From Afipia massiliensis (lineage in GTDB: Bacteria; Pseudomonadota; Alphaproteobacteria; Rhizobiales; Xanthobacteraceae): DNA of 64,000 nucleotides. The stretch is from contig NZ_JACHIJ010000009.1 of assembly GCF_014203115.1 (NCBI RefSeq), positions 1 to 64,000 on the forward strand. The letters are read 5' to 3'. The notes under the pieces were generated by a model, which was not told the DNA's origin, did no database searches, and was given only the letters and a program-made list of their open reading frames with translations. The position numbers and the translations under genes were made by a program. Shown piece after piece: positions 1-64,000 of the stretch (position 1 is the first letter of the stretch; the number at the start of each line of letters is the position of its first letter).

Positions 1-26
1 TCTTCGGTAAACCTGCTCTTACGCAT
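1..26 (-). CDS. Transposase OrfA, first 8 codons only (IS3 family)
   Basis: Partial gene that starts at 26 and runs off the left edge. Only MRKSRFTE is visible. In IS3-family elements OrfA is the small helix-turn-helix protein that is joined by programmed frameshifting to the DDE integrase OrfB. The identification rests on this short signature together with the terminal repeat just upstream, so the family call is reasonable but the element cannot be named more precisely. Confidence 0.65.
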
Positions 27-94
27 CGTCTGTCTCCTGGCTGGAGAACAGAAATCCTAACTCAAAATCGAGGGCGTTTCAGGGGTGCAGGTCA
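1..94 (-). mobile_element. End of an IS3-family (IS407-like) insertion sequence, cut by window edge
   Basis: Read on the minus strand, this stretch begins with TGACCTGCACCCC, which resembles the terminal inverted repeat of IS407-group IS3 elements. It then has a short leader with an AGGAG ribosome binding site and an ATG at 26 that opens the reading frame MRKSRFTE, the usual first residues of this group's OrfA transposase. The boundary at about 94 is inferred from where similarity to an AAA-ATPase frame stops. The rest of the element, its other end and any 4-bp target duplication (expected to match 95-98) lie outside the window. Confidence 0.75.
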
Positions 95-218
95 ACGGTA
101 CTTGGCTAAACCCTGTAACCAAGTCGGTTTCAGACACCATTTTTTTGGGAACTGTCATCGAAAGCGTTTGGCGATTTCGATAGCTTGCATAATTCGTTAC
201 GCTGAACTCTATTAGCAT
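95..218 (-). pseudogene. 5' fragment of an AAA-family ATPase gene, interrupted by the IS element
   Basis: The minus-strand frame from ATG 218 reads MLIEFSVTNYASYRNRQTLS and continues for about 41 native residues. This is the typical N-terminal strand-loop of RloA/OLD-like 'AAA_15' ATPases, just before their Walker A region. The frame then runs into the IS terminal repeat (the Leu codon spans the junction) and stops at 57. No Walker A is left in the window, so the visible piece cannot make an ATPase. The remainder of the gene would lie beyond the left edge, on the other side of the element. RloA-type ATPases often take part in anti-phage or restriction-linked systems; whether this one did is inference. 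Confidence 0.6.
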
Positions 219-342
219 TTGTACTTTTATCCCGTTTAAATGCCATTTTGCGCGCATTTTCTGCACAAGGCAACTTTTATAAAGGATTTGATCCGACCCT
301 TGGTGACCTTGACATTCACGAGAATAGGTTTATATTCCTATT

Positions 343-803
343 CATCCCGCCCCGTCATGAGGGGCGTTTCGCGATCGTCACGATACGCGGGGCGGGATGC
401 GGTGGCGCGGCAGCGTCAGGCGCGAGCGAGGATGGCCGGGCGCGTTCCTTGTACAAAGGGCGTGTGAGTCATCCGAAGCGGACGCAAGACGGACCACGCT
501 GTGCGCGGGACTGCGAAGCGGTAACGCTTGGCATGAACGCGTAACTCCGCGCCGGCCCAAGTCGTGTGGTCCTGCGAAATCCGGCCTGCTCTTTTCACCT
601 CCAACCGGAGGAGAAAAGTACCGCGGAGACGACGGCGTCAGCCCGAGGGCGTTGCCGGGGAGAGCACGAAGCAAGCCGGAGCACCACCGCGTGCGGAACG
701 CCGGATGACTCCGGCGCGACCGTGGCGACTAACTCGTGTGCTTTCTACCTTTGCACACGAGGCTACGGATGCGCTTGCGCATCCGGCGTTCCGCGCGCCC
801 TCA
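343..803. repeat. Long intergenic repeat of the Bradyrhizobiaceae type
   Basis: The block opens with an 11-bp perfect inverted repeat (catcccgcccc at 343-353 and its complement at 389-399). It ends with two further hairpins: tcgtgtgc/gcacacga around 734-760, and ggatgcg/cgcatcc around 767-785. From memory, intergenic blocks with the same opening and the same closing hairpins are scattered through Bradyrhizobium, Rhodopseudomonas and Nitrobacter genomes, where they are often mis-annotated as small hypothetical genes. Function is unknown; the stem-rich structure suggests a non-autonomous mobile or structured-RNA element. The internal part has no good reading frame. Confidence 0.6.
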
Positions 804-923
804 TTGGGGGGCGGATGCGTATAAGAATACCGGGCGCCCCCGCGCCGTCATAACAACAGGGGCGATAACGCACATCTGCATAAAAACGAGGAGATGAAGC
901 ACAATGCGCATCACACATGTGAT

Positions 924-1048
924 GTCGTCCCCGCGAAAGCGGGGACCCATACTCCCCGGCCGTCGATGCCACCACGATAGCGGGCCAACTCTTTCCTTCA
1001 TCATCACCACAGGCGGTGGTTATGGGTCCCCGCTTTCGCGGGGACGAC
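924..1048. repeat. Pair of inverted palindromic repeats (GTCGTCCCCGC...GCGGGGAC)
   Basis: Bases 924-951 and 1021-1048 are exact reverse complements over 28 nt. Each arm is itself a hairpin with an 8-bp stem, gtccccgc/gcggggac, closed by a gaaa loop. The 69-nt spacer is unique. Together this is the 'Y-REP/RIP'-like arrangement of a palindromic repeat in opposite orientations. This repeat family is, to my knowledge, among the commonest intergenic repeats of Bradyrhizobiaceae. It may also end transcription coming from the left. Confidence 0.75.
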
Positions 1049-1153
1049 CGGAGAGGGATCACGCGCGCGTCTTGCCCCGTCTGGAGCCCGCCGCATAAGA
1101 TGCACGGCATTTCACCCATTTGTATTCAGCGGATTTTTTGGGAACTTTTGAGC

Positions 1154-2326
1154 ATGACGCGCCGGACCGATCTTGATGCCCTGCGTATCGTGCTGTGTGC
1201 GGCGGTGATCCTGCTGCACGCCTTCATGATCTTCTCGGCGGACCCCTACTATCACATCAAGAGCGCGCAGCCCTCGCCGTTCGCCAGCATCGCAGCCGAA
1301 TTTCTGCGCGTCACCGCCATGGTGACGTTCTTCGCCATCGCGGGCTATGCGGCGGTGACCTCGCTGCGCCGGCGCAGCCCGCTGCAATTCATGAGGGAGC
1401 GCGCGCTGCGGCTGCTGGTTCCGCTCGCCGTCGGGATCTGGACCTCGGGCACGATCATCAAGTACGTCGAAATGATGCATGGCCGCGATCTCGGCCTGCA
1501 CGGCCTGCGCAAGGCGCGCACGCTGCAGGCGATGCTCGACGTCGAGCCCGACGTGCCGCTCGGCTTTTTCGATTTCTTCCCGCGCAATCTCGGCATCCTG
1601 AACCTGCTGACCTGGTCGCACCTCTGGTTTCTGGCCTACCTGTTTTTGATTTCGCTGATGCTCCTGCCGCTGCTGTTGTGGCTGGCCCGGCGCGCGCCGA
1701 ACAGCGCAAAGCTGAACGCCGTGGTGCTGTATCTGCCCGCGCTGCCGCTCGGCCTGTATGTCACGGCGTCTCACGCCTACTGGCCTTATCTGCCGAACCT
1801 GATCGCCGACTGGGCCAACTTCATCTACTTCGCGATGTACATGGCGTTCGGCGCGGCGATCGCGGCGTGGCCGGGCATCGAAGTGCAGATGCGCGCGCAG
1901 GCGCCGCGCTTCGCGGTGCTGATGGCGCTGGCGTTCATAGGCGTGGCGTATTTCGGCGTCTCAACTGCGGGGCGTGTGTTCGTCGGAGTGACAGCGTGGT
2001 TCGCGGTCTGCACTGCGTTGGGCTTCGCCACGCGGTACAAGCCCTCAGCGACTGCGGCGTTGACCTACCTGACCGAGGCGACGCTGCCGGTCTACATCAT
2101 CCACCACGCAGCACTGCTGCTGATCGGCCTCGAGGTAATGAATCTGCCGCTGCCGGTATGGGGCAAGGTCGCTGTGGTCTGGCTCGCGACCATCGCCGTG
2201 TCGCTTGCTGTGTATCACTGGCTGATCCGGCCGTGGCGGCCGATGCGATGGCTGGCCGGGATGAGCACTGCGCCTGCGGTCTCGGCGCGGGACAGCGCAG
2301 CAGCCGAACCCGCGCTGTCGCGATGA
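1154..2326 (+). CDS. Membrane acyltransferase, acyltransferase-3 family
   Basis: A 390-residue integral membrane protein. It starts MTRRTDLDALRIVLCAAVIL, the usual opening of acyltransferase-3 (OafA/OpgC/NodX-like) proteins, in which the first helix carries a conserved Arg next to the acyl-transfer histidine region (here LLHAF). About ten hydrophobic segments follow, with the family-typical WSHLWFLAYLF stretch near residue 155-165 and a second conserved block TLPVYIIHH near the C-terminus. These enzymes move acyl groups from the cytoplasm onto sugars or glucans at the cell envelope; the substrate cannot be read from the sequence. The start was placed at 1154 because the in-frame codons upstream belong to the repeat region. 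The gene converges with the DUF2778 gene, 14 nt away. Confidence 0.75.
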   Translation: MTRRTDLDALRIVLCAAVILLHAFMIFSADPYYHIKSAQPSPFASIAAEFLRVTAMVTFFAIAGYAAVTSLRRRSPLQFMRERALRLLVPLAVGIWTSGTIIKYVEMMHGRDLGLHGLRKARTLQAMLDVEPDVPLGFFDFFPRNLGILNLLTWSHLWFLAYLFLISLMLLPLLLWLARRAPNSAKLNAVVLYLPALPLGLYVTASHAYWPYLPNLIADWANFIYFAMYMAFGAAIAAWPGIEVQMRAQAPRFAVLMALAFIGVAYFGVSTAGRVFVGVTAWFAVCTALGFATRYKPSATAALTYLTEATLPVYIIHHAALLLIGLEVMNLPLPVWGKVAVVWLATIAVSLAVYHWLIRPWRPMRWLAGMSTAPAVSARDSAAAEPALSR

Positions 2327-2340
2327 ACGGAGGTGACGCG

Positions 2341-3453
2341 TTAGTTCAGGCTTGCGACGACGACCAGGCGCCTCACTTCGCCGTTCTGGTAGGCCTTCAG
2401 GAATGCGTTGTAGTCCTTGAACGACACGCAGCCGTTCGAGTCGCCGTTCGGTCCCAGCAGGTAGCTGTGCGTCAACAGGCCGGTGCGGCCGTGGATCGCG
2501 CCCTCGCCGCCCACCGGCGTCAGCCGCAGCGCCGCCACGCCGTGAAACAGCGCCTCGCGCGGCTTCAGCGTGTAGATATGCGGCGGCGTCGCGCCGTGCA
2601 TGCGGACGTGGACGTAACGCGGATCGTCCATCTTGCTGCCGAGGCCGGAATGCGCTTCCAGCTTGGTGCCGTTCGGCATGTAGACGGTGCGCGCGGTGAT
2701 GTCGTAGATCGCGGTCAGCTTGTCGTCTTCGCTCGATCCGCCGGGCGTGGCCGATGTGCCGTCGCTCATCACGCCGCCATCGGAGCCGGCATAGGCGAGC
2801 ACAGGCCCCGGCGCGGGCGTCTTGCCGAACAGCTTGTCAAACAGGCTCGGGGTCTTGCTTGCCATCGCGGCGAGCGCGGCGTTCTTGGCCCGCTCCACCA
2901 TCTCGGAGTGACCGGGCTTGACGCGGCTCTGCGGGAATTTGAAGTCGGTCGGTCGCGCCGATGGAAGCGGCACGCTGGCTACGCGCGCAGGCGGCGGCGC
3001 AAGTGCTACGTCAGGCGCGCTGGCGATTTCGGCCCGCGATGGCGCGGGCTTCTGATTATCGGGAGCCGCAACAACGGTCGGCTTGAACATGACCGGCGGA
3101 GCGCCAAGCGAATGGGTCACGTCGAGCAATGCGGCGTAGTTCTTCTGCTCGACGGTGAGTGCTGGCGGCTCGGCGTCGGCAACGGTCAGCGCGGTGAAGC
3201 GATCGGCGAACGCCTGCTGGTCGAGGCCGGGAGCCGCGGCGGTAAACACGACGCGGCGCTCAGGGACAGGCGCATCAACGTAAGCGCCGAACGGGTTGCT
3301 GCCGAACACATTGCTGTAGAGCGTCCAGCCGCACGCCAGCGTCACGAACGCAATCGCTGCGCCGCCGACGATATTCAGAGGGCTGGAAGTCCGCGAGGAA
3401 CGTCCGTCATGGTTGGCCGTGTAGCCGGTACGCGCAACAGAACTGGTACTCAT
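2341..3453 (-). CDS. DUF2778 (Tlde1-type L,D-transpeptidase-like) protein, membrane-anchored
   Basis: A 370-residue protein with a single membrane segment near residues 27-50, a long Pro/Ala-rich linker, and a C-terminal DUF2778 domain (about residues 255-370). The domain is marked by GRTGLLTHSYLLGPNGDSNG followed by CVSFKDY, with the His and Cys expected for an L,D-transpeptidase-like active site. DUF2778 proteins include the type VI effector Tlde1, but in this bacterial family chromosomal copies with an N-terminal anchor are common and no secretion genes are nearby, so a housekeeping periplasmic role in peptidoglycan editing is more likely. The start at 3453 has an AAGG ribosome site; upstream in-frame ATGs extend it by up to 45 residues of low-complexity sequence. 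Confidence 0.75.
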   Translation of the reverse strand: MSTSSVARTGYTANHDGRSSRTSSPLNIVGGAAIAFVTLACGWTLYSNVFGSNPFGAYVDAPVPERRVVFTAAAPGLDQQAFADRFTALTVADAEPPALTVEQKNYAALLDVTHSLGAPPVMFKPTVVAAPDNQKPAPSRAEIASAPDVALAPPPARVASVPLPSARPTDFKFPQSRVKPGHSEMVERAKNAALAAMASKTPSLFDKLFGKTPAPGPVLAYAGSDGGVMSDGTSATPGGSSEDDKLTAIYDITARTVYMPNGTKLEAHSGLGSKMDDPRYVHVRMHGATPPHIYTLKPREALFHGVAALRLTPVGGEGAIHGRTGLLTHSYLLGPNGDSNGCVSFKDYNAFLKAYQNGEVRRLVVVASLN

Positions 3454-3681
3454 ACGCCTTGCATCCAGAACAATCCCACCTTGTCCTGCCGGCTGCATTC
3501 GGCGGTTCATGCGCGAACGGCGCATGCGAAAGCGGGCCAGCGTCAGTTGCCGTGCGGAGCTTGGAGTTCCCCACGCAACATCTCGCAAAGGTGCGGAGCG
3601 GCATTAAGGCGGCATTTAGTTAAATGCGGATTAAGTGCGGGCAGATGTAAGGCAGGCGGGCAGCCGGGTTCCCCATCAAGC

Positions 3682-5187
3682 CTATCGGGGCCCGCCAAGC
3701 TCAGGCGGCAGGGCGCGGTCCAGCACCTCGCCCTTCGCGCCGTCCAGCAGATCGACCGCGTAGGTCTCGATCGCGACCCCGCTGCGTTTGCGGGTCAGTT
3801 CCGCGAGGTTTTCAACGCGCGCATATCGGGCACGATACGCAAAACTTGCGCCCGCCGGGCCGATCAGGAGCGCTTTGCCTTTGAGCAGATTCGCGTCCGG
3901 CTCGTTCATGAATGTCCAGCGATAGCGCTGCTGAAACTGGGCAACACACGTTCCTTTCGGCAGATAGAACATCAGCCACGAGATAGTGCCGTAATCCGCT
4001 GCAAGCACGCAGTTTGCGTTTTGCTTGAGACGGATCGCCTCGATTTCGTCGGCGAGTGCCGGCCAGCCCACGCCGACGCTGCGTACCGTGGCATCACGCC
4101 GAAAGCCCGTGAACAGTCCGGTGTTGGTTTGAACGATCAGCGCGACGAACAGCGCGACGCCGATCGGCAAAGCAAGGCGGCGCGACCAGTTCATCGTGCG
4201 CTGCTCACGCGGATTCCACGTCGTGCCCCACGCGGCATATGCGGCCGCGATGGCAAATGCAGGATAGACCGGCCCGAGCCAGTTGGCCTCGACGCGGGCG
4301 TGCAGCGCATGCCAGACGAAATAAAGGAAGATTATCCAAACGCTGATATTGATGAGTGTAGCGCCTCCCACATGCGCAGCCTTCGCCCGCGCCAGCGCAT
4401 AAAGGCCGAAGACCCCGAGAATGAACACCGATGGGGTTGCGAAGGCGAACTGCGTCGGGATCATCTCGCCGAGATACTTGAGCGTCATGCCCTCGACACG
4501 CGCGCGGCCGAGTTGCTTGATGAACGACACCCATTGGTGATCGGCATTCCAGAGGATCACCGGCGAGAAGACCACGAATGCGACGATGCCGCCGAGATAA
4601 GGCCACGGCGACGCCAGCCAGCGGCGCTGATCCTTGACCAGCACGAGCCACAGCAGTATCTGCGCGCCGAAGAACAATGCGGTGTATTTCGACAGCAGTC
4701 CCGCCCCCACCGCCGCGCCGACCGCGAGCCACCAGGCGCCGCGGCCGGTCTGCCAGATCTTGGCAAGGAAATAGAGGACGAAGCTCGCGGCCACCATCAG
4801 CGGCGCATCCGGCGTCACGATGGTGGTGCCGACCGAAGCCATTAGCGTTGCGTTGAGAAAGATCGTCGCCGCCGCCGCAATCCAGGCATCGTCAAACAGG
4901 ATCCTGGCGGCGCGATAGACCGCCCAGCTCATTGGCAGCGCGAGCAGGATCGAGATCAGCCGCACACCTAACTCGGTGTCACCCGCAATCATGATGCCGA
5001 GACGGATCACCACCGCAACCATCGGCGGATGATCGTAATAGCCGCCCGCGAGATGCTTGGCCCACGTCCAGTAATAGGCTTCGTCGAAGGTCAGCGGCGT
5101 GACGGCTGCGGCGATTAGACGAAGCACCACAAGCGCGGCCACGGTGACAGCGGTCACACGTACCAGCCTCGTCTCGGAGGAAGTCAT
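3682..5187 (-). CDS. Glycosyltransferase family 39 (ArnT-like) membrane protein
   Basis: 501 residues with about a dozen hydrophobic segments. Near the N-terminus, after the first helix, is TFDEAYYWTWAKHL; the Asp-Glu pair is the metal/lipid-phosphate site of GT39/ArnT-like enzymes that transfer a sugar from a polyprenyl phosphate donor to a lipid or protein outside the inner membrane. A second conserved motif YYDHPPM follows. The gene begins with an ATGA overlap at the stop codon of the GT2-GtrA gene, so the two are translationally coupled. Together they form a donor-synthesis plus transfer pair. The acceptor (lipid A, hopanoid, glycan or protein) is not indicated by neighbours. Confidence 0.82.
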   Translation of the reverse strand: MTSSETRLVRVTAVTVAALVVLRLIAAAVTPLTFDEAYYWTWAKHLAGGYYDHPPMVAVVIRLGIMIAGDTELGVRLISILLALPMSWAVYRAARILFDDAWIAAAATIFLNATLMASVGTTIVTPDAPLMVAASFVLYFLAKIWQTGRGAWWLAVGAAVGAGLLSKYTALFFGAQILLWLVLVKDQRRWLASPWPYLGGIVAFVVFSPVILWNADHQWVSFIKQLGRARVEGMTLKYLGEMIPTQFAFATPSVFILGVFGLYALARAKAAHVGGATLINISVWIIFLYFVWHALHARVEANWLGPVYPAFAIAAAYAAWGTTWNPREQRTMNWSRRLALPIGVALFVALIVQTNTGLFTGFRRDATVRSVGVGWPALADEIEAIRLKQNANCVLAADYGTISWLMFYLPKGTCVAQFQQRYRWTFMNEPDANLLKGKALLIGPAGASFAYRARYARVENLAELTRKRSGVAIETYAVDLLDGAKGEVLDRALPPELGGPR

Positions 5188-6296
5188 TTTGCGCGCCAGA
5201 CAAAGAGACTGGAGACGCCGTAATTCCAGACCACGCCCATCAGCGCGCCGGCTGCGCCCGCCAGCCACCAGATCGGTTCTTGATCGAAGACAGTCGCCGC
5301 GACGCCGACATTGGCGAGCAGACCGACGCTGCAGACCAGATAGAACAGCAGCAGGCCACGAATAAGAGCGAAGCCCTTCAGGCGCTGGTCCCGATAGGTC
5401 AGCCGGTTGTTGAGCAGGAAGTTTCCGGTCATCGCGACGAACGCAGCGAGGCCCTGCGCCTCGGCGAAAGGAACACTAAGTCCGAGCGCGGTATAAAGCG
5501 TGACGAGGTGCACGCCGAGGCCGATCCCACCAACCAGCGCGAACAGCAGGAAGCGCAGCGACACCAGATCACCAGTCAGCTTGGCAAGGACGAGGCCAAG
5601 GAAATCCAACACGACCATCGAATCCAGTTTGCTCTCGCCGTGCAGCCGCGCCCCGAAGGAATACGGCACCTCGACGACGCGAAGTTTTCCGCCCGCGGTC
5701 GCCACGATATCCAGCAGGATCTTGAAGCCCTGCACCGAGAGCGATGGCGCAAGCTGTTCGAAGCGGTCGCGGCGAAGCATGAAGAAGCCGCTCATCGGAT
5801 CGGCGATCTCGATATGCAGCAGCTTCTTCGCGATATTGGTCGCAAACACGCTGCCGCCGAGGCGCGCGCTACCGAAACTTCCGGTATCGCCGCCGCTGAT
5901 ATAGCGACTGCCGACGGCGAGTTCGGCTTCGCCCGATTGCAGCAGCGCGAGCATCTTCGGCAGTTGGGTTTCGTCGTGCTGAAGGTCGGCGTCCATGACG
6001 GCGACATAGGGTGCGCTCGAGGCCAGGATGCCCTCGATGCAGGCTCCGGACAGCCCGCGCCGGCCGATACGGCGGATACACCGCACCCGGGGATCGGTCT
6101 GCGCCAACTGGCGGGCAACTTCCCACGTCCCGTCTGGGGAGTTGTCGTCAACGAAGATGACTTCCCACGCGATGCCGGCAAGCGCGGCGTCCAGCTTTGC
6201 GAAAAGCTTGGGGACGTTGTCGCGCTCTTTGAAAGTTGGCACCACGACGCATAGTTGACGCGCAGGTGCCGCCCCAGGTGAGATGGCCTCAGTCAT
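5184..6296 (-). CDS. Polyprenyl-phosphate glycosyltransferase (GT2) fused to a GtrA domain
   Basis: 370 residues. The first 240 form a DPM1/ArnC-like GT-A fold: VVVPTFKERDNV, FVDDNSPDGTW and the nucleotide/metal motif VMDADLQHDE. The last 130 residues are a four-helix GtrA-like domain (from LRFLLFALVGG to the end) with the family's GNFLLNNRLTY motif. Such fusions make a polyprenyl-phosphate sugar at the cytoplasmic face and are thought to help flip it. The downstream GT39 protein, overlapping by 4 nt, is the likely user of that donor. The start at 6296 was chosen because the 42 upstream in-frame residues look non-native. Confidence 0.83.
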   Translation of the reverse strand: MTEAISPGAAPARQLCVVVPTFKERDNVPKLFAKLDAALAGIAWEVIFVDDNSPDGTWEVARQLAQTDPRVRCIRRIGRRGLSGACIEGILASSAPYVAVMDADLQHDETQLPKMLALLQSGEAELAVGSRYISGGDTGSFGSARLGGSVFATNIAKKLLHIEIADPMSGFFMLRRDRFEQLAPSLSVQGFKILLDIVATAGGKLRVVEVPYSFGARLHGESKLDSMVVLDFLGLVLAKLTGDLVSLRFLLFALVGGIGLGVHLVTLYTALGLSVPFAEAQGLAAFVAMTGNFLLNNRLTYRDQRLKGFALIRGLLLFYLVCSVGLLANVGVAATVFDQEPIWWLAGAAGALMGVVWNYGVSSLFVWRAK

Positions 6297-6593
6297 GGAC
6301 CCAGCGTATATCCGGGGTGCAGGACGATGCCAAGACGCCCTGCCGGGGCGCGATTTCGATGCGACAATACCGGGAAACCGGGTGGCGGCAGGTTGTGATG
6401 GGGCCAAAATGCCAACGACCACGGAGGGAAACCGGTGAGAGAATCAAGGCCGCGCGTACATCCGGCGCGCTCAATCTCTCATGGTATCTTCTCGTGGTCG
6501 TCCCGGCGACGGAGCGTGGCTGCAACATCGCCGATAGAAACTAGATAGGTACGCAACCGGCGTTCCGCAAGGGGGCCTCAAGGGAAGCGAGAA

Positions 6594-7397
6594 ATGGCAA
6601 AAAAATCAGGTCAAATCCACATCGGGATCGGCGGCTGGACCTTCGCGCCGTGGCGGGGCGTGTTCTATCCGGAAAAACTGACCCAGGCGAAAGAACTCTC
6701 CTACGCCGCCTCCAAGCTGACCTCGATCGAGATCAACGGCACCTATTACGGGTCGCAGAAGCCCGAAAGCTTCCGCAAGTGGGCCAGCGAAGTCCCGGAC
6801 GGCTTCGTGTTCTCGGTCAAGGGACCGCGGTTCGCCACCAACCGCCGCGTGCTGGCGGAGGCTGGCGATTCCATCAAGCGCTTCTACGATTCCGGCGTCA
6901 CGGAGATGGGCGATCGGCTCGGGCCGGTGCTGTGGCAATTCGCGCCAACCAAGAAATTCGACGAAGCCGACTTCGGCGCCTTTCTCGAACTGCTGCCGCG
7001 CAAGTTCGACGGCGTCGCTCTGCGCCATGTGGTGGAAGTGCGCAACGACAGTTTCTGCACGCCGTCATTCATCGCGCTGCTGCGCAAGTATAACGTCGCG
7101 GTGGTCTACGCCGATCATGCGAAGTATCCGGCGATCTCCGACATAACCTCCGATTTCGTTTACGTCCGGCTTCAGACCGGCCAGGATACCGTCAAGACCG
7201 CCTATCCGCCCAAGGTGCTGGATGAATGGGCGAAACGGCTGACGCTGTGGGCACAGGGCGGCGAACCCACCGACCTCGCCCGCGCCGACAAGACGCCTGC
7301 GAAGAAAGAACCGCGCGACGTGTTCGCCTATGTGATTCACGAAGGAAAGATCCGGGCCCCCGCCGGGGCGATGGAATTGATCGAACGGGTCCAGTGA
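6594..7397 (+). CDS. DUF72 (YecE-like) protein
   Basis: A 267-residue TIM-barrel-like DUF72 protein. Typical motifs are IGIGGWTF at residues 8-15, the SKLTSIEINGTYYGSQ segment, FSVKGPRFATN, GPVLWQFAP and ALRHVVEVRNDSF. The biochemical role of DUF72 is not established. The family often sits beside DUF488 genes, as it does here (44 nt downstream), so a joint role, possibly in nucleic acid or stress physiology, is inferred. The 297-bp gap before it (6297-6593) is divergent promoter space for this gene and the GT2 gene; it holds only an imperfect inverted repeat around 6436-6481. Confidence 0.8.
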   Translation: MAKKSGQIHIGIGGWTFAPWRGVFYPEKLTQAKELSYAASKLTSIEINGTYYGSQKPESFRKWASEVPDGFVFSVKGPRFATNRRVLAEAGDSIKRFYDSGVTEMGDRLGPVLWQFAPTKKFDEADFGAFLELLPRKFDGVALRHVVEVRNDSFCTPSFIALLRKYNVAVVYADHAKYPAISDITSDFVYVRLQTGQDTVKTAYPPKVLDEWAKRLTLWAQGGEPTDLARADKTPAKKEPRDVFAYVIHEGKIRAPAGAMELIERVQ

Positions 7398-7440
7398 GCC
7401 GATAATTGAGTTCGCGAGCCAACCAGGCCCAGGAGACAGC

Positions 7441-7902
7441 ATGGCCAAGGCCAAGAAGCTTTTCACCATCGGCTACGAACAAACGCCCGCGAAGGCCGTG
7501 CTCGACGAACTTCAGCGTGCCGGTGTGAAACTGCTGGTCGACGTGCGTGCCGTCGCATCGTCGCGCCGGCCGGGCTTTTCCAAATCCCAGCTCGCGGCCG
7601 GCCTCGACGCGCGGGGCATCTCCTACATCCATCTTCGGGGCCTTGGCACACCGAAGGATGGCCGCCTGGCTGCGCGCAGCGGCGACATGAAGGCGCTTGC
7701 GAAAATCTATCAAGCTCACCTGAAAACGCCGCAAGCCCGTGGGGAAATGGATGAACTGGCGGCGCTTGTGACGAAGGCAGGACCGGTCTGCATCCTGTGC
7801 TATGAGCGCGATCACAACGTCTGCCACCGCAAATTCATCGCCGAGATCATCGAGGATCGTGAAGGCGTGAAGATCGAAGACCTGGCCGCCCCGCAGATCT
7901 GA
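7441..7902 (+). CDS. DUF488 family protein
   Basis: A 153-residue cytoplasmic protein that begins KKLFTIGYEQ and has LVDVRAVASSRRPGFSK and, near the C-terminus, ILCYERDHNVCHR, the Cys-Glu-X5-Cys-His-Arg signature of DUF488. Function of the family is unknown; the conserved cysteines and histidine suggest metal or redox chemistry. It follows the DUF72 gene on the same strand and is probably co-transcribed with it. The 139-bp gap to the next gene contains a short palindrome ttacgtaa near 8006-8014 and nothing else that I recognise. Confidence 0.8.
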   Translation: MAKAKKLFTIGYEQTPAKAVLDELQRAGVKLLVDVRAVASSRRPGFSKSQLAAGLDARGISYIHLRGLGTPKDGRLAARSGDMKALAKIYQAHLKTPQARGEMDELAALVTKAGPVCILCYERDHNVCHRKFIAEIIEDREGVKIEDLAAPQI

Positions 7903-8041
7903 GTTATCCACAGGGCCCGCGAATCTTCTGGACCTGTTCGCTTCGCGTTCCCGACCCGTTCGCTAGACGAACCTCCGCTTCAGGGCTCTAATTTCTGCGT
8001 ATTTTTACGTAAGCATTTCAGTAGCCGGGGCTCGGGGCTCC

Positions 8042-8800
8042 ATGCGTTGCGTTGGATGGGTGTACGCGTTTTGCGTCACCGCCGCCGCTCTGTTTTGCGG
8101 AGGCTCTCCAACTGTTGCCGATCCCCTGACCGATCCCTTGCCCTCGTCGAGCCAACTGAGCGGCGGCGCATATCCCGAAAAGTTTCTCTATTTCAGCGGC
8201 TTCGATCTCTGGCGCAGCGGTGGCTCGGTCTATGGCGGCGCTCAATGGGCGCCAAGCGGCCTGAACGAGGACGGTTTCACACTCAAGCTGCTACTGGCCG
8301 AAGGCACCTATCGTTATCTCGCCGGCAGCGCCAGCATCCGCGGCGCCGGCCTGCTCGCGTCGATCCTTCCCGGCTGGCGGATCAAGCGCGGCGACTTCGA
8401 AATCAAGTTCTTCGCCGGGCTCGACCTTCAGAACCACCGCCTGTCGCCGGACGACCCCGGCAACAGCCTGCGCGGCAATCATGTAGGCCTGCGTGTCGCG
8501 GCTGATCTGTGGTGGGAGCCGACCCAGACACTCATGCTTGCGTCGTCAATTTCGGGTTCGACCATCGGCAACAGCTTCGGCATCCGTGGAGCTGCGGGCT
8601 GGCGCGTCATGGACCGCTTCTGGGTCGGTCCGGAGATCGAGACATCGGGGGACGAAGTCTATCGCCAGTACCGGATCGGCGCTCATATGACTTCGCTGAA
8701 GTTTGCAGCGTTTGAATGGTCGCTCGGCGCAGGTTATGTTGAGGACAACAGCCATCGCTCCGGACTCTATGGGCGCATCAGTCTGCTCACGCGTCGATAG
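8042..8800 (+). CDS. BcsS-type cellulose-biosynthesis-associated outer membrane protein
   Basis: 252 residues with a Sec signal peptide (hydrophobic stretch to about residue 26, ending TVADPL). The mature part is rich in aromatic/glycine beta-strand patterns and ends with ...GLYGRISLLTRR, as in small beta-barrel proteins. The overall pattern, with YFSGFDLWRSG, GGAQWAP and the alternating strands, matches the CBP_BcsS family found mainly in Rhizobiales. No bcsA/B/Z/C genes are in the window, so the link to cellulose is by family name only. I have moderate confidence in the family and low confidence in the role. Confidence 0.6.
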   Translation: MRCVGWVYAFCVTAAALFCGGSPTVADPLTDPLPSSSQLSGGAYPEKFLYFSGFDLWRSGGSVYGGAQWAPSGLNEDGFTLKLLLAEGTYRYLAGSASIRGAGLLASILPGWRIKRGDFEIKFFAGLDLQNHRLSPDDPGNSLRGNHVGLRVAADLWWEPTQTLMLASSISGSTIGNSFGIRGAAGWRVMDRFWVGPEIETSGDEVYRQYRIGAHMTSLKFAAFEWSLGAGYVEDNSHRSGLYGRISLLTRR

Positions 8801-8848
8801 CAAGCCAGACTCCGGCAGTCTCTAAAGTCTAATACACAAAAGGTTGAA

Positions 8849-8870
8849 TGGCATGATTCACATCATGCCA
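8849..8870. promoter_or_regulatory. Perfect palindrome upstream of the MFS gene, candidate operator
   Basis: tggcatgat (8849-8857) and atcatgcca (8862-8870) are exact complements around a 4-nt centre, 35-56 nt before the MFS start codon. The position and length fit a dimeric repressor such as GntR/MarR type. It could instead be a weak terminator for the upstream BcsS gene because taaaa follows it, but the stem is A+T-rich for that. No regulator gene is adjacent. Confidence 0.4.
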
Positions 8871-8904
8871 TAAAAGCCTGCTCCCGACTTCGCTAGGATA
8901 CACA

Positions 8905-10185
8905 ATGATTTCCGCATGGGTTTCTGCGCGCCTCGCCGATCGAGACATTCACTACGGCTGGGTCATGGTGGCCGTGACGTTCTTCACCGCGCTTGTCAGT
9001 TCGGCTTCCGTCGGTGCACCGGGCGTCTTCATCCTGCCGCTGGAAAAAGAATTCGGCTGGAGCACCACGCAGATTTCGTCGGCACTGTCGATTCGCCTGC
9101 TGCTGTTCGGGCTGATGGCCCCTTTCGCCGCCGCGCTGATGGTGCGCTTTGGGCTGCGCAACGTCGTGATGTCGGCGCTGACGATCATCACGGTTGGTCT
9201 GCTGGCATCGCTGGCCATGACGCAGGCGTGGCATCTGATCGCGCTGTGGGGCTTCGTCGTCGGATTCGGCACCGGCATGACGGCGATGGTACTCGGCGCA
9301 ACGGTCGCGACGCGCTGGTTCGTCGCGCATCGAGGGCTGGTCGTCGGAATTCTGGCTGCCAGCGTCGCCACCGGCCAGCTCATCTTTCTTCCCGTCATGG
9401 CTTACCTGACCGAAGCGTTCGGATGGCGCGCCGCCATGGGCACCATGTGCGTGATGCTCGCCATCGCTGCCGTGGCAGTACTGCTGTTCATGAGCGACAG
9501 GCCGTCGGACCTCGGGCTGCGGCCGGTCGGCGATGACGGTACCGCCCCCGTTCCCGCGGCGCCCCCGGCGACGTCGATCGTCTCGGCGGCTTTTACGGCC
9601 TTGCGAGATGCATCGAAGACCCGTGTGTTCTGGATTCTGTTCGGCACCTTCTTCGTCTGCGGCGCGAGCACCAATGGGCTGGTCCAGACCCATTTCATTC
9701 CGATGTGTGCAGACTTCGGAATCTCCACGACTATGTCCGCAAGCCTGCTCGCCGCCATGGGCATCTTCGACTTTGTCGGAACCATCGCCTCCGGTTGGCT
9801 GTCTGACCGTTACAACAATCGCTGGCTGCTGTTCTGGTACTATGGTCTGCGCGGCCTTTCGCTGGTGTTCCTGCCGTTTACTGATTTCTCGTTCTACGGA
9901 TTGTCGTTGTTCGCAGTATTCTACGGTCTGGACTGGATCGCTACCGTCCCGCCCACCGTCAAACTAACGGCCAAGCATTTCGGACCGGAGCGCGCAGCGA
10001 TGGTGTTCGGCTGGATTTTCGTCGGCCATCAGCTCGGGTCGGCAACCGCCGCATTCGGCGCCGGTCTGACGCGAACGCTGTACGAAAGCTATCTGCCGGC
10101 GTTCTTCGTGGCAGGCATCCTCTGCCTGATCGCAGCGGCGGTGATGATGCTGCTCCGGACCGGTCCGAAAGCCGCAACGGCGTGA
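8905..10185 (+). CDS. MFS transporter, monocarboxylate/oxalate-formate-like
   Basis: 426 residues, 12 predicted membrane helices. The N-terminal HYGWVMVAVTFFTA followed by GVFILPLEKEFGWS is characteristic of the monocarboxylate (MCT/OxlT-like) branch of the major facilitator superfamily. A central cytoplasmic loop (about residues 205-225) separates the two halves. It probably moves a small organic acid across the inner membrane; the substrate is not deducible. Transcription is likely controlled at the 8849-8870 palindrome. The gene ends 5 nt from the convergent cyclase gene, so no terminator space separates them. Confidence 0.78.
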   Translation: MISAWVSARLADRDIHYGWVMVAVTFFTALVSSASVGAPGVFILPLEKEFGWSTTQISSALSIRLLLFGLMAPFAAALMVRFGLRNVVMSALTIITVGLLASLAMTQAWHLIALWGFVVGFGTGMTAMVLGATVATRWFVAHRGLVVGILAASVATGQLIFLPVMAYLTEAFGWRAAMGTMCVMLAIAAVAVLLFMSDRPSDLGLRPVGDDGTAPVPAAPPATSIVSAAFTALRDASKTRVFWILFGTFFVCGASTNGLVQTHFIPMCADFGISTTMSASLLAAMGIFDFVGTIASGWLSDRYNNRWLLFWYYGLRGLSLVFLPFTDFSFYGLSLFAVFYGLDWIATVPPTVKLTAKHFGPERAAMVFGWIFVGHQLGSATAAFGAGLTRTLYESYLPAFFVAGILCLIAAAVMMLLRTGPKAATA

Positions 10186-10190
10186 AACGG

Positions 10191-11516
10191 TCAGCCGAGG
10201 CGCCAGACCGCCATCGGCTGTTCGTAACCTTTGACCGCGACCTCGCCGAGCGACACGGCGTCGGCGCATGCTTCGCCAAGAGTATCGCGGACGACCGCCG
10301 AGATTAGCAGTTGCGAATTGAACTCCTTGTTGAGGGACTCAAGCCGCGACGCAAAGTTCACGGTGTCGCCGATGACGGTATATTCCTTGCGCCGCGTTGA
10401 GCCGACATTGCCGGCAACCACATCGCCGAAGTGAACCCCGATCCCGATGCGAAGCGGCCAACTGCTGGCTTCGTTGTTGCGTGTCATGGCCACAAGCATT
10501 TCGCGCCCGGCAGCGACCGCATGTTGCGTGGCATCCGACGCCTCGAAGGGGGCTCCGAACAGCGCAAGAAACCCATCGCCCATGAACTTGTTCACAATGC
10601 CGCCGTGGCGATCGACAATCTCCACCAGCACAGCGAACGCTTCGTCCAGCCGATCGACAACCTCCTGCGGGCTGCGCGATCGCGCCGCCGCTGTGAAGCT
10701 GCGAAAATCCACGAACATGACCGCGACGCGGCGGATGTCACTCGTCGTGCTCGTTCCCTCGGCCAGCAACCGCTCGACAACCTGCGGCGAAACGTGTTGA
10801 CCGAACAGGTTGGTCACCCGGTCGCGCGCGGTCGCTGCGACGATGCTTTTCTCGAATTGACGCCGCAACAGGACGCCGACAGCGCCTGCAAGCACGCCGC
10901 ATATGAAGACGATCAGACTCCGTATGACATGATAATCCACATCGGGCGCTGCATCCGGATGATAGAACAGCGCCATACCCAGCAACTGGACGGCGGCCAC
11001 GAACCCGGTGAAGGTGGATAGCCAGAAATCGAGCCGAAGTGTCGAGAGAATAATGAATATGAAGTAGCTCAACGGCACGATGTAACCAAGCGCCTGAACC
11101 GATCCCATATTGTCGATGTGAAGCGCCAATGCGATCGTTGGCGTGCTCGTCTCGATAAAGGCGCTGAGGTATCGTCGGAAAATCGGCAGATCGCGATCGA
11201 GCTTCAGCTGCCGATTGACCATGGCATGGACAACCAACTCGAACAGGATAAACGGCACCAGAGTAATATAGAGATAGGCCGGCTTGAATTTTCCGTGCCA
11301 TAGCTCGTTCAACTGCTCGGGTGCGAGAAAATAGAAGGTCCAGAGCACCAAGGTGAGGACGGATGTCGTCACGATCAGCGCCTTGATACGCACCAGCTCG
11401 GTCTTCAGGATCTCCCGCGTCAGCACACGCTGGAAATCATCCGAAACCTCCGCACTATCGGCCTTCCCTCCCCAAATCTTCAGCCAACGCATGCCTCGCC
11501 TCACAGTATCTGCCAT
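10191..11516 (-). CDS. Membrane-bound class III adenylate/guanylate cyclase
   Basis: 441 residues. The N-terminal half has five or six hydrophobic segments (about residues 35-215). The catalytic domain (about 245-441) keeps the two metal-binding Asp (MFVDFRSF and FMGDGFLALFGAP), the base-selecting Lys (VNKFMGDG) and Asp (YTVIGDTVNFASRLE) and the transition-state Asn/Arg in the same motif, so it should be active and is more like an adenylate than a guanylate cyclase. It would make cAMP in response to a membrane signal. The start is uncertain: ATG 11516 is used; GTG 11525 and ATG 11492, the latter with a GAGG ribosome site, are alternatives. Confidence 0.82.
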   Translation of the reverse strand: MADTVRRGMRWLKIWGGKADSAEVSDDFQRVLTREILKTELVRIKALIVTTSVLTLVLWTFYFLAPEQLNELWHGKFKPAYLYITLVPFILFELVVHAMVNRQLKLDRDLPIFRRYLSAFIETSTPTIALALHIDNMGSVQALGYIVPLSYFIFIILSTLRLDFWLSTFTGFVAAVQLLGMALFYHPDAAPDVDYHVIRSLIVFICGVLAGAVGVLLRRQFEKSIVAATARDRVTNLFGQHVSPQVVERLLAEGTSTTSDIRRVAVMFVDFRSFTAAARSRSPQEVVDRLDEAFAVLVEIVDRHGGIVNKFMGDGFLALFGAPFEASDATQHAVAAGREMLVAMTRNNEASSWPLRIGIGVHFGDVVAGNVGSTRRKEYTVIGDTVNFASRLESLNKEFNSQLLISAVVRDTLGEACADAVSLGEVAVKGYEQPMAVWRLG

Positions 11517-11549
11517 TCCGCGCACAGGACAACGAATTGCAGGTCGCCC

Positions 11550-12698
11550 TCAATCCAGCGTTCGCCTGAATCGCGTCACTGCGATGGTCATGGCAACCAA
11601 CACCAGCACGCACAGCGCAATCGCATCGTATTGGAGATTCTCCAGCGACGCACCTTTGAGCATGATCGCGCGCACTATGCGGATATAGTGGGTGAGTGGC
11701 AGCGCTTCGCCGATCCACTGCGCCCACACCGGCATGCCCGCAAACGGGAACATGAAGCCGGACAGAAGAATGTTCGGCAGAAAGAACATCATCGACATCT
11801 GCATGGCCTGAAGCTGATTCTGCGCGATGGTCGAGAACGTGTAACCGATCGACAGATTGGCCGCGATAAACAGAGTCGACAGTACCGCCAGCATGGTCAG
11901 GCTGCCGAGGATCGGCACCTGAAACAGGAAATAGCCGATACCGATGATGATCGTCGCTTGCAGAAAGCCGACCAGCACGTAGGGAATGATCTTGCCGAGC
12001 ATCACCTCCACCGGGGTGATCGGCATGGCGAGCAGATTTTCCATCGTGCCGCGCTCGATCTCGCGGGTGACGGACAGCGCGGTGAAGATCAGCATGGTCA
12101 TGGTCAGGATCGTGCCGACCAGCCCCGGCACGATGTTGAGCCGCGATTCCGCCGCCGGATTGTAGCGGGCATGGGCGCGGATCTCGAACGGCATCTCCGG
12201 TGGATCGCCCACCTGCAGATCGTGCTTGAGCGCCGATTGCACCACTTGCCCCAACGCACCGAGCGCCGAGCCCGATGCCACCGGATCGGTCGCATCCGCC
12301 GCCACCAACAGCGCCGGCTTGTCGCCGCGGCGCACCCCGCGCTCGAAGCCGCGCGGGATTTCGACGCCGAACAACACCTTGCCGGATTCCAGCAGGCTGT
12401 CGAATTCGGCAACGGTATGAACCTCGCGGGTAAAGCGGAAATACGCGGTATTCTGAAGCGCCTTGAGGATCGAGCGTCCGAGATCGCTATCCTCCTGCAA
12501 CAGGACAGCCGTCGGCAGATAGCGCGGCGTGGTGTTGATGGCATAGCCGAACAGCAGGAGTTGCATGATCGGCAGCATCACGATCATCGCGAACGAAACG
12601 CGGTCGCGACGCAGCTGAAGGAACTCCTTCACCAACATGGCATAGGTGCGCTGCCAGAAGCCGCGTGCGCCGCCATTGTTTGTTTCGGTTGCGCTCAC
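11550..12698 (-). CDS. ABC-2 type transporter permease (YbhR/YhhJ-like)
   Basis: 382 residues. One N-terminal membrane helix (SFAMIVMLPIMQLLLFGYAI) is followed by a large periplasmic domain, then five helices in the C-terminal half with the ABC-2 signature region REIERGTMENLLAMPITPVEVMLGKIIPY. Such permeases pair with an ATPase and a HlyD-like periplasmic adaptor to export drugs or lipids. It overlaps the ATPase gene by 4 nt (ATGA) and is last in the tetR-hlyD-ATPase-permease operon. YbhGFSR-type systems have two permeases; only one is present here, so it would work as a homodimer or use a partner encoded elsewhere. Confidence 0.85.
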   Translation of the reverse strand: MSATETNNGGARGFWQRTYAMLVKEFLQLRRDRVSFAMIVMLPIMQLLLFGYAINTTPRYLPTAVLLQEDSDLGRSILKALQNTAYFRFTREVHTVAEFDSLLESGKVLFGVEIPRGFERGVRRGDKPALLVAADATDPVASGSALGALGQVVQSALKHDLQVGDPPEMPFEIRAHARYNPAAESRLNIVPGLVGTILTMTMLIFTALSVTREIERGTMENLLAMPITPVEVMLGKIIPYVLVGFLQATIIIGIGYFLFQVPILGSLTMLAVLSTLFIAANLSIGYTFSTIAQNQLQAMQMSMMFFLPNILLSGFMFPFAGMPVWAQWIGEALPLTHYIRIVRAIMLKGASLENLQYDAIALCVLVLVAMTIAVTRFRRTLD

Positions 12699-13636
12699 TG
12701 GAAGTTATCCTTCGCGCGGCCCATCAGTTCGATGAAGACATCTTCAAGCGACGGTTCGGACTTCTGCCATAGAGTGTCGCCGCTGGATTTGTACGGCGCG
12801 ACCGCGTCTTCGAGCGCGGCAGCGTCGCGCCCGGAAACATGCAGGCTGGTGCCGAACGGCGCGACCATATCGATGCCGGGCCTATCGGTCAGATCGGCTG
12901 TGAGCTTGTTCAAGCCCTCGCCCGTCACGGTGTAGGTCGTCAACGCCGAGTTGGCGATGACCTCCTCGACGGTGCCGTGCACCAGCAGATTGCCGTAGGC
13001 GATATACGCGATCTCATGACAGCGCTCCGCTTCGTCCATGTAGTGGGTCGAAACGAGCACGGTCAGCCCCTCCGCGGCGAGTGCATGGATCTCGTTCCAG
13101 AACTCACGCCGCGCCTTCGGATCGACGCCCGCAGTCGGCTCGTCAAGCAACAGCAGTTGCGGACTCGGCAACGTGCAGGCGCCTAGCGCGAGCCGTTGCT
13201 TCCAGCCGCCGGACAGTTCACCGGCAAGCTGCTCCTCACGCCCCGACAACCCGATGCGCTTGATCATTTCGCGCGCGGCCCCGCGCGGATCGGAAACGCC
13301 GTAAAGCCGCGCGACGAATTCCAGGTTCTCGCGCACCGAGAGATCCTGATACAGACTGAAGCGCTGGGTCATGTAGCCCACATGCCGCTTGATCTTGTCA
13401 GCCTCACGCCGGATATCGTAGCCAAGGCACGTCCCCTCGCCGCTGTCCGGCGTCAGCAGGCCGCACAGCATGCGAATGGTCGTGGTCTTGCCGGAGCCGT
13501 TGGGTCCGAGGAATCCGTAGATCGAGCCACGCTTCACCTGCATCGACAGGTCATGCACCACCTCGCGGCCATTGAACGACTTCGACAGGCCGTTGACCTC
13601 GATCGCGATGTCTGACTGTGCGATGTCGCGGCTCAC
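12695..13636 (-). CDS. ABC transporter ATP-binding protein of the exporter
   Basis: 313 residues with a full nucleotide-binding domain: Walker A GPNGSGKT near residue 42, Q-loop in YMTQRFSLY, signature LSGGWKQRLALG, Walker B LLLLDEPTAGVDP and the H-loop LVSTHYMDEAE. The C-terminal 80 residues are the extra domain common in drug/Nod-factor-type ABC-2 ATPases. A single domain is present, whereas some YbhF-like ATPases are duplicated. It overlaps both neighbours by 4 nt, indicating coupled translation with the HlyD lipoprotein and the permease. Confidence 0.88.
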   Translation of the reverse strand: MSRDIAQSDIAIEVNGLSKSFNGREVVHDLSMQVKRGSIYGFLGPNGSGKTTTIRMLCGLLTPDSGEGTCLGYDIRREADKIKRHVGYMTQRFSLYQDLSVRENLEFVARLYGVSDPRGAAREMIKRIGLSGREEQLAGELSGGWKQRLALGACTLPSPQLLLLDEPTAGVDPKARREFWNEIHALAAEGLTVLVSTHYMDEAERCHEIAYIAYGNLLVHGTVEEVIANSALTTYTVTGEGLNKLTADLTDRPGIDMVAPFGTSLHVSGRDAAALEDAVAPYKSSGDTLWQKSEPSLEDVFIELMGRAKDNFQ

Positions 13637-14406
13637 GGCGTCTTGCCATTGGTGAAGATGCTGACCGGCTGGCCGACACGCAGGCTGTCCGGCTTGTTCG
13701 GCCGCGCCTGGATCAGATAGACCAGCTTCGATCGTTCATCGAGGCTGTAGATCACCGGCGGCGTGTACTCCGCCGTGGTGGCGATGAAGTAGACTTTCGC
13801 GGTCAGACCGATGGGACAGCCGTCGCACGTCACCCGCACCTCGTCGCCGACCTTGATCTTTGGCAATTCAGGCTCCGGCACGAAAAAGCGCATCTTCATG
13901 TTGCCGGGCGGCAGGATCGAAATCACAGGACGCTGCGCCGCAACGGTTTCGCCTTCGCGGAAGTAGATCTGCTGAATGGTGCCGGCGATGGGGGCCTTCA
14001 TCCGCCTGCGTTCCAGTTTGGTCTGCGATGTGTTCACGCGCGCTTCGGCGACACGAAGATTCGCCAGCGCCGAATCGAAATTTGCCTGCGTGCCGGAGCC
14101 GGTCTTGCTCAGGGCTGCCGCACGGTCATAGGCCTGCTTCGCGTTGGCGAGCGTCGCATTGCTCTGGTTCAGATCGGCCTGCTGGAGATCATCATCCACC
14201 GCATAAAGCGGCGCGCCGGGCTCGACATGATCGCCCTCGCGGACGTTGAGCTTGACGACGCGCCCCTGCTCATCCGGACTTACGAAAATCATGTCGGCCT
14301 CGATCCATCCCTGATAGCCGGGATTTTTGGAATCCCAGCATCCGGCGAGCGATCCAGCGACGAGCAACAGCGCGACTGTCCGCGCAACACTTCGCGACGC
14401 AATCAT
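13633..14406 (-). CDS. HlyD-family periplasmic adaptor lipoprotein
   Basis: 257 residues. The signal peptide ends in the lipobox LAGC (Cys at about residue 22), so the protein should be lipid-anchored in the periplasm. The biotinyl-lipoyl half-motif EQGRVVKLNVREGDHVEPG is followed by an alpha-hairpin with coiled-coil pattern (about residues 70-115), then the returning lipoyl segment APIAGTIQQIYFREGE and a beta-barrel. This is the membrane-fusion protein of an ABC exporter. It overlaps tetR upstream and the ATPase downstream by 4 nt each. Confidence 0.87.
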   Translation of the reverse strand: MIASRSVARTVALLLVAGSLAGCWDSKNPGYQGWIEADMIFVSPDEQGRVVKLNVREGDHVEPGAPLYAVDDDLQQADLNQSNATLANAKQAYDRAAALSKTGSGTQANFDSALANLRVAEARVNTSQTKLERRRMKAPIAGTIQQIYFREGETVAAQRPVISILPPGNMKMRFFVPEPELPKIKVGDEVRVTCDGCPIGLTAKVYFIATTAEYTPPVIYSLDERSKLVYLIQARPNKPDSLRVGQPVSIFTNGKTP

Positions 14407-15113
14407 GCCGCTCTCCCTTCATCAAAAATCAGATCGAGATGAACCCGCAGCATCGCGGCGACATCGAGCGGCGCGTGCTTGCCGAACAGGCCTTGCCAGA
14501 TCACGGTAACAATCATCGGTCCGACCAGAAGCTGCGGAAAGTTCGCCAATCCCAGATTGCGGATTTCGCCGCGCGCGATGCCGTATTCGATCAGCTTGCG
14601 CATTCCGGCGATGCCGTGCGCCACCACCTCGCGGTAATAGAATTCGGCAAGCTGCGGAAAGCGCGTGCCTTCGGAAATAATCATCCGCACAATGTCGGCG
14701 CGTTTTGTACCAATGACTTCGCGGGCGAACGTCTCGGCCAACGCTTCCATCGCGGCGCGTGCCGATCCCCCTCCCACGCCGATTGGAGGATTTGCGATCC
14801 GCACGATCAGCGGGCCGAGCGCGGTGCGCACCAGTTCCTGAAACAGCGCTTCCTTGTCCTTGAAGTGCAGATAGATCGTACCCTTGGCGACGCCAGCGCG
14901 TTTGGCCACGTCATCGAGGCGGGTCGCGGCAAAGCCTTTCGCCGTGAACTCATCGAGACCCGCGGCGACAATCGCCGCGCGGCGCTCCGTCGCGCCGACG
15001 GCGCGCTTCGATGGACGCGGGTGCGCGGCACGGTCGGCAGGCGCACGCGCTTTGGTACTGCGCGCGGGCTTGTCTTTGACGGGACGGGTGTCGATCAACG
15101 GGAGTTTTGCCAT
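14403..15113 (-). CDS. TetR-family transcriptional regulator of the exporter operon
   Basis: 236 residues. A basic, Pro/Ala-rich tail of about 40 residues precedes the TetR DNA-binding domain (ERRAAIVAAGLDEFTAKGFAA ... RLDDVAKRAGVAKGTIYLHF). The C-terminal ligand domain resembles those of AcrR-like regulators of efflux pumps. It is the first gene of the operon, so it should repress itself and the pump. The ATG at 15113 lies only 2 nt from the operator palindrome and has no visible ribosome binding site, so either the message is leaderless or translation begins at an internal codon within the tail. Confidence 0.85.
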   Translation of the reverse strand: MAKLPLIDTRPVKDKPARSTKARAPADRAAHPRPSKRAVGATERRAAIVAAGLDEFTAKGFAATRLDDVAKRAGVAKGTIYLHFKDKEALFQELVRTALGPLIVRIANPPIGVGGGSARAAMEALAETFAREVIGTKRADIVRMIISEGTRFPQLAEFYYREVVAHGIAGMRKLIEYGIARGEIRNLGLANFPQLLVGPMIVTVIWQGLFGKHAPLDVAAMLRVHLDLIFDEGRAA

Positions 15114-15115
15114 AC

Positions 15116-15149
15116 ATTGAATATGACTGACTGGTCAGTCATATTCAAT
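15116..15149. promoter_or_regulatory. TetR operator: 16-bp perfect inverted repeat
   Basis: attgaatatgactgac (15116-15131) and its exact complement (15134-15149) flank a 2-nt centre, giving the core tgactgac-tg-gtcagtca. This A+T-rich 34-bp palindrome directly precedes the tetR start codon and must overlap the promoter or transcription start. Such long perfect palindromes are typical TetR-family operators, so autorepression of the tetR-hlyD-ABC operon is the likely logic. The remaining sequence to 15249 shows nothing else. Confidence 0.8.
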
Positions 15150-15249
15150 GACAAAAATTGACTCACCTTAAGACACTGATTTCTTGAGATTATTTAGAAA
15201 TACCCCGAGGTGACTTCACCGCCACGATGCCCATAGCAGTACCGGACGG

Positions 15250-15639
15250 TCAGCCCTTGGCGTCGCAGGCCCAGGCGCGGATGACGCATTCCTTGCCGCC
15301 GAAGGCGTAGCACTTCTTCATCGCTTCATTGAGCGCGCTCGAAATGCGCGGTGCGACGGCATAGCCGTGAGGGCCGCAAGGCTTGGTCATGTCGAGAGAC
15401 AGCGCGGCACACGCACGTTTCATGGTCACGGCAGTGCAATCGCCCTTGCATTGCTTGAGAGCAGCCGCGCGTGCAGCCTGCTCGGCCGGATAGTCGAATG
15501 CCTGGCCATAAGCGCCGCACTTGCCAATCGCCAGCGCGCCGGCTGCGGAAGCCGGTGTAACGGCGAGATGGGCGGCAAAAGCTGAAACCAAAGCAACAAT
15601 AAAAAGCGCGCGAACATGCGCGACGGTACGGTCGAACAA
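15250..15639 (-). CDS. Secreted DUF4189-like small cysteine-rich protein
   Basis: 129 residues with a signal peptide ending around TPASAAG. The mature part holds GKCGAYGQAFDYP, the repeated Ala/Cys pattern KQCKGDCTAV and CAALSLD, and CGPHGYAVAPR, with eight cysteines that could form disulfides in the periplasm. The pattern fits DUF4189 proteins, which are common in Rhizobiales and of unknown role. The gene stands alone between tetR and the cox cluster. Confidence 0.6.
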   Translation of the reverse strand: MFDRTVAHVRALFIVALVSAFAAHLAVTPASAAGALAIGKCGAYGQAFDYPAEQAARAAALKQCKGDCTAVTMKRACAALSLDMTKPCGPHGYAVAPRISSALNEAMKKCYAFGGKECVIRAWACDAKG

Positions 15640-15728
15640 AATCCCCTCCCCCGAGGCCTAACGGAGTCACTCTACGCAGGAGGGCGTTTCAACTTGGTGA
15701 ACGAAACGGAAAGGGCGTCGGCTGATCT

Positions 15729-17329
<1,601 letters not shown>

Positions 17330-17333
<4 letters not shown>

Positions 17334-18040
17334 GCCGCTGACTTCGTCTTGAGTGGCGCATCGGCGGGAAGCCGCAACCGCGCGGTGATCTCTGCCATGA
17401 TGGCCACCGCGATCTCCGACGGCGACACCGCGCCGATGTTGAGACCGATGGGCGCGTGGATGCGCGCCAGCGCGGCGTCGCTCGCGCCGTGCTCTTTCAG
17501 CCGATCCACGCGCTTGGCATGGGTCTTCCGTGAGCCGAGCGCGCCGATGTAGAAGCAATCTCGCTCGAGCGCATGCAGCAATGCCGGATCGTCGATCTTG
17601 GGATCGTGAGTCAGCGCGACAAACGCCGTGTAGCGGTCAATGTTAAGCGGCGGCAACGCGACATCGGGCCAGTCGGCGAACAGCGGCACATCCGGAAAAC
17701 GCTCCGGTGACGCGAAGGCCGTGCGCGGATCCACCACATACACATCGTAATCCAGTGATTGCGCCAGCGGCGCCAGCGCCTGACTGATGTGGACCGCGCC
17801 GATGATGACCAGGCGCGCGGTCGGGGCATAGACATTGAGAAACAACTTCTTGCCGTCGCTCTCGATCATGCCGCTCTTGCCCATACGCAAGTGCCTGTCG
17901 AGCTCTTCATGCAGCGGATCGGACGCGGCGTCCGCGGCCTTGATCAATCGCTGATCACCAGTGACAACATCGGTCACAACGACCACCGCCCGGCGCGCGG
18001 CGCGCTCGGCGTTCAGTTCGGCCAGCGTATTCTGTTTCAA
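17330..18040 (-). CDS. XdhC-family maturation protein (C-terminal Rossmann type)
   Basis: 236 residues starting at a TTG that overlaps the upstream stop codon (TTGA), the same coupling as ATGA. Contains ARLVIIGAVHISQALAPLA, the NAD-binding-like fold, and FYIGALGSRKTHAKR, both XdhC signatures, plus PIGLNIGAVSPSEIAVAIMAE near the end. XdhC proteins hold the molybdenum cofactor, assist its sulfuration and insert it into the apoenzyme large subunit. The full-length fold is split into this and the smaller preceding protein. Confidence 0.82.
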
Positions 18041-18366
18041 GAGTTGCCCACCTTCTCGACAAACACGCGAATGGTGCCGCCGCATGACAGCCCGACGTTC
18101 CAGGCGGTTTCATCGGCCACACCGAATTCCAGCATCTTCGGCTTGCCACTGGCGATCACATCGAGCGCCTCGGTGACCACCGCGCCCTCGACGCACCCGC
18201 CAGACACGGAGCCGAGAAACGTCCCGTCATCGCTGATGACAAGGCACGATCCCGCCGGGCGCGGCGCCGAGCCCCAGGTCTCGACCACGGTGGCGAGAGC
18301 GACACCGTGTCCGGACTTCGTCCAGGTCTCGGCGGCTTTCAGGATGTCCTCATCACGGTTGAGCAT
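18037..18366 (-). CDS. XdhC/CoxI N-terminal-type small protein (CoxF-like)
   Basis: 109 residues corresponding to the XdhC_CoxI domain alone: ALATVVETWGSAPRPAG, SDDGTFLGSVSGGCVEGAVV and a C-terminal GLSCGGTIRVFVE, with the conserved Cys residues of the family. Ends inside the TTGA overlap with the larger XdhC gene. Together the two products match the N- and C-terminal halves of XdhC and probably form one cofactor-insertion complex. The spacing to coxE is 11 nt. Confidence 0.8.
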   Translation of the reverse strand: MLNRDEDILKAAETWTKSGHGVALATVVETWGSAPRPAGSCLVISDDGTFLGSVSGGCVEGAVVTEALDVIASGKPKMLEFGVADETAWNVGLSCGGTIRVFVEKVGNS

Positions 18367-18377
18367 GGTGTGTGTCC

Positions 18378-19589
18378 TCAGGCTGCGGAGCGGGAGTCGA
18401 TGCGCCGGGGCGGCTGGTCGGAGGTCAGCGCGGCGATCAGCCCTTCCATGGACTTCAAGTTATGCACGGGACGGAATTCATCAACATGCGGCAGCATCAT
18501 TTTGATGCCCTGCGCCTTGGCCTCGAAGCCCTCGAAACGCAGCAGCGGGTTGAGCCAGATCAGGCGGCGGCAGGAGCGATGCAGCCGGTCCATCTCGAAC
18601 TCCAGCCGGGAGTCCGCCTCGCGCTCCAGCCCGTCCGAGATCAGGAGCACCGTGGCTCCCTGCCCCAGCACGCGGCGGCCCCACAGGTTGTTGAAGTTGT
18701 GCAGCGAGGTCGCGATCCGTGTCCCGCCCGCCCAGTCCTCGACGCTGCTTGAGCAGGCCGCCAGCGCCTCGTCCGGATCGCGTGCGCGCAAGGCCCGCGT
18801 GACATTGGTCAGCCGGGTGCCGAACAGGAACACCGAGACGCGCTTGCGCGCATCGGTGATCGCATGGAGGAACTGCAGGAATAGCCGGGTGTAGTCGGTC
18901 ATCGAGCCGGAAATATCGAGCAACGCCACGATCGGCGCGGGCTTGTCGATGCGGCCGAGCCGCTGGAGTTTCACGATCTCACCGCCGGTGCGGAGGCTCC
19001 CGCGTAACGTGCGCCGCAGATCAAGCCGCTGGCCTCTTGCATCCGGCTTGAAGCGCCGTGTGCGCAATTCGGCCTGCGGCAATTTCATCTGTGCGATGGC
19101 GCGGGTGACCTCCGCGATCTCTGCAGCGCTCATCTGCGCAAAGTCCTTGCGCTGCAAGACCTCGCGGTCGGAGACCGAGAGCTGAACGTCCTTCTCCTCG
19201 ATCTCCGGGCCCTCAATATTGCGGCTGTGGGCGAAGGCTTCCTGAACCCGCCGCGAGGCCGGAGGCGGAGGCTTCTGCGCTTCGGGCGGCAGCGGGACCG
19301 AGTCGAGCATGCTTTCCGTGCCTTCGGCGCGGCGAAAGAACAGATCGAACGCCTGCGCGAATATCAGTGCGTGCTCGTGACGTTTGACGAAGATCGATTC
19401 GAGCGTCGTGAACAGATCGGCGCGGTTGCCGATGTCGATCAGCCGCATCGCCTTCAGCGCATCGATCACCGCACCCGGCCCGATCGGCAGACCGGCGACG
19501 CGCAGCGCGCGCGCAAAGCCGACGACATTGTCCGCGATCAATCCGGCCGCTGGGGTCTCGATGTCATTCGGCATCCTGTCACTCATCAT
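18378..19589 (-). CDS. coxE: CoxE-like von Willebrand factor A domain protein
   Basis: 403 residues. The C-terminal VWA domain carries the metal site PIVALLDISGSMTDY (D-X-S-X-S) at about residue 217 and a GGTRIATSL motif. The N-terminal half is the helical region usual for CoxE. CoxE works with the AAA+ protein CoxD; in Oligotropha carboxidovorans CoxD and CoxE are needed to mature the Cu-S-Mo centre of CO dehydrogenase. Start at 19589 (ATG ATG) follows a GGAAA ribosome site. Order and spacing to coxD match known cox clusters. Confidence 0.85.
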   Translation of the reverse strand: MMSDRMPNDIETPAAGLIADNVVGFARALRVAGLPIGPGAVIDALKAMRLIDIGNRADLFTTLESIFVKRHEHALIFAQAFDLFFRRAEGTESMLDSVPLPPEAQKPPPPASRRVQEAFAHSRNIEGPEIEEKDVQLSVSDREVLQRKDFAQMSAAEIAEVTRAIAQMKLPQAELRTRRFKPDARGQRLDLRRTLRGSLRTGGEIVKLQRLGRIDKPAPIVALLDISGSMTDYTRLFLQFLHAITDARKRVSVFLFGTRLTNVTRALRARDPDEALAACSSSVEDWAGGTRIATSLHNFNNLWGRRVLGQGATVLLISDGLEREADSRLEFEMDRLHRSCRRLIWLNPLLRFEGFEAKAQGIKMMLPHVDEFRPVHNLKSMEGLIAALTSDQPPRRIDSRSAA

Positions 19590-19608
19590 GACGATTTCCG
19601 GATTGCGT

Positions 19609-20517
19609 TCACGCTGCCGGATCGTTGACGGCTTCCTTGATCACCTTGTCGAGCGCAGGCCCCTGCATGCGTCCGATGTCGTCCTGATACTTCAGCAGCG
19701 CGCCAAGCGTATCGCCAACCACCTGCGGCGTCAGCGAGCGTGCGTCGAGTTCGGTCAACGCGGTCGCCCAGTCGATGGTCTCGGCCACACCCGGCACCTT
19801 GAACAGATCCTGCTCGCGCAACGCCTGCACGAAGCCGACCACCTGTTGCGACAGCTTCGCGCCGATGTTCGGCACGCGCGACTTGACGATGGCGAGTTCG
19901 CGCTCAGCGTTGGGATAGTCGACCCAGTGATAAAGGCAGCGGCGCTTGAGCGCGTCGTGGATTTCGCGGGTGCGGTTCGAAGTCACGATCACGATGGGCG
20001 CCTGCGGCGCTTTCACCGTGCCGAACTCCGGGATCGTCACCTGAAAGTCGCTGAGAATTTCCAAAAGGTAGGCCTCGAAGGCTTCATCCGCGCGGTCGAG
20101 TTCGTCAATCAGCAGCACCGGCGGCCCGGCGACATCCGGCTCCAGGGCCTGAAGCAGAGGACGTTTGATCAGATACTTTTCCGCAAAGACGTCTGCGGAC
20201 AACTGCTCGCGGTCGGTTTCGCCGCTGGCCTCGGCCAGACGAATGGCAATCATCTGCGCCGCACTGTTCCACTCATACACCGCGGATGCGACGTCGAGAC
20301 CTTCATAGCATTGCAGACGGATCAGCTTGCGCCCGAGCGCTGCGCTCAGAACCTTGGCGATCTCGGTCTTGCCGACGCCCGCCTCGCCTTCGAGGAACAG
20401 CGGCCGGCCCATCTTGAGCGACAGATAGACCACCGTCGCGAGCGAACGCTCCGCGAGATAGCCGCGGCTGGTGAGCAGATCGAGCGTTGCATCGACCGAT
20501 GCGGGAATTTTGCTCAT
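19609..20517 (-). CDS. coxD: CoxD-like MoxR-type AAA+ ATPase
   Basis: 302 residues. Walker A GEAGVGKT at about residue 43, Walker B VLLIDELDRAD, sensor 1 VIVTSNRTREI and the sensor 2 region are all present, so it should be an active MoxR-family chaperone. In CO dehydrogenase biogenesis CoxD acts on the apoenzyme with CoxE. The ATG at 20517 was chosen over 20568 because the upstream residues overlap the coxM coding end; the distance from the coxM stop is then 19 nt. Confidence 0.87.
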   Translation of the reverse strand: MSKIPASVDATLDLLTSRGYLAERSLATVVYLSLKMGRPLFLEGEAGVGKTEIAKVLSAALGRKLIRLQCYEGLDVASAVYEWNSAAQMIAIRLAEASGETDREQLSADVFAEKYLIKRPLLQALEPDVAGPPVLLIDELDRADEAFEAYLLEILSDFQVTIPEFGTVKAPQAPIVIVTSNRTREIHDALKRRCLYHWVDYPNAERELAIVKSRVPNIGAKLSQQVVGFVQALREQDLFKVPGVAETIDWATALTELDARSLTPQVVGDTLGALLKYQDDIGRMQGPALDKVIKEAVNDPAA

Positions 20518-20536
20518 GCTCACACCGACTCCAAAC

Positions 20537-21343
20537 TCAGGCCTTGGCGGTCGCGGCTTCCACAGCACGGCGCGCGAGTACGCCGATGAGATGCGCGCGA
20601 TATTCGGCGCTGCCGTGAATGTCGCTGTTGAGACCGTCGGCGGATACCGTCAGCCCGTCGAGCGATTTCGGCGAGAATCGCTTCTTCAGCGCCTCCTCGA
20701 ATTCCGTCGCACGGAACACGCCGTCCCCGCCCGCGCCGGTTACCGCAACACGAACATCGGACGGACGCCGTGCGACGAACACACCAACGAGCGCATAGCG
20801 CGAAGCCTGATTGCGGAATTTCTGGTACGCGGCCTTCTTCGGCAGCGGAAACATCACGCGTGTAATGATCTCGTCCGGCTCAAGCGCGGTGGTGAACAGG
20901 CCCTGGAAGAATTCCTCCGGCTTCAGCCGGCGCTTGTTGGTGACGATAGTCGCGCCAAGCGCCGTGACCGCAGCCGGATAATCCGCGGTCGGGTCATTGT
21001 TGGCGAGCGAACCGCCAATGGTGCCCTTGTGGCGAACGGCCGGATCGCCGATCAGACCGGCAAGCTCCGCAAGCGCGGGAATGGCCTCGCCGACAATGCT
21101 GGAGTTCGCGACTTCAGCATGGGTCGCGGTCGCACCGATCATCAGATTACGCCCCTTCATCTCGATGCCGTTGAGGCCTTCGATGTGGCTGAGATCGACC
21201 AGATGCGGCGGACTGGCGAGCCGCTGCTTCATCACAGGCACCAGCGTGTGGCCGCCGGCGATCAGCTTGGCGTCTTCATTCTTGACGAGAAGATTGGCGG
21301 CCTGCCGCACAGTCCCCGGACGATGATACTTAAAGTCGTACAT
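20537..21343 (-). CDS. coxM: CoxM-like FAD-binding subunit of a molybdenum hydroxylase
   Basis: 268 residues of the CO dehydrogenase/xanthine dehydrogenase medium-subunit family. FAD contacts are in LIAGGHTLVP (residue 28 onward) and TIGGSLANNDPTADYPAA; the C-terminal CO_deh_flav domain is also present. The subunit passes electrons from the 2Fe-2S subunit CoxS to the acceptor. Starts at 21343 after an AAGGA ribosome site; coxS is 26 nt upstream. There is no gene for the molybdopterin-binding large subunit between, before or after them. Confidence 0.85.
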   Translation of the reverse strand: MYDFKYHRPGTVRQAANLLVKNEDAKLIAGGHTLVPVMKQRLASPPHLVDLSHIEGLNGIEMKGRNLMIGATATHAEVANSSIVGEAIPALAELAGLIGDPAVRHKGTIGGSLANNDPTADYPAAVTALGATIVTNKRRLKPEEFFQGLFTTALEPDEIITRVMFPLPKKAAYQKFRNQASRYALVGVFVARRPSDVRVAVTGAGGDGVFRATEFEEALKKRFSPKSLDGLTVSADGLNSDIHGSAEYRAHLIGVLARRAVEAATAKA

Positions 21344-21369
21344 GAGCTGTCCTTCGGGAAAATCGTCGA

Positions 21370-21855
21370 TTACGCGAGATCGGATTTGGCCATCGCCTTG
21401 GCGCCGGCCGCGATCGACAGCACAATGTTCTGGTAACCGGTGCAGCGGCACAGATTTCCTTCAAGCTCTTCGCGGATGACGTGATCGCTGAGGTCATGCC
21501 CCTTGCGGTGCACGAGATCGACAGCAGTCATGATCATGCCGGGCGTACAGAAGCCGCACTGCAGACCATGATGTTCGCGGAACGCCTCCTGCATCGGATG
21601 CAGCGGCGCGCCGTCGGCAGCAAGGCCCTCGATGGTTGTCACATTATGACCGTCCGCCATCACTGCCAACGTGGTGCAGGACTTCACCGCCTTGCCGTCG
21701 AGATGAACGACGCAGGCTCCGCACTGCGAGGTATCGCAGCCGACGTGAGTCCCGGTCAGACGAAGCTGCTCGCGCAAGAATTGGACGAGCAGCGTGCGCG
21801 AATCGACCTTACCCGTCACAGGATTGCCGTTCACGATCAGTGAAATCTTGGCCAT
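21370..21855 (-). CDS. coxS: CoxS-like 2Fe-2S subunit of a molybdenum hydroxylase
   Basis: 161 residues with both iron-sulfur domains: the plant-ferredoxin-like cluster [16 protein letters not shown] and, later, the four-helix domain [10 protein letters not shown] ... [11 protein letters not shown]. All eight cysteine ligands are present. This small subunit carries electrons from the Mo site to FAD. It is the first gene of the coxSMDE-xdhC-xdhC-mocA operon; the 210-bp space before it (21856-22066) should hold the operon promoter and shows no trace of a coxL remnant. Confidence 0.87.
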
Positions 21856-22061
21856 CAACACTCTCTTGTTTTCGGCTTGGCGCCCAAGGCTTAGACAGAA
21901 GGCTTTGGACACAAGTTTCGCAGCGCCGCATGGCGCGGCGCAAAACGCGTTTAAAATGGTTCCAAATTCATAATATGGGCCATTGCGGCAATGAGCAACC
22001 TCACCGCACCGCGCTTTCGGACAAGAAGGCTTGATTTGTGCGAGGACCTGATATGCCGAAA

Positions 22062-22073
22062 CGGGCTCAGCCC
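22062..22073 (-). terminator. Short hairpin at the end of coxG, possible terminator
   Basis: On the minus strand the coxG stop TGA forms the loop of CGGGC-TGA-GCCCG, followed by tttcgg. The stem is only 5 bp with a weak T tract, so this is a modest attenuator or terminator between coxG and coxS. Confidence 0.35.
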
Positions 22074-22516
22074 GCTTTCACCGCGTCTGCGAACTTCGCG
22101 AAGAATTCATCGGCCAGCTTCTTGGCCGCGCCGTTGATCAACCGCTGACCGAGCTGCGCCAGCTTGCCGCCGATCTGGGCCTCGACATTATAGCTCAGCA
22201 GCGTGCCGCCATCCTTTTCCGCCAGCGCTACCGTGGCCCCGCCCTTGGCAAATCCGGCGACGCCGCCCTCGCCTTCGCCGGAGATCTTGTAGCTGTTCGG
22301 TGGATCGAAATCGCTCAGGGTGACCTTGCCCTTGAAGCGCGCAGACACCGGCCCGACCTTCATCTTGGCGACGGCCTGAAACTGGTTGTCCCCGGCCCGC
22401 TCCAATTCCTCGCAGCCTGGAATGCAGGCTTTCAGAACAGCCGGATCGTTCAGTTTTTCCCAGACCACTTCACGAGAAGCAGGAAGCTGCACCTCACCCG
22501 TCATCGTCATTGCCAT
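22067..22516 (-). CDS. coxG: CoxG-like SRPBCC-fold protein
   Basis: 149 residues, a CO dehydrogenase subunit G family protein ([21 protein letters not shown] at the start, CIPGCEELE, and [13 protein letters not shown]). In Oligotropha, CoxG anchors CO dehydrogenase to the inner membrane; the fold is a START-like lipid-binding barrel. The start at 22516 is set by a GGAGG site 7 nt upstream. It lies 211 nt upstream of coxS on the same strand and is divergent from pcaB. Confidence 0.82.
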
Positions 22517-22718
22517 GTGCAAGCCTCCTTCATTCGATAGCCGCATCCCGCGACCCTGCCGGTCTCAATTAGGATACAGCGTCCGCAAAAGAAAGGGTAC
22601 CGTACGGGAAGGAGCGTTGCAAAAACATCGAACAGCAACCCCTGCCGTGTTGCAGTGCTTTCGGCGAGGGTATCGCGCTATTGGCAGGCGTCGGAGCCTT
22701 GGGTAGGGTCCGCGCATC

Positions 22719-24074
22719 ATGAGTTCATCACTGCCTCCCCTGCTCGCACCTTTGCTGTCGAGCGCCGCCATGCGCACTGTGTGCGACGATGAAGTGTATC
22801 TGCAGCATATGCTGGACTTTGAGCATGCCCTTGCACGCGCTGAAGCAGCCGTCGGCATCATTCCAGCCAGCGCCGTCGTCAGCATCGCGAAAGCCTGCCA
22901 TGCCGAATCGTTTGACCGCGTCGCGCTTGCCGAGGCTGCGGTTCACGCTGGAAATCTCGCCATTCCGCTGGTGAAAATGCTGACCGCGAAGGTCGCCGAC
23001 GCGGATCCTTCCGCCGCGCGCTATGTGCATTGGGGCGCAACCAGCCAGGACGTGATCGACACTGCGACGATGCTGGGCCTGCGCGCGGCGATCAACGCGC
23101 TGATTGTCGATCTCGATCGTGCAATCACGGGGTTTGCCCGGATGGCCCTCCAGCATCGCGAAACGGCGGTGGTCGCGCGCACTTGGTTGCAGCATGCCCT
23201 GCCGATGCCATTCGGACTAAAGCTGGCGGAATATGCGGCTGCGCTGCATCGTTCGCGCGGGCGGCTGAAGCGATTGCGCAGCGAAACGCTGGCCCTGCAG
23301 TTCGGCGGCGCCGCGGGAACGCTTGCCGCTCTCGGCGACAAAGGTCTCAAGGTTGCCGAACAGCTTGCCCAGGAACTGTCGCTGCCGCTGCCGGATGCGC
23401 CGTGGCACACGCATCGCGACCGAATCGCGGATGTGGCGTCAGCCCTGGCCATTCTCACAGGCACCTGCGGCAAAATCGCCCGCGACGTGTCGCTGATGAT
23501 GCAGACCGATGTCGCGGAAGCGTTCGAGCCTGCGGGCGAAGGCCGCGGTGGCTCGTCGACGATGCCGCACAAGCGCAATCCTGTGGCGGCGGTAAGGGTA
23601 CTGGCGGCGGCGACGATGGCGCCGAATCTTGCAGCGACGATATTCGCTGCGCAGATTCAGGATCATGAACGCAGCGCCGGTCCCTGGCATGCCGAATGGC
23701 CGACATTGCCGACGCTGCAACTCGTGACGTCGGGTGCACTCTCCGCGATCGCCGAGATCGCAGAAGGCCTCGAAGTCGATGCCGCGCGGATGCGCGCCAA
23801 TCTCGATATGACCCAGGGTCTCGTCATGGCCGAGGCTGTAGCGATGGCGCTGGCGGAAAAGATCGGCAAAGGCGAAGCCCATCTCATCGTCGAGGCTGCG
23901 AGCCGCAGAGCTATCGAAACCCGGCAGCATCTGCGCAGCGTTCTCGCGGACGACACACGCGTCACCACCCACATCGACACCGATACGCTCGAAAGCCTGT
24001 TCGACCCGATGGCCTATCAGGGCGTCGCGCAAACGCTGATCGACCGGCTGCTCGCTTCGCTGGACAGCGAATAA
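22719..24074 (+). CDS. pcaB: 3-carboxy-cis,cis-muconate cycloisomerase
   Basis: 451 residues, fumarase/adenylosuccinate lyase superfamily. The signature loop GGSSTMPHKRNPVAA and the N-terminal GATSQDVIDTATML are present; QIQDHERSAGPWHAEW is characteristic of PcaB. It converts 3-carboxy-cis,cis-muconate to 4-carboxymuconolactone in protocatechuate breakdown. First of three genes in reaction order pcaB, pcaC, pcaD although arranged B-D-C. No regulator (pcaQ) and no dioxygenase genes (pcaGH) accompany them in the window. Confidence 0.9.
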   Translation: MSSSLPPLLAPLLSSAAMRTVCDDEVYLQHMLDFEHALARAEAAVGIIPASAVVSIAKACHAESFDRVALAEAAVHAGNLAIPLVKMLTAKVADADPSAARYVHWGATSQDVIDTATMLGLRAAINALIVDLDRAITGFARMALQHRETAVVARTWLQHALPMPFGLKLAEYAAALHRSRGRLKRLRSETLALQFGGAAGTLAALGDKGLKVAEQLAQELSLPLPDAPWHTHRDRIADVASALAILTGTCGKIARDVSLMMQTDVAEAFEPAGEGRGGSSTMPHKRNPVAAVRVLAAATMAPNLAATIFAAQIQDHERSAGPWHAEWPTLPTLQLVTSGALSAIAEIAEGLEVDAARMRANLDMTQGLVMAEAVAMALAEKIGKGEAHLIVEAASRRAIETRQHLRSVLADDTRVTTHIDTDTLESLFDPMAYQGVAQTLIDRLLASLDSE

Positions 24075-24099
24075 CAACAAGAATTCACGGAGAATACAT

Positions 24100-24882
24100 A
24101 TGCCTATGATCGACGCCGACGGATGCCTGCTCAATGTTTCGGTGGAGGGGCGCGACGGCGGACCGACGATCATGCTGTCGAATTCGCTCGGCGCGACGAT
24201 GCAGATGTGGGAGCCGCAAATGGCGGCGCTGACGAAGCTCTATCGCGTCGTCCGCTATGACCGGCGCGGCCACGGAAAATCCGGCGTTCCGGCTGGGCCC
24301 TATTCGATGGAGCGTTTTGGCAAGGACGTGCTGGCGATCCTTGACGACCTCAACATCGAGCGGGTGCACTGGTGCGGACTATCGATGGGCGGCATGGTCG
24401 GCCAGTGGCTGGGAGCGAACGCGCCGGAGCGCATCGACAGGATGATCCTCGCGAATACATCTTGCTATTATCCCGATCCCACCAACTGGCTGAACCGCAT
24501 CAAGGCTGTCAGCGATGGTGGCATCGCGGCAATCGCCGACGCGGTGATCGCGGCGTGGCTGACCGAGGATTATCGTGATCGCGAACCGCAGATCGCGGCG
24601 CGCATGAAGGCGATGCTGATGGCCACACCGGTGCAGGGCTATGTCGCCTGCTGCGAGGCCCTGAGCCGGCTCGATCAACGCGACCTGCTTCCGCAGATCA
24701 AGACGCCGACGCTGGTGATCGCGGGCCGCCACGATATGGCGACGCCGGTTGAAGCCAGTGTCTTTATCCGCAGCCACATTCCGAATGCGAGCATGACCCT
24801 GCTCGATGCGGCCCATATCTCCAACATCGAGCAGTCGCACAACTTCACCGAAGCCGTGGTTGGCTTCCTGACCCAGCGCTGA
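24100..24882 (+). CDS. pcaD: 3-oxoadipate enol-lactonase
   Basis: 260-residue alpha/beta hydrolase. The nucleophile elbow CGLSMGGMVGQWLG (Ser at about residue 94), an Asp in VIAGRHDMATP and the catalytic His in LDAAHISNIEQ are visible. PcaD hydrolyses the enol-lactone to 3-oxoadipate. The start has a GGAG site 8 nt upstream; a second ATG two codons later is possible. It lies 25 nt after pcaB and 9 nt before pcaC, so one operon. Confidence 0.88.
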   Translation: MPMIDADGCLLNVSVEGRDGGPTIMLSNSLGATMQMWEPQMAALTKLYRVVRYDRRGHGKSGVPAGPYSMERFGKDVLAILDDLNIERVHWCGLSMGGMVGQWLGANAPERIDRMILANTSCYYPDPTNWLNRIKAVSDGGIAAIADAVIAAWLTEDYRDREPQIAARMKAMLMATPVQGYVACCEALSRLDQRDLLPQIKTPTLVIAGRHDMATPVEASVFIRSHIPNASMTLLDAAHISNIEQSHNFTEAVVGFLTQR

Positions 24883-24891
24883 GAACATCTC

Positions 24892-25284
24892 ATGGACGAC
24901 GATCAACGCCGCGATCAAGGAACCGCCCAACGACGCAAGGTGCTCGGCAACGCATGGGTCGACAAGTCCGCGGCGAGCAGGAACTCATTCAACGCCGACT
25001 TCCTCGATCTCATCACGCGCTATGCGTGGGGTGAGATCTGGACGCGTCCGCATTTCGACGAGCGGACGCGCCGTGTCCTTGTGATCGGCACCATGGTGGC
25101 GCTCGGACAATGGGATGAATTTCGCCTGCATGTTCGCGCTGCCTTGAGCGAAGGCGGATTCACGCCGGACGACATCAAGGAAATTCTGCTGCAGCAGGCG
25201 ATCTATTGCGGCGTCCCCGCCGCCAACCATGCGGTCAAGGAAGCCGCCAGCGTGGTTCAGGAATTGGGGCTACTCGACAAGTAG
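24892..25284 (+). CDS. pcaC: 4-carboxymuconolactone decarboxylase
   Basis: 130 residues of the CMD/AhpD-like fold, here as a stand-alone PcaC rather than a PcaCD fusion. Conserved segments are TRYAWGEIWTRPHFDERTRR, the DEFRLHVRAAL helix and EILLQQAIYCGVPAAN. It decarboxylates 4-carboxymuconolactone to the enol-lactone used by PcaD. Its last 28 nt overlap the convergent membrane protein gene. Confidence 0.88.
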   Translation: MDDDQRRDQGTAQRRKVLGNAWVDKSAASRNSFNADFLDLITRYAWGEIWTRPHFDERTRRVLVIGTMVALGQWDEFRLHVRAALSEGGFTPDDIKEILLQQAIYCGVPAANHAVKEAASVVQELGLLDK

Positions 25285-25787
25285 TCGTAATTCGGCGCGG
25301 CCTGCACCGACGCCCCGTTTTTCCGCTCCTCCACAGGATCGGTGTCGATGATCAACAGGATCGCGGCGCCGATCAGCAGCAGGGACTCGCTGGCGTGAAG
25401 GCGCAACGCCGCCAGTTCCCCGACCTTCGAGGCGGCTATCAGGCTTGCCATGCTGATGAACGCCCCAACTCCCAACGCGAAAGCAAGCGCCTCGTCGGCT
25501 CCGCCCTTGTTGCGGATCGCAGCACGGATGACCAACAGCAGGAAGACGAGGAAGAATGCAGCGACCGTGATCTTGCAGAGTGCAATCATCCACGCGAGAC
25601 GGATGGTGCCCATCGCGGAAAGGCTGAGATAATCACTGACATACATCGCAGCAGCGATATTGGTGCGGTCATAGAAGCCGCGGATCGGCGAGATCCAGAT
25701 CTTCATCGCCGAAATGGTCCACGACGGAATGAAGTAGCACGCCAGAAGCACGCCGTTGATCGTACTGATCCGCCAATCCTTCGACAT
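25257..25787 (-). CDS. Hypothetical four-helix membrane protein
   Basis: 176 residues from the ATG at 25787 (an upstream ATG at 25877 would add 30 residues that look unstructured). Four hydrophobic segments: the N-terminal GVLLACYFIPSW region, WMIALCKITVAAFFLVFLLL, FALGVGAFISMASLIAA and LLLIGAAILLI. I do not recognise the family; relatives annotated only as hypothetical membrane proteins are known to me from Bradyrhizobium. Its 3' end runs 28 nt into pcaC on the opposite strand, an unusual convergent overlap that implies read-through antisense unless transcription stops inside pcaC. Confidence 0.6.
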   Translation of the reverse strand: MSKDWRISTINGVLLACYFIPSWTISAMKIWISPIRGFYDRTNIAAAMYVSDYLSLSAMGTIRLAWMIALCKITVAAFFLVFLLLVIRAAIRNKGGADEALAFALGVGAFISMASLIAASKVGELAALRLHASESLLLIGAAILLIIDTDPVEERKNGASVQAAPNYDYLSSSPNS

Positions 25788-25990
25788 GCCGCCTGCCCCT
25801 GACTTGAGGAACATGGCGTCCGAAACCAAGGCTTCGATGTCATGCTCCGGCCAAAGCCGCGCCGTCGGGCGCCGCATCGGCGGAGCTAACTCCGCTCAAA
25901 CGCAAGCGGCAATTTAAACCATTCCTTAACCTTAACGGTGCGGCCGGAGCTGTGGACAACCAGAGCGGATCGGCGCGCCCCAAAGAAAAG

Positions 25991-26008
25991 TCCCGCCTTC
26001 CGGCGGGA
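25991..26008 (-). terminator. Rho-independent terminator of the small PGQ-rich gene
   Basis: On the minus strand TCCCGCC-GGAA-GGCGGGA is followed by cttttcttt. It lies 58 nt after the stop codon at 26067 and is the natural end of that transcript. Confidence 0.75.
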
Positions 26009-26066
26009 TACCCTCTTCTATCGGATGGCTCAGGTCCCTAACCGGGAACCAAGCTCATCCTGCAAA

Positions 26067-26225
26067 CTAGTGTCCGCCCTTCTGGCTCTGCTGATCCTGC
26101 TGGTCGGGCTTCCGGCTTGAACCTGCTGCTGGCCGGGCTTCTGCCCGCCGCCCTGCTGCTGACTTCTGGCCCGGGTTCTGGCTCTGCTGGCCCGGGTTCT
26201 GGTTCGGATTGTTCCGATTGCCCAT
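26067..26225 (-). CDS. Small Pro-Gly-Gln-rich protein
   Basis: 52 residues beginning MGNRNNPNQNPGQQSQNPGQ and ending DQQDQQSQKGGH. A strong ribosome site, ggaggt, sits 6 nt before the ATG, and the gene has its own terminator, so it is very probably expressed. Proteins with NPGQQ and QKPGQQQ repeats are common, short and of unknown function in Bradyrhizobiaceae. Residues 22-38 (AAGRRAEARPAAGSSR) are out of character; the neighbouring reading frame over 26112-26162 would give QQQGGGQKPGQQQVQ, so two compensating frameshifts seem to have scrambled the middle. Confidence 0.65.
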   Translation of the reverse strand: MGNRNNPNQNPGQQSQNPGQKSAAGRRAEARPAAGSSRKPDQQDQQSQKGGH

Positions 26226-26459
26226 GTTGGCACCTCCATTGTTGAACATGGAGCCAACCGACGGCATCTCCATCGGTTGCGAAGGAACCCCAGTTCCGGC
26301 ACCGTTTCGCGGCAGCGAAATGTTGGGTGGATGACGACCGGAAGCCGCACCCAGTACGGTTGCCGCCCTCAGTCCCCGCTGTTAGAAAATGGGACGACGC
26401 GACGATCCGGCTGCCGGAGCCTTCGACGTGTCGATCGCTTTGCTCAAACACGGCAGCCC

Positions 26460-27374
26460 ATGGATTATTTTGCCCAGCAGCTCATCAACGGATTAGTGCT
26501 CGGCTCAATCTATGGCCTGATCGCGATCGGTTACACGATGGTGTACGGCATCGTGGGCATGATCAATTTCGCTCACGGCGACATCTTCATGATCGGCGGC
26601 TTCATCGCCCTCATCACCTTTCTCATCCTGGTCTCGATCGGCCTCACCACCGTTCCCGTCATCCTGCTTCTGGTGCTGTTGGTTGCGATGGCGATCACGG
26701 CGCTTTACGGCTGGACCGTCGAACGGATCGCCTACCGTCCGCTGCGGCAATCGTTCCGCCTGGCGCCGATGCTGTCCGCCATAGGCATGTCGTTTGTCCT
26801 GACCAACTACGCGCAGGTGTCGCAGGGCGCGCGCGTCAAGCCCGTGCCGCCGGTGATCACGGGCGGTCATACGCTGTTCGAAAACGACGGCTTCGTGGTG
26901 CGGCTGTCGAACATCCAGATCATCGTCGTCATCACCACGATTATCCTGCTTGCGGTCTTCTCATGGCTTGTGGCGCGCACACGGCTCGGCCGCGACATGC
27001 GCGCCTGCGAGCAGGACCAGACCATGGCCTCGCTGCTCGGCGTGGACGTCGACCGCACCATCTCGATGACGTTCGTGATCGGTGCCGCGCTCGCCGCCGT
27101 CGCGGGCATGATGTACCTGCTCTATTACGGCGTGGTCGATTTCTTCATGGGCTTCGTCGCCGGCATCAAGGCGTTCACCGCCGCCGTGCTCGGCGGCATC
27201 GGCTCCCTCCCCGGCGCGATGCTGGGCGGACTTCTGATCGGCCTGATCGAGACCTTCTGGGCCGCCTACTTCACCTCCGAATACAAGGACGTTGCGGCGT
27301 TCTCGATTCTCATCGTCGTCCTTATTTTTCTTCCGACCGGTCTGCTGGGCCGTCCGGAAGTCGAAAAAGTCTGA
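26460..27374 (+). CDS. livH: Branched-chain amino acid ABC permease LivH
   Basis: 304-residue inner-membrane permease with about eight helices. Opens FAQQLINGLVLGSIYGLIAI with GMINFAHGDIFMIGGF, the LivH hallmark, and ends with the EAA-like loop AFTAAVLGGIGSLPGAMLGG. Works with LivM, two ATPases and a periplasmic binding protein to take up branched-chain amino acids or related compounds. The ATG at 26460 was chosen because upstream in-frame residues (from 26277) do not resemble the family. First gene of a six-gene operon. Confidence 0.9.
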   Translation: MDYFAQQLINGLVLGSIYGLIAIGYTMVYGIVGMINFAHGDIFMIGGFIALITFLILVSIGLTTVPVILLLVLLVAMAITALYGWTVERIAYRPLRQSFRLAPMLSAIGMSFVLTNYAQVSQGARVKPVPPVITGGHTLFENDGFVVRLSNIQIIVVITTIILLAVFSWLVARTRLGRDMRACEQDQTMASLLGVDVDRTISMTFVIGAALAAVAGMMYLLYYGVVDFFMGFVAGIKAFTAAVLGGIGSLPGAMLGGLLIGLIETFWAAYFTSEYKDVAAFSILIVVLIFLPTGLLGRPEVEKV

Positions 27375-27382
27375 GAGGCAGC

Positions 27383-28717
27383 GTGGCGCGCTCCACCGAT
27401 CCCGCCATTCGTGCGCCAAAAGCCGCCGCGGCCCCACACGGGGTCGCCTTCATTCTCAAGAAATCATTCATCAGCGCCCTTGTGGCGCTGGTTCTGTTTT
27501 CACTCATGATCGGCGTCCGGACCGAAGCCGGACCGGAAGGCCAGTTGATCTACTGGACGCGATTCGGTGATCTCGCCGCGATCGTTGCCGCGGTGTTTTT
27601 CGGAAGCATCATTGTCGAACTGTTACGGCAATGGATCGGACCGTCGAAGGGAGTTTCGTTTATTCCCGAGTCGGCCAACGGCACGATCGCGACCCTGCGT
27701 CGCTTTTTCGCCCCCGCGCTTCTCGTCTTTGCGGCGCTGGTTCCGGTGATTTTCTACGACCAACGCTACATTCTCGATCTCGGCATCCTCGTTTTGACTT
27801 ACGTCATGCTGGGATGGGGACTGAACATCGTCGTCGGTCTCGCCGGCCTGTTAGACCTCGGTTACGTCGCATTCTATGCGGTCGGCGCCTATTCCTACGC
27901 CCTCCTGGCGACGACCTTCGACCTGTCGTTCTGGGTTTGCCTGCCGCTGGCCGGAATTCTCGCCGCATTCTGGGGCGTCTTGCTCGGCTTTCCCGTGCTG
28001 CGATTGCGCGGCGACTACCTTGCCATCGTGACCCTGGCCTTCGGCGAAATCATCCGGCTCATTCTGCTCAACTGGCAGTACGTCACCGGCGGCCCGAACG
28101 GCATCACCGGCATTCCGCGGCCGTCATTCTTCGGCATTCCGCTCACCAACACTGACGACGGGCTCGCCGCCCGGCTCGGCATCGAGTTCTCCACCACGCA
28201 TCGCGTGGTCTTCCTGTTCTATCTGATCCTCGCACTCGCGCTGCTGACGAACTGGGTCACCATCCGCCTGCGGCGTCTGCCGATTGGCCGCGCATGGGAA
28301 GCGTTGCGCGAGGACGAAGTCGCCTGCCGCTCGCTTGGCATCAACACCACCACGACGAAGCTGACGGCGTTTGCGACCGGCGCGATGTTCGGCGGCTTTG
28401 CCGGTGCATTCTTCGCCACCCGTCAGGGCTTCATCAGCCCCGAGTCCTTCACGTTCCATGAATCCGCGCTCGTGCTCGCGATCGTCGTGCTCGGCGGCAT
28501 GGGCTCACAGCTTGGCGTTGCGCTCGCAGCCCTTGCAATGATCGGCGGGTTCGAGTTGTTCCGCGGTCTGGAACAATTCCGCATGCTGGTGTTTGGTTCA
28601 GCGATGGTGCTGTTGATGATCTGGCGGCCGCGCGGCCTGATCGGTCACCGCGCGCCATCGGTATTTCTGGAGCCCTCCGAGATTTCATCCGCAGTGGCCA
28701 AGGAAGGCCACGGATGA
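27383..28717 (+). CDS. livM: Branched-chain amino acid ABC permease LivM
   Basis: 444 residues from a GTG at 27383 with an AGAGG site, 8 nt after livH. LivM motifs are LGWGLNIVVGLAGLLDLGYVAFYAVGAYSYALL-like stretches around residue 135-165 and the C-terminal loop GAFFATRQGFISPESF. The N-terminal 120 residues (two helices and a linker) are longer than in E. coli LivM but usual in Rhizobiales. The stop overlaps the livG start (ATGA). Confidence 0.88.
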   Translation: MARSTDPAIRAPKAAAAPHGVAFILKKSFISALVALVLFSLMIGVRTEAGPEGQLIYWTRFGDLAAIVAAVFFGSIIVELLRQWIGPSKGVSFIPESANGTIATLRRFFAPALLVFAALVPVIFYDQRYILDLGILVLTYVMLGWGLNIVVGLAGLLDLGYVAFYAVGAYSYALLATTFDLSFWVCLPLAGILAAFWGVLLGFPVLRLRGDYLAIVTLAFGEIIRLILLNWQYVTGGPNGITGIPRPSFFGIPLTNTDDGLAARLGIEFSTTHRVVFLFYLILALALLTNWVTIRLRRLPIGRAWEALREDEVACRSLGINTTTTKLTAFATGAMFGGFAGAFFATRQGFISPESFTFHESALVLAIVVLGGMGSQLGVALAALAMIGGFELFRGLEQFRMLVFGSAMVLLMIWRPRGLIGHRAPSVFLEPSEISSAVAKEGHG

Positions 28718-29559
28718 CGACGAACAATACCAGCGACGATATTCTCGACGTCGATCATCTGTCGATGCGCTTCGGCGGCATCGTTGCGGTCAACGATCTG
28801 TCGTTCACGGCGAAGCGCGGTGACATCACCGCGCTGATCGGTCCCAATGGCGCGGGCAAGACCACCGTATTCAACTGCATCACCGGCTTCTACAAGCCGA
28901 CCACCGGCATGATGCGCCTCATTCATGAGGATCGCCGCGAATTTCTTCTGGAGCGATTGTTCGACTATCGCATCTCAAAGGTCGCGAAGGTCGCGCGCAC
29001 GTTCCAGAATATCCGGCTGTTCGCGGGCATGACCGCGCTGGAAAACCTGATGGTGGCGCAGCACAATCCGCTGATGCTCGCGTCGGGCTACACATTTCTC
29101 GGCCTGATCGGCGCACCCGGTTTCCGCCGCGCGGAAAAGAATGCCATCGAGCGCTCACGCTATTGGCTCGACCGTATCGGCCTCACGTCGCGCGCCGATG
29201 ACGCAGCGGGCAACCTGCCCTACGGCGATCAGCGCAGGCTCGAGATCGCGCGCGCGATGTGTTCTGAACCGGTACTGCTGTGCCTCGACGAACCCGCCGC
29301 CGGATTGAACGCAAGGGAAAGCGATGAACTGAGCCAGTTGCTGCTGGCAATCCGCAAAGATCACGGCACGTCGGTGCTGCTGATCGAACACGATATGTCG
29401 GTGGTGATGGAAATCTCCGACTGCATCTTCGTGCTCGACCATGGCGTGAAGATCGCGGCGGGCACGCCACAGGAAATCCGCAACGACCCGAAGGTCATCG
29501 CCGCCTATCTCGGCGCGGACGAGCAAACCGCGATCGAAGTGATGGAGGGCGGCACGTGA
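28714..29559 (+). CDS. livG: Branched-chain amino acid ABC ATPase LivG
   Basis: 281 residues. Walker A GPNGAGKT at about residue 46, an insert typical of LivG before the Q-loop (FQNIRLF), signature LPYGDQRRLEIARAM (with GDQ in place of the usual SGGQ, as in most LivG), Walker B LLCLDEPAAGLN and the H-loop LIEHDMSVVM. It binds the cytoplasmic face of LivH/LivM. Overlaps livM by 4 nt and livF by 4 nt. Confidence 0.9.
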   Translation: MTTNNTSDDILDVDHLSMRFGGIVAVNDLSFTAKRGDITALIGPNGAGKTTVFNCITGFYKPTTGMMRLIHEDRREFLLERLFDYRISKVAKVARTFQNIRLFAGMTALENLMVAQHNPLMLASGYTFLGLIGAPGFRRAEKNAIERSRYWLDRIGLTSRADDAAGNLPYGDQRRLEIARAMCSEPVLLCLDEPAAGLNARESDELSQLLLAIRKDHGTSVLLIEHDMSVVMEISDCIFVLDHGVKIAAGTPQEIRNDPKVIAAYLGADEQTAIEVMEGGT

Positions 29560-30293
29560 GCGCAGCGCCCCTCCTCTCTATTCGCGGCCTTGTGGCCGCC
29601 TATGGCAATATCGAAGCCTTGAAAGGTGTCGATCTCGACATCAACCCGGGCGAAATCGTCGCGCTGATCGGCTCCAACGGCGCCGGCAAGTCCACGCTGA
29701 TGATGTCGGTGTTCGGGCGCCCCCGCGCCCGCGCCGGGGTCATCACCTTCGATGGCCGGGACATCACGAACGAACCGACCCATCATGTCGCGCGGCTGCG
29801 CATCGCACAGTCACCCGAAGGACGACGCATTTTCCCGCGCATGTCGGTCGCGGAAAACCTGCGCATGGGCGCGGACGTCGCCGGTGAGAGCACCGAAGCC
29901 GAGCGCAACGAAGATCTGGAACGCGTTTTCACGCTGTTTCCGCGCCTCAAGGAACGCATCGCGCAACGCGGCGGCACGCTGTCCGGCGGCGAACAGCAGA
30001 TGCTAGCGATCGGACGCGCGCTGATGAGCCGCCCCCGCCTGTTGATGCTGGACGAACCATCGCTTGGCCTCGCGCCCCTGATCGCGCGGCAAATCTTCGA
30101 TGCCGTCCGCACGCTCAACCGGCAGGATGGCCTCACCGTCCTGATCGTCGAACAGAACGCCAACCACGCCTTGAAGCTGGCGCACCGCGGCTATGTGATG
30201 GTCAATGGCCTTATCACGCTCAGCGGAACCGGTGACGAACTCCTCGCCCGGCCGGAGATCCGCGCAGCTTATCTTGAGGGAGGGCGTCATTGA
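29556..30293 (+). CDS. livF: Branched-chain amino acid ABC ATPase LivF
   Basis: 245 residues from a GTG start inside the overlap GTGA with livG. Walker A GSNGAGKST, Q-loop AQSPEGRRIFPRMSV, signature LSGGEQQMLAIGRALM, Walker B LLMLDEPSLGLAP and H-loop LIVEQNANHAL identify LivF. Second ATPase of the uptake system. Ends at the TGATG junction with the following membrane gene. Confidence 0.9.
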   Translation: MSAAPLLSIRGLVAAYGNIEALKGVDLDINPGEIVALIGSNGAGKSTLMMSVFGRPRARAGVITFDGRDITNEPTHHVARLRIAQSPEGRRIFPRMSVAENLRMGADVAGESTEAERNEDLERVFTLFPRLKERIAQRGGTLSGGEQQMLAIGRALMSRPRLLMLDEPSLGLAPLIARQIFDAVRTLNRQDGLTVLIVEQNANHALKLAHRGYVMVNGLITLSGTGDELLARPEIRAAYLEGGRH

Positions 30294-30652
30294 TGGCCTT
30301 CTATTCCAACGAATCCATTTTTCAGGTTCTGTTCGTTACCCTGGTGCTCGGCGGCGGCTGTGCGTTGCTGGCCGGCCGCGCCATTGCGCTGACCTGGCGG
30401 AGCATCTGGATCGCTGCCATCTCGATGGTCCCGCTGGGGATGGCCGTGCGATTCGTGCACTTCGCGCTGTTCAATGAGACCCTGTTGCAGCCGCAAGCCT
30501 ATGTGGCCGAAACCGTTATCCTGATCGCAGCCGCCTGCCTGTCTTTTCAGCGCACCCGGGCGCAGCAGATGGTCCGACAGTATTACTGGCTGTACGAACC
30601 AAGCGGCCCCCTCGGCTGGCGGCTGCGGCAAGATGCGCCAGCCAAGGCCTGA
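30293..30652 (+). CDS. Small membrane protein of the liv operon (DUF6867-like)
   Basis: 119 residues, three hydrophobic segments (FQVLFVTLVLGGGCALLAG, IWIAAISMVPLGMAVRF, ETVILIAAACL) and a basic C-terminus with YYWLYEPSGPLGWRL. From memory this corresponds to a family now called DUF6867 that sits next to branched-chain ABC genes in alphaproteobacteria. Its start overlaps the livF stop (TGATG), so it is produced together with the transporter and may modulate or assemble it. No function is proven. Confidence 0.7.
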   Translation: MAFYSNESIFQVLFVTLVLGGGCALLAGRAIALTWRSIWIAAISMVPLGMAVRFVHFALFNETLLQPQAYVAETVILIAAACLSFQRTRAQQMVRQYYWLYEPSGPLGWRLRQDAPAKA

Positions 30653-30767
30653 GCGCGGCCCAAAATTGCCGATGACTTGGCGGTAAAATCAGCGGACAAT
30701 ATCCGGGATCTGTTTGTCCGGCGGGCCGTCTGGCCGCGCCATTCGAGACCTGCATGAGGATTACCCT

Positions 30768-31883
30768 ATGAAACCAACCCATATCCTTGGCCTCGCACTC
30801 GGCGCGTCGATTGCACTGTCGACTGCTGCGTTTGCGCAAGACATTCCCGTCGCAGTCGCCGGTCCAATGACGGGCGGCGAATCCGCGTTCGGCCGTCAGA
30901 TGAAGAACGGCGCGGACCTGGCTGTTGCCGACATCAACGCCGCGGGCGGCGTCAATGGCAAGAAGCTCGCGCTCCAGGTCGGTGACGACGCCTGCGACCC
31001 AAAGCAGGCCCGCTCAGTTGCCGAAAAGTTCGCAAGCTCCAAGGTCCCGTTCGTCGCGGGCCATTTCTGCTCGTCGTCGTCGATCCCGGCCTCGGAAGCC
31101 TACGCCGAAGGCAACGTGTTGCAGATCACGCCGGCATCGACAAATCCGGTCTTCACGGAACGCAAGCTGTGGAACGTGCTGCGCGTCTGCGGCCGTGACG
31201 ACCAGCAAGGCCTTGTCGCCGCGCAGTACATTATCAAGGCGTTCGCCGGCAAGAATATCGCCATCCTGAACGACAAAACGACCTACGGCAAAGGCCTCGC
31301 GGACGAGACCAAGAAGGCGCTGAACGCCGGCGGCGTGAAGGAGAAACTGTTCGAGTCCTACAACAAGGGCGACAAGGATTTTAACTCCATCGTCTCGCGG
31401 CTGAAGCGCGAGAACATCGATCTGGTCTATGTCGGTGGCTACCATCAGGAATCAGGACTGATCCTGCGCCAAATGCGCGATCAGGGCATGAAGACGCTTC
31501 TGATGGCGGGCGACGCTCTGAACGACAAGGAGTTCGCCTCGATCACGGGCGCGGCCGCGGAAGGCACCCTGTTCACCTTCGGTCCCGATCCGCGCAACAA
31601 GCCGACCGCGAAGGCCATCGTCGACAAGTTCAAGGCGAAGGGCATCGATCCCGAGGGTTATACGCTTTACACCTATGCCGCGTTCCAGGTCTGGTCGCAG
31701 GCCGCCGCGAAGGTCAAAAGCACCGACTCCAAGAAGGTGATGGAAGCCATCAAGGGCGCTGAATGGGATACCGTGCTTGGCAAGCTTTCTTTCGACGCCA
31801 AGGGCGACATCAAGGTGATCGACTATGTCGTCTATCGCTGGGACGCCAAGGGCAACTACGCCGAGATCAACAAGGGATCGTAA
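30768..31883 (+). CDS. Branched-chain amino acid ABC substrate-binding protein
   Basis: 371 residues with a Sec signal peptide ending STAAFAQD. Type I periplasmic-binding fold of the LivJ/LivK family: IPVAVAGPMTGGESAFGRQMKNG at the mature N-terminus, VGDDACDPKQARSVAEK, and AGHFCSSSSIPASEAYAEG. Provides specificity for the LivHMGF permease encoded upstream. The 115-bp gap to the previous gene may contain an extra promoter so that the binding protein can be made in excess. A good terminator follows at 31912. Confidence 0.88.
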   Translation: MKPTHILGLALGASIALSTAAFAQDIPVAVAGPMTGGESAFGRQMKNGADLAVADINAAGGVNGKKLALQVGDDACDPKQARSVAEKFASSKVPFVAGHFCSSSSIPASEAYAEGNVLQITPASTNPVFTERKLWNVLRVCGRDDQQGLVAAQYIIKAFAGKNIAILNDKTTYGKGLADETKKALNAGGVKEKLFESYNKGDKDFNSIVSRLKRENIDLVYVGGYHQESGLILRQMRDQGMKTLLMAGDALNDKEFASITGAAAEGTLFTFGPDPRNKPTAKAIVDKFKAKGIDPEGYTLYTYAAFQVWSQAAAKVKSTDSKKVMEAIKGAEWDTVLGKLSFDAKGDIKVIDYVVYRWDAKGNYAEINKGS

Positions 31884-31911
31884 CGCGTTCCTGCATCCTT
31901 AAAGCAACGTC

Positions 31912-31937
31912 ATGGCCGGGCTTGTCCCGGCCATTTT
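31912..31937 (+). terminator. Terminator after the liv operon
   Basis: atggccggg (31912-31920) and cccggccat (31926-31934) form a 9-bp stem with a 5-nt loop, followed by tttt. The core GCCGGGCTTGTCCCGGC is also a very common intergenic palindrome in Bradyrhizobiaceae, here serving as the operon end. Confidence 0.7.
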
Positions 31938-31950
31938 CTTTATGCGCTGA

Positions 31951-32685
31951 TCAGCCAAAATTCTGTAGCGCCGGGAACGTCTCCAGCAGCCAGATGCTCA
32001 CGTCCGTAACCGCGCCGGTCAGAAACCCGATCCCCACGAGAATCATCAGGACGCCCATCGCACGCTCGACCGTAGCGAGGTGCTTTTTCATGCGCGCGAG
32101 CACCGATGAAAATCGCTCGACCATGAACGCCGCGATCAGGAACGGAATGCCGAGACCGGCGGAATAGACCGCGAGCAGCCCTGCTCCCTTCGTGACCGTT
32201 GTCTCTGACGCCGCGACCGACAGAATTGCGGCCAGGATCGGCCCGATGCACGGTGTCCAGCCGAACGCGAAGGCCAGCCCCATCACATAGGCGCCCCACA
32301 GCCCGACGGGCTTGGGGATTGGCAGGCGTCCTTCGCGCATCAAAAAGCCGATGCGCGTGAGGCCAAGGAAATGCAGCCCCATCAGGATGATCGCGATGCC
32401 AGCGACGATGGACAACTGCGCGGACCAGGCGCGGATCCAGCCGCCGATCAGGCTGGCGCTGGCGCCGAGCGCCACGAATACGGTCGAGAATCCCAGCACG
32501 AAAACCAGCGCCGACAGCATCACGGCGCGCTTTGAGACCTGCGGCTTCTCGTCATTGGCCACATGCTCGATGGTCGCGCCGGTGAGATAGATCAGATATG
32601 GCGGGACCAGCGGCAACACGCAGGGCGAGAGAAAGCTGATGACGCCGGCGGCAAGCGCTGCGGGGATGGAAACGTCTTGAATCAT
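31951..32685 (-). CDS. ccdA: CcdA-type cytochrome c biogenesis/thiol-disulfide membrane protein
   Basis: 244 residues with six hydrophobic segments. The redox cysteines are in SFLSPCVLPLVPPYL (helix 1) and FGWTPCIGPILAAIL (helix 4), as in CcdA/DsbD-beta proteins that carry reducing equivalents across the inner membrane for cytochrome c maturation or periplasmic disulfide reduction. The start MIQDVSIPAALAAG at 32685 matches the family; an ATG 24 nt upstream is also in frame. Divergent from the P1 peptidase gene, with 94 nt between. Confidence 0.85.
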   Translation of the reverse strand: MIQDVSIPAALAAGVISFLSPCVLPLVPPYLIYLTGATIEHVANDEKPQVSKRAVMLSALVFVLGFSTVFVALGASASLIGGWIRAWSAQLSIVAGIAIILMGLHFLGLTRIGFLMREGRLPIPKPVGLWGAYVMGLAFAFGWTPCIGPILAAILSVAASETTVTKGAGLLAVYSAGLGIPFLIAAFMVERFSSVLARMKKHLATVERAMGVLMILVGIGFLTGAVTDVSIWLLETFPALQNFG

Positions 32686-32779
32686 GCCGCTTATTGCACT
32701 GTCGCCCATATGCTATGCAAGCTCCGCGCCTGTCCTTCCGCGTGTTGTGATCGAGCGTGATCATAAAAAGGTGAGAGTT

Positions 32780-33781
32780 ATGAAGAACCTGCTGACCGAC
32801 ATTCCCGGCGTCCGGGTCGGCCACGCCCATGACGCGACGATCGCATCCGGCGTGACCGCGGTGATCTTCGACAAGGCCACTGTCACCTCCGCCGATGTGC
32901 GTGGCGGTGGCCCTGGAATCCGGGACGGCGCATTGCTCGAACCGGTCAACACAGTCGAGGGCATCGATGCGATCGCGCTTTCCGGAGGCTCGGCTTTCGG
33001 GCTGGAAGCGGGCGGCGGCGTACAGGCGTGGCTCGCCGAACAGGGACGCGGCTTTGCCGTTGGCGACGCGCTGATCCCGATTGTCCCGGGTGCCGTGATG
33101 TTCGACATGCTGAACGGCGGCGACAAGGCATGGGGCCGCTTCCCGCCCTATCGCGATCTTGGCTATGCAGCGGCGGCGGCAGCAACCGATGACCCGTTTG
33201 CACTCGGCAGCGTCGGCGCGGGATTCGGCGCGACCACCGCCAACTTCAAAGGCGGACTTGGCTCCGCGTCCGCGGTGATGACCAACGGCGTGCGGGTTGC
33301 AGCCATCGCTTCCGTCAATGCGGTCGGCAGCGTCAACGTCGGCGACGGGCCATGGTTCTGGGCCGCGCCCTTCGAACAAAACGGCGAGTTCGGCGGTCGT
33401 GGCCTGCCGCCATCCTTTACGCCGGACATGCTGGCGATGCGGCTCAAGGGCGGGCCCGCCGCGACGGCGATCGAGAACACCACGCTGGCCATCGTCGTCA
33501 CCGACGCCTTCCTCACCAAGCCGCAGGTCAAGCGCCTTGCGATGATCGCACAGACCGGTTTCGCCCGCGCGATCTATCCGGTACACGCGCCGCTCGACGG
33601 TGACATCGTGTTCGCAGCAGCGACCGGCGAAAAACCAGTTGATCCACTTTTCGGGCTCACTGAACTTGGCGCGGTCGCGGCTAACGTCATCGCGCGCGCC
33701 ATTGCGCGCGGTGTCTATGAAGCGAAGGCACTGCCTTTCGCCGGCGCGCTGCCGTCGTGGAAAGATAGGTTTGGGAAGTAA
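32780..33781 (+). CDS. P1-family (S58, DmpA/NylC-like) aminopeptidase or amidohydrolase
   Basis: 333 residues. Begins NLLTDIPGVRVGHAHD, the usual opening of P1 peptidases. The predicted autoprocessing site is Asn233-Thr234 in AIENTTLAIVV, equivalent to the Asn-Thr/Ser cleavage that frees the N-terminal nucleophile in DmpA and the nylon-oligomer hydrolase NylC. Other conserved stretches are SGGSAFGLEAGGGV and GFGATTANFKGG. Substrate may be a beta- or D-aminopeptide; not predictable here. A purine-rich ggtgaga ribosome site precedes the ATG. Confidence 0.83.
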   Translation: MKNLLTDIPGVRVGHAHDATIASGVTAVIFDKATVTSADVRGGGPGIRDGALLEPVNTVEGIDAIALSGGSAFGLEAGGGVQAWLAEQGRGFAVGDALIPIVPGAVMFDMLNGGDKAWGRFPPYRDLGYAAAAAATDDPFALGSVGAGFGATTANFKGGLGSASAVMTNGVRVAAIASVNAVGSVNVGDGPWFWAAPFEQNGEFGGRGLPPSFTPDMLAMRLKGGPAATAIENTTLAIVVTDAFLTKPQVKRLAMIAQTGFARAIYPVHAPLDGDIVFAAATGEKPVDPLFGLTELGAVAANVIARAIARGVYEAKALPFAGALPSWKDRFGK

Positions 33782-33836
33782 CGGTCAGCGCTGGACATGC
33801 TGACCCGATTCAGCCCGCAGGCTAATCCCGGTTACA

Positions 33837-34568
33837 TCAGACCCTGACCGAAACCGATTGCTTCGCAGATGCGGCAAGTGCGTCCGTCTGACGCTGCATC
33901 ATTTTCTCGACGAGATTGTATTGCGTGGAAGCGCCGGTCGACGTGGTCGATGACGCGGGCTGGCTCAGCGTGATCTTCGATCCGTCGGCATATGTCAGCG
34001 TGGTCGAGATCGAGCCGCCGCTGTTTGTCGTCGTCGTGCTCGACGCGCCTTGCAGAGCCTCCTTCAGCGCGTCGGCGCCACCACCGGCCTGATGTGCATG
34101 AAGACCGCCACCCTTGCCTTTGAGCGCCGTTGCCATTTCATCGAGACTGACGGAGCCGTCGCCGTTGGTATCCATCCTGTTGAAAACATTATTCGCGGCC
34201 GCGATATTGGTGCCGCCCGCGCCGAGCTTGTCCTCGAATTCAGCGCTGGTGATCTTGCCGTCGCCGTTGCCGTCGATCTGCGTGAACAGACGCTTCAACG
34301 CCTCCGAGGGATTGGCTTTGCCGTTGGCATCCTGCGCCGACAGCAGCGCGTTGAATGTCGACGGTGACAAGGCTCCGGCCCGCGTCGGACTTGCCGAGGA
34401 TGAGGACGACACGCTCGATGTGCTGGTGTTCGACCCGATCAAATCGAAGAGGGAATTCGTCTGCTTGACGCCGGTCTTGGCCGCAGCAGCCTTGTTGGGC
34501 GTCAGCGAGGACAGCAAATCCAGTGCGCCAATAGCGGCGGCTCCAACGGCACCTGCGGCAAAGAACAT
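33837..34568 (-). CDS. EF-hand calcium-binding protein
   Basis: 243 residues. Two canonical EF-hand loops, DGNGDGKITSAEF and DTNGDGSVSLDEM, lie in the middle (about residues 108-160), with all calcium-ligand positions filled. The N-terminus has a hydrophobic Ala/Gly-rich segment and the flanks are Ser/Thr-rich and low in complexity. Related proteins in Bradyrhizobium are annotated only as EF-hand proteins. The start at 34568 is supported by a ggggag site 7 nt upstream. It converges with the P1 peptidase gene. Confidence 0.75.
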   Translation of the reverse strand: MFFAAGAVGAAAIGALDLLSSLTPNKAAAAKTGVKQTNSLFDLIGSNTSTSSVSSSSSASPTRAGALSPSTFNALLSAQDANGKANPSEALKRLFTQIDGNGDGKITSAEFEDKLGAGGTNIAAANNVFNRMDTNGDGSVSLDEMATALKGKGGGLHAHQAGGGADALKEALQGASSTTTTNSGGSISTTLTYADGSKITLSQPASSTTSTGASTQYNLVEKMMQRQTDALAASAKQSVSVRV

Positions 34569-34670
34569 CGCGATACTCCCCAAAGCCGGTGACACGCGGC
34601 TCAGATCATCCCGAGTAGTATCCAGCAATTGCCGTGCCGCTACGAGAAACCCAATAAATACGGTCATTTC

Positions 34671-34719
34671 CACCGTCCGGACGGTGCTTCCAGCACGGCA
34701 ATTTCTGCCGTGACGGCAG
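34671..34719. promoter_or_regulatory. Two palindromes between the EF-hand and rpe genes
   Basis: caccgtccggacggtg (34671-34686) is a 16-bp perfect palindrome, and ctgccg-tga-cggcag (34705-34719) is a 6-bp inverted repeat a further 18 nt on. They lie 100-150 nt upstream of both divergent genes and could be operators or a hairpin pair. No regulator is adjacent. The rest of the 274-bp gap shows nothing I recognise. Confidence 0.35.
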
Positions 34720-34842
34720 GATTTGCCGCCGAATCCGTGCTGTTCCTGTGTACGCCGCCCGCCTCACATTGCCCGCGCCCGGGCGGCGTGTTAGGCGAAA
34801 CCAGCCGTCCAGAATACGCCAAGGGAAGCACCGGAAGCCGCC

Positions 34843-35544
34843 ATGTCACAGCCCCTTGCACCCCGCCCGCTGATTATCGCGCCATCGATTCTGGCGTCGG
34901 ATTTCTCGAAGCTCGGCGAGGAAGTCCGCTCCGTCGATCAGGCGGGCGCCGACTGGATCCATCTCGACGTGATGGACGGCCATTTCGTGCCGAACATTTC
35001 CTACGGCCCCGATGTCATCAAGGCGATGCGCCCGCATTCCAAGAAGATATTCGATGCGCATTTGATGATCGCGCCGTGCGATCCCTATCTCGAAGCTTTC
35101 GCCAAGGCCGGTTGCGACTACATCACGGTCCACGCCGAAGCCGGGCCGCATCTGCATCGCTCGCTGCAGGCGATCCGCGCGCTGGGCAAGAAGGCCGGTG
35201 TGTCGCTCAATCCCGGAACTTCCGCGAGTGCCATCGAGTACGTCATCGACATGGTCGATCTCGTGCTGGTGATGTCGGTCAATCCCGGCTTCGGCGGCCA
35301 GTCGTTCATCCCCTCCGTGCTGGAAAAGATTTCGCAGGTTCGCGCGATGTGTGCCGGACGGCCGATCGATATCGAAGTCGATGGCGGCGTCACGGCAGAC
35401 AACGCTGCCAAGGTCGCGGCCGCCGGCGCGAACGCTCTGGTCGCCGGATCGGCCGTGTTCAAGGGCGGCACGATGGACAGCTACAGGGCGAATATCTCGG
35501 CGATCCGCAACGCGGCCGTCTCCGCGCGCGGCGAAGCGATTTAG
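34843..35544 (+). CDS. rpe: Ribulose-phosphate 3-epimerase
   Basis: 233-residue TIM barrel. Conserved segments are [31 protein letters not shown] with metal-binding His/Asp, [17 protein letters not shown] with the phosphate-binding turn, and IEVDGGV near the end. It interconverts ribulose-5-phosphate and xylulose-5-phosphate in the pentose phosphate and Calvin pathways. It stands 104 nt upstream of purB on the same strand. Confidence 0.93.
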
Positions 35545-35648
35545 GCCTGAAAAGCCTCGATTTCCTGCCAGAATCGCGGCTCAAGGGTGGCCTCGCCGGA
35601 AGCGATCTGCTAAAGCGCGGCGTAATCCCCCAAGCCCAAGAGTTCGCG

Positions 35649-36953
35649 ATGATCCCCCGTTATTCCCGCCCCGAAATGGTCTCCATTTGGGAGCCGCAGA
35701 CGCGTTTCAAGATCTGGTTCGAGATCGAGGCACATGCAGCCGACGCGCTCGCCGAACTCGGCACCATCCCGAAGGACGCCGCCAAAACCATCTGGGCGAA
35801 GGCCAAGGACGCGACCTTCAACGTCGAGCGCATCGACGAGATCGAACGCGAGACCAAACACGACGTCATCGCCTTCCTGACGCATCTGGCCGAGATCGTC
35901 GGCCCGGAAGCCCGCTTCGTGCATCAGGGCATGACCTCGTCGGACGTGCTCGACACCTGCCTCAACGTGCAGCTTTCGCGTGCCGCCGATATCCTGATCG
36001 CCGACGTCGACAAGGTGCTGGCCGCGCTCAAGACCCGTGCCTTCGAGCACAAGATGACGCCGACCATCGGCCGCTCGCACGGCATCCACGCCGAGCCGGT
36101 GACGTTCGGGCTGAAGCTCGCCTACGCCTACGCTGAATTTACTCGCGCCCGCGAACGTCTTGTTCTGGCGCGCAAGGAGATCGCGACCTGCGCCATCTCC
36201 GGCGCAGTCGGGACCTTCGCGCAGATCGATCCGCGCGTCGAAGAACATGTTGCCAAGGCCATGGGCCTCGCGGTCGAACCGATCTCGACGCAGGTGATCC
36301 CGCGCGACCGCCATGCGATGTTCTTCGCGACATTGGGCGTCGTCGCCTCGTCGGTGGAACGTCTTGCCACTGAAATCCGCCACATGCAGCGCACCGAAGT
36401 GCTGGAAGCCGAGGAATTCTTCTCCGAAGGCCAGAAGGGCTCGTCGGCGATGCCGCACAAGCGCAATCCGGTGCTGACGGAAAACCTCACCGGCCTCTCC
36501 CGCATGGTGCGCGCTTACGTGACGCCCGCGCTGGAAAACGTCGTGCTCTGGCACGAGCGCGACATCTCGCACTCCTCCGCCGAGCGCATGATGGGCCCGG
36601 ATGCAACCGTGACCCTCGACTTCGCGCTCAATCGTCTCGCCGGCGTGATCGAAAAGCTGCTGGTCTATCCGGCTAACATGCAGAAGAACCTCGACCGCCT
36701 CGGTGGCCTCGTCCACTCGCAGCGGCTGCTGATCGCGCTGACGCAAAAAGGCGCATCGCGCGAGGACGCCTACAAGCTCGTGCAGCGCAACGCGATGCCA
36801 GTCTGGCGCGGCGAAGGCGACTTCCAGTCACTTCTGAAGAAGGACGCCGACGTGAAGAAATATCTGTCGGACAAGGAGATCGAGGAACAATTTGATCTCG
36901 CGTATCACTTCAAGCACGTCGATACGATCTTCAAGCGGGTCTTTGGTGCATGA
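35649..36953 (+). CDS. purB: Adenylosuccinate lyase
   Basis: 434 residues. Start at 35649 gives MIPRYSRPEMVSIWEP, the usual alphaproteobacterial PurB N-terminus. Superfamily signatures are HQGMTSSDVLDT, GRSHGIHAEP and the mobile loop GSSAMPHKRNP with the catalytic Ser. It acts twice in purine synthesis, forming AICAR and AMP. Its stop codon TGA lies inside a dispersed palindromic repeat (36948-36992), so the repeat has grown into, or ends with, the coding sequence. Confidence 0.94.
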   Translation: MIPRYSRPEMVSIWEPQTRFKIWFEIEAHAADALAELGTIPKDAAKTIWAKAKDATFNVERIDEIERETKHDVIAFLTHLAEIVGPEARFVHQGMTSSDVLDTCLNVQLSRAADILIADVDKVLAALKTRAFEHKMTPTIGRSHGIHAEPVTFGLKLAYAYAEFTRARERLVLARKEIATCAISGAVGTFAQIDPRVEEHVAKAMGLAVEPISTQVIPRDRHAMFFATLGVVASSVERLATEIRHMQRTEVLEAEEFFSEGQKGSSAMPHKRNPVLTENLTGLSRMVRAYVTPALENVVLWHERDISHSSAERMMGPDATVTLDFALNRLAGVIEKLLVYPANMQKNLDRLGGLVHSQRLLIALTQKGASREDAYKLVQRNAMPVWRGEGDFQSLLKKDADVKKYLSDKEIEEQFDLAYHFKHVDTIFKRVFGA

Positions 36954-36992
36954 TTCCGAAAAGTGGATTCCGGTTTTCGGATAAAATCATGC
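36948..36992. repeat. Short dispersed palindromic repeat at the end of purB
   Basis: The 45-nt sequence starts gcatgattccgaaaa and ends ggataaaatcatgc; its halves are imperfect complements (gcatgatt/aatcatgc at the ends, ccgaaaa near the left and ttttcgg near the right), giving a hairpin. From memory this is the commonest short intergenic repeat in Bradyrhizobium and related Rhizobiales. It contains the purB stop codon and may serve as an mRNA 3' end. Confidence 0.7.
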
Positions 36993-37019
36993 CCACTATC
37001 AAAGGAGCTTCCTGAACCG

Positions 37020-37559
37020 ATGGGCATCGTCACCGCGGTGAGCCTGCGCAAAGGCCACCACTTCCGCAAGACCAACAGCCTGAGCATTCGCCTGCTGAGG
37101 GGGCTCGGCGTCGACGGTGACGCGCACATGGGCGAGACGGTGAAACACCGCTCGCGTGTCGCAAGGGATCCGACCCAGCCGAACCTGCGTCAGGTGCATC
37201 TGATCCACGAAGAGCTGTTTGACGAACTGGCCCCGAAAAACTTCATCGTCCGGCCCGGCGAGATGGGCGAGAACGTCACCACCCGCGGCATCAACCTGCT
37301 GACACTGCCGACTGGCACGCGGCTGCATCTCGGCGAGACCGCCCTGGTCGAAGTCACCGGGCTGCGCAATCCCTGCATCCAGATCGACCGCTTCCAGCAG
37401 GGCCTGATGGCCGCAACGCTGGACAAGGACGCCGACGGCAACCTGATCCGCAAAGCCGGGGTCATGAGCGTGGTTCTGGCCGACGGCGACGTCCGGCCGG
37501 GCGACACCATCCGGATCGTCCTGCCAGAGGGACCGCGCCGCGCCCTTCAGCCGGTGTAG
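37020..37559 (+). CDS. MOSC domain protein
   Basis: 179 residues that make up a single MOSC (molybdenum cofactor sulfurase C-terminal) domain. VTAVSLRKGHHFRK at the start, GDAHMGETVKHRS, GEMGENVTTRGI and the conserved Cys in VTGLRNPCIQID are present. MOSC proteins bind sulfurated Mo cofactor or metal-sulfur groups. It may therefore relate to the Mo-hydroxylase genes at 15.7-22.5 kb, but it is not linked to them. The ribosome site aaggag lies 12 nt before the ATG, somewhat far. Confidence 0.82.
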   Translation: MGIVTAVSLRKGHHFRKTNSLSIRLLRGLGVDGDAHMGETVKHRSRVARDPTQPNLRQVHLIHEELFDELAPKNFIVRPGEMGENVTTRGINLLTLPTGTRLHLGETALVEVTGLRNPCIQIDRFQQGLMAATLDKDADGNLIRKAGVMSVVLADGDVRPGDTIRIVLPEGPRRALQPV

Positions 37560-37601
37560 CCGCCCCGATTACAACAAAGTGGTAACCGCACATCGGCTAT
37601 C

Positions 37602-38414
37602 ATGGCTTTCGTGTCCCAGACGCCCACGATACTGGTTTTCGATTCCGGCCTTGGCGGTCTCACCGTATTCCGCGAGATCGTCAGGCTGCGGCCGGGCGCG
37701 CGCTATATCTACGTCGCGGATGACGCCTATTTCCCCTACGGCCAGCACACCGAGGACGAAATCGTCGCCCGTGTGGTGCCGCTGGTCGGCGATCTGATCG
37801 CCGAACACACACCGGACCTCGTCGTCATTGCCTGCAACACGGCCTCGACCCTGGTGATGACGCATCTGCGCGAGGCTTACACCGTGCCGTTCGTCGGTAC
37901 CGTGCCGGCAATCAAGCCCGCCTGCGCCTCATCCAAGACAAAGCGTGTGTCGGTGCTGGGCACGCGCGGCACCGTCAAGCGCGAGTACACCAAGGCGCTG
38001 ATCCGCGATTTTGCGCAGGGCTGCGACGTGACGCTGGTCGGTGCGGAAAATCTCGCGAGTCTTGCGGAGGCCGCGTTGCGCGGCGAACGTGTCAGCGACG
38101 ATGCCATCGCGGCAGAGATCGCGCCGTGCTTCGTCAATGGCCAAAATAGTGATGAAGCACGGACCGATACTGTGGTGCTGGCCTGCACGCATTATCCGCT
38201 GCTCAGCGGCCAGATGATCGCGCTGGCACCGTGGGTTGTGGACTGGATCGATCCCGCGCCCGCCATCGCACGCCGCGTGAGCGACCTGCTCGGCAGGGCC
38301 AACGGCACCGGCGAAGCACTCCCGGCGCGGTTCATCTTCACATCGGGACAGGCACCCTCTCCGGTTCTGGCGATGGCGCTGGAGCCCTTCCTTGGTGCCA
38401 GCCCTGTAGGTTGA
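37602..38414 (+). CDS. murI: Glutamate racemase
   Basis: 270 residues. FDSGLGGLTV near the N-terminus and the two catalytic cysteines, Cys78 in VIACNTAST and Cys195 in LACTHYPLL, are in place. The enzyme supplies D-glutamate for peptidoglycan. It is 42 nt after the MOSC gene and may share a message with it. In related genomes murI is also found close to rpsD, as here. Confidence 0.92.
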   Translation: MAFVSQTPTILVFDSGLGGLTVFREIVRLRPGARYIYVADDAYFPYGQHTEDEIVARVVPLVGDLIAEHTPDLVVIACNTASTLVMTHLREAYTVPFVGTVPAIKPACASSKTKRVSVLGTRGTVKREYTKALIRDFAQGCDVTLVGAENLASLAEAALRGERVSDDAIAAEIAPCFVNGQNSDEARTDTVVLACTHYPLLSGQMIALAPWVVDWIDPAPAIARRVSDLLGRANGTGEALPARFIFTSGQAPSPVLAMALEPFLGASPVG

Positions 38415-38493
38415 GACCCTTCCGTAGATACCGTTCGGCTGTTAGCCTCCCGCCCGGTCTGTTCCGAAAGAGAACAGCGAAAGGGAGATTCAC

Positions 38494-38895
38494 ATGCTCA
38501 AGAAGACAGTGCTTTGCGTTTCTGTTCTCGCGCTCGCCGGCATAGGCGCGGCCCTCGCCCAGCAGCCGCCCGCGGGCATCAAGCGTACGCCACTCCAGAC
38601 CATCGCTTTCCCCGAGGGCTACAACACAGTCACCGGCCTTGCCGAACTGGCTCCAGGAACAAAGGCCGGACGGCACACCCATCCCGGCGTCGAGACCGGC
38701 TACGTCCTTGAGGGCGAACTGGTGTTGTCCATAGACGGGCAGCCCGACAAAACGCTGAAAGCCGGCGAATCCTACCAAATTCCAGCCGGCGCCGTTCACG
38801 ATGCCGCCGTTCATGGCGATAAGCCTATGAAAGTGCTGGGAGTTTACGTGGTGGACAAGACCAAACCGCTGGCCTCCCCGGCCCCCGCGAAATAG
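38494..38895 (+). CDS. Secreted small cupin protein
   Basis: 133 residues with a signal peptide ending GAALAQ. The mature part is one cupin barrel: motif 1 GRHTHPGVETGYVLEGEL, motif 2 AGESYQIPAGAVHDAAV, which supplies the His/Glu metal ligands. Periplasmic cupins of this kind have no assigned substrate. A GC-rich hairpin (38943-38964, cgcgggcc/ggcccgcg) follows 47 nt after the stop, without a T tract. Confidence 0.72.
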   Translation: MLKKTVLCVSVLALAGIGAALAQQPPAGIKRTPLQTIAFPEGYNTVTGLAELAPGTKAGRHTHPGVETGYVLEGELVLSIDGQPDKTLKAGESYQIPAGAVHDAAVHGDKPMKVLGVYVVDKTKPLASPAPAK

Positions 38896-38942
38896 CCGAT
38901 CTGTTTGACATTACGGGGGATTTTTCATAGAACCCCGTTGCT

Positions 38943-38964
38943 CGCGGGCCGGTTTCGGCCCGCG
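38943..38964 (+). terminator. GC-rich hairpin after the cupin gene
   Basis: cgcgggcc (38943-38950) and ggcccgcg (38957-38964) make an 8-bp stem with loop ggtttc. No T-run follows, so it may slow polymerase for Rho-dependent ending or act within the rpsD leader, which starts somewhere in this 194-nt gap. Confidence 0.4.
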
Positions 38965-39089
38965 TTGCGTTTCGCGACCCGTGGTCTTTCTCATCAAGCT
39001 TATGAGGCGGACCTGTCAGCACCGGGATCATATCCCGCTGCACAGGAGGGCGCGTTTCCTCAAAACTCAAACTTACGAAAGAGGACGCG

Positions 39090-39707
39090 ATGACTAAGCG
39101 TAGTGAGGCGAAGTATAAAATCGATCGCCGTATGGGCCAGAACATCTGGGGCCGCCCGAAGAGCCCCGTTAACAAGCGTGAATACGGCCCCGGCCAGCAC
39201 GGCCAGCGCCGCAAAGGCAAGCTCTCCGACTTCGGCACGCAGCTGCGCGCCAAGCAGAAGCTGAAGGGCTATTACGCCAACATTTCCGAGCGTCAGTTCC
39301 ACGCGATCTACGTCGAAGCCAGCCGCCTGAAGGGCGACTCGGGTGAAAACCTGATCGGCCTGCTCGAGCGCCGCCTCGATACCGTGGTGTATCGCGCGAA
39401 GTTCGTCGCCACCATGTTCGCGGCCCGTCAGTTCATCAACCACGGCCACATCAAGGTGAACGGCAAACGCGTCAACATCGCCAGCTACAAGGTCAAGGTC
39501 GGCGACGTCATCGAGATCAAGGAATCTTCCAAGCAGCTCACCTTCGTTCTCGAAGCCAACCAGCTCGGCGAGCGTGACACCCCCGACTACCTCGAGGTCG
39601 ATCACGGCAAGCAGACTGCCAAGGTCACGCGCGTTCCGGGTCTTTCGGAAGTGCCGTTCCCGGTTCAGATGGAACCGCACCTCATCATCGAATTCTATTC
39701 GCGCTGA
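39090..39707 (+). CDS. rpsD: 30S ribosomal protein S4
   Basis: 205 residues. [20 protein letters not shown] at the start and the S4 RNA-binding domain ([14 protein letters not shown] ... [19 protein letters not shown]) are typical. It begins 30S assembly by binding 16S rRNA. In this group rpsD is a stand-alone gene away from the alpha operon, as here. An agagga site precedes the ATG and a strong terminator follows at 39735. Confidence 0.96.
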
Positions 39708-39734
39708 TCTCTTCAGCCGAACAGAAATACGAAA

Positions 39735-39759
39735 GGCCGCCTCATCGGGCGGCCTTTTT
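39735..39759 (+). terminator. Rho-independent terminator of rpsD
   Basis: ggccgcc (39735-39741), loop tcatcg, ggcggcc (39748-39754), then ttttt. The upstream aaag makes the hairpin A-flanked, so it could also work for the convergent serine hydrolase transcript. Confidence 0.88.
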
Positions 39760-39779
39760 GTTTGCGTGAATTCCGTCTG

Positions 39780-41084
39780 CTATTTCAACGCGCCGTAGAT
39801 CAGGCTTCTGAGTGCCGATTGAATCCGGCCGCGCTGCGACGGCGACTGGATCATCAGGACAGCGAACATGTCTTCCTTCGGATCGACAAGAAAGTATGTC
39901 CCGCTGCCCCCGCTCCACTCGTACTCGCCAACGGAGCCGGCCCAGTGGCTCACGCCCGCTTCCGTCCGCACGGCCACGCCGAGACCGAAGCCATAGCCCG
40001 CACCGGGAAAATAATAGACCCACGGCTTGATGCCGGCAGCTTCACCGATATGGTTCGACGTCATCAGGTCGACGGTCTTGCGCGCCAGAATGCGCTTGCC
40101 GTTCAGTTCACCGCGATTGAGCAGCATCTGCACAAAGCGCGCGTAGTCCGCGATCGACGACACCATGCCGCCGCCGCCCGATTCCCATTTTGTAACGACA
40201 CGCGGATCGCGATCCAGCTTGTCATGCCTGTTCGGAAGCGGATCGGCGAGCAGCGCCTGTTTTGCGGGATCCGCGACAAAGAAGCTTGTGTTCGTCATGC
40301 CGAGCGGATCGAGCAGGTTTTCCTTTTCGAACTGATAGAGCGATTTTCCTGACACCACCTCGATCACCCGTCCGAGCACATCGGTGGCGTGGCCGTAGGT
40401 CCAGTAATCGCCGGGGTGACTGATCAGCGGCAGCGCGGCGATGCGGTTCGCCACCTCCTCATTGGTAAACTTACCCGACATCAAGTCGGCGTCTTCATAA
40501 GGCTTCTTCACCACGCCATAGGCCAGCGAAGCGTAGGGTATGCCCGCTGACTGCCGCAGCAGATCGTGGATCTGGATCGGGCGCTTCGGCGCGACCAGGT
40601 CAAGCGCGGGCCTGCCGTCAGGACCAGGTTTCTCCTCACCGACCTTGATATTGTAAAAGCCGTGAATGTATTGCCCGACCTCGTCATCGAGCGCGAGCTT
40701 GCCTTGCTCCACAAGCATCAGCGCCGCCACCGAGGTGATCGGCTTCGTCATCGAAAACAGCGTGAAGATGGTGTCCGACGTCATTGGCGCCTTGGTGGCG
40801 ACACTGCGCACACCGAAAGCTTCGTAATAGGCGGGCTGGCCGCGACGCTGGATCAGCACGATGGCGCCGGGGATTTTGCCGGTCGTCACCTCATTGTTGA
40901 AGTATTCGGTGATGCGGCCCAGCCGCTCGCTCGAAAAGCCTGCCGCTGCCGGGTCGGTTTTTCCGATGCTGCCGGCTGACGCCTGCGCGACGAAAAAGCC
41001 TACCGCCGCCATCTGAAATACGCACATCGCCAAGGCACGGGCGGTCGAGCGATAATCAATTGTGAAATGCAAAGTCAGCCTCAT
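39780..41084 (-). CDS. Serine hydrolase, beta-lactamase/class C-like (paralog 1)
   Basis: 434 residues with an N-terminal hydrophobic export segment (FQMAAVGFFVAQASA). The nucleophile motif is TLFSMTKPITSV (S-X-X-K), and WTYGHATDVLG carries the Tyr of the Y-X-N-like motif. This is the fold of class C beta-lactamases, but family VIII esterases and D-aminopeptidases share it, so the substrate is open. It closely resembles the two genes at 42299 and 43665. The start is uncertain: ATG 41084 is used, and ATG 41027 would give a shorter signal peptide. Confidence 0.8.
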   Translation of the reverse strand: MRLTLHFTIDYRSTARALAMCVFQMAAVGFFVAQASAGSIGKTDPAAAGFSSERLGRITEYFNNEVTTGKIPGAIVLIQRRGQPAYYEAFGVRSVATKAPMTSDTIFTLFSMTKPITSVAALMLVEQGKLALDDEVGQYIHGFYNIKVGEEKPGPDGRPALDLVAPKRPIQIHDLLRQSAGIPYASLAYGVVKKPYEDADLMSGKFTNEEVANRIAALPLISHPGDYWTYGHATDVLGRVIEVVSGKSLYQFEKENLLDPLGMTNTSFFVADPAKQALLADPLPNRHDKLDRDPRVVTKWESGGGGMVSSIADYARFVQMLLNRGELNGKRILARKTVDLMTSNHIGEAAGIKPWVYYFPGAGYGFGLGVAVRTEAGVSHWAGSVGEYEWSGGSGTYFLVDPKEDMFAVLMIQSPSQRGRIQSALRSLIYGALK

Positions 41085-41229
41085 GCGGAAACAGAAATGC
41101 AAGCGGCAAGCCTAGCGATTGGCAGCCCCATTGCAAGCAACCTCATACTGGCACGCGGACGGTCATGGACCCGTGGTCCGTTTTTGAATACATCAGGGAA
41201 CGGCGCAGATCACCGCACAGGACTTTCCG

Positions 41230-42297
41230 ATGAGAATGACCCCAGCCTCGCCAGATCCGAAGCTACCACCTGTTCGCATCAATCTGATGTCTGACACCCA
41301 GACCCGGCCGACACTGGCCATGCGCGAGGCGATGGCGCGTGCGGAGGTCGGCGACGAGCAGATCGGCGACGATCCCACCACGATAGCTCTGTGCGAACGC
41401 GTCGCCGACATGCTCGGCAAGGAAGCCGCAGTCTTCCTGCCGTCGGGGACCATGTGCAATGTGGCGGCAACGCTGGTGCATTGCCGTCCGGGCGACGAAA
41501 TCCTGGCGCATCCCTCCGCGCATGTGCTGACCCGCGAAGGCGGCGCGCATGCAGCACTCGGCGGATTTCAGATCACGCCGCTGCCCGGCGAAAACGGAGT
41601 TTTCACACCGGAGACATTTCGCGCAGCGATCCAGCCGGTCTCGCGCTACTCGGCGCCACAGCGCGTTGTAACCGTCGAGCAGACCGCGAATGTCGGGGGC
41701 GGCACGATCTGGAAAAAATCCACTCTCGACGAGATCACTGCCATCGCGCGCGCGCACAAGCTTATCACTCACATGGATGGCGCGCGGCTGATGAATGCCT
41801 GCGTGGCCACCGGGGTATCCGCGCGGGACATGGCAGAAGGCTGGGACTCGGTCTGGATCGACTTCAGCAAGGGATTAGGCGCCCCCATCGGCGCGGTGAT
41901 CGCAGGGACGGATACTTTCATCGACGAGGTGTGGCGCTGGAAGCAGCGTCTTGGCGGGGCGATGCGCCAGAGCGGAATTTGCGCTGCGGCCTGTCTCTAC
42001 GCGCTCGATCATCATATCGACCGGCTCGCGGACGACCATGCCAATGCCCGCACGCTGGCCCGCGGTCTCGCGCAAATCCCGGGCATCACGGTCAATCAGC
42101 CCGAGACCAATCTGATCTTCTTCGATCCGACAGCAACCGGCATCACGACACAGCGAATGATTTCAGAACTGCGCAAGCGCGGCATCCTGACCGGCGCACT
42201 CGATCACCGCATCCGCGCCTGCACCCATCTCGATGTGACGGCAACAATGATCGAAGAGACCGTTTCAGCGATCCGCGATATCGCATCCAAGGCGTGA
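41230..42297 (+). CDS. Low-specificity threonine aldolase family protein
   Basis: 355 residues, PLP-dependent fold type I. LMSDTQTRPTLAMREAMARA at the N-terminus, VFLPSGTMCN, HMDGARLMNA (cofactor Asp) and DSVWIDFSKGLGAPIGAVI, with the PLP-binding Lys in SKGLG, identify the beta-eliminating lyase/threonine aldolase group. It would cleave L-threonine or allo-threonine to glycine and acetaldehyde. It sits on the plus strand between two serine hydrolase paralogs and ends 1 nt before the second one ends. Confidence 0.85.
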   Translation: MRMTPASPDPKLPPVRINLMSDTQTRPTLAMREAMARAEVGDEQIGDDPTTIALCERVADMLGKEAAVFLPSGTMCNVAATLVHCRPGDEILAHPSAHVLTREGGAHAALGGFQITPLPGENGVFTPETFRAAIQPVSRYSAPQRVVTVEQTANVGGGTIWKKSTLDEITAIARAHKLITHMDGARLMNACVATGVSARDMAEGWDSVWIDFSKGLGAPIGAVIAGTDTFIDEVWRWKQRLGGAMRQSGICAAACLYALDHHIDRLADDHANARTLARGLAQIPGITVNQPETNLIFFDPTATGITTQRMISELRKRGILTGALDHRIRACTHLDVTATMIEETVSAIRDIASKA

Positions 42298-42298
42298 T

Positions 42299-43579
42299 CT
42301 ATCGCTCGAAGGCGTCGTAGACCATGGCCTTCAGCGCCGGCTGAATACGGCCGCGCTCCGACGGTGACTGGATCATCAGGATGACGAACATGTCCTGCGC
42401 GCGATCAATCCAGAAATAGGTACCGCCCGCGCCGTCCCACTTGATCTCGCCAAGCGATCCCGGAGGCGGCGGCGTGGCGTTGCCGGGTTCGGTGCGAACC
42501 CCGAAGCCGAGGCCATATCCAAAGCCGTCGCCGGGGAAATAGTAATCTCCGCGCTTCACCGCCGTTGCAGGCGCGATATGGTTCATGGTCATTGTCGCGA
42601 AAGTCTCAGGCTTCAGATAACGCCTGCCGTCGAGTTCGCCGCCATTGAGCAGCATCTGAGCAAACCGGCTGAAGTCGCCGATGGTCGTGACCAGTCCACT
42701 GCCGCCGGATTCCCGCTTCGTAAACAGGCGCGGATTCCGCGCACTGCTCGTCCTGAAGTTACCATCACTGGGCAACGGCTCGGCGATGCGGCGATGCTTG
42801 GCCGGGTCGGCAACATAGTAGGCCGTGTCGGTCATGCCGAGCGGCTCAAACAGCCGCTCCTTCTCGAATTCGAAAAGCGACTTGCCTGACGCCACCTCGA
42901 TGACGCGGCCCAGAACATCCATCGAGTGACCGTAGTCCCACAGCGTGCCGGGGTGCTCGGATAGCGGGAGGCGCGCGATCTTTTCTGCGAGCGACGCATT
43001 ATCGGCTTCGGCGAACAGATCGGCGCTGGCATAAGCCTTTCTGACAAGGCCCTTGCCGTAGAAACCGTAAGTGATTCCGGATGAGTGCCGCAGCAGGTCT
43101 TTGATGATGATCGGCCGGTCCGTCGGCACGAGCTTGAGCACGGGATCACCGTTCTCGGCCGTGGCTTCAACACCCACCTTCACCGTCGCAAATGACGGAA
43201 TGTACCTGTACAGCGGATCGTCGAGTTTAAGCTTGCCGTCGTCCACCAGCAGCATCGCCGCCACGCTGGTCACCGGCTTCGACATCGAGAAAATTCGGAA
43301 GATCGCATCCGGCGTCATCGGCTCGCCGGAGACCGTATCGATCTTGCCGAAGGACCTGAGGTAGACCTGCTTGCCGTGGCGCTGAATCAGAACCACTGCG
43401 CCGGAAATCTTTGCGTTGGCAACTTCGGTATCAAAATATTCGGTGATCCGTTCAAGCCGCTGCGGAGAGAGGACGGCATCCGGGGGGTAGACCCGCATCG
43501 CGCCGTCGGCACATGCATGACTGGCCGCGAGCGCGACTATCGCGGCAGGAAGCAAGCTCCAGATACGCCGCGATCTCAT
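42299..43579 (-). CDS. Serine hydrolase, beta-lactamase/class C-like (paralog 2)
   Basis: 426 residues with a signal peptide (SLLPAAIVALAASHACADG). RIFSMSKPVTSV holds the active-site Ser and Lys; WDYGHSMDVLGRV the Tyr. Closest visible relatives are paralogs 1 and 3 in this window, with which it shares most motifs (FEKERLFEPLGMTDT, GGSGLVTTIGDFSRFAQMLLNGG). It ends 1 nt from the threonine aldolase gene and lies 85 nt downstream of paralog 3. That gap holds a hairpin (ctgcccgg/ccgggcgg read on the minus strand). Confidence 0.82.
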   Translation of the reverse strand: MRSRRIWSLLPAAIVALAASHACADGAMRVYPPDAVLSPQRLERITEYFDTEVANAKISGAVVLIQRHGKQVYLRSFGKIDTVSGEPMTPDAIFRIFSMSKPVTSVAAMLLVDDGKLKLDDPLYRYIPSFATVKVGVEATAENGDPVLKLVPTDRPIIIKDLLRHSSGITYGFYGKGLVRKAYASADLFAEADNASLAEKIARLPLSEHPGTLWDYGHSMDVLGRVIEVASGKSLFEFEKERLFEPLGMTDTAYYVADPAKHRRIAEPLPSDGNFRTSSARNPRLFTKRESGGSGLVTTIGDFSRFAQMLLNGGELDGRRYLKPETFATMTMNHIAPATAVKRGDYYFPGDGFGYGLGFGVRTEPGNATPPPPGSLGEIKWDGAGGTYFWIDRAQDMFVILMIQSPSERGRIQPALKAMVYDAFER

Positions 43580-43664
43580 CGGGTTCCTGCTTTCAGTTGG
43601 CAGAGATCCATCAGATACGCCCACCGCCCGGCGCGGTTGCACCGGGCAGCCGTAGGCCGGGCCA

Positions 43665-44948
43665 TTACTTCTCGAACGCACCGTAAGCGAGATTCTTCAG
43701 CGCGATGCGGTGACGGCCGCGATGCTGCACGGTCTGGGACATGAACACCACGAACATATCTTCCTTCGGATCGACCCAGAAGGTGGTGCCGCCCGCGCCC
43801 GACCAGTTCATCTCGCCGGCGCTACCCTCCATGACGCTGACGCCAGGCTCGGTCCGTACCGCGAATCCGAGACCGAAACCGAAGCCTGGACCGGGCAGAT
43901 AGTATGGACCATTCACCACCCCCGACGCGGGACCGATATGGTTCGACCCCATATAGGCGATGGTCTTCGGGCTCAGGTAGCGCTTGCCGTCGAGCATTCC
44001 GCCATTCGCGATCATGCGCGCGAACCGGGCGTAATCGCCGATGGTCGACATCATGCCGCCGCCGCCGGATTCCCACTTGCGCACGATCCGCGGGTCATTC
44101 ATATCGGCGTCATTACCGATCTTTCGGTCGTTCGCGAACGGTTCGGCAATCAGCGGCTGCTTGGTCTTGTCGGTGACATAGAATGTGGTGTCCTTCATGC
44201 CGAGCGGATCGAGAATGCGCTCCTTCTCGAACTGATAAAGCGATTTGCCCGACACGACTTCGACCACACGCCCCAGGATGTCGGTCGAATGGCTGTAGTC
44301 CCATGTCGATCCCGGCTGATAGGCCAGCGGCAGCTTGGCGATACGATCCGCGAAGCCGGCGTTGTCGACATCTTCCGAGAAGATTTTCGCATCGACATAG
44401 GCTTTCTTGACGAGACCCTCCCCGAAGAAGCCGTAGGTGATGCCCGACGTGTGGCGCATCAGATCCTGCACCGTCATGGGACGGCGGGACGGCACGAGAT
44501 CGAGCGTCGTCTTTCCGTCCTCGCCCTTCTTTTCGACGCCGACCTTCACATCCTTGAACGCGGGAATGAAATTCGCGACGGGATCGCCCAGCTGGAGCTT
44601 GCCCTCCTCCACCAGCATCATCGCCGCCACGGTGGTGATCGGCTTCGACATCGAGTAGATGCGGAAGATCGTGTTCGCCGTCATCGGCGCCTTGGTGGCG
44701 GGATCGCGGACGCCGAACGTCTCGTAATAGGCGATCTTGCCGCGACGCTGGATCATCATCACGGCGCCTGGAATCTTGTTGGTGGCGATTTCATTCTTGA
44801 GGTAGTCGCCGATCCGTGCGAGCCCTTTGGGCGATAGCCCAGCTTCAATGGGCTGGGTGCGGACAACGCTGTCGGCAAAAGCGCTTTGTGCGGCGAGCAG
44901 TGTGGCGGCAACGACAAGCGACGCCGTGGTGTGGCGAGACACGAGCAT
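43665..44948 (-). CDS. Serine hydrolase, beta-lactamase/class C-like (paralog 3)
   Basis: 427 residues with a signal peptide ending [21 protein letters not shown] and [13 protein letters not shown] mark the catalytic Ser/Lys and Tyr. The start at 44948 is fixed by gggagg 7 nt upstream. That ribosome site is the 3' strand of the closing stem of a structured leader (44956-45010), so translation is probably controlled. grxD lies 126 nt upstream on the same strand. Confidence 0.83.
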
Positions 44949-44955
44949 AGAAAAA

Positions 44956-45010
44956 CCTCCCAAGTCTTTTCAGACGAACGCCCGGATCGTTTGCGTCCGG
45001 GCTTGGGAGG
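44956..45010 (-). promoter_or_regulatory. Structured leader: three-way junction hiding the ribosome site, with terminator-like T-run
   Basis: Minus-strand RNA from 45010 down to 44956 folds as P1 CCTCCCAA/TTGGGAGG (45003-45010 with 44956-44963), P2 GCCCGGA/TCCGGGC with a 9-nt loop (44996-45002 with 44980-44986), a 4-nt joint GTTC, and P3 GTCT-GAAA-AGAC with a GNRA-type loop. The 3' strand of P1 is the gggagg ribosome site of the serine hydrolase gene, and tttttct follows it, so the stem could also end transcription from grxD. I do not recognise a known riboswitch class. Confidence 0.55.
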
Positions 45011-45074
45011 ACTGTACTGGCCCGAAAGGCCGGCAGACAAGCGAGACGGCGAACGGCCGCCTCGCCCGGAAATA

Positions 45075-45410
45075 TCAGCCAGCGGGCTGCTGGATCGCGA
45101 CGCCCTTGTCAGCAAGCAACTGCTGCAATTCGCCGGCCTGGAACATCTCGCGGATGATGTCGCAACCACCGACGAACTCACCCTTGACGTAAAGCTGCGG
45201 GATGGTCGGCCAGTTCGAATAGATCTTGATGCCGTCGCGCAGTTCGGACGATTCAAGCACGTTCAGGCCCTTGTAGGCGATGCCGACGTGATCGAGAATC
45301 TGGACCACCTGGCCCGAAAATCCGCACTGCGGAAACTGCGGCGTGCCCTTCATGAACAGCACGACGTCGTTGGACTTCACTTCGTTGTCGATGAATTGGT
45401 CGATGCTCAT
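45075..45410 (-). CDS. grxD: Monothiol glutaredoxin, Grx4 type
   Basis: 111 residues. The CGFS active site is at Cys29 ([17 protein letters not shown]), with [19 protein letters not shown] for glutathione binding. CGFS glutaredoxins bind a 2Fe-2S cluster with glutathione and a BolA partner and deliver iron-sulfur clusters. A bolA gene is 3.8 kb away at 49211. Upstream in-frame codons from 45614 have no homology to the family, so the start is placed at 45410. Confidence 0.92.
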
Positions 45411-45664
45411 ATTCGCGTCCTTAACTGCCTCGGTCCTGCGGCTGGGCCAGGAATCTTCAACGGCCTGTCGCTCTGACCATATATGTAGCGTGAAACGGTT
45501 CCGCAGCCCAATCAAATCGCTGAAAGGGTGCCATGCCACCCCCAGAGGGGGAATGCGGGTCTGCCATGCCTCTCTCTCCGTAACAGCGTCGTAGCCAACG
45601 CGTATCCATTTCATGGCCGACGGTGCCTTTTTTCTCCGGCGAGGCGCCCTATCTAGAGCATCCG

Positions 45665-45712
45665 TTCTGCGGAACCGATCCGCAGAAGCATCGTTCTCTC
45701 CTCAACCGGAGA
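45665..45712 (+). promoter_or_regulatory. Two hairpins in the egtB leader
   Basis: ttctgcgga (45665-45673) pairs with tccgcagaa (45679-45687), loop accga. Then tctcc (45697-45701) pairs with ggaga (45708-45712), which is the egtB ribosome site 5 nt before the GTG. The first hairpin sits in a tctagagca-containing stretch like a common Bradyrhizobiaceae repeat; the second is short and may only weakly hinder translation. Confidence 0.4.
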
Positions 45713-45717
45713 ATCTC

Positions 45718-47001
45718 GTGACGAAACCAGCATCCCAGCCAGACGCCCGTGTCGCCACGTCCTCCGCCAATACGGCCGAATCCAGCCAAAAACTCCTTCA
45801 GGAATCCCGCGACGAACGGGCCGCTAGGCTGCTGACGGCCTACCGCACCGTCCGGGACGAGACCGAGCGGCGGGCGGCTCCGTTGTCCCCCGAGGATCAG
45901 CTGGTTCAGTCGATGCCGGACGCCAGCCCGACCAAATGGCACCGCGCCCACGTCACCTGGTTCTGGGAGCAATTCCTGCTCGGCGAGCATTCCCCCGGCT
46001 ACCAGCCCTATCACCCCGACTACGCCTACCTGTTCAATTCCTATTACGTCAGCGCCGGGCCGCGCCACGCCCGGGCCCAGCGCGGTCACCTCACCCGTCC
46101 CGGTGCGGACGAGGTGACGGCCTATCGCAAGCATGTCGATGCCGCAGTCGCGGCATTTTTCAGTTCGGCGGATGTGGACACGCTGGCGAAACTAGAGCCG
46201 CTGATTGAGGTCGGCCTCAATCACGAGCAGCAGCATCAGGAATTGCTTCTCACCGACATCCTGCATGCCTTCGCACAGAATCCGATCCCGCCGGCCTATG
46301 AACCCGGCTGGGCATTCCCGGCTGCGACCCGCACCGGCGACGCATGGGTCACCCTGATGGAAGGCATCCACACCATCGGCCACGCCGACAATTCATTTCA
46401 TTTCGACAACGAAAAGCCCGCGCACCGCGCGCTGGTCGGCCCCGTCAAGCTGGCGCGCAATCTCGTGACCAACGCCGAGTGGCTCGCCTTCATGAAGGAC
46501 GGCGGATACACGACGCCGACGCTGTGGCTGATGGACGGCTTCGCGGCCGCCGAACGTGAGGAATGGCAGGCCCCCGGTCATTGGCGCAACATTAATGGCG
46601 AATGGAAGATCATGACGCTCGGCGGCTTGCAGCCCATCGATCCCACGGCTCCCGTTTCACATGTCAGCTACTATGAAGCCGATGCTTTTGCGCGCTGGAG
46701 CGGCAAGCATCTGCCGACCGAAATGGAATGGGAAGTCGCCGCCCGCGCCGGTCATCTTAACGACGCCTTCGGCATCGTCTGGCAGTGGACCCGCAGTTCG
46801 TACTCGCCCTACCCCGGTTACCGCGCCATCGACGGCGCGCTCGGGGAATACAACGGCAAATTCATGGTCAACCAACTGGTGCTGCGCGGCTCATCGCTGG
46901 CAACGCCGGACAATCATAGCCGCATTACCTATCGCAATTTCTTCTATCCACATCATCGCTGGCAGTTCACCGGACTGCGGCTCACCGATTACGCCGTTTA
47001 A
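45718..47001 (+). CDS. egtB: Ergothioneine biosynthesis protein EgtB (sulfoxide synthase)
   Basis: 427 residues from GTG 45718. The N-terminal DinB-like domain carries the iron ligands: a His in KWHRAHVTWFWE (residues 74-85) and His169/His173 in NHEQQHQELL. The C-terminal formylglycine-generating-enzyme-like domain ends YRNFFYPHHRWQFTGLRL. EgtB joins cysteine or gamma-glutamylcysteine to trimethylhistidine with oxygen. egtD follows 22 nt downstream. The egtA, egtC and egtE genes are not here, as is usual outside actinobacteria. Confidence 0.9.
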   Translation: MTKPASQPDARVATSSANTAESSQKLLQESRDERAARLLTAYRTVRDETERRAAPLSPEDQLVQSMPDASPTKWHRAHVTWFWEQFLLGEHSPGYQPYHPDYAYLFNSYYVSAGPRHARAQRGHLTRPGADEVTAYRKHVDAAVAAFFSSADVDTLAKLEPLIEVGLNHEQQHQELLLTDILHAFAQNPIPPAYEPGWAFPAATRTGDAWVTLMEGIHTIGHADNSFHFDNEKPAHRALVGPVKLARNLVTNAEWLAFMKDGGYTTPTLWLMDGFAAAEREEWQAPGHWRNINGEWKIMTLGGLQPIDPTAPVSHVSYYEADAFARWSGKHLPTEMEWEVAARAGHLNDAFGIVWQWTRSSYSPYPGYRAIDGALGEYNGKFMVNQLVLRGSSLATPDNHSRITYRNFFYPHHRWQFTGLRLTDYAV

Positions 47002-47023
47002 ACCCTGAACACACGAGACCGTC

Positions 47024-48001
47024 ATGAATGTGCATGTCAACGCGCGGGCCGAGGCTCCGCTTCACGATCAGATTGACCATTCTTTCGCTCAGGACGTGAT
47101 TGCTGGATTGTCGCAGCAACCGAAAAAGCTGTCGCCTAAATATTTCTACGACGAGGCTGGCTCGAAACTGTTCGAGCAGATCACGCTGCTGCCGGAGTAC
47201 TATCCGACCCGCACCGAACTACGCATCCTGCGCGACCGTGGTTCGGAGATCGCCCAGGCGATCCCCGCAAACGCCGCGCTGGTCGAATTCGGCGCAGGCG
47301 CCACAACCAAGGTGCGCCTTCTGCTCAAGCAGTGCTCGTTCAAGGCCTACGTCCCGGTGGATATCTCCGGTGATTTCCTCAACGGTCAGGCGAGCGCCTT
47401 GCGTGAAGACTTCCTCGATCTCGCGGTTTATCCGGTGACGGCCGACTTCACCAAGCCGTTCGAACTGCCGCTGGAAGTCAAGGACATGCCGAAAGTCGGC
47501 TTCTTTCCCGGATCGACCATCGGCAATTTCGATCCGCATGAAGCCTGTGCCTTCCTGCGCAGCGCCCGCGCCATTCTCGGCGAAGGCGCGACGCTGATCG
47601 TCGGCGTCGATCTCGAGAAGGACGAGCGCGTGCTTCACGACGCCTACAACGATGCGGCGGGCGTGACCGGCCAGTTCAATCTCAATGTGCTTGCGCGGAT
47701 CAACCGCGAACTCGGCGGCAATCTCGATCTCGACGGATTCAAGCATCGCGCGATCTACAACCGCCAGCGCCATCGCATCGAGATGCATCTCATCAGCCGC
47801 AAGCCGCAGACCGTGCGGGTGCTGGATCACACGGCGACGTTCCGCACCGGCGAGACGATCCACACCGAGAGCAGCTACAAATACAGCATCGAGCGCTTCA
47901 CGGCGCTGGCGCGGGGCTCGGGATGGACTCCGCGTGCATCATGGACCGATCCTGACGGGATGTTCTCCGTTCACGCGCTGGTGGCGGAAAACGGGGTCTG
48001 A
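47024..48001 (+). CDS. egtD: L-histidine N-alpha-methyltransferase EgtD
   Basis: 325 residues. KKLSPKYFYDEAGSKLFEQI is the family's substrate-side N-terminus, and ALVEFGAGATTKVRLLL the SAM-binding motif. Next come FFPGSTIGNFDP and the C-terminal HTESSYKYSIERF that closes over the histidine. It trimethylates histidine to hercynine, the substrate of EgtB. With egtB it forms a minimal two-gene ergothioneine operon. Confidence 0.92.
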   Translation: MNVHVNARAEAPLHDQIDHSFAQDVIAGLSQQPKKLSPKYFYDEAGSKLFEQITLLPEYYPTRTELRILRDRGSEIAQAIPANAALVEFGAGATTKVRLLLKQCSFKAYVPVDISGDFLNGQASALREDFLDLAVYPVTADFTKPFELPLEVKDMPKVGFFPGSTIGNFDPHEACAFLRSARAILGEGATLIVGVDLEKDERVLHDAYNDAAGVTGQFNLNVLARINRELGGNLDLDGFKHRAIYNRQRHRIEMHLISRKPQTVRVLDHTATFRTGETIHTESSYKYSIERFTALARGSGWTPRASWTDPDGMFSVHALVAENGV

Positions 48002-48003
48002 TT

Positions 48004-49185
48004 TCAGACCTCGTCGGATAACGTCCGCGAACCAAGCGAGATCGCTTCCCATGTTGCGACGATCAGCATGATGACCGTTGTCGCTGACGACAACAGCAGC
48101 GGCGACAAACTGTGCGCGAACGGGATCAGCACGATCAGCAGACCGATACCGACCATATGCGAGAGCTGAAAGATGCCTCTGATGCTGCGCTTGAACAGAA
48201 TGGTGCCGATCAGAAACAGCAACGGCCCGCCGATCATGGTGAGTATGGTCTTGGTGTCGGCATGGCCATCGGGATGCGCCAGCAGCAACTCGTCGCCGAC
48301 CGCCGACACCACAATGCCCGCGACAATCGGAAGATGCAGGTAGGTATAGGCGAGCCGCGCCAACCGCCCCGTATCCTTCGCGTGCGAGATATGCTCCGCC
48401 CCCGCCTCCGCGCCGATATGGAAGTACACCCACCACATGGCGATGCTGCCGATCAGCGCCACAACGAAGCCCATGATCACCGGCGCTGTCCATGCGGCCG
48501 ACGCGAAGGTCGCGCCGGTGACCACGAGCGATTCTCCGAGCGCGATGATGATGAACAACGCGCAGCGCTCGGCCATGTGGCCGCCTTCGACCTCCCAGTC
48601 TTCGAGAGGTGTGGCGCCTAAACCGGGAAACCGGAACCGCATCACCGGTCCGCAATACTCAATTGCCACCGCGACGATCCACAGGATGAGCCGCGTTTCC
48701 CCCTCCGCAAGCCCGCCCGCAATCCAGAACACGCCACTGCATGCCAACCAGCAAGTGATGCGCAACAGGTTCATGCGCCAGCCGGGCTTCGACTTCGGTA
48801 TCGAAAGGAACGTGAAAGCCGATCGTCCGACCTGCATGACGACGAAGGCCAGCGCAAACGCCAGCCCCCGGCTTTCAAACGCCTTGGGAATGGAGGTGGA
48901 CAGCAACAGGCCGGCGACCATCAGCCCGAACAGCATCACGCGGACCGGCGTGCGCTCCGGGTCGAGCCAGTTGGTGATCCAGGATGTGTAGATCCAGACC
49001 CACCACACCGCCAGAAACAGGATCGTGGTCTGCAGCACGCCCAGCGGCGTGAAATGCGCCAGCAGCGTGTGGGAGATCTGCGTAATGGCAAAAACGAAAA
49101 CGAGGTCGAAGAATAGTTCGACGTAAGTGACACGGTGATGCTGGTGCGGCGCACGGGCTCGCAACAGGGTTTCGTTTGTCGACAC
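48004..49185 (-). CDS. ltrA: Low temperature requirement protein A (LtrA) family membrane protein
   Basis: 393 residues from a GTG at 49185 with a G-rich ribosome site. About eleven hydrophobic segments. The family opening VTYVELFFDLVFVFAITQISH and the AERCALFIIIALGESLVVTG motif identify LtrA. The protein was named from a Listeria mutant that fails to grow in the cold, but its activity is unknown. It ends 2 nt after the egtD stop (convergent) and lies 25 nt downstream of bolA. Confidence 0.85.
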   Translation of the reverse strand: MSTNETLLRARAPHQHHRVTYVELFFDLVFVFAITQISHTLLAHFTPLGVLQTTILFLAVWWVWIYTSWITNWLDPERTPVRVMLFGLMVAGLLLSTSIPKAFESRGLAFALAFVVMQVGRSAFTFLSIPKSKPGWRMNLLRITCWLACSGVFWIAGGLAEGETRLILWIVAVAIEYCGPVMRFRFPGLGATPLEDWEVEGGHMAERCALFIIIALGESLVVTGATFASAAWTAPVIMGFVVALIGSIAMWWVYFHIGAEAGAEHISHAKDTGRLARLAYTYLHLPIVAGIVVSAVGDELLLAHPDGHADTKTILTMIGGPLLFLIGTILFKRSIRGIFQLSHMVGIGLLIVLIPFAHSLSPLLLSSATTVIMLIVATWEAISLGSRTLSDEV

Positions 49186-49210
49186 CGTTGTGCCCCCCGC
49201 TTTCGACGGT

Positions 49211-49447
49211 TCAGGCGTCAGGCACGCCCGTCTGCAGCGCCAGCGCATGCAGGACGCCGCCCATCTGCCCCTTCAGCGACTGATAGACGATCTGGTGCTG
49301 CTGTACCCGCGATTTACCGCGAAAAGCTTCCGAGATGACGGTGGCAGCGTAGTGGTCGCCGTCGCCTGCGAGGTCGCGGATTTCCACCTTCGCGTCGGGC
49401 AACGCAGCCTTGATCATCGTTTCGATGTCCCGCGCGTCCATTGGCAT
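49211..49447 (-). CDS. BolA/IbaG family protein
   Basis: 78 residues. ARDIETMIKAALPDAKVEIRDLAGDGDHY is the IbaG/BolA N-terminal region and AFRGKSRVQQHQIVYQSL contains the conserved RxxxHxxVY-like motif with the His used for cluster binding. Proteins of this type bind the CGFS glutaredoxin (here grxD at 45075) to form a 2Fe-2S complex. The ATG at 49447 has gggag 10 nt upstream; a second ATG two codons later is possible. Confidence 0.88.
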   Translation of the reverse strand: MPMDARDIETMIKAALPDAKVEIRDLAGDGDHYAATVISEAFRGKSRVQQHQIVYQSLKGQMGGVLHALALQTGVPDA

Positions 49448-49550
49448 GTCTTTGAATCTCCCGATCTTGAGCCATTCCGGGCCCAGGCAATGCACCGAAA
49501 TATGACTGATTCTAGCCCTTGCAACCTGCGCCGTCACGCAAGCATTGCGC

Positions 49551-49712
49551 TAGTGTGGGGGTTCGCAAGTCCGCATTGTTTCCCCGGCGCGTACATATGC
49601 GGACTTGCGAACCCAAACCACACTAGAATCATAGTCTTCTAGTGTCCTTTTGAAACCGAAGTTCGCTACGGGAGCCGGAAAATAAGGCGAACTTCGGTTT
49701 CAGGACACTAGA
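49551..49712. repeat. Double-hairpin element, copy 1
   Basis: Hairpin 1 (49551-49627) has an outer stem ctagtgtgg/ccacactag, a 3-nt aaa bulge on its 3' side, and a 17-bp inner stem gggttcgcaagtccgca with its exact complement around a 22-nt loop. After a 12-nt spacer, hairpin 2 (49640-49712) has an outer stem ctagtgtcc/ggacactag, a ttt bulge on its 5' side, and a 16-bp inner stem tgaaaccgaagttcgc with its complement around a 20-nt loop. A second copy is at 56965-57128. It lies between the divergent bolA and DUF427 genes. Confidence 0.85.
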
Positions 49713-49748
49713 TCGCACCTATATTGCGACTTCAACAGGAAGCCCGTC

Positions 49749-50117
49749 ATGAACGTTCGCATGAGAATTCCAGGCCCGGACCACCCAATTGCGATCTCAG
49801 CGAACTCAAAACGGGTCCGGATCAGCGTCGGCGGCGAGCTCATCGCCGAAACCAGCCGCGCCCTGACCCTCAAGGAAGCCAACTATCCGCCAGTTCAGTA
49901 CATTCCGCGCGAGGATGCCAACCCTGCCAGGTTGAAGCGCACCGACCACAGCACCTATTGCCCCTACAAGGGCGATGCGAGCTATTTCAGCATCGTTTCC
50001 GGCGGCAAGACGCTGGAGAACGCCATCTGGACCTACGAGACGCCCTACGATTCGATGAAAGACATCGCCGGGCATCTGGCGTTCTATCCAAACAAAGTCA
50101 CGATCGAAGAGATCTAA
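49749..50117 (+). CDS. DUF427 domain protein
   Basis: 122 residues of the DUF427 fold (small beta-rich cytoplasmic proteins). HPIAISANSKRVRISVGGELIAET at the N-terminus, YIPREDAN, the family's TYCPYKGDASYFSI motif with the conserved Cys, and DSMKDIAGHLAFYPNKVTI near the end are diagnostic. The function is unknown; some members are suspected nucleotide- or metabolite-binding proteins. A tatatt box at 49721 could be its -10, which would place the -35 inside the 3' arm of the double-hairpin element. Confidence 0.82.
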   Translation: MNVRMRIPGPDHPIAISANSKRVRISVGGELIAETSRALTLKEANYPPVQYIPREDANPARLKRTDHSTYCPYKGDASYFSIVSGGKTLENAIWTYETPYDSMKDIAGHLAFYPNKVTIEEI

Positions 50118-50143
50118 CGCTCCCAATCGTCCTCCGACAAACG

Positions 50144-50176
50144 GCAACACCCGCCGGAATAACCGGCGGGCGTTGC
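50144..50176. terminator. Bidirectional hairpin between convergent genes
   Basis: gcaacacccgccgg (50144-50157) pairs with ccggcgggcgttgc (50163-50176) apart from one A-C mismatch, 5-nt loop. It lies between the DUF427 gene and the convergent binding-protein gene; T-runs are short on both sides. Confidence 0.55.
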
Positions 50177-50198
50177 TCAAGGCGCTTTCGTTGCGCTT

Positions 50199-51407
50199 TT
50201 ATTTGACCAGAGGGCACTCGCTTCCGGCGAGCGGCTTGAACGACTGCTCACCCGACATCTCAGCCAACTGCTGATAGAAATCGCCGCGATACTTCGACTG
50301 CGCAGGCGACTTCACCTTCATCAGGAAGGTCTTGTGCATGACACGGCCGTCCTGCCGGATCTGGACGTTCTTGTTGTAGAAGTCGTTGACCGGCAGTTCC
50401 TTCATCTTTGCCGCCACGGCCTTGCCCTCATCGGTCCCTGCCGCCTCAACCGCCTTCAGATAGTGAAGCACGGACGCGTAGGTTCCCGCGGTGATCAGGT
50501 TGGGAATGAAACCACCCGAGCGCTCCATGAACCGCTTCGCCCAGGCGCGCGTTTCGTCATTTGCGTCCCAGTAGAAGGAGGTCGTGAGCGTCAAGCCCTC
50601 TGCGATGTTCAGACCAACGCCTTCGATATCGTTGATGTAAACGACGAGGCTAGCGAGGCTCTGTCCGGACTGGACGATGCCGAACTCACGCGCCTGCTTG
50701 ATGGCGCTCAAAAGGTCCGCACCAGACATGGCAAGACCGATCACCTTGGCCTTGGAGGCCTGCGCCTGAAGCAGGAACGACGAGAAGTCCGGCGAGCCGA
50801 ACGGGAAGCGCACGCTGCCAAGCACCTTGCCCCCGGTTTCGGTGACGAAGTGACTGGCGTCGCGCTGGAGCGAATGACCGAAGGCGTAGTCGCTGGTCAG
50901 GAAGTACCAGCTGTCGCCGCCCTGCTTGGTGACCTGGCTCGCCGTTCCCTTGGCGAACGCATAAGTGTCGTAGCTCCACTGCGATGTCGTCGCCGAACAG
51001 GCCTTGCCCGTCAGCTCGGTGGTCGCGGCGCCTGAAATCAGCAACACCTTGCCGCGCGACCGCGCGATTTCCTGAGTGGCAAGGGCGACCGCCGAGCCGG
51101 CCACGTCAGTAATGGTGTCGACGCCCTCGGTCTCGAACCATTTGCGGCTCAGCGCGGAAGCAATGTCGGCCTTGTTCTGATGATCGGCGGTGATGACGCT
51201 GATCGGCTTGCCCAGCACCTTGCCGCCGAAATCATCGACCGCCATCTGCGTCGCTTCGACAGAGTACTTGCCGACAAGATAGGCGAAGCCGCCCGAATGG
51301 TCGGTCAGCACGCCGATCTTGACGGCGTCGTCAGACACCTGCGCCTGCACAGCACTGGATGCCATCAGCATGGCCGCAACCGTCAGTCCGATCCTGGTTG
51401 TTCTCAC
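50199..51407 (-). CDS. Periplasmic ABC substrate-binding protein, branched-chain amino acid type
   Basis: 402 residues from a GTG at 51407 supported by the ggaggaaggg site. Signal peptide ends ASSAVQAQ. Type I periplasmic-binding fold: VKIGVLTDHSGGFAYLVGKYSVEATQMAVDDFGG, ADHQNKADIASALSRKW, AMSGADLLSAIKQAREFGI. Members close to this lack the classical amino-acid determinants and are predicted to bind varied ligands. It follows the gamma-glutamyltransferase gene by 37 nt without its own permease genes, so it must share a permease from elsewhere or act as a sensor. Confidence 0.82.
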   Translation of the reverse strand: MRTTRIGLTVAAMLMASSAVQAQVSDDAVKIGVLTDHSGGFAYLVGKYSVEATQMAVDDFGGKVLGKPISVITADHQNKADIASALSRKWFETEGVDTITDVAGSAVALATQEIARSRGKVLLISGAATTELTGKACSATTSQWSYDTYAFAKGTASQVTKQGGDSWYFLTSDYAFGHSLQRDASHFVTETGGKVLGSVRFPFGSPDFSSFLLQAQASKAKVIGLAMSGADLLSAIKQAREFGIVQSGQSLASLVVYINDIEGVGLNIAEGLTLTTSFYWDANDETRAWAKRFMERSGGFIPNLITAGTYASVLHYLKAVEAAGTDEGKAVAAKMKELPVNDFYNKNVQIRQDGRVMHKTFLMKVKSPAQSKYRGDFYQQLAEMSGEQSFKPLAGSECPLVK

Positions 51408-51444
51408 GATATCCCTTCCTCCTTCTGTGTCCTGTTGTTCGGCT

Positions 51445-53058
51445 TCAGACCGGCAACGCGATGCCGTCGTGGCCGGGGTCGGCGCCGCCGTCGAGCTTGT
51501 CGCCATCGATCCGGATGCCATGCACGGCCGCAAAGCCGAACGTGTAAGGGCTGCGGATCACCTGATAGCCATCGGCTTCGAGTTCGTTGGTGACGCCGTG
51601 TACGATGCGATTGGTAACGTCGATGGCGTTGCTGGTCGCGGAGAAGCGCGGCGCACTGACTGCTTCGGTCATGGTCATGCCGAAATCGATGACGTTGAGA
51701 ACGGCCTGCAGCACACCCATGGCGATCTGCGTCGCGCCAGGCGCGCCGATCACCAGATAAGGCTTCTTGTCGCGGAAAATGATCGACGGGACGACCGACG
51801 TGAAACGCGCCTTGCCCGGCGCGATCGAGCCGGCGCGGCCTGGCCGCGGATCGAACACACCCATGCAGCCGTTGTAGAAGAAACCGAGGCCATCGGTGAT
51901 GACACCGGACGGCATACCGAGGGAATGGGTCATCGTCACGCAGTTGCCGTCGCGATCGACCACCGAAACGTGGGTGGTGTCCTTCGATGGCATGCCCGAG
52001 TTGAACCGCGGCACGTCGCCTTTGACGTGCGACTTGATTTCGCTGGCCAATGCAGCGGCATAATCCTTCGACGTCAGCTTCTGGACGGGCACGTCGAGAA
52101 AGGCCGGATCGCCGATCGAGCGATCCTTGTCGGCGGTCGAACGTTTCATCGCCTCGCACACCACCCGCAGATATTCGGCGGAGTTATGCCCGATGCCGGA
52201 AAGATCGAAATGCTCAAGCACGTTGAGCATCTCGACCAGCATGACGCCGCCGCCCGGCGGGTTGTTGGTGGTGACTTCATAGCCGCGATAGTTGCCGCGC
52301 AGCGGCTCGCGCCATTGCGGCTGGTAGTTCGCAAGATCTTCAGCGGTGATGAGGCCGCCATTTGCCTTCATGTCCGCGGCGATGCGCTGTGCCAGTTCGC
52401 CGCGATAGAAGACGTCGGAACCGCCCTCGGCGATCATGCGCAGCGTCTGCGCGTAGTCCGGGTTGTGAACCACATCACCGACGCGCTTGTAGGTACCGTC
52501 CTCGCGGCAATAAAGCTTCTTCCCGGAAGCCGTGAACGAGAGACGATCGATTCCCGAAGCGCGATCCATTATGCCGGGATCGGACCAGAAAAATTCGACA
52601 TGGGGACGCACCATCCAGCCGCGCTCCGCCCACGCGATCGCCGGCGCGACAATGTCCCGCCACGGCAGCACGCCGAATCTGGAATGCGCCTCGTAATAAG
52701 CCTTCAGCGAAGCCGGCACGCAGACCGACTGATAGCCGAGGTCGTTCACCTTGCCGCGCAGGATGAAGCCATAACCGTCGCGCGCTTCACCTTCGATCAG
52801 GTCGGCCCACATGTCGGGACGCGCGGCCGCCGGCGCCGGCGCATGGAAATCGAGATACTGATGGAAGCCCTGTCCGGGGAAATAGATGCCGGCGCTGCCG
52901 AAACCGGCGATGCCGGTCATCAACGGATCGACGACGCCCTGAACCAGCGCACAGGCGATCGCTGCGTCAATGGCGTTTCCGCCCGCCCGCAATACGTCCG
53001 CACCGGCCTCCGCCGCTTCGGCCTGCGCCGCGACGATCATCGCCTTCCCTTTCGGCAT
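51445..53058 (-). CDS. Gamma-glutamyltransferase family protein
   Basis: 537 residues, Ntn-hydrolase family. The cleavage/nucleophile site is at Thr362 in KDTTHVSVVDRDGN, and the beta-subunit has GSIAPGKARFTSVVPSI and GAPGATQIAMGVLQAV. No signal peptide is visible, so unlike E. coli Ggt it may work in the cytoplasm. Homologs split glutathione, gamma-glutamyl amides or cephalosporin-like amides. Start ATG 53058 has ggagagc just upstream. Divergent from the LysR gene. Confidence 0.85.
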   Translation of the reverse strand: MPKGKAMIVAAQAEAAEAGADVLRAGGNAIDAAIACALVQGVVDPLMTGIAGFGSAGIYFPGQGFHQYLDFHAPAPAAARPDMWADLIEGEARDGYGFILRGKVNDLGYQSVCVPASLKAYYEAHSRFGVLPWRDIVAPAIAWAERGWMVRPHVEFFWSDPGIMDRASGIDRLSFTASGKKLYCREDGTYKRVGDVVHNPDYAQTLRMIAEGGSDVFYRGELAQRIAADMKANGGLITAEDLANYQPQWREPLRGNYRGYEVTTNNPPGGGVMLVEMLNVLEHFDLSGIGHNSAEYLRVVCEAMKRSTADKDRSIGDPAFLDVPVQKLTSKDYAAALASEIKSHVKGDVPRFNSGMPSKDTTHVSVVDRDGNCVTMTHSLGMPSGVITDGLGFFYNGCMGVFDPRPGRAGSIAPGKARFTSVVPSIIFRDKKPYLVIGAPGATQIAMGVLQAVLNVIDFGMTMTEAVSAPRFSATSNAIDVTNRIVHGVTNELEADGYQVIRSPYTFGFAAVHGIRIDGDKLDGGADPGHDGIALPV

Positions 53059-53179
53059 GCTCTCTCCGTCAGATGTCTTGTGGCTACACCATGCACCCGC
53101 GCAGAAAGGCGGCCGAAACACCGCATTCTTTCAAGGGAACCATGGCGCGATTTGACAGAGGGCATTCATGCCTGTCCAA

Positions 53180-53213
53180 TACCAATGATGCCTCGATTGA
53201 TACTTTATTGGTA
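53180..53213. promoter_or_regulatory. Candidate LysR operator between lysR and the gamma-glutamyltransferase gene
   Basis: taccaat (53180-53186) and attggta (53207-53213) are perfect complements 20 nt apart, in the 189-bp divergent gap. They lie 35-68 nt upstream of the lysR start. LysR regulators usually bind such interrupted dyads and control the divergent gene. Confidence 0.4.
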
Positions 53214-53247
53214 ACAAAGGAAAGGCCGCCTGCGCGGCCCTTGCGCG

Positions 53248-54186
53248 ATGGTCCGTCCCCTGCTTCCAGCCAAAATTCCTTACTTTCTCGCCGTCGGTGA
53301 GACGCTGAGCTTCCGCAAGGCCGCCGAGAAGCTTGGGATCGCCCAGCCGGCGCTCAGCCGCAGCATCCGGGATCTTGAACACCACCTCGGCTTCACGCTT
53401 TTCGAACGATCGACCCGCCGGGTGATGCTGACGCCCGCCGGCGAGGTGCTTTACCGCGAAAGCGCTGACGCCATGCAGCGCCTCGCGCGCGCCACAGTGC
53501 ACGCGGAACGCGTTGCACAGGGGCTCAGCGGCACCGTCAGCGTCGGCTACTCGACGTTTGCCGCGACCGGCCCTATGTCCGACATCATCATAGAATTCCG
53601 GAAACGCCATCCACAGGCGCAGGTCGGCCTGCGCCTGCTTGCTTCGTCCGAACAAGCTGCGGCATTCGACGAGGGGGCGCTCGATCTCGGCTTCATGATG
53701 TCGAATGTCGTCGGGCCGCTGCAACAGACAATTCCCATCTCGCGCGAACGGCTGGTCGCGCTGGTTCCCACAAGCCATGCCTGGGCGGCAAACCGTGCGA
53801 TCTCGCTGCGAACCCTGTCCACCGCTCCGCTGGTGATCGGCAGCGCCCGGCGATGGCGCGGTTTCCGCGCGCTCATCAACGGGCTGATGACGGACCGCGG
53901 GCTCTCCCTGACAATTGCCGAAGAAGCCGATGACGTGCCCGTACTGCTGCAACTGGTGCGATCAGGTTTCGGCTGCACGATTCTAGATGCATCGTTCATC
54001 CCGACGCTGCCGCCGGGGATTGCACCGCTGGAGATCGAAGACGCGACCGCGACGCTCGATATCTCGCTGGTCTGGCGCAAGGACAATCTGTCGCCACTGG
54101 TGGCGCGTTTCGTCGATGTGGCGAACGCATTCATGGCGGCGCGCCAGGAGCCGCCGCGACGGCGGACTCGCCAGAACCGAAGGTAA
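53248..54186 (+). CDS. LysR-family transcriptional regulator
   Basis: 312 residues. The winged helix-turn-helix is at the N-terminus (LSFRKAAEKLGIAQPALSRS followed by IRDLEHHLGFTLFERSTRRV), and the C-terminal two-lobed substrate-binding domain covers about residues 93-300. The divergent neighbour is the gamma-glutamyltransferase gene followed by a binding protein, so it probably controls use of a gamma-glutamyl compound. The last 15 residues are strongly basic (PPRRRTRQNRR), which is unusual for the family. Confidence 0.85.
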   Translation: MVRPLLPAKIPYFLAVGETLSFRKAAEKLGIAQPALSRSIRDLEHHLGFTLFERSTRRVMLTPAGEVLYRESADAMQRLARATVHAERVAQGLSGTVSVGYSTFAATGPMSDIIIEFRKRHPQAQVGLRLLASSEQAAAFDEGALDLGFMMSNVVGPLQQTIPISRERLVALVPTSHAWAANRAISLRTLSTAPLVIGSARRWRGFRALINGLMTDRGLSLTIAEEADDVPVLLQLVRSGFGCTILDASFIPTLPPGIAPLEIEDATATLDISLVWRKDNLSPLVARFVDVANAFMAARQEPPRRRTRQNRR

Positions 54187-54301
54187 CCGCCACGCGCCGT
54201 GACCATGCGTGGGCATCGACAAGCCGCCGAAACGCATGGAACGAAGTCCTGTGGCTTCAATTACCTCCCCAACGGCACTTTCTGCCGACAGGAGACGTAC
54301 C

Positions 54302-54616
54302 ATGAGACATTTCACAATAGCGCTTTTGGCCGGCGCAGGCGCTGTTTTTGCCGGCGGCGCGATTGCCGCGCCAATAACGAACGGCATTTCGGGTGTTCAA
54401 ACAGGTTCGAATGTCGAACACATCCGCACAGTGTGTGATGAAGATGGCCGATGCTACCGGACTCGCGGCGCCCGCCGCGTGATTATTCAGGACGACTCGT
54501 ATGCTTACGCTCCGCGGCGCCAATATCGGGAGCGTCGCTACTACAACGAAGGTCCGAGTGTAGGCGTATACGGTGCACCGGGCGTCGGTGTCAGCGTTGG
54601 CGTAGGACGCTGGTAG
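54302..54616 (+). CDS. Small secreted hypothetical protein, Tyr/Arg/Gly-rich
   Basis: 104 residues with a signal peptide ending GGAIAAP. The mature part contains TVCDEDGRCYRTRGARRVI, then a Tyr/Arg-rich stretch and a C-terminal Gly/Val pattern GVYGAPGVGVSVGVGRW. Small secreted proteins with such a CxxxxxCY start and Gly-Val tail are frequent in Bradyrhizobiaceae and have no known role. A ggagacg ribosome site precedes the ATG and a good terminator follows 24 nt after the stop. Confidence 0.6.
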   Translation: MRHFTIALLAGAGAVFAGGAIAAPITNGISGVQTGSNVEHIRTVCDEDGRCYRTRGARRVIIQDDSYAYAPRRQYRERRYYNEGPSVGVYGAPGVGVSVGVGRW

Positions 54617-54640
54617 GTCCCACTAGCAGCAGTTTTGAAG

Positions 54641-54664
54641 ATCGCGGGCGCGTCCCGCGATTTT
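54641..54664 (+). terminator. Terminator after the small secreted protein gene
   Basis: atcgcggg (54641-54648) and cccgcgat (54654-54661) form an 8-bp stem with loop cgcgt; tttt follows. It lies only 7 nt from the end of the convergent purL gene and may serve it as well. Confidence 0.75.
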
Positions 54665-54670
54665 CCTGTT

Positions 54671-56917
<2,247 letters not shown>

Positions 56918-56964
56918 CCCTCCGGGCAACCAGAGGGTCGGATAAGGCGGAATAGGCGTGATTT

Positions 56965-57128
56965 CTAGTGTGGTGGTTCGCAGGTCCGTATCATTTCCTT
57001 CGCGCGCTCATATACGGACCTGCGAACCAAAACCACACTAGAATCTATGATTTCCAGTGTCCTTTCGAAGCCGACGTTCGCACGGAAGCCGCTGCAAAAT
57101 GGAGCGAACGTCGGCTTCGGGACACTGG
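56965..57128. repeat. Double-hairpin element, copy 2
   Basis: Same plan as 49551-49712. Hairpin 1 (56965-57041): outer ctagtgtgg/ccacactag, aaa bulge at 57030-57032, inner 18-bp stem tggttcgcaggtccgtat with its complement. Spacer of 12 nt. Hairpin 2 (57054-57128): outer ccagtgtcc/ggacactgg, ttt bulge at 57063-57065, inner 16-bp stem cgaagccgacgttcgc with its complement. Loops share short blocks with copy 1 (tttcc...gcgcg; acgg.agccg...aaaat). It lies between the divergent purL and thioesterase genes. Confidence 0.85.
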
Positions 57129-57277
57129 CCTCTTTGTGCACGGCAGCCCGGCCTGCGGCAAGCATCAGATAGGGAGAAATCCCGGCTAAAAAACCCCCGG
57201 TTGCGGGCCTGCCCCTAGAGGCTCTAAGAGAGGCCCGGCACGGCCCGCAGGGCCTCATTTTCAAGGATCACGATATC

Positions 57278-57739
57278 TTGGATGACGTTCCGCAGAAGAC
57301 ACCCCGTTTCCGTCCCGACCTCCTGATCGCGACCGAGGGCGAGTTCGCCGGATGGCGGACCTGGAGCCGCGACAGCTTCGAATCCAACAACGGTCCGTTC
57401 TGGCACCGTTTCGAGGACGACGGCAGCATCCGCTGTGCGTTCCGCGTCGAGCGGAAGCACCTGAACGGCATGCGCAACGTCCATGGTGGCTGCTACATGA
57501 CGTTCGCCGACTACTGCCTGTTCGCCTTCGCCGCCCGCGAGCTTGAAGCTCCGGCGGTCACAGTGTCATTCGGCTGCGAATTCCTCGCGGCCGCGCGCGA
57601 AGGCGACCTCGTCGTCTCAACCGGTGAAGTGACCCGTGCTGCCGGATCGCTCATCTTCCTGCGCGGCATCATGCACACCGGCGACAAGCCGCTGTTCACG
57701 TTTTCCGGCACGATCAAGCGGATGAAGAAGAAAGCGTAA
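57278..57739 (+). CDS. PaaI-type hotdog thioesterase
   Basis: 153 residues, starting at TTG 57278 with aagga upstream, because no ATG fits. A single hotdog domain: NGMRNVHGGCYMTFADYCLF contains the HGG active-site loop, and the strand AVTVSFGCEFLAAAREGDLVV follows. Such enzymes cleave acyl-CoA thioesters; the ligand is unknown. It lies on the plus strand between purL and purQ, splitting the purine genes. The 149-bp gap before it carries GC-rich partial repeats around 57200-57265 but no clear promoter. Confidence 0.75.
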   Translation: MDDVPQKTPRFRPDLLIATEGEFAGWRTWSRDSFESNNGPFWHRFEDDGSIRCAFRVERKHLNGMRNVHGGCYMTFADYCLFAFAARELEAPAVTVSFGCEFLAAAREGDLVVSTGEVTRAAGSLIFLRGIMHTGDKPLFTFSGTIKRMKKKA

Positions 57740-57752
57740 GGCGGTCTGGCGC

Positions 57753-58454
57753 TTACGCCGCCGCCTTCAGATGCGCCACCAGACCCGCGAACAGGCCGCG
57801 GCCGTCAGTGCAGCCCATGATGTCTTCGACGTGGTTTTCCGGATGCGGCATCATGCCGAGCACGTTGCCCTTGTCGCTGACGATGCCAGCGATCGAAGCG
57901 GCAGCGCCGTTGATGTTGTGAGTGTCGCCGACTTCGCCATCGGCTGAACAGTAGCGATAAAGCACCCGGCCCTCGCCCTCGAGCCGCCGGATCGTATCCT
58001 CATCGGCGGCGTAGTTGCCTTCGCCGTGCGCCACCGGCACGCGGATCACCTGCCCGGCGTTGTAGCCACGCGTAAAAGCCGTATCGGAGCGCTCGACGCG
58101 CAGGTGCACGTCGCGGCAGATGAACTTGAGCTGCGCGTTGCGCATCAGCACGCCGGGCAACAGGCCCGACTCGCAGAGGATCTGGAAGCCGTTGCAAACG
58201 CCAAGCACGAGGCCGCCATTGGCGGCATGGGCGCGGACGGCGTCCATGATCGGCGCACGCGCAGCAATCGCGCCGCAGCGCAGGTAATCGCCGTACGAGA
58301 AGCCACCCGGCACGACGACGAGGTCGGTGCCCTTCGGCAAGGCGGTGTCGGCGTGCCAGACCATCGTGGAATCGTTGCCGGACGCGAGCTTGAGGGCGCG
58401 CGCCATGTCGCGCTCGCGGTTGATGCCGGGGAAGACGAGAACGGCTGATTTCAT
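57753..58454 (-). CDS. purQ: Phosphoribosylformylglycinamidine synthase, glutaminase subunit
   Basis: 233 residues, class I glutamine amidotransferase. The nucleophile Cys is in [16 protein letters not shown] and the catalytic His/Glu in [32 protein letters not shown] is the standard PurQ start, placing it at 58454. It supplies ammonia to PurL with the help of PurS. The gene converges with the thioesterase gene and is divergent from corA. Confidence 0.94.
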
Positions 58455-58597
58455 GGTGATTCCGGACAATGGACAGGTTCGGCGATTCACCGCCGCTGAG
58501 GGCCAGACATACCCATTTGACGGTGGTTTTTCCAGTGCTAGCCTTGCTGAAAAGCCCTGCATCGCGCGCAGGACACAGCAATTCAGGGACGGAAACC

Positions 58598-59614
58598 ATG
58601 AATGTCGCTTCGTCGGCGGTCTCCGCCACCGCGCCCGTCACCTCCGAAGGTGTCGTCGCCGCCAGCGTCTATGCCGATGGCCGGCGCATTACCAACATCG
58701 CCATCGAGGAGGCGTCAAGCTGGTGCAACAAGCCGGGTCATGTGGTCTGGATCGGGCTGCACGAACCGGACATGGCGCTGCTGAGCAGCGTGCAGCGGCA
58801 ATTCCATCTGCACGACCTCGCGATCGAGGACGCCAACAACGCCCATCAACGGCCGAAGATCGAGCAATATGGCGACGCCCTGTTCATCGTGGCGCGAACT
58901 GCCCAGCTCATCGACGGGCGGATCGCGTTTGGTGAAACTCACCTGTTTGTCGGCGAAGGCTACATCGTCTCGGTCCGTCACGGCGCCTCGACATCCTATG
59001 CGCCGGTCCGTGAGCGCTGCGAAAGCTGCCCGCGCGCGCTGGCCCGCGGCGAGGACTACATCCTCTACGCCATCCTCGATTTCATCGTCGATAACTACTC
59101 GCCGGTGTTGGAGACGATTTATGAGGAGGTTGAGGCGATCGAGGAATACGTGCTGGCCAATACCATCACGCAGCAGCAGATCCAGCGCCTCTACCTGCTG
59201 CGCCGCGACCTGTTGCGGCTCCGCAACGCCATCGGGCCGCTTGTCGAAGTCTGCCGACGTCTCGAACACGATAATCTGACGATGATTCGCACAACCATGC
59301 AGCCGCTGTTTCGCGACGTCACCGATCACGTCAGGACCATTCAGGAGCGGATCGATTCGATGCGGGAGGTGCTGGCGTTCGCGTTCGAGGCGAGCCTGCT
59401 CGTCGGACAGGCGCAGGAAACCGCAGTATCCAAGAAACTGGCGTCATGGCTTGCGATCATCGCCGTTCCCACCGCATTCGCGGGCATCTATGGCATGAAC
59501 TTCGAACACATGCCGGAGCTCAAATGGAAGTACGGCTATTATGTCGCGCTTGGCGCGATTGCCGCGGTCTGTCTGTCGCTTTTCTACCGATTCCGGCGTG
59601 CAGGATGGTTGTAA
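58598..59614 (+). CDS. corA: CorA-type magnesium/divalent cation channel
   Basis: 338 residues. A long N-terminal cytoplasmic domain with helical stalk (about 1-270) is followed by two C-terminal membrane helices. The loop after helix 1 contains the YGMN motif ([17 protein letters not shown]), the CorA selectivity signature, and the tail is basic (RFRRAGWL). Forms a pentameric Mg2+ channel in the inner membrane. It lies between purQ and purS on the opposite strand. ATG 58598 has an agggacgga site. Confidence 0.9.
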
Positions 59615-59642
59615 GCACGCCGAACCGTTGCCGGAAGCGGGG

Positions 59643-59885
59643 TTAGCCTAGAACCTCAACCCGATAATTCTCGATCACCGTGTTGGCGAGCAGCTTGTCG
59701 GCGGCTTCCTTGAGCGCGGTTTCGGCCTTCGCCTTGTCCGCGCCGGCGACTTCGATGTCGAACACCTTGCCCTGCCGCACGCTGGCAATGCCATCGACGC
59801 CGAGCGATTTCAGCGCCCCTTCGATGGCCTTGCCCTGCGGATCGAGAATGCCGTTCTTCAATGTGACGGTGATGCGCGCCTTCAT
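59643..59885 (-). CDS. purS: Phosphoribosylformylglycinamidine synthase subunit PurS
   Basis: 80 residues. MKARITVTLKNGILDPQGKAIEGALKSLG and the C-terminal LLANTVIENYRVEVL are the PurS pattern. PurS is the small bridging subunit of the PurLQS complex. It follows purC by 5 nt, so both are translated from one message; the downstream purQ is separated from it by corA on the other strand. Confidence 0.94.
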   Translation of the reverse strand: MKARITVTLKNGILDPQGKAIEGALKSLGVDGIASVRQGKVFDIEVAGADKAKAETALKEAADKLLANTVIENYRVEVLG

Positions 59886-59890
59886 CGAAT

Positions 59891-60658
59891 TCAGCTCTTC
59901 ACCAGCACCGGGCCGGAGCCCGCGGGGCGGTCGTTCTCGATCAGGATGCCTAGACGCTTGGCAACTTCGGTGTAGGCCTCAAGCAGCCCACCGAGATCGC
60001 GGCGGAAGCGGTCCTTGTCCATCTTCTCGTTCGACTTGATGTCCCACAGCCGGCACGAGTCCGGCGAGATTTCATCGGCAACGATGATGCGCATCATGTC
60101 GTTCTCGAACAGCCGTCCGCATTCCATCTTGAAGTCCACAAGACGGATGCCGACGCCAAGAAACAGTCCGGTCAGGAAGTCGTTGACGCGAATGGCAAGA
60201 GCCATCATGTCGTCGATTTCCTGCGGCGTGGCCCAGCCGAACGCGGTGATGTGCTCTTCGGAGACCATCGGATCGCCGAGCTGATCGTTCTTGTAATAGA
60301 ACTCGATGATCGAGCGCGGCAGCTGCGTGCCTTCCTCGATGCCGAGGCGCTGCGACAGCGATCCAGCGGCAACGTTACGCACCACGACTTCCAGCGGCAC
60401 GATCTCGACCTCGCGGATCAACTGCTCGCGCATGTTGAGCCGTTTGATGAAATGGGTCGGCACGCCGATGTCGTTCAGATGCTGGAAAACGTACTCCGAG
60501 ATCCGGTTGTTGAGGACACCCTTGCCCTCGATGATCTGGTGTTTCTTGGCATTGAACGCGGTGGCGTCATCCTTGAAATGCTGGATCAGGGTTCCGGGCT
60601 CAGGCCCTTCGTAAAGGGTCTTGCCCTTGCCTTCGTAAATGCGACGCCGACGGCTCAT
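59891..60658 (-). CDS. purC: SAICAR synthetase
   Basis: 255 residues from ATG 60658 ([18 protein letters not shown]). Conserved motifs are KDDATAFN, the signature [14 protein letters not shown], and [12 protein letters not shown]. It joins CAIR and aspartate in purine synthesis. An upstream in-frame ATG at 60688 adds 10 residues and is sometimes annotated. First gene of the purine series in this strand. Confidence 0.94.
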
Positions 60659-60854
60659 AGGGATGTACCGTGTTTTGTTGAAGTCCATGAATGGGGTGCT
60701 CCGGGTGATTTTACGCGACCCACGGCGGAGCTGCCGTGAAGTCCGGAATCGTGAAACAAACCGCGAACCAGACTCATCGGCAACCTAACCGATTGATGTG
60801 ACGGATACAACGCAACGAAAGGCGTTTTACCCGCTTCCTGCGACTTCTGGGACA

Positions 60855-60884
60855 TTGCTTTGAGGGGAGCCGACCCCCTATATG
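60855..60884 (+). promoter_or_regulatory. Candidate sigma-70-type promoter of the ATPase inhibitor gene
   Basis: ttgctt (60855-60860) and tatatg (60879-60884) are separated by 18 nt, ending 55 nt before the ATG at 60940. It lies in the 281-bp divergent space between purC and this gene; the rest of that space shows no structure I can name. Confidence 0.4.
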
Positions 60885-60939
60885 CTGGGTTCCGCCGCCG
60901 GTTCAGGCAAATCCCAGATTCAGCTTACGGAACAGATAT

Positions 60940-61254
60940 ATGTCGTCTTTTGACAAGCGCCAGGAAGGCTTCGAGAAGAAGTTCGCCCTCGACGAGGAAC
61001 AGAAGTTCAAGGCGGAAGCCCGCCGGAACAAGCTGCTGGGCCTGTGGGCCGCCGAAAAGCTGGGCAAAACCGGCGATGAAGCCGCTGCCTATGCCAAGGA
61101 AGTGGTTTCGGCAGATTTCGAGGAAGCCGGCGATGCCGACGTCCTGCGCAAGGTCGCAACGGACCTCGCAGGCAAGGCCACCGAGCAGGAAATCCGCGCC
61201 AAGATGGACGAACTGGTGGCGGTCGCCGTCGCCCAGATCAAGGCCGGGCAGTAA
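60940..61254 (+). CDS. F1Fo-ATPase inhibitor subunit zeta (DUF1476)
   Basis: 104 residues, mostly helical. MSSFDKRQEGFEKKFALDEEQKF is the inhibitory N-terminal segment and KLLGLWAAEKLG ... AAAYAKEVV the four-helix core of DUF1476. In Paracoccus denitrificans this protein is the zeta subunit that blocks ATP hydrolysis by the F1Fo enzyme; in other alphaproteobacteria inhibition is weaker. It stands alone with its own promoter and terminator. Confidence 0.88.
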   Translation: MSSFDKRQEGFEKKFALDEEQKFKAEARRNKLLGLWAAEKLGKTGDEAAAYAKEVVSADFEEAGDADVLRKVATDLAGKATEQEIRAKMDELVAVAVAQIKAGQ

Positions 61255-61277
61255 CTCTGCCGCGTTGAAACGAAAAC

Positions 61278-61307
61278 GCCGCGCGATCGGATCGCGCGGC
61301 TTTTTTT
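61278..61307 (+). terminator. Terminator of the ATPase inhibitor gene
   Basis: gccgcgcgat (61278-61287), loop cgg, atcgcgcggc (61291-61300), then ttttttt. A strong Rho-independent terminator, preceded by aaaac so partly bidirectional for the convergent HbpS-like gene. Confidence 0.92.
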
Positions 61308-61321
61308 CAGACCGGACGCAG

Positions 61322-61813
61322 TTACTTCAAAGTGTCCTGAACCTTCGCAATGCCAGCGAGGACGCAGACTTCGTCCTTTTCACCGCCCGGTGCACCCGAT
61401 GCACCCACCGCGCCAATCACTTCGTTGCCGACCTTGATCGGGACAGCGCCACCCGCTGCAACCACACCCGGGATCTGCCTCAGGGAGGCGGTTTCAGGCT
61501 TGTCCGTCTGCTTCATGAATTCGAGGGACGTTATCCCGCGCGTGCGCGAGGTGTAGGCCTTCAGGCGGCTGAACTCCATGGTGTGCGGATTGGTGCCGTC
61601 ACCGCGAACCTGCGCCGCGACGTTACCGGCCTTGTCCACCACGGTGACGGACACCTTGAAGCCGTCTTTGGTGCACTGCTCGATGGTGCCCTGGATAATG
61701 GCCATCGCCATCGCCATCGAGATGTTCTTTTCAACCTGCGGCGCCTGCGCATAAGCCGGACCGGCAAGAACGACCGCAGCCGTCGTTAGTGCTGCGAGAC
61801 CAAGTGAACGCAT
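61322..61813 (-). CDS. Secreted GlcG/HbpS-family heme-binding-like protein
   Basis: 163 residues with a signal peptide ending AGPAYAQA. The mature protein is one GlcG/HbpS domain (DUF336): KVSVTVVDKAGNVAAQVRGDG, the TSRTRGITSLEF helix and GGAVPIKVGNEVIGAVGASGAPGGEKD. Secreted HbpS relatives bind heme or sense redox stress in Streptomyces; in proteobacteria the role is unclear. The 115-bp space before it shows nothing notable. Confidence 0.82.
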   Translation of the reverse strand: MRSLGLAALTTAAVVLAGPAYAQAPQVEKNISMAMAMAIIQGTIEQCTKDGFKVSVTVVDKAGNVAAQVRGDGTNPHTMEFSRLKAYTSRTRGITSLEFMKQTDKPETASLRQIPGVVAAGGAVPIKVGNEVIGAVGASGAPGGEKDEVCVLAGIAKVQDTLK

Positions 61814-61928
61814 ATGGAAGCCTCCCTATTTTATTTGGTTAGTTGGCAATCATCCTGAGCAACAACATTTTCTAGCGCGCTTTAATCCCGCGGCAGAACA
61901 ACAATCGATGCTGCGGGAGCGAAGCGGG

Positions 61929-63116
61929 TTAGGCGACAGCGAGCCGGTCGAGCTGCGCGGCAAGGTCGCCTTCCACATCCGCCGCCTTGATCAGGCAAAC
62001 GCGATATCCCCGCGCTGCGAGCCATTCACCACGCGCCGCGCGGTCCCGCACGATCACGTCGTTCTCGTTGGCGTTGACCAGCTCGACGGCGATGCGTTTC
62101 GTGAACGACACGAAATCCGGGATATGACGCCCCACCGGCGTCTGCCGCTTGAAATGAGATGCGAAGCGGCGGTCCGTGGTCAGAGCCTGCCACAGGATGC
62201 GTTCTGCATCGGTGGGATTCCGCCGCAGCAGGCGCGCAAGCCCCCGCACCGTGCCGCTATCAGACGGCGCCCGTCCGTCGGAGTGCTCGGCCAGCAGCGC
62301 GCGCAGCCGCGTCGCTTCGTTGCCGTCGAGAACCCCGCCTTTTGCAGGGCCCTTGCGGCCCTCTGCGATGGCCATCACCACGCCGTGCAGGGTGTGCATG
62401 TCCTGCTTGGTGGGCTCCATCCGCGTGAAGATGTTGCGCATGTTCACCAGCATCGTGTCGCGCTTTTCCGGCGGACGCAGGAATTCGACCTTGTCGAGTT
62501 CATTCACGAGATTGTCGAAAAACGCCTGCATCTGGTGGTTCGAGGCCCGCTCCGAACGTTCCGGCATGTCGAACGGCAGCGTGTTGGCGGTGACGAGCTT
62601 GAACCATTCGTAGCCCATCAGCAGAACCGCCTGAGCGAGGTTCAGCGAAGCAAAACCTGGATTGACCGGAAACGTGACAATGCGGTTGGCGAGCGCGACC
62701 TCGTCGTTCTGCAAGCCGTAGCGCTCGCGCCCGAACATGATCGCTGCCGTGCCGCTCACAGCGGCTTCTCCGACGATCTGGCGGGCGGCCTCCCCGGGAC
62801 CGACCACCGGCTTGGCCTGATCGTGCGCCCGCGCGGTGGTCGCGAACAGCAGTGAGCAGTCGGCCACCGCCGCCTCGACGGTGTCGAACAATTCGACTTC
62901 ATCGAGAATGTGATCGGCACCGGCCGCGGCGCGCTGGGCGGCCATATTGGGCCAGCCATCGCGCGGATTGACGATGCGCAACCGCGTAAGCCCGAAATTG
63001 CCCATGGCGCGCGCGCACATGCCGATGTTCTCACCAAGCTGCGGCTCGACCAGGACCACCACAGGTCCGGCCAACTCCTTGCGCGTCTTGGTTTTGTCGG
63101 TGCCTGAACCGGACAT
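61929..63116 (-). CDS. trmJ: TrmJ-like RNA methyltransferase fused to a DUF559 (Vsr-like) domain
   Basis: 395 residues. Residues 1-245 are a SPOUT methyltransferase: VVLVEPQLGENIGMCARAMGN, IMFGRERYGLQNDEVALAN and FPVNPGFASLNLAQAVLL give the SAM-binding knot, as in TrmJ, which methylates position 32 of tRNA. A linker follows, and residues 285-395 form a DUF559 domain (LLRRNPTDAERILWQAL, RQTPVGRHIPDFVSF, EWLAARGYRVCLI). In DUF559 the strand after the DFV motif normally reads VEVDGGQH; here it is VELVNANEND, so the nuclease site seems degenerate. The start at 63116 gives MSGSGTDK; longer starts look non-native. Confidence 0.83.
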   Translation of the reverse strand: MSGSGTDKTKTRKELAGPVVVLVEPQLGENIGMCARAMGNFGLTRLRIVNPRDGWPNMAAQRAAAGADHILDEVELFDTVEAAVADCSLLFATTARAHDQAKPVVGPGEAARQIVGEAAVSGTAAIMFGRERYGLQNDEVALANRIVTFPVNPGFASLNLAQAVLLMGYEWFKLVTANTLPFDMPERSERASNHQMQAFFDNLVNELDKVEFLRPPEKRDTMLVNMRNIFTRMEPTKQDMHTLHGVVMAIAEGRKGPAKGGVLDGNEATRLRALLAEHSDGRAPSDSGTVRGLARLLRRNPTDAERILWQALTTDRRFASHFKRQTPVGRHIPDFVSFTKRIAVELVNANENDVIVRDRAARGEWLAARGYRVCLIKAADVEGDLAAQLDRLAVA

Positions 63117-63297
63117 CGGGCTCACTTTTTGATTCAAGTTCTTAAGATTTTGATTCAGCTTCTGAGCTGCGCCGGAGCCCTTCTCGCTTCGCCCTTCGTT
63201 CGCCCGTCTGGCGGAAATTCTCAAGCAAATAATAGACCTAGATTGCTCTTTTGAATCTCTTGCGGAGGCTGAAAAGGATCGCCCGGCCGCCGGCGGT

Positions 63298-64000
63298 TCA
63301 GCCGCCGCAGTCGGCCGCCCGTTTAAGCAAGAATTCCTTCTCGCGCGCGTTGCGGCTCAGCTCCGCGGCTCGCTCGAATTCGAACCTGGCGTCGGTGAAC
63401 CGGCCCGCCCGAAACAAGAAATCGCCCTTCGCGGCCGGCATCGGCGCGTAATTTCGCAGTGCCGCGGCCTCCGCGATCTCGTCGATCAGTTTCAGACCAG
63501 CCTCCGGGCCAAAGGCCATGCTGTGAGCCACGGCCCGGTTGAGATCGACCACCGGTGACGGCATCACGTCCCGCAGGTTGTCGTACAGGCCCGCGATCTT
63601 TTCCCAGTTCGTCTCGTCCGCGTTGCGTGCGCGCATGGCAGGCAGCGAGTGCGGCCTGCAACGCATAGGGCCCATGACTGCCGCCGAGTGTCTCTGCGCG
63701 TTCGAGCGCAGCCAGCCCGCGGCGGATCAGGAGCTGATCCCAGCGGCTGCGGTTTTGTTCGGTGATGGGAATCGAAGAGCCGTCCGCTGCCGTGCGGGCT
63801 GCCAGTCGCGAGGCCTGAATTTCCATCAGCGCAAGAAGGCCGAAGACCTCGGGCTCGTTCGGAGCGAGACCGGCGATGATACGGCCAAGGCGCTGCGCCT
63901 CGGCACACAGAGCCGGGCGGATCAGGTCTTCGCCGGCGGTGGCCGAATAGCCTTCGTTGAAGATCAGGTAGACGACCTCAAGCACGGAGGCGAGACGCAT
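63298..64000 (-). pseudogene. ECF sigma factor (DUF6596/ECF42-like), frameshifted and cut by window edge
   Basis: The right part (64000 down to about 63630) reads RLASVLEVVYLIFNEGY and continues to PYALQAALAACHAR, the middle of an ECF42-type sigma factor with its C-terminal TPR-like region. The conserved sequence then continues in another frame as RNADETNWEKIAGLYDNL ... VVDLNRAVAHSMAFGPEAGL and ends at 63298. Restoring one GC pair at the GC-rich run near 63627-63634 would join the halves as CHARARNADETNW. The sigma-2/sigma-4 part lies beyond the edge. Either a recent inactivation or a sequencing error. Confidence 0.75.

Follow-up and report, generated by a model that had tools for sequence, protein, structure and literature searches.

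The ends of IS200/IS605 elements are hairpins, which work with a cleavage tetramer and a guide that pairs to it. CIR reportedly stands for Caulobacter CcrM-associated intergenic repeats, a name said to go back to Chen and Shapiro 2003. In passages of PMC2229807, CIR are described as repeats of about 110 bp with two long stem-loops, a linker and 5'TA3' termini, found outside genes in Alphaproteobacteria, with a GANTC motif at or in the terminal loop; their mechanism of mobility is called unknown there, and more information is said to be needed. By this account, small double-hairpin repeats are already on record in Alphaproteobacteria. CIR are also named in a part of PMC10969869, and PMC8266576 describes the REPs of one group as palindromes that have a bulge and follow a motif.

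We analysed a window (the whole stretch of 64,000 nucleotides) which contains two copies of a double hairpin. The two copies are members of a mobile DNA repeat family of about 163 bp, which is intergenic and occurs across many Alphaproteobacteria. Both are on the plus strand. Copy 1 includes hairpin A (49550..49626), with a 9-bp basal stem, an AAA bulge in the 3' arm, an inner stem and a loop, the 12-nt linker AATCATAGTCTT (49627..49638) and hairpin B (49639..49711), which has a TTT bulge in the 5' arm and is homologous to reversed A; both outer tetramers are CTAG. Copy 2 includes hairpin A (56965..57041) with the outer tetramer CTAG, the 12-nt linker AATCTATGATTT (57042..57053) and hairpin B (57054..57128), whose outer tetramer CTGG pairs with an inner CCAG. 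The copies are 162 and 164 bp long, with hairpin units of 73-77 nt. The only GANTC sites of the two window copies, at 49626 (using the last G of hairpin A) and 57041, both span the junction between the hairpin A foot and the linker.

The initial annotation had recognised a shared architecture with an AAA bulge, a TTT bulge and a 12-nt spacer, all of which are present in both copies; the element that it placed at copy 1 is real, with the start given one base late, the true start being 49550. It had also counted seven stem differences between the copies, each compensated. This was confirmed pair by pair: both copies have Watson-Crick pairs at 27/27 positions of hairpin A and 25/25 positions of hairpin B (52/52), and the seven pairs that differ (A 10, 19, 25; B 2, 10, 14, 19) are compensated in 7/7 cases. 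The folding z-scores were -10.9 and -11.0 (200 shuffles per copy), and no shuffle was as good. The strict pattern CTAGTGTN{45,75}ACACTAG had 3 matches in the window, whereas 100 shuffled versions gave 0.00 on average. Because reversed hairpin A (CTAGTGTGG/TTT/...) resembles hairpin B (CTAGTGTCC/TTT/...) and is related to it in the inner stem and loop as well, the element consists of two homologous hairpin units placed head to head, with the bulges toward the linker.

The neighbours of copy 1 are a BolA-family gene on the minus strand (49211..49441, PF01722) and a DUF427 gene on the plus strand (49749..50117, PF04248). Copy 2 is neighboured by a gene on the minus strand (54671..56929; PF00586, PF02769, PF18072), which we take to be purL-like, and by a thioesterase-superfamily gene on the plus strand (57278..57739, PF03061). 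Although coding sequence is predicted for about 82% of the window, predicted genes contain 0/48 element groups in the genome of the window (G000). There, 22 groups are found between tandem genes, 19 between divergent genes and 3 between convergent genes, and 4 are unclassified. Clustering in divergent promoters, which had been suggested, depends on how the background is counted. If the intergenic bases in the window are counted (4190 tandem, 3382 divergent and 854 convergent, total 8426), the placement is as expected; by intergenic regions (28 tandem, 12 divergent, 7 convergent, n=47) the divergent positions are over-represented (19/44 groups vs 12/47 regions). Because the background, defined with a custom codon-usage gene caller, is this one window alone with both elements included, the idea is unsupported rather than settled.

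At ten copies in G000 (L017, L029, L031, L032, L034, L049, L052, L053, L060 and L062), the CTAG end tetramer overlaps the predicted end of a neighbour gene by 4 bases, so the element may supply the TAG stop codon of that gene.

Other features of the window were observed besides the double hairpins. Palindromic repeats of other kinds are located at 924-1048 (40-nt arms, GTCGTCCCCGCGAAAGCGGGGAC...) and 689-798 (a 19-nt pair); the former resembles CGTC-tagged REPs. A long palindrome, TTGAATATGACTGACTGGTCAGTCATATTCAA, at 15101-15160 resembles an operator of a TetR-type regulator. Adjoining genes at 45613-48001 encode DinB_2 plus FGE-sulfatase domains and a histidine-specific methyltransferase domain, an arrangement that we take to be that of ergothioneine biosynthesis (egtB, egtD).

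The repeat is abundant in G000, with 51 hairpins of the strict pattern against 1 for the reversed control, and 54 matches to the whole element by similarity. Among 61 genomes, strict-pattern carriers were found in 27/29 of the host genus (G000 counted), 2/8 from other genera of the family and 0/24 from other families of the order. One congener, G028, had an extreme load of 458 strict-pattern hairpins. A 400-kb sample of G028 (L288-L307) contained 95 units, which by eye form at least 7 subfamilies, each with its own A and B stems.

An even draw across the class gave matches in 13/241 genomes and 12/191 genera (G000 counted), although chance may explain some of the single matches. A scan of a species-genome collection gave at least 115 stretches; among the 80 matches listed by title nearly all were Alphaproteobacteria, and the genera among the matches listed included Afipia, Bradyrhizobium, Hyphomicrobium, Caulobacter, Mesorhizobium, Paramagnetospirillum and Terasakiella. 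The host genus, which has unit types in common with the Afipia records, is probably Afipia. Isolated matches to Bacteroidales and Chloroflexi sequences were chance-like or unclear. Whole-genome counts were 1 in Asticcacaulis currens, 93 in a Hyphomicrobium and up to 132 in a Bradyrhizobium. In the genus of Caulobacter ginsengisoli only 2/26 drawn genomes matched, showing a patchy distribution. On plasmids, 7 Roseibium/Labrenzia records matched in part (58% of the query), and the plasmid search with one G028 element gave no match. Viral contigs gave 29 stretches, some with family-like units and others of unrelated sequence.

The head-to-head arrangement is common to the family: adjacent units are arranged as A-linker-B in 42/44 cases in G000, 35/43 in the G028 sample and 100/114 in other records. 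Facing units are separated by 11-18 nt with a linker consensus near AATCATAAAGTTG, and some units are chained through one common CTAG. Within an element, A and B stems are more similar than expected (10.45 vs 10.11 shuffled in 212 pairs, above 300/300 shuffles), a small excess in which subfamily and host effects are mixed. GANTC, the CcrM site, occurs somewhere in 164/189 double elements, in the stem of 181/242 B units, and in the linker and feet of 90/189 doubles.

In addition, a hairpin with a related stem and a very short loop, which would bring its element nearer to the CIR size, was found at G120:C13:12584-12652.

Sites without the element were found for both window copies. Copy 1 is absent at the orthologous site of eight relatives (G014, G015, G018, G019, G020, G025, G027 and G028), which have four other bases there, and copy 2 is absent in three (G018, G019 and G020), which have CGGG. 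The initial annotation did not consider mobility, which these orthologous empty sites show. Relative G013, which is 96% identical to G000 over the copy-1 locus, has an element at the same site for 12/25 compared copies (L024 at only about 86% identity). When the 25 G000 copies were compared with G020, 0/23 scored sites had the element: 21 were clean empty sites, 1 had a different repeat and 1 was ambiguous, with 2 unscored. Three loci, L031, L040 and L042, carry an element in G018 but none in G013, which means that loss or recombination takes place as well. In G340, a genome of a Caulobacter genus, near-identical pairs are placed in unrelated flanks: L394/L395 (99.4% over 166 bp), L396/L397 (98.8% over 166 bp) and L398/L399 (98.8% over 165 bp). 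Their identity stops at the CTAG feet or at most 3 bases from them. The element is a discrete unit ending at the CTAG feet, with recent and repeated insertions between genes.

L257, L278 and L287 are the sites orthologous to L020; in place of the double hairpin of G000 they hold another repeat-like sequence, about 200 bp long (GTCATGCCCGGGCATA...). At L022 the relatives carry a separate insertion nearby, not the same copy. L267, in G013 at the site of L024, is an element of about 86% identity, with site and orientation the same as in G000 and G018; it could have come about by insertion more than once, by conversion or by rapid change.

Target sites hold about 4 nt that are similar to CTAG. At the 16/25 loci with a clear empty site of 4-5 nt, the tetramers, typed by hand, matched CTAG at 2.62/4 positions, compared with 1.01 for nearby 4-mers (L017-L020, L030, L031, L034, L040 and L045 were omitted from these tests). 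With the least favourable register and relative the match was still 2.25/4, and 0/20,000 draws reached 2.25. CTAG at both ends and empty sites of about 4 nt resembling it are what would be expected of a classical MITE, in which a DDE transposase acts on inverted ends with a 4-bp CTAG-type target duplication. The empty tetramer equals both outer tetramers at L037, L038 and L032 (the last against G018), which are possible cases of such duplication. However, the outer tetramers at most loci are CTAG and differ from the tetramer of the relatives, so simple target duplication was not seen there; examples are L021 (CCCG in 3 relatives), L028 (CTGA in 3), L029 and L041 (CGGG in 3), besides others. 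The foot also varies together with its inner partner, and within one element the outer feet need not be alike, as in copy 2 with CTAG and CTGG. We regard a classical MITE as quite improbable.

The feet that are not CTAG tend to resemble their own target (84/128 vs 76.9 shuffled, p 0.004, with registers chosen by eye). The inner partner is complementary to such a foot; at L037, for example, the site is CTGG, the ends are CTGG and the inner partner is CCAG.

Stems of the family stay paired across subfamilies. In 507 distinct units, 11,747/12,168 stem pairs were Watson-Crick (96.5%), a fraction inflated by the unit finder, which demanded pairing (at least 6/9 outer and at least 11.5/16 inner) and also fed the covariation sample; the units are related to one another and not independent. 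In 40 B units, taken from 113 prepared ones (38 from the species-genome scan and 2 from the window), 98.1% of 999 cells were paired and 13 pairs changed on both sides. The covariation score was 0.241 vs 0.087 after shuffling, with 0/500 shuffles as high, and structures slid by 1-3 columns scored 0.010-0.048. The initial annotation had held that pairing rather than sequence is conserved, and had proposed statistical covariation and a search of relatives as a check; for the family as a whole, conservation of pairing is supported, with strong covariation.

Such pairing might be selected as RNA, as was also suggested, in a structured RNA or a host regulatory element such as a terminator, an mRNA stabiliser or a regulatory RNA. 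The very stable fold, the strong covariation and the strictly intergenic location in G000 fit this idea, and G.T-type cells are in weak excess over A.C-type cells when counted in single-unit orientation (144 vs 112). By unit, the counts of non-Watson-Crick cells were 93 G.T-type and 77 A.C-type for A units, and 51 and 35 for B units. However, on the A-to-B strand they were 128 and 128, showing no strand asymmetry. The elements are also often absent at orthologous sites and, as described below, drift on one side at a time. In the Rfam search of the window, 0 families reached the gathering cut-off, and copy 1 had one chance-level hit. We consider selection for RNA pairing very unlikely; Rfam, wobble symmetry and orthologue drift all leave it unsupported.

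Copies fixed at a locus drift mostly one side at a time. We compared 19 pairs of orthologous copies at 15 loci, using fixed stem positions; 7/26 comparisons were skipped for low coverage or identity <88% (L024/L267, L022 twice, L020 three times and L038). Of 40 changed stem pairs, at least 4 of which were counted against two relatives, 38 had changed on one side only; 2/40 had changed on both sides, and 1 of these stayed paired. Compensation at a fixed locus is thus not supported. The stems had diverged at 42/1819 positions (2.3%), the flanks at 231/5671, the loops and bulges at 57/1065 (5.4%) and the linkers at 16/223. Fixed copies therefore lose pairing somewhat slowly, through one-sided changes, although the family overall remains paired. 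The lower divergence of stems compared with flanks or loops means that constraint or repair of some kind also operates at the locus.

Stems could also be equalised by arm-to-arm copying, i.e. template switching at a quasi-palindrome in replication, by which changes that arise in one arm, or foot tetramers taken from the target, would be copied into the other arm without selection on folding. Template switching is described in a part of PMC8794818 as able to create and maintain hairpins. The resemblance of non-CTAG feet to their own sites, with inner partners that follow (L037), agrees with such copying, and the copy 2 orthologue in G013 has a T.C mismatch where G000 has a G-C pair. But only 1/40 changed orthologue pairs was two-sided and still paired, and without selection the stems should diverge as fast as the loops, whereas they diverged more slowly. 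As the sole cause of the pairing, copying between arms is unlikely in our opinion.

Given the equal G.T-type and A.C-type counts and the 38/40 one-sided changes between orthologues, pairing is probably renewed when elements move, rather than kept in place as host RNA. Most simply, every movement puts the pairing to the test, and template switching may add to this effect.

Taken as a whole, we find it fairly probable that the repeat is a non-autonomous mobile DNA element, whose folded form is read by a trans-acting enzyme and whose pairing is renewed at movement. The element is made of two inverted homologous hairpin units, with bulges facing a short A+T-rich linker and CTAG-like foot tetramers. 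The putative enzyme would recognise folded DNA, either as single-stranded hairpins or as a cruciform, and might use the bulge and the foot tetramer pair as landmarks. Well-paired copies would then multiply, which would renew the pairing at each movement. By eye, none of the listed unit pairs was recognised as bearing a gene, and no mobilising gene was found.

Two bulged hairpins in inverted orientation, with a tetramer conserved at the foot, could also be a BIME/REPIN-type repeat mobilised by a RAYT (TnpAREP) Y1 transposase, and Y1 genes do occur in 3/29 genus genomes and 4/12 other carrier genomes. However, PF01797 had no match at E 0.001 in 26/29 genus genomes, including G000, G013 and G028. 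The RAYT-like protein of G004 matched only G004 and G020 (2/29 genomes), with none in G000, and the 10 Y1 loci scanned had no paired foot motifs around the gene. The units, of about 73-79 nt, are also larger than the REPs of 20-40 bp described in a part of PMC3733652. Mobilisation of this kind appears extremely unlikely.

RAYT/REP mobilisation was rejected for G000, where both PF01797 and the RAYT-like protein were without match. The mobilising enzyme is probably not a Y1/RAYT transposase. We also speculate, as a possible but rather doubtful extension, that folded double hairpins move without a Y1 transposase, with the foot tetramer pair guiding the choice of CTAG-like targets and the target tetramer being overwritten, and that the coexisting subfamilies represent diverged specificities of an undescribed enzyme.

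The evidence points to a fold that matters as DNA rather than as host RNA. Strong covariation is often read as proof of a functional RNA; here it accompanies mobile DNA without the strand signature of RNA, which calls for caution. In this family the ends are well marked, empty sites are numerous, targets show a preference, some copies are recent, and there are both carrier genomes and genomes that lack it, and so the search for a putative mobiliser becomes feasible.

Like REP/BIME/REPIN sequences, the double hairpin combines two inverted palindromes, a short linker and a tetramer at the foot, and is intergenic and of high copy number. It differs in its larger units, in its CTAG foot compared with the GTAG/CGTC tags in the part of PMC3733652 consulted, and in that no RAYT was found in G000. 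Br-REP1 and Br-REP2 of Bradyrhizobium, as far as the portion of PMC5082802 at hand describes them, are also intergenic palindromic repeats of the same bacterial group, but by eye their consensus sequences printed there differ from ours. Like IS200/IS605 ends, the two foot sides pair here and the target resembles the foot; unlike them, no Y1 gene was found in G000 and no target tetramer is retained at most loci.

In the literature compared we met no description of the double-hairpin family, and the portions of PMC3973325 and PMC2267715 at hand contained nothing on it; the original CIR description (Chen and Shapiro 2003) was outside this comparison, and an earlier description is possible. The closest known kind is CIR. 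As in the passages of PMC2229807 on CIR, two stem-loops are joined by a linker, TA is present at the termini (in the CTAG ends) and the repeats are outside genes (0/48 G000 groups in predicted genes). In contrast to the roughly 110 bp given in those passages, the double hairpin has about 163 bp (162 and 164 in the window, 165-166 in G340), and its GANTC is found in B stems or in the linker and feet, not at or in the terminal loop. The likeness is one of description, so that the repeat is a CIR-like variant and not a proven CIR. The double-hairpin repeat looks like a CIR-like small mobile element.
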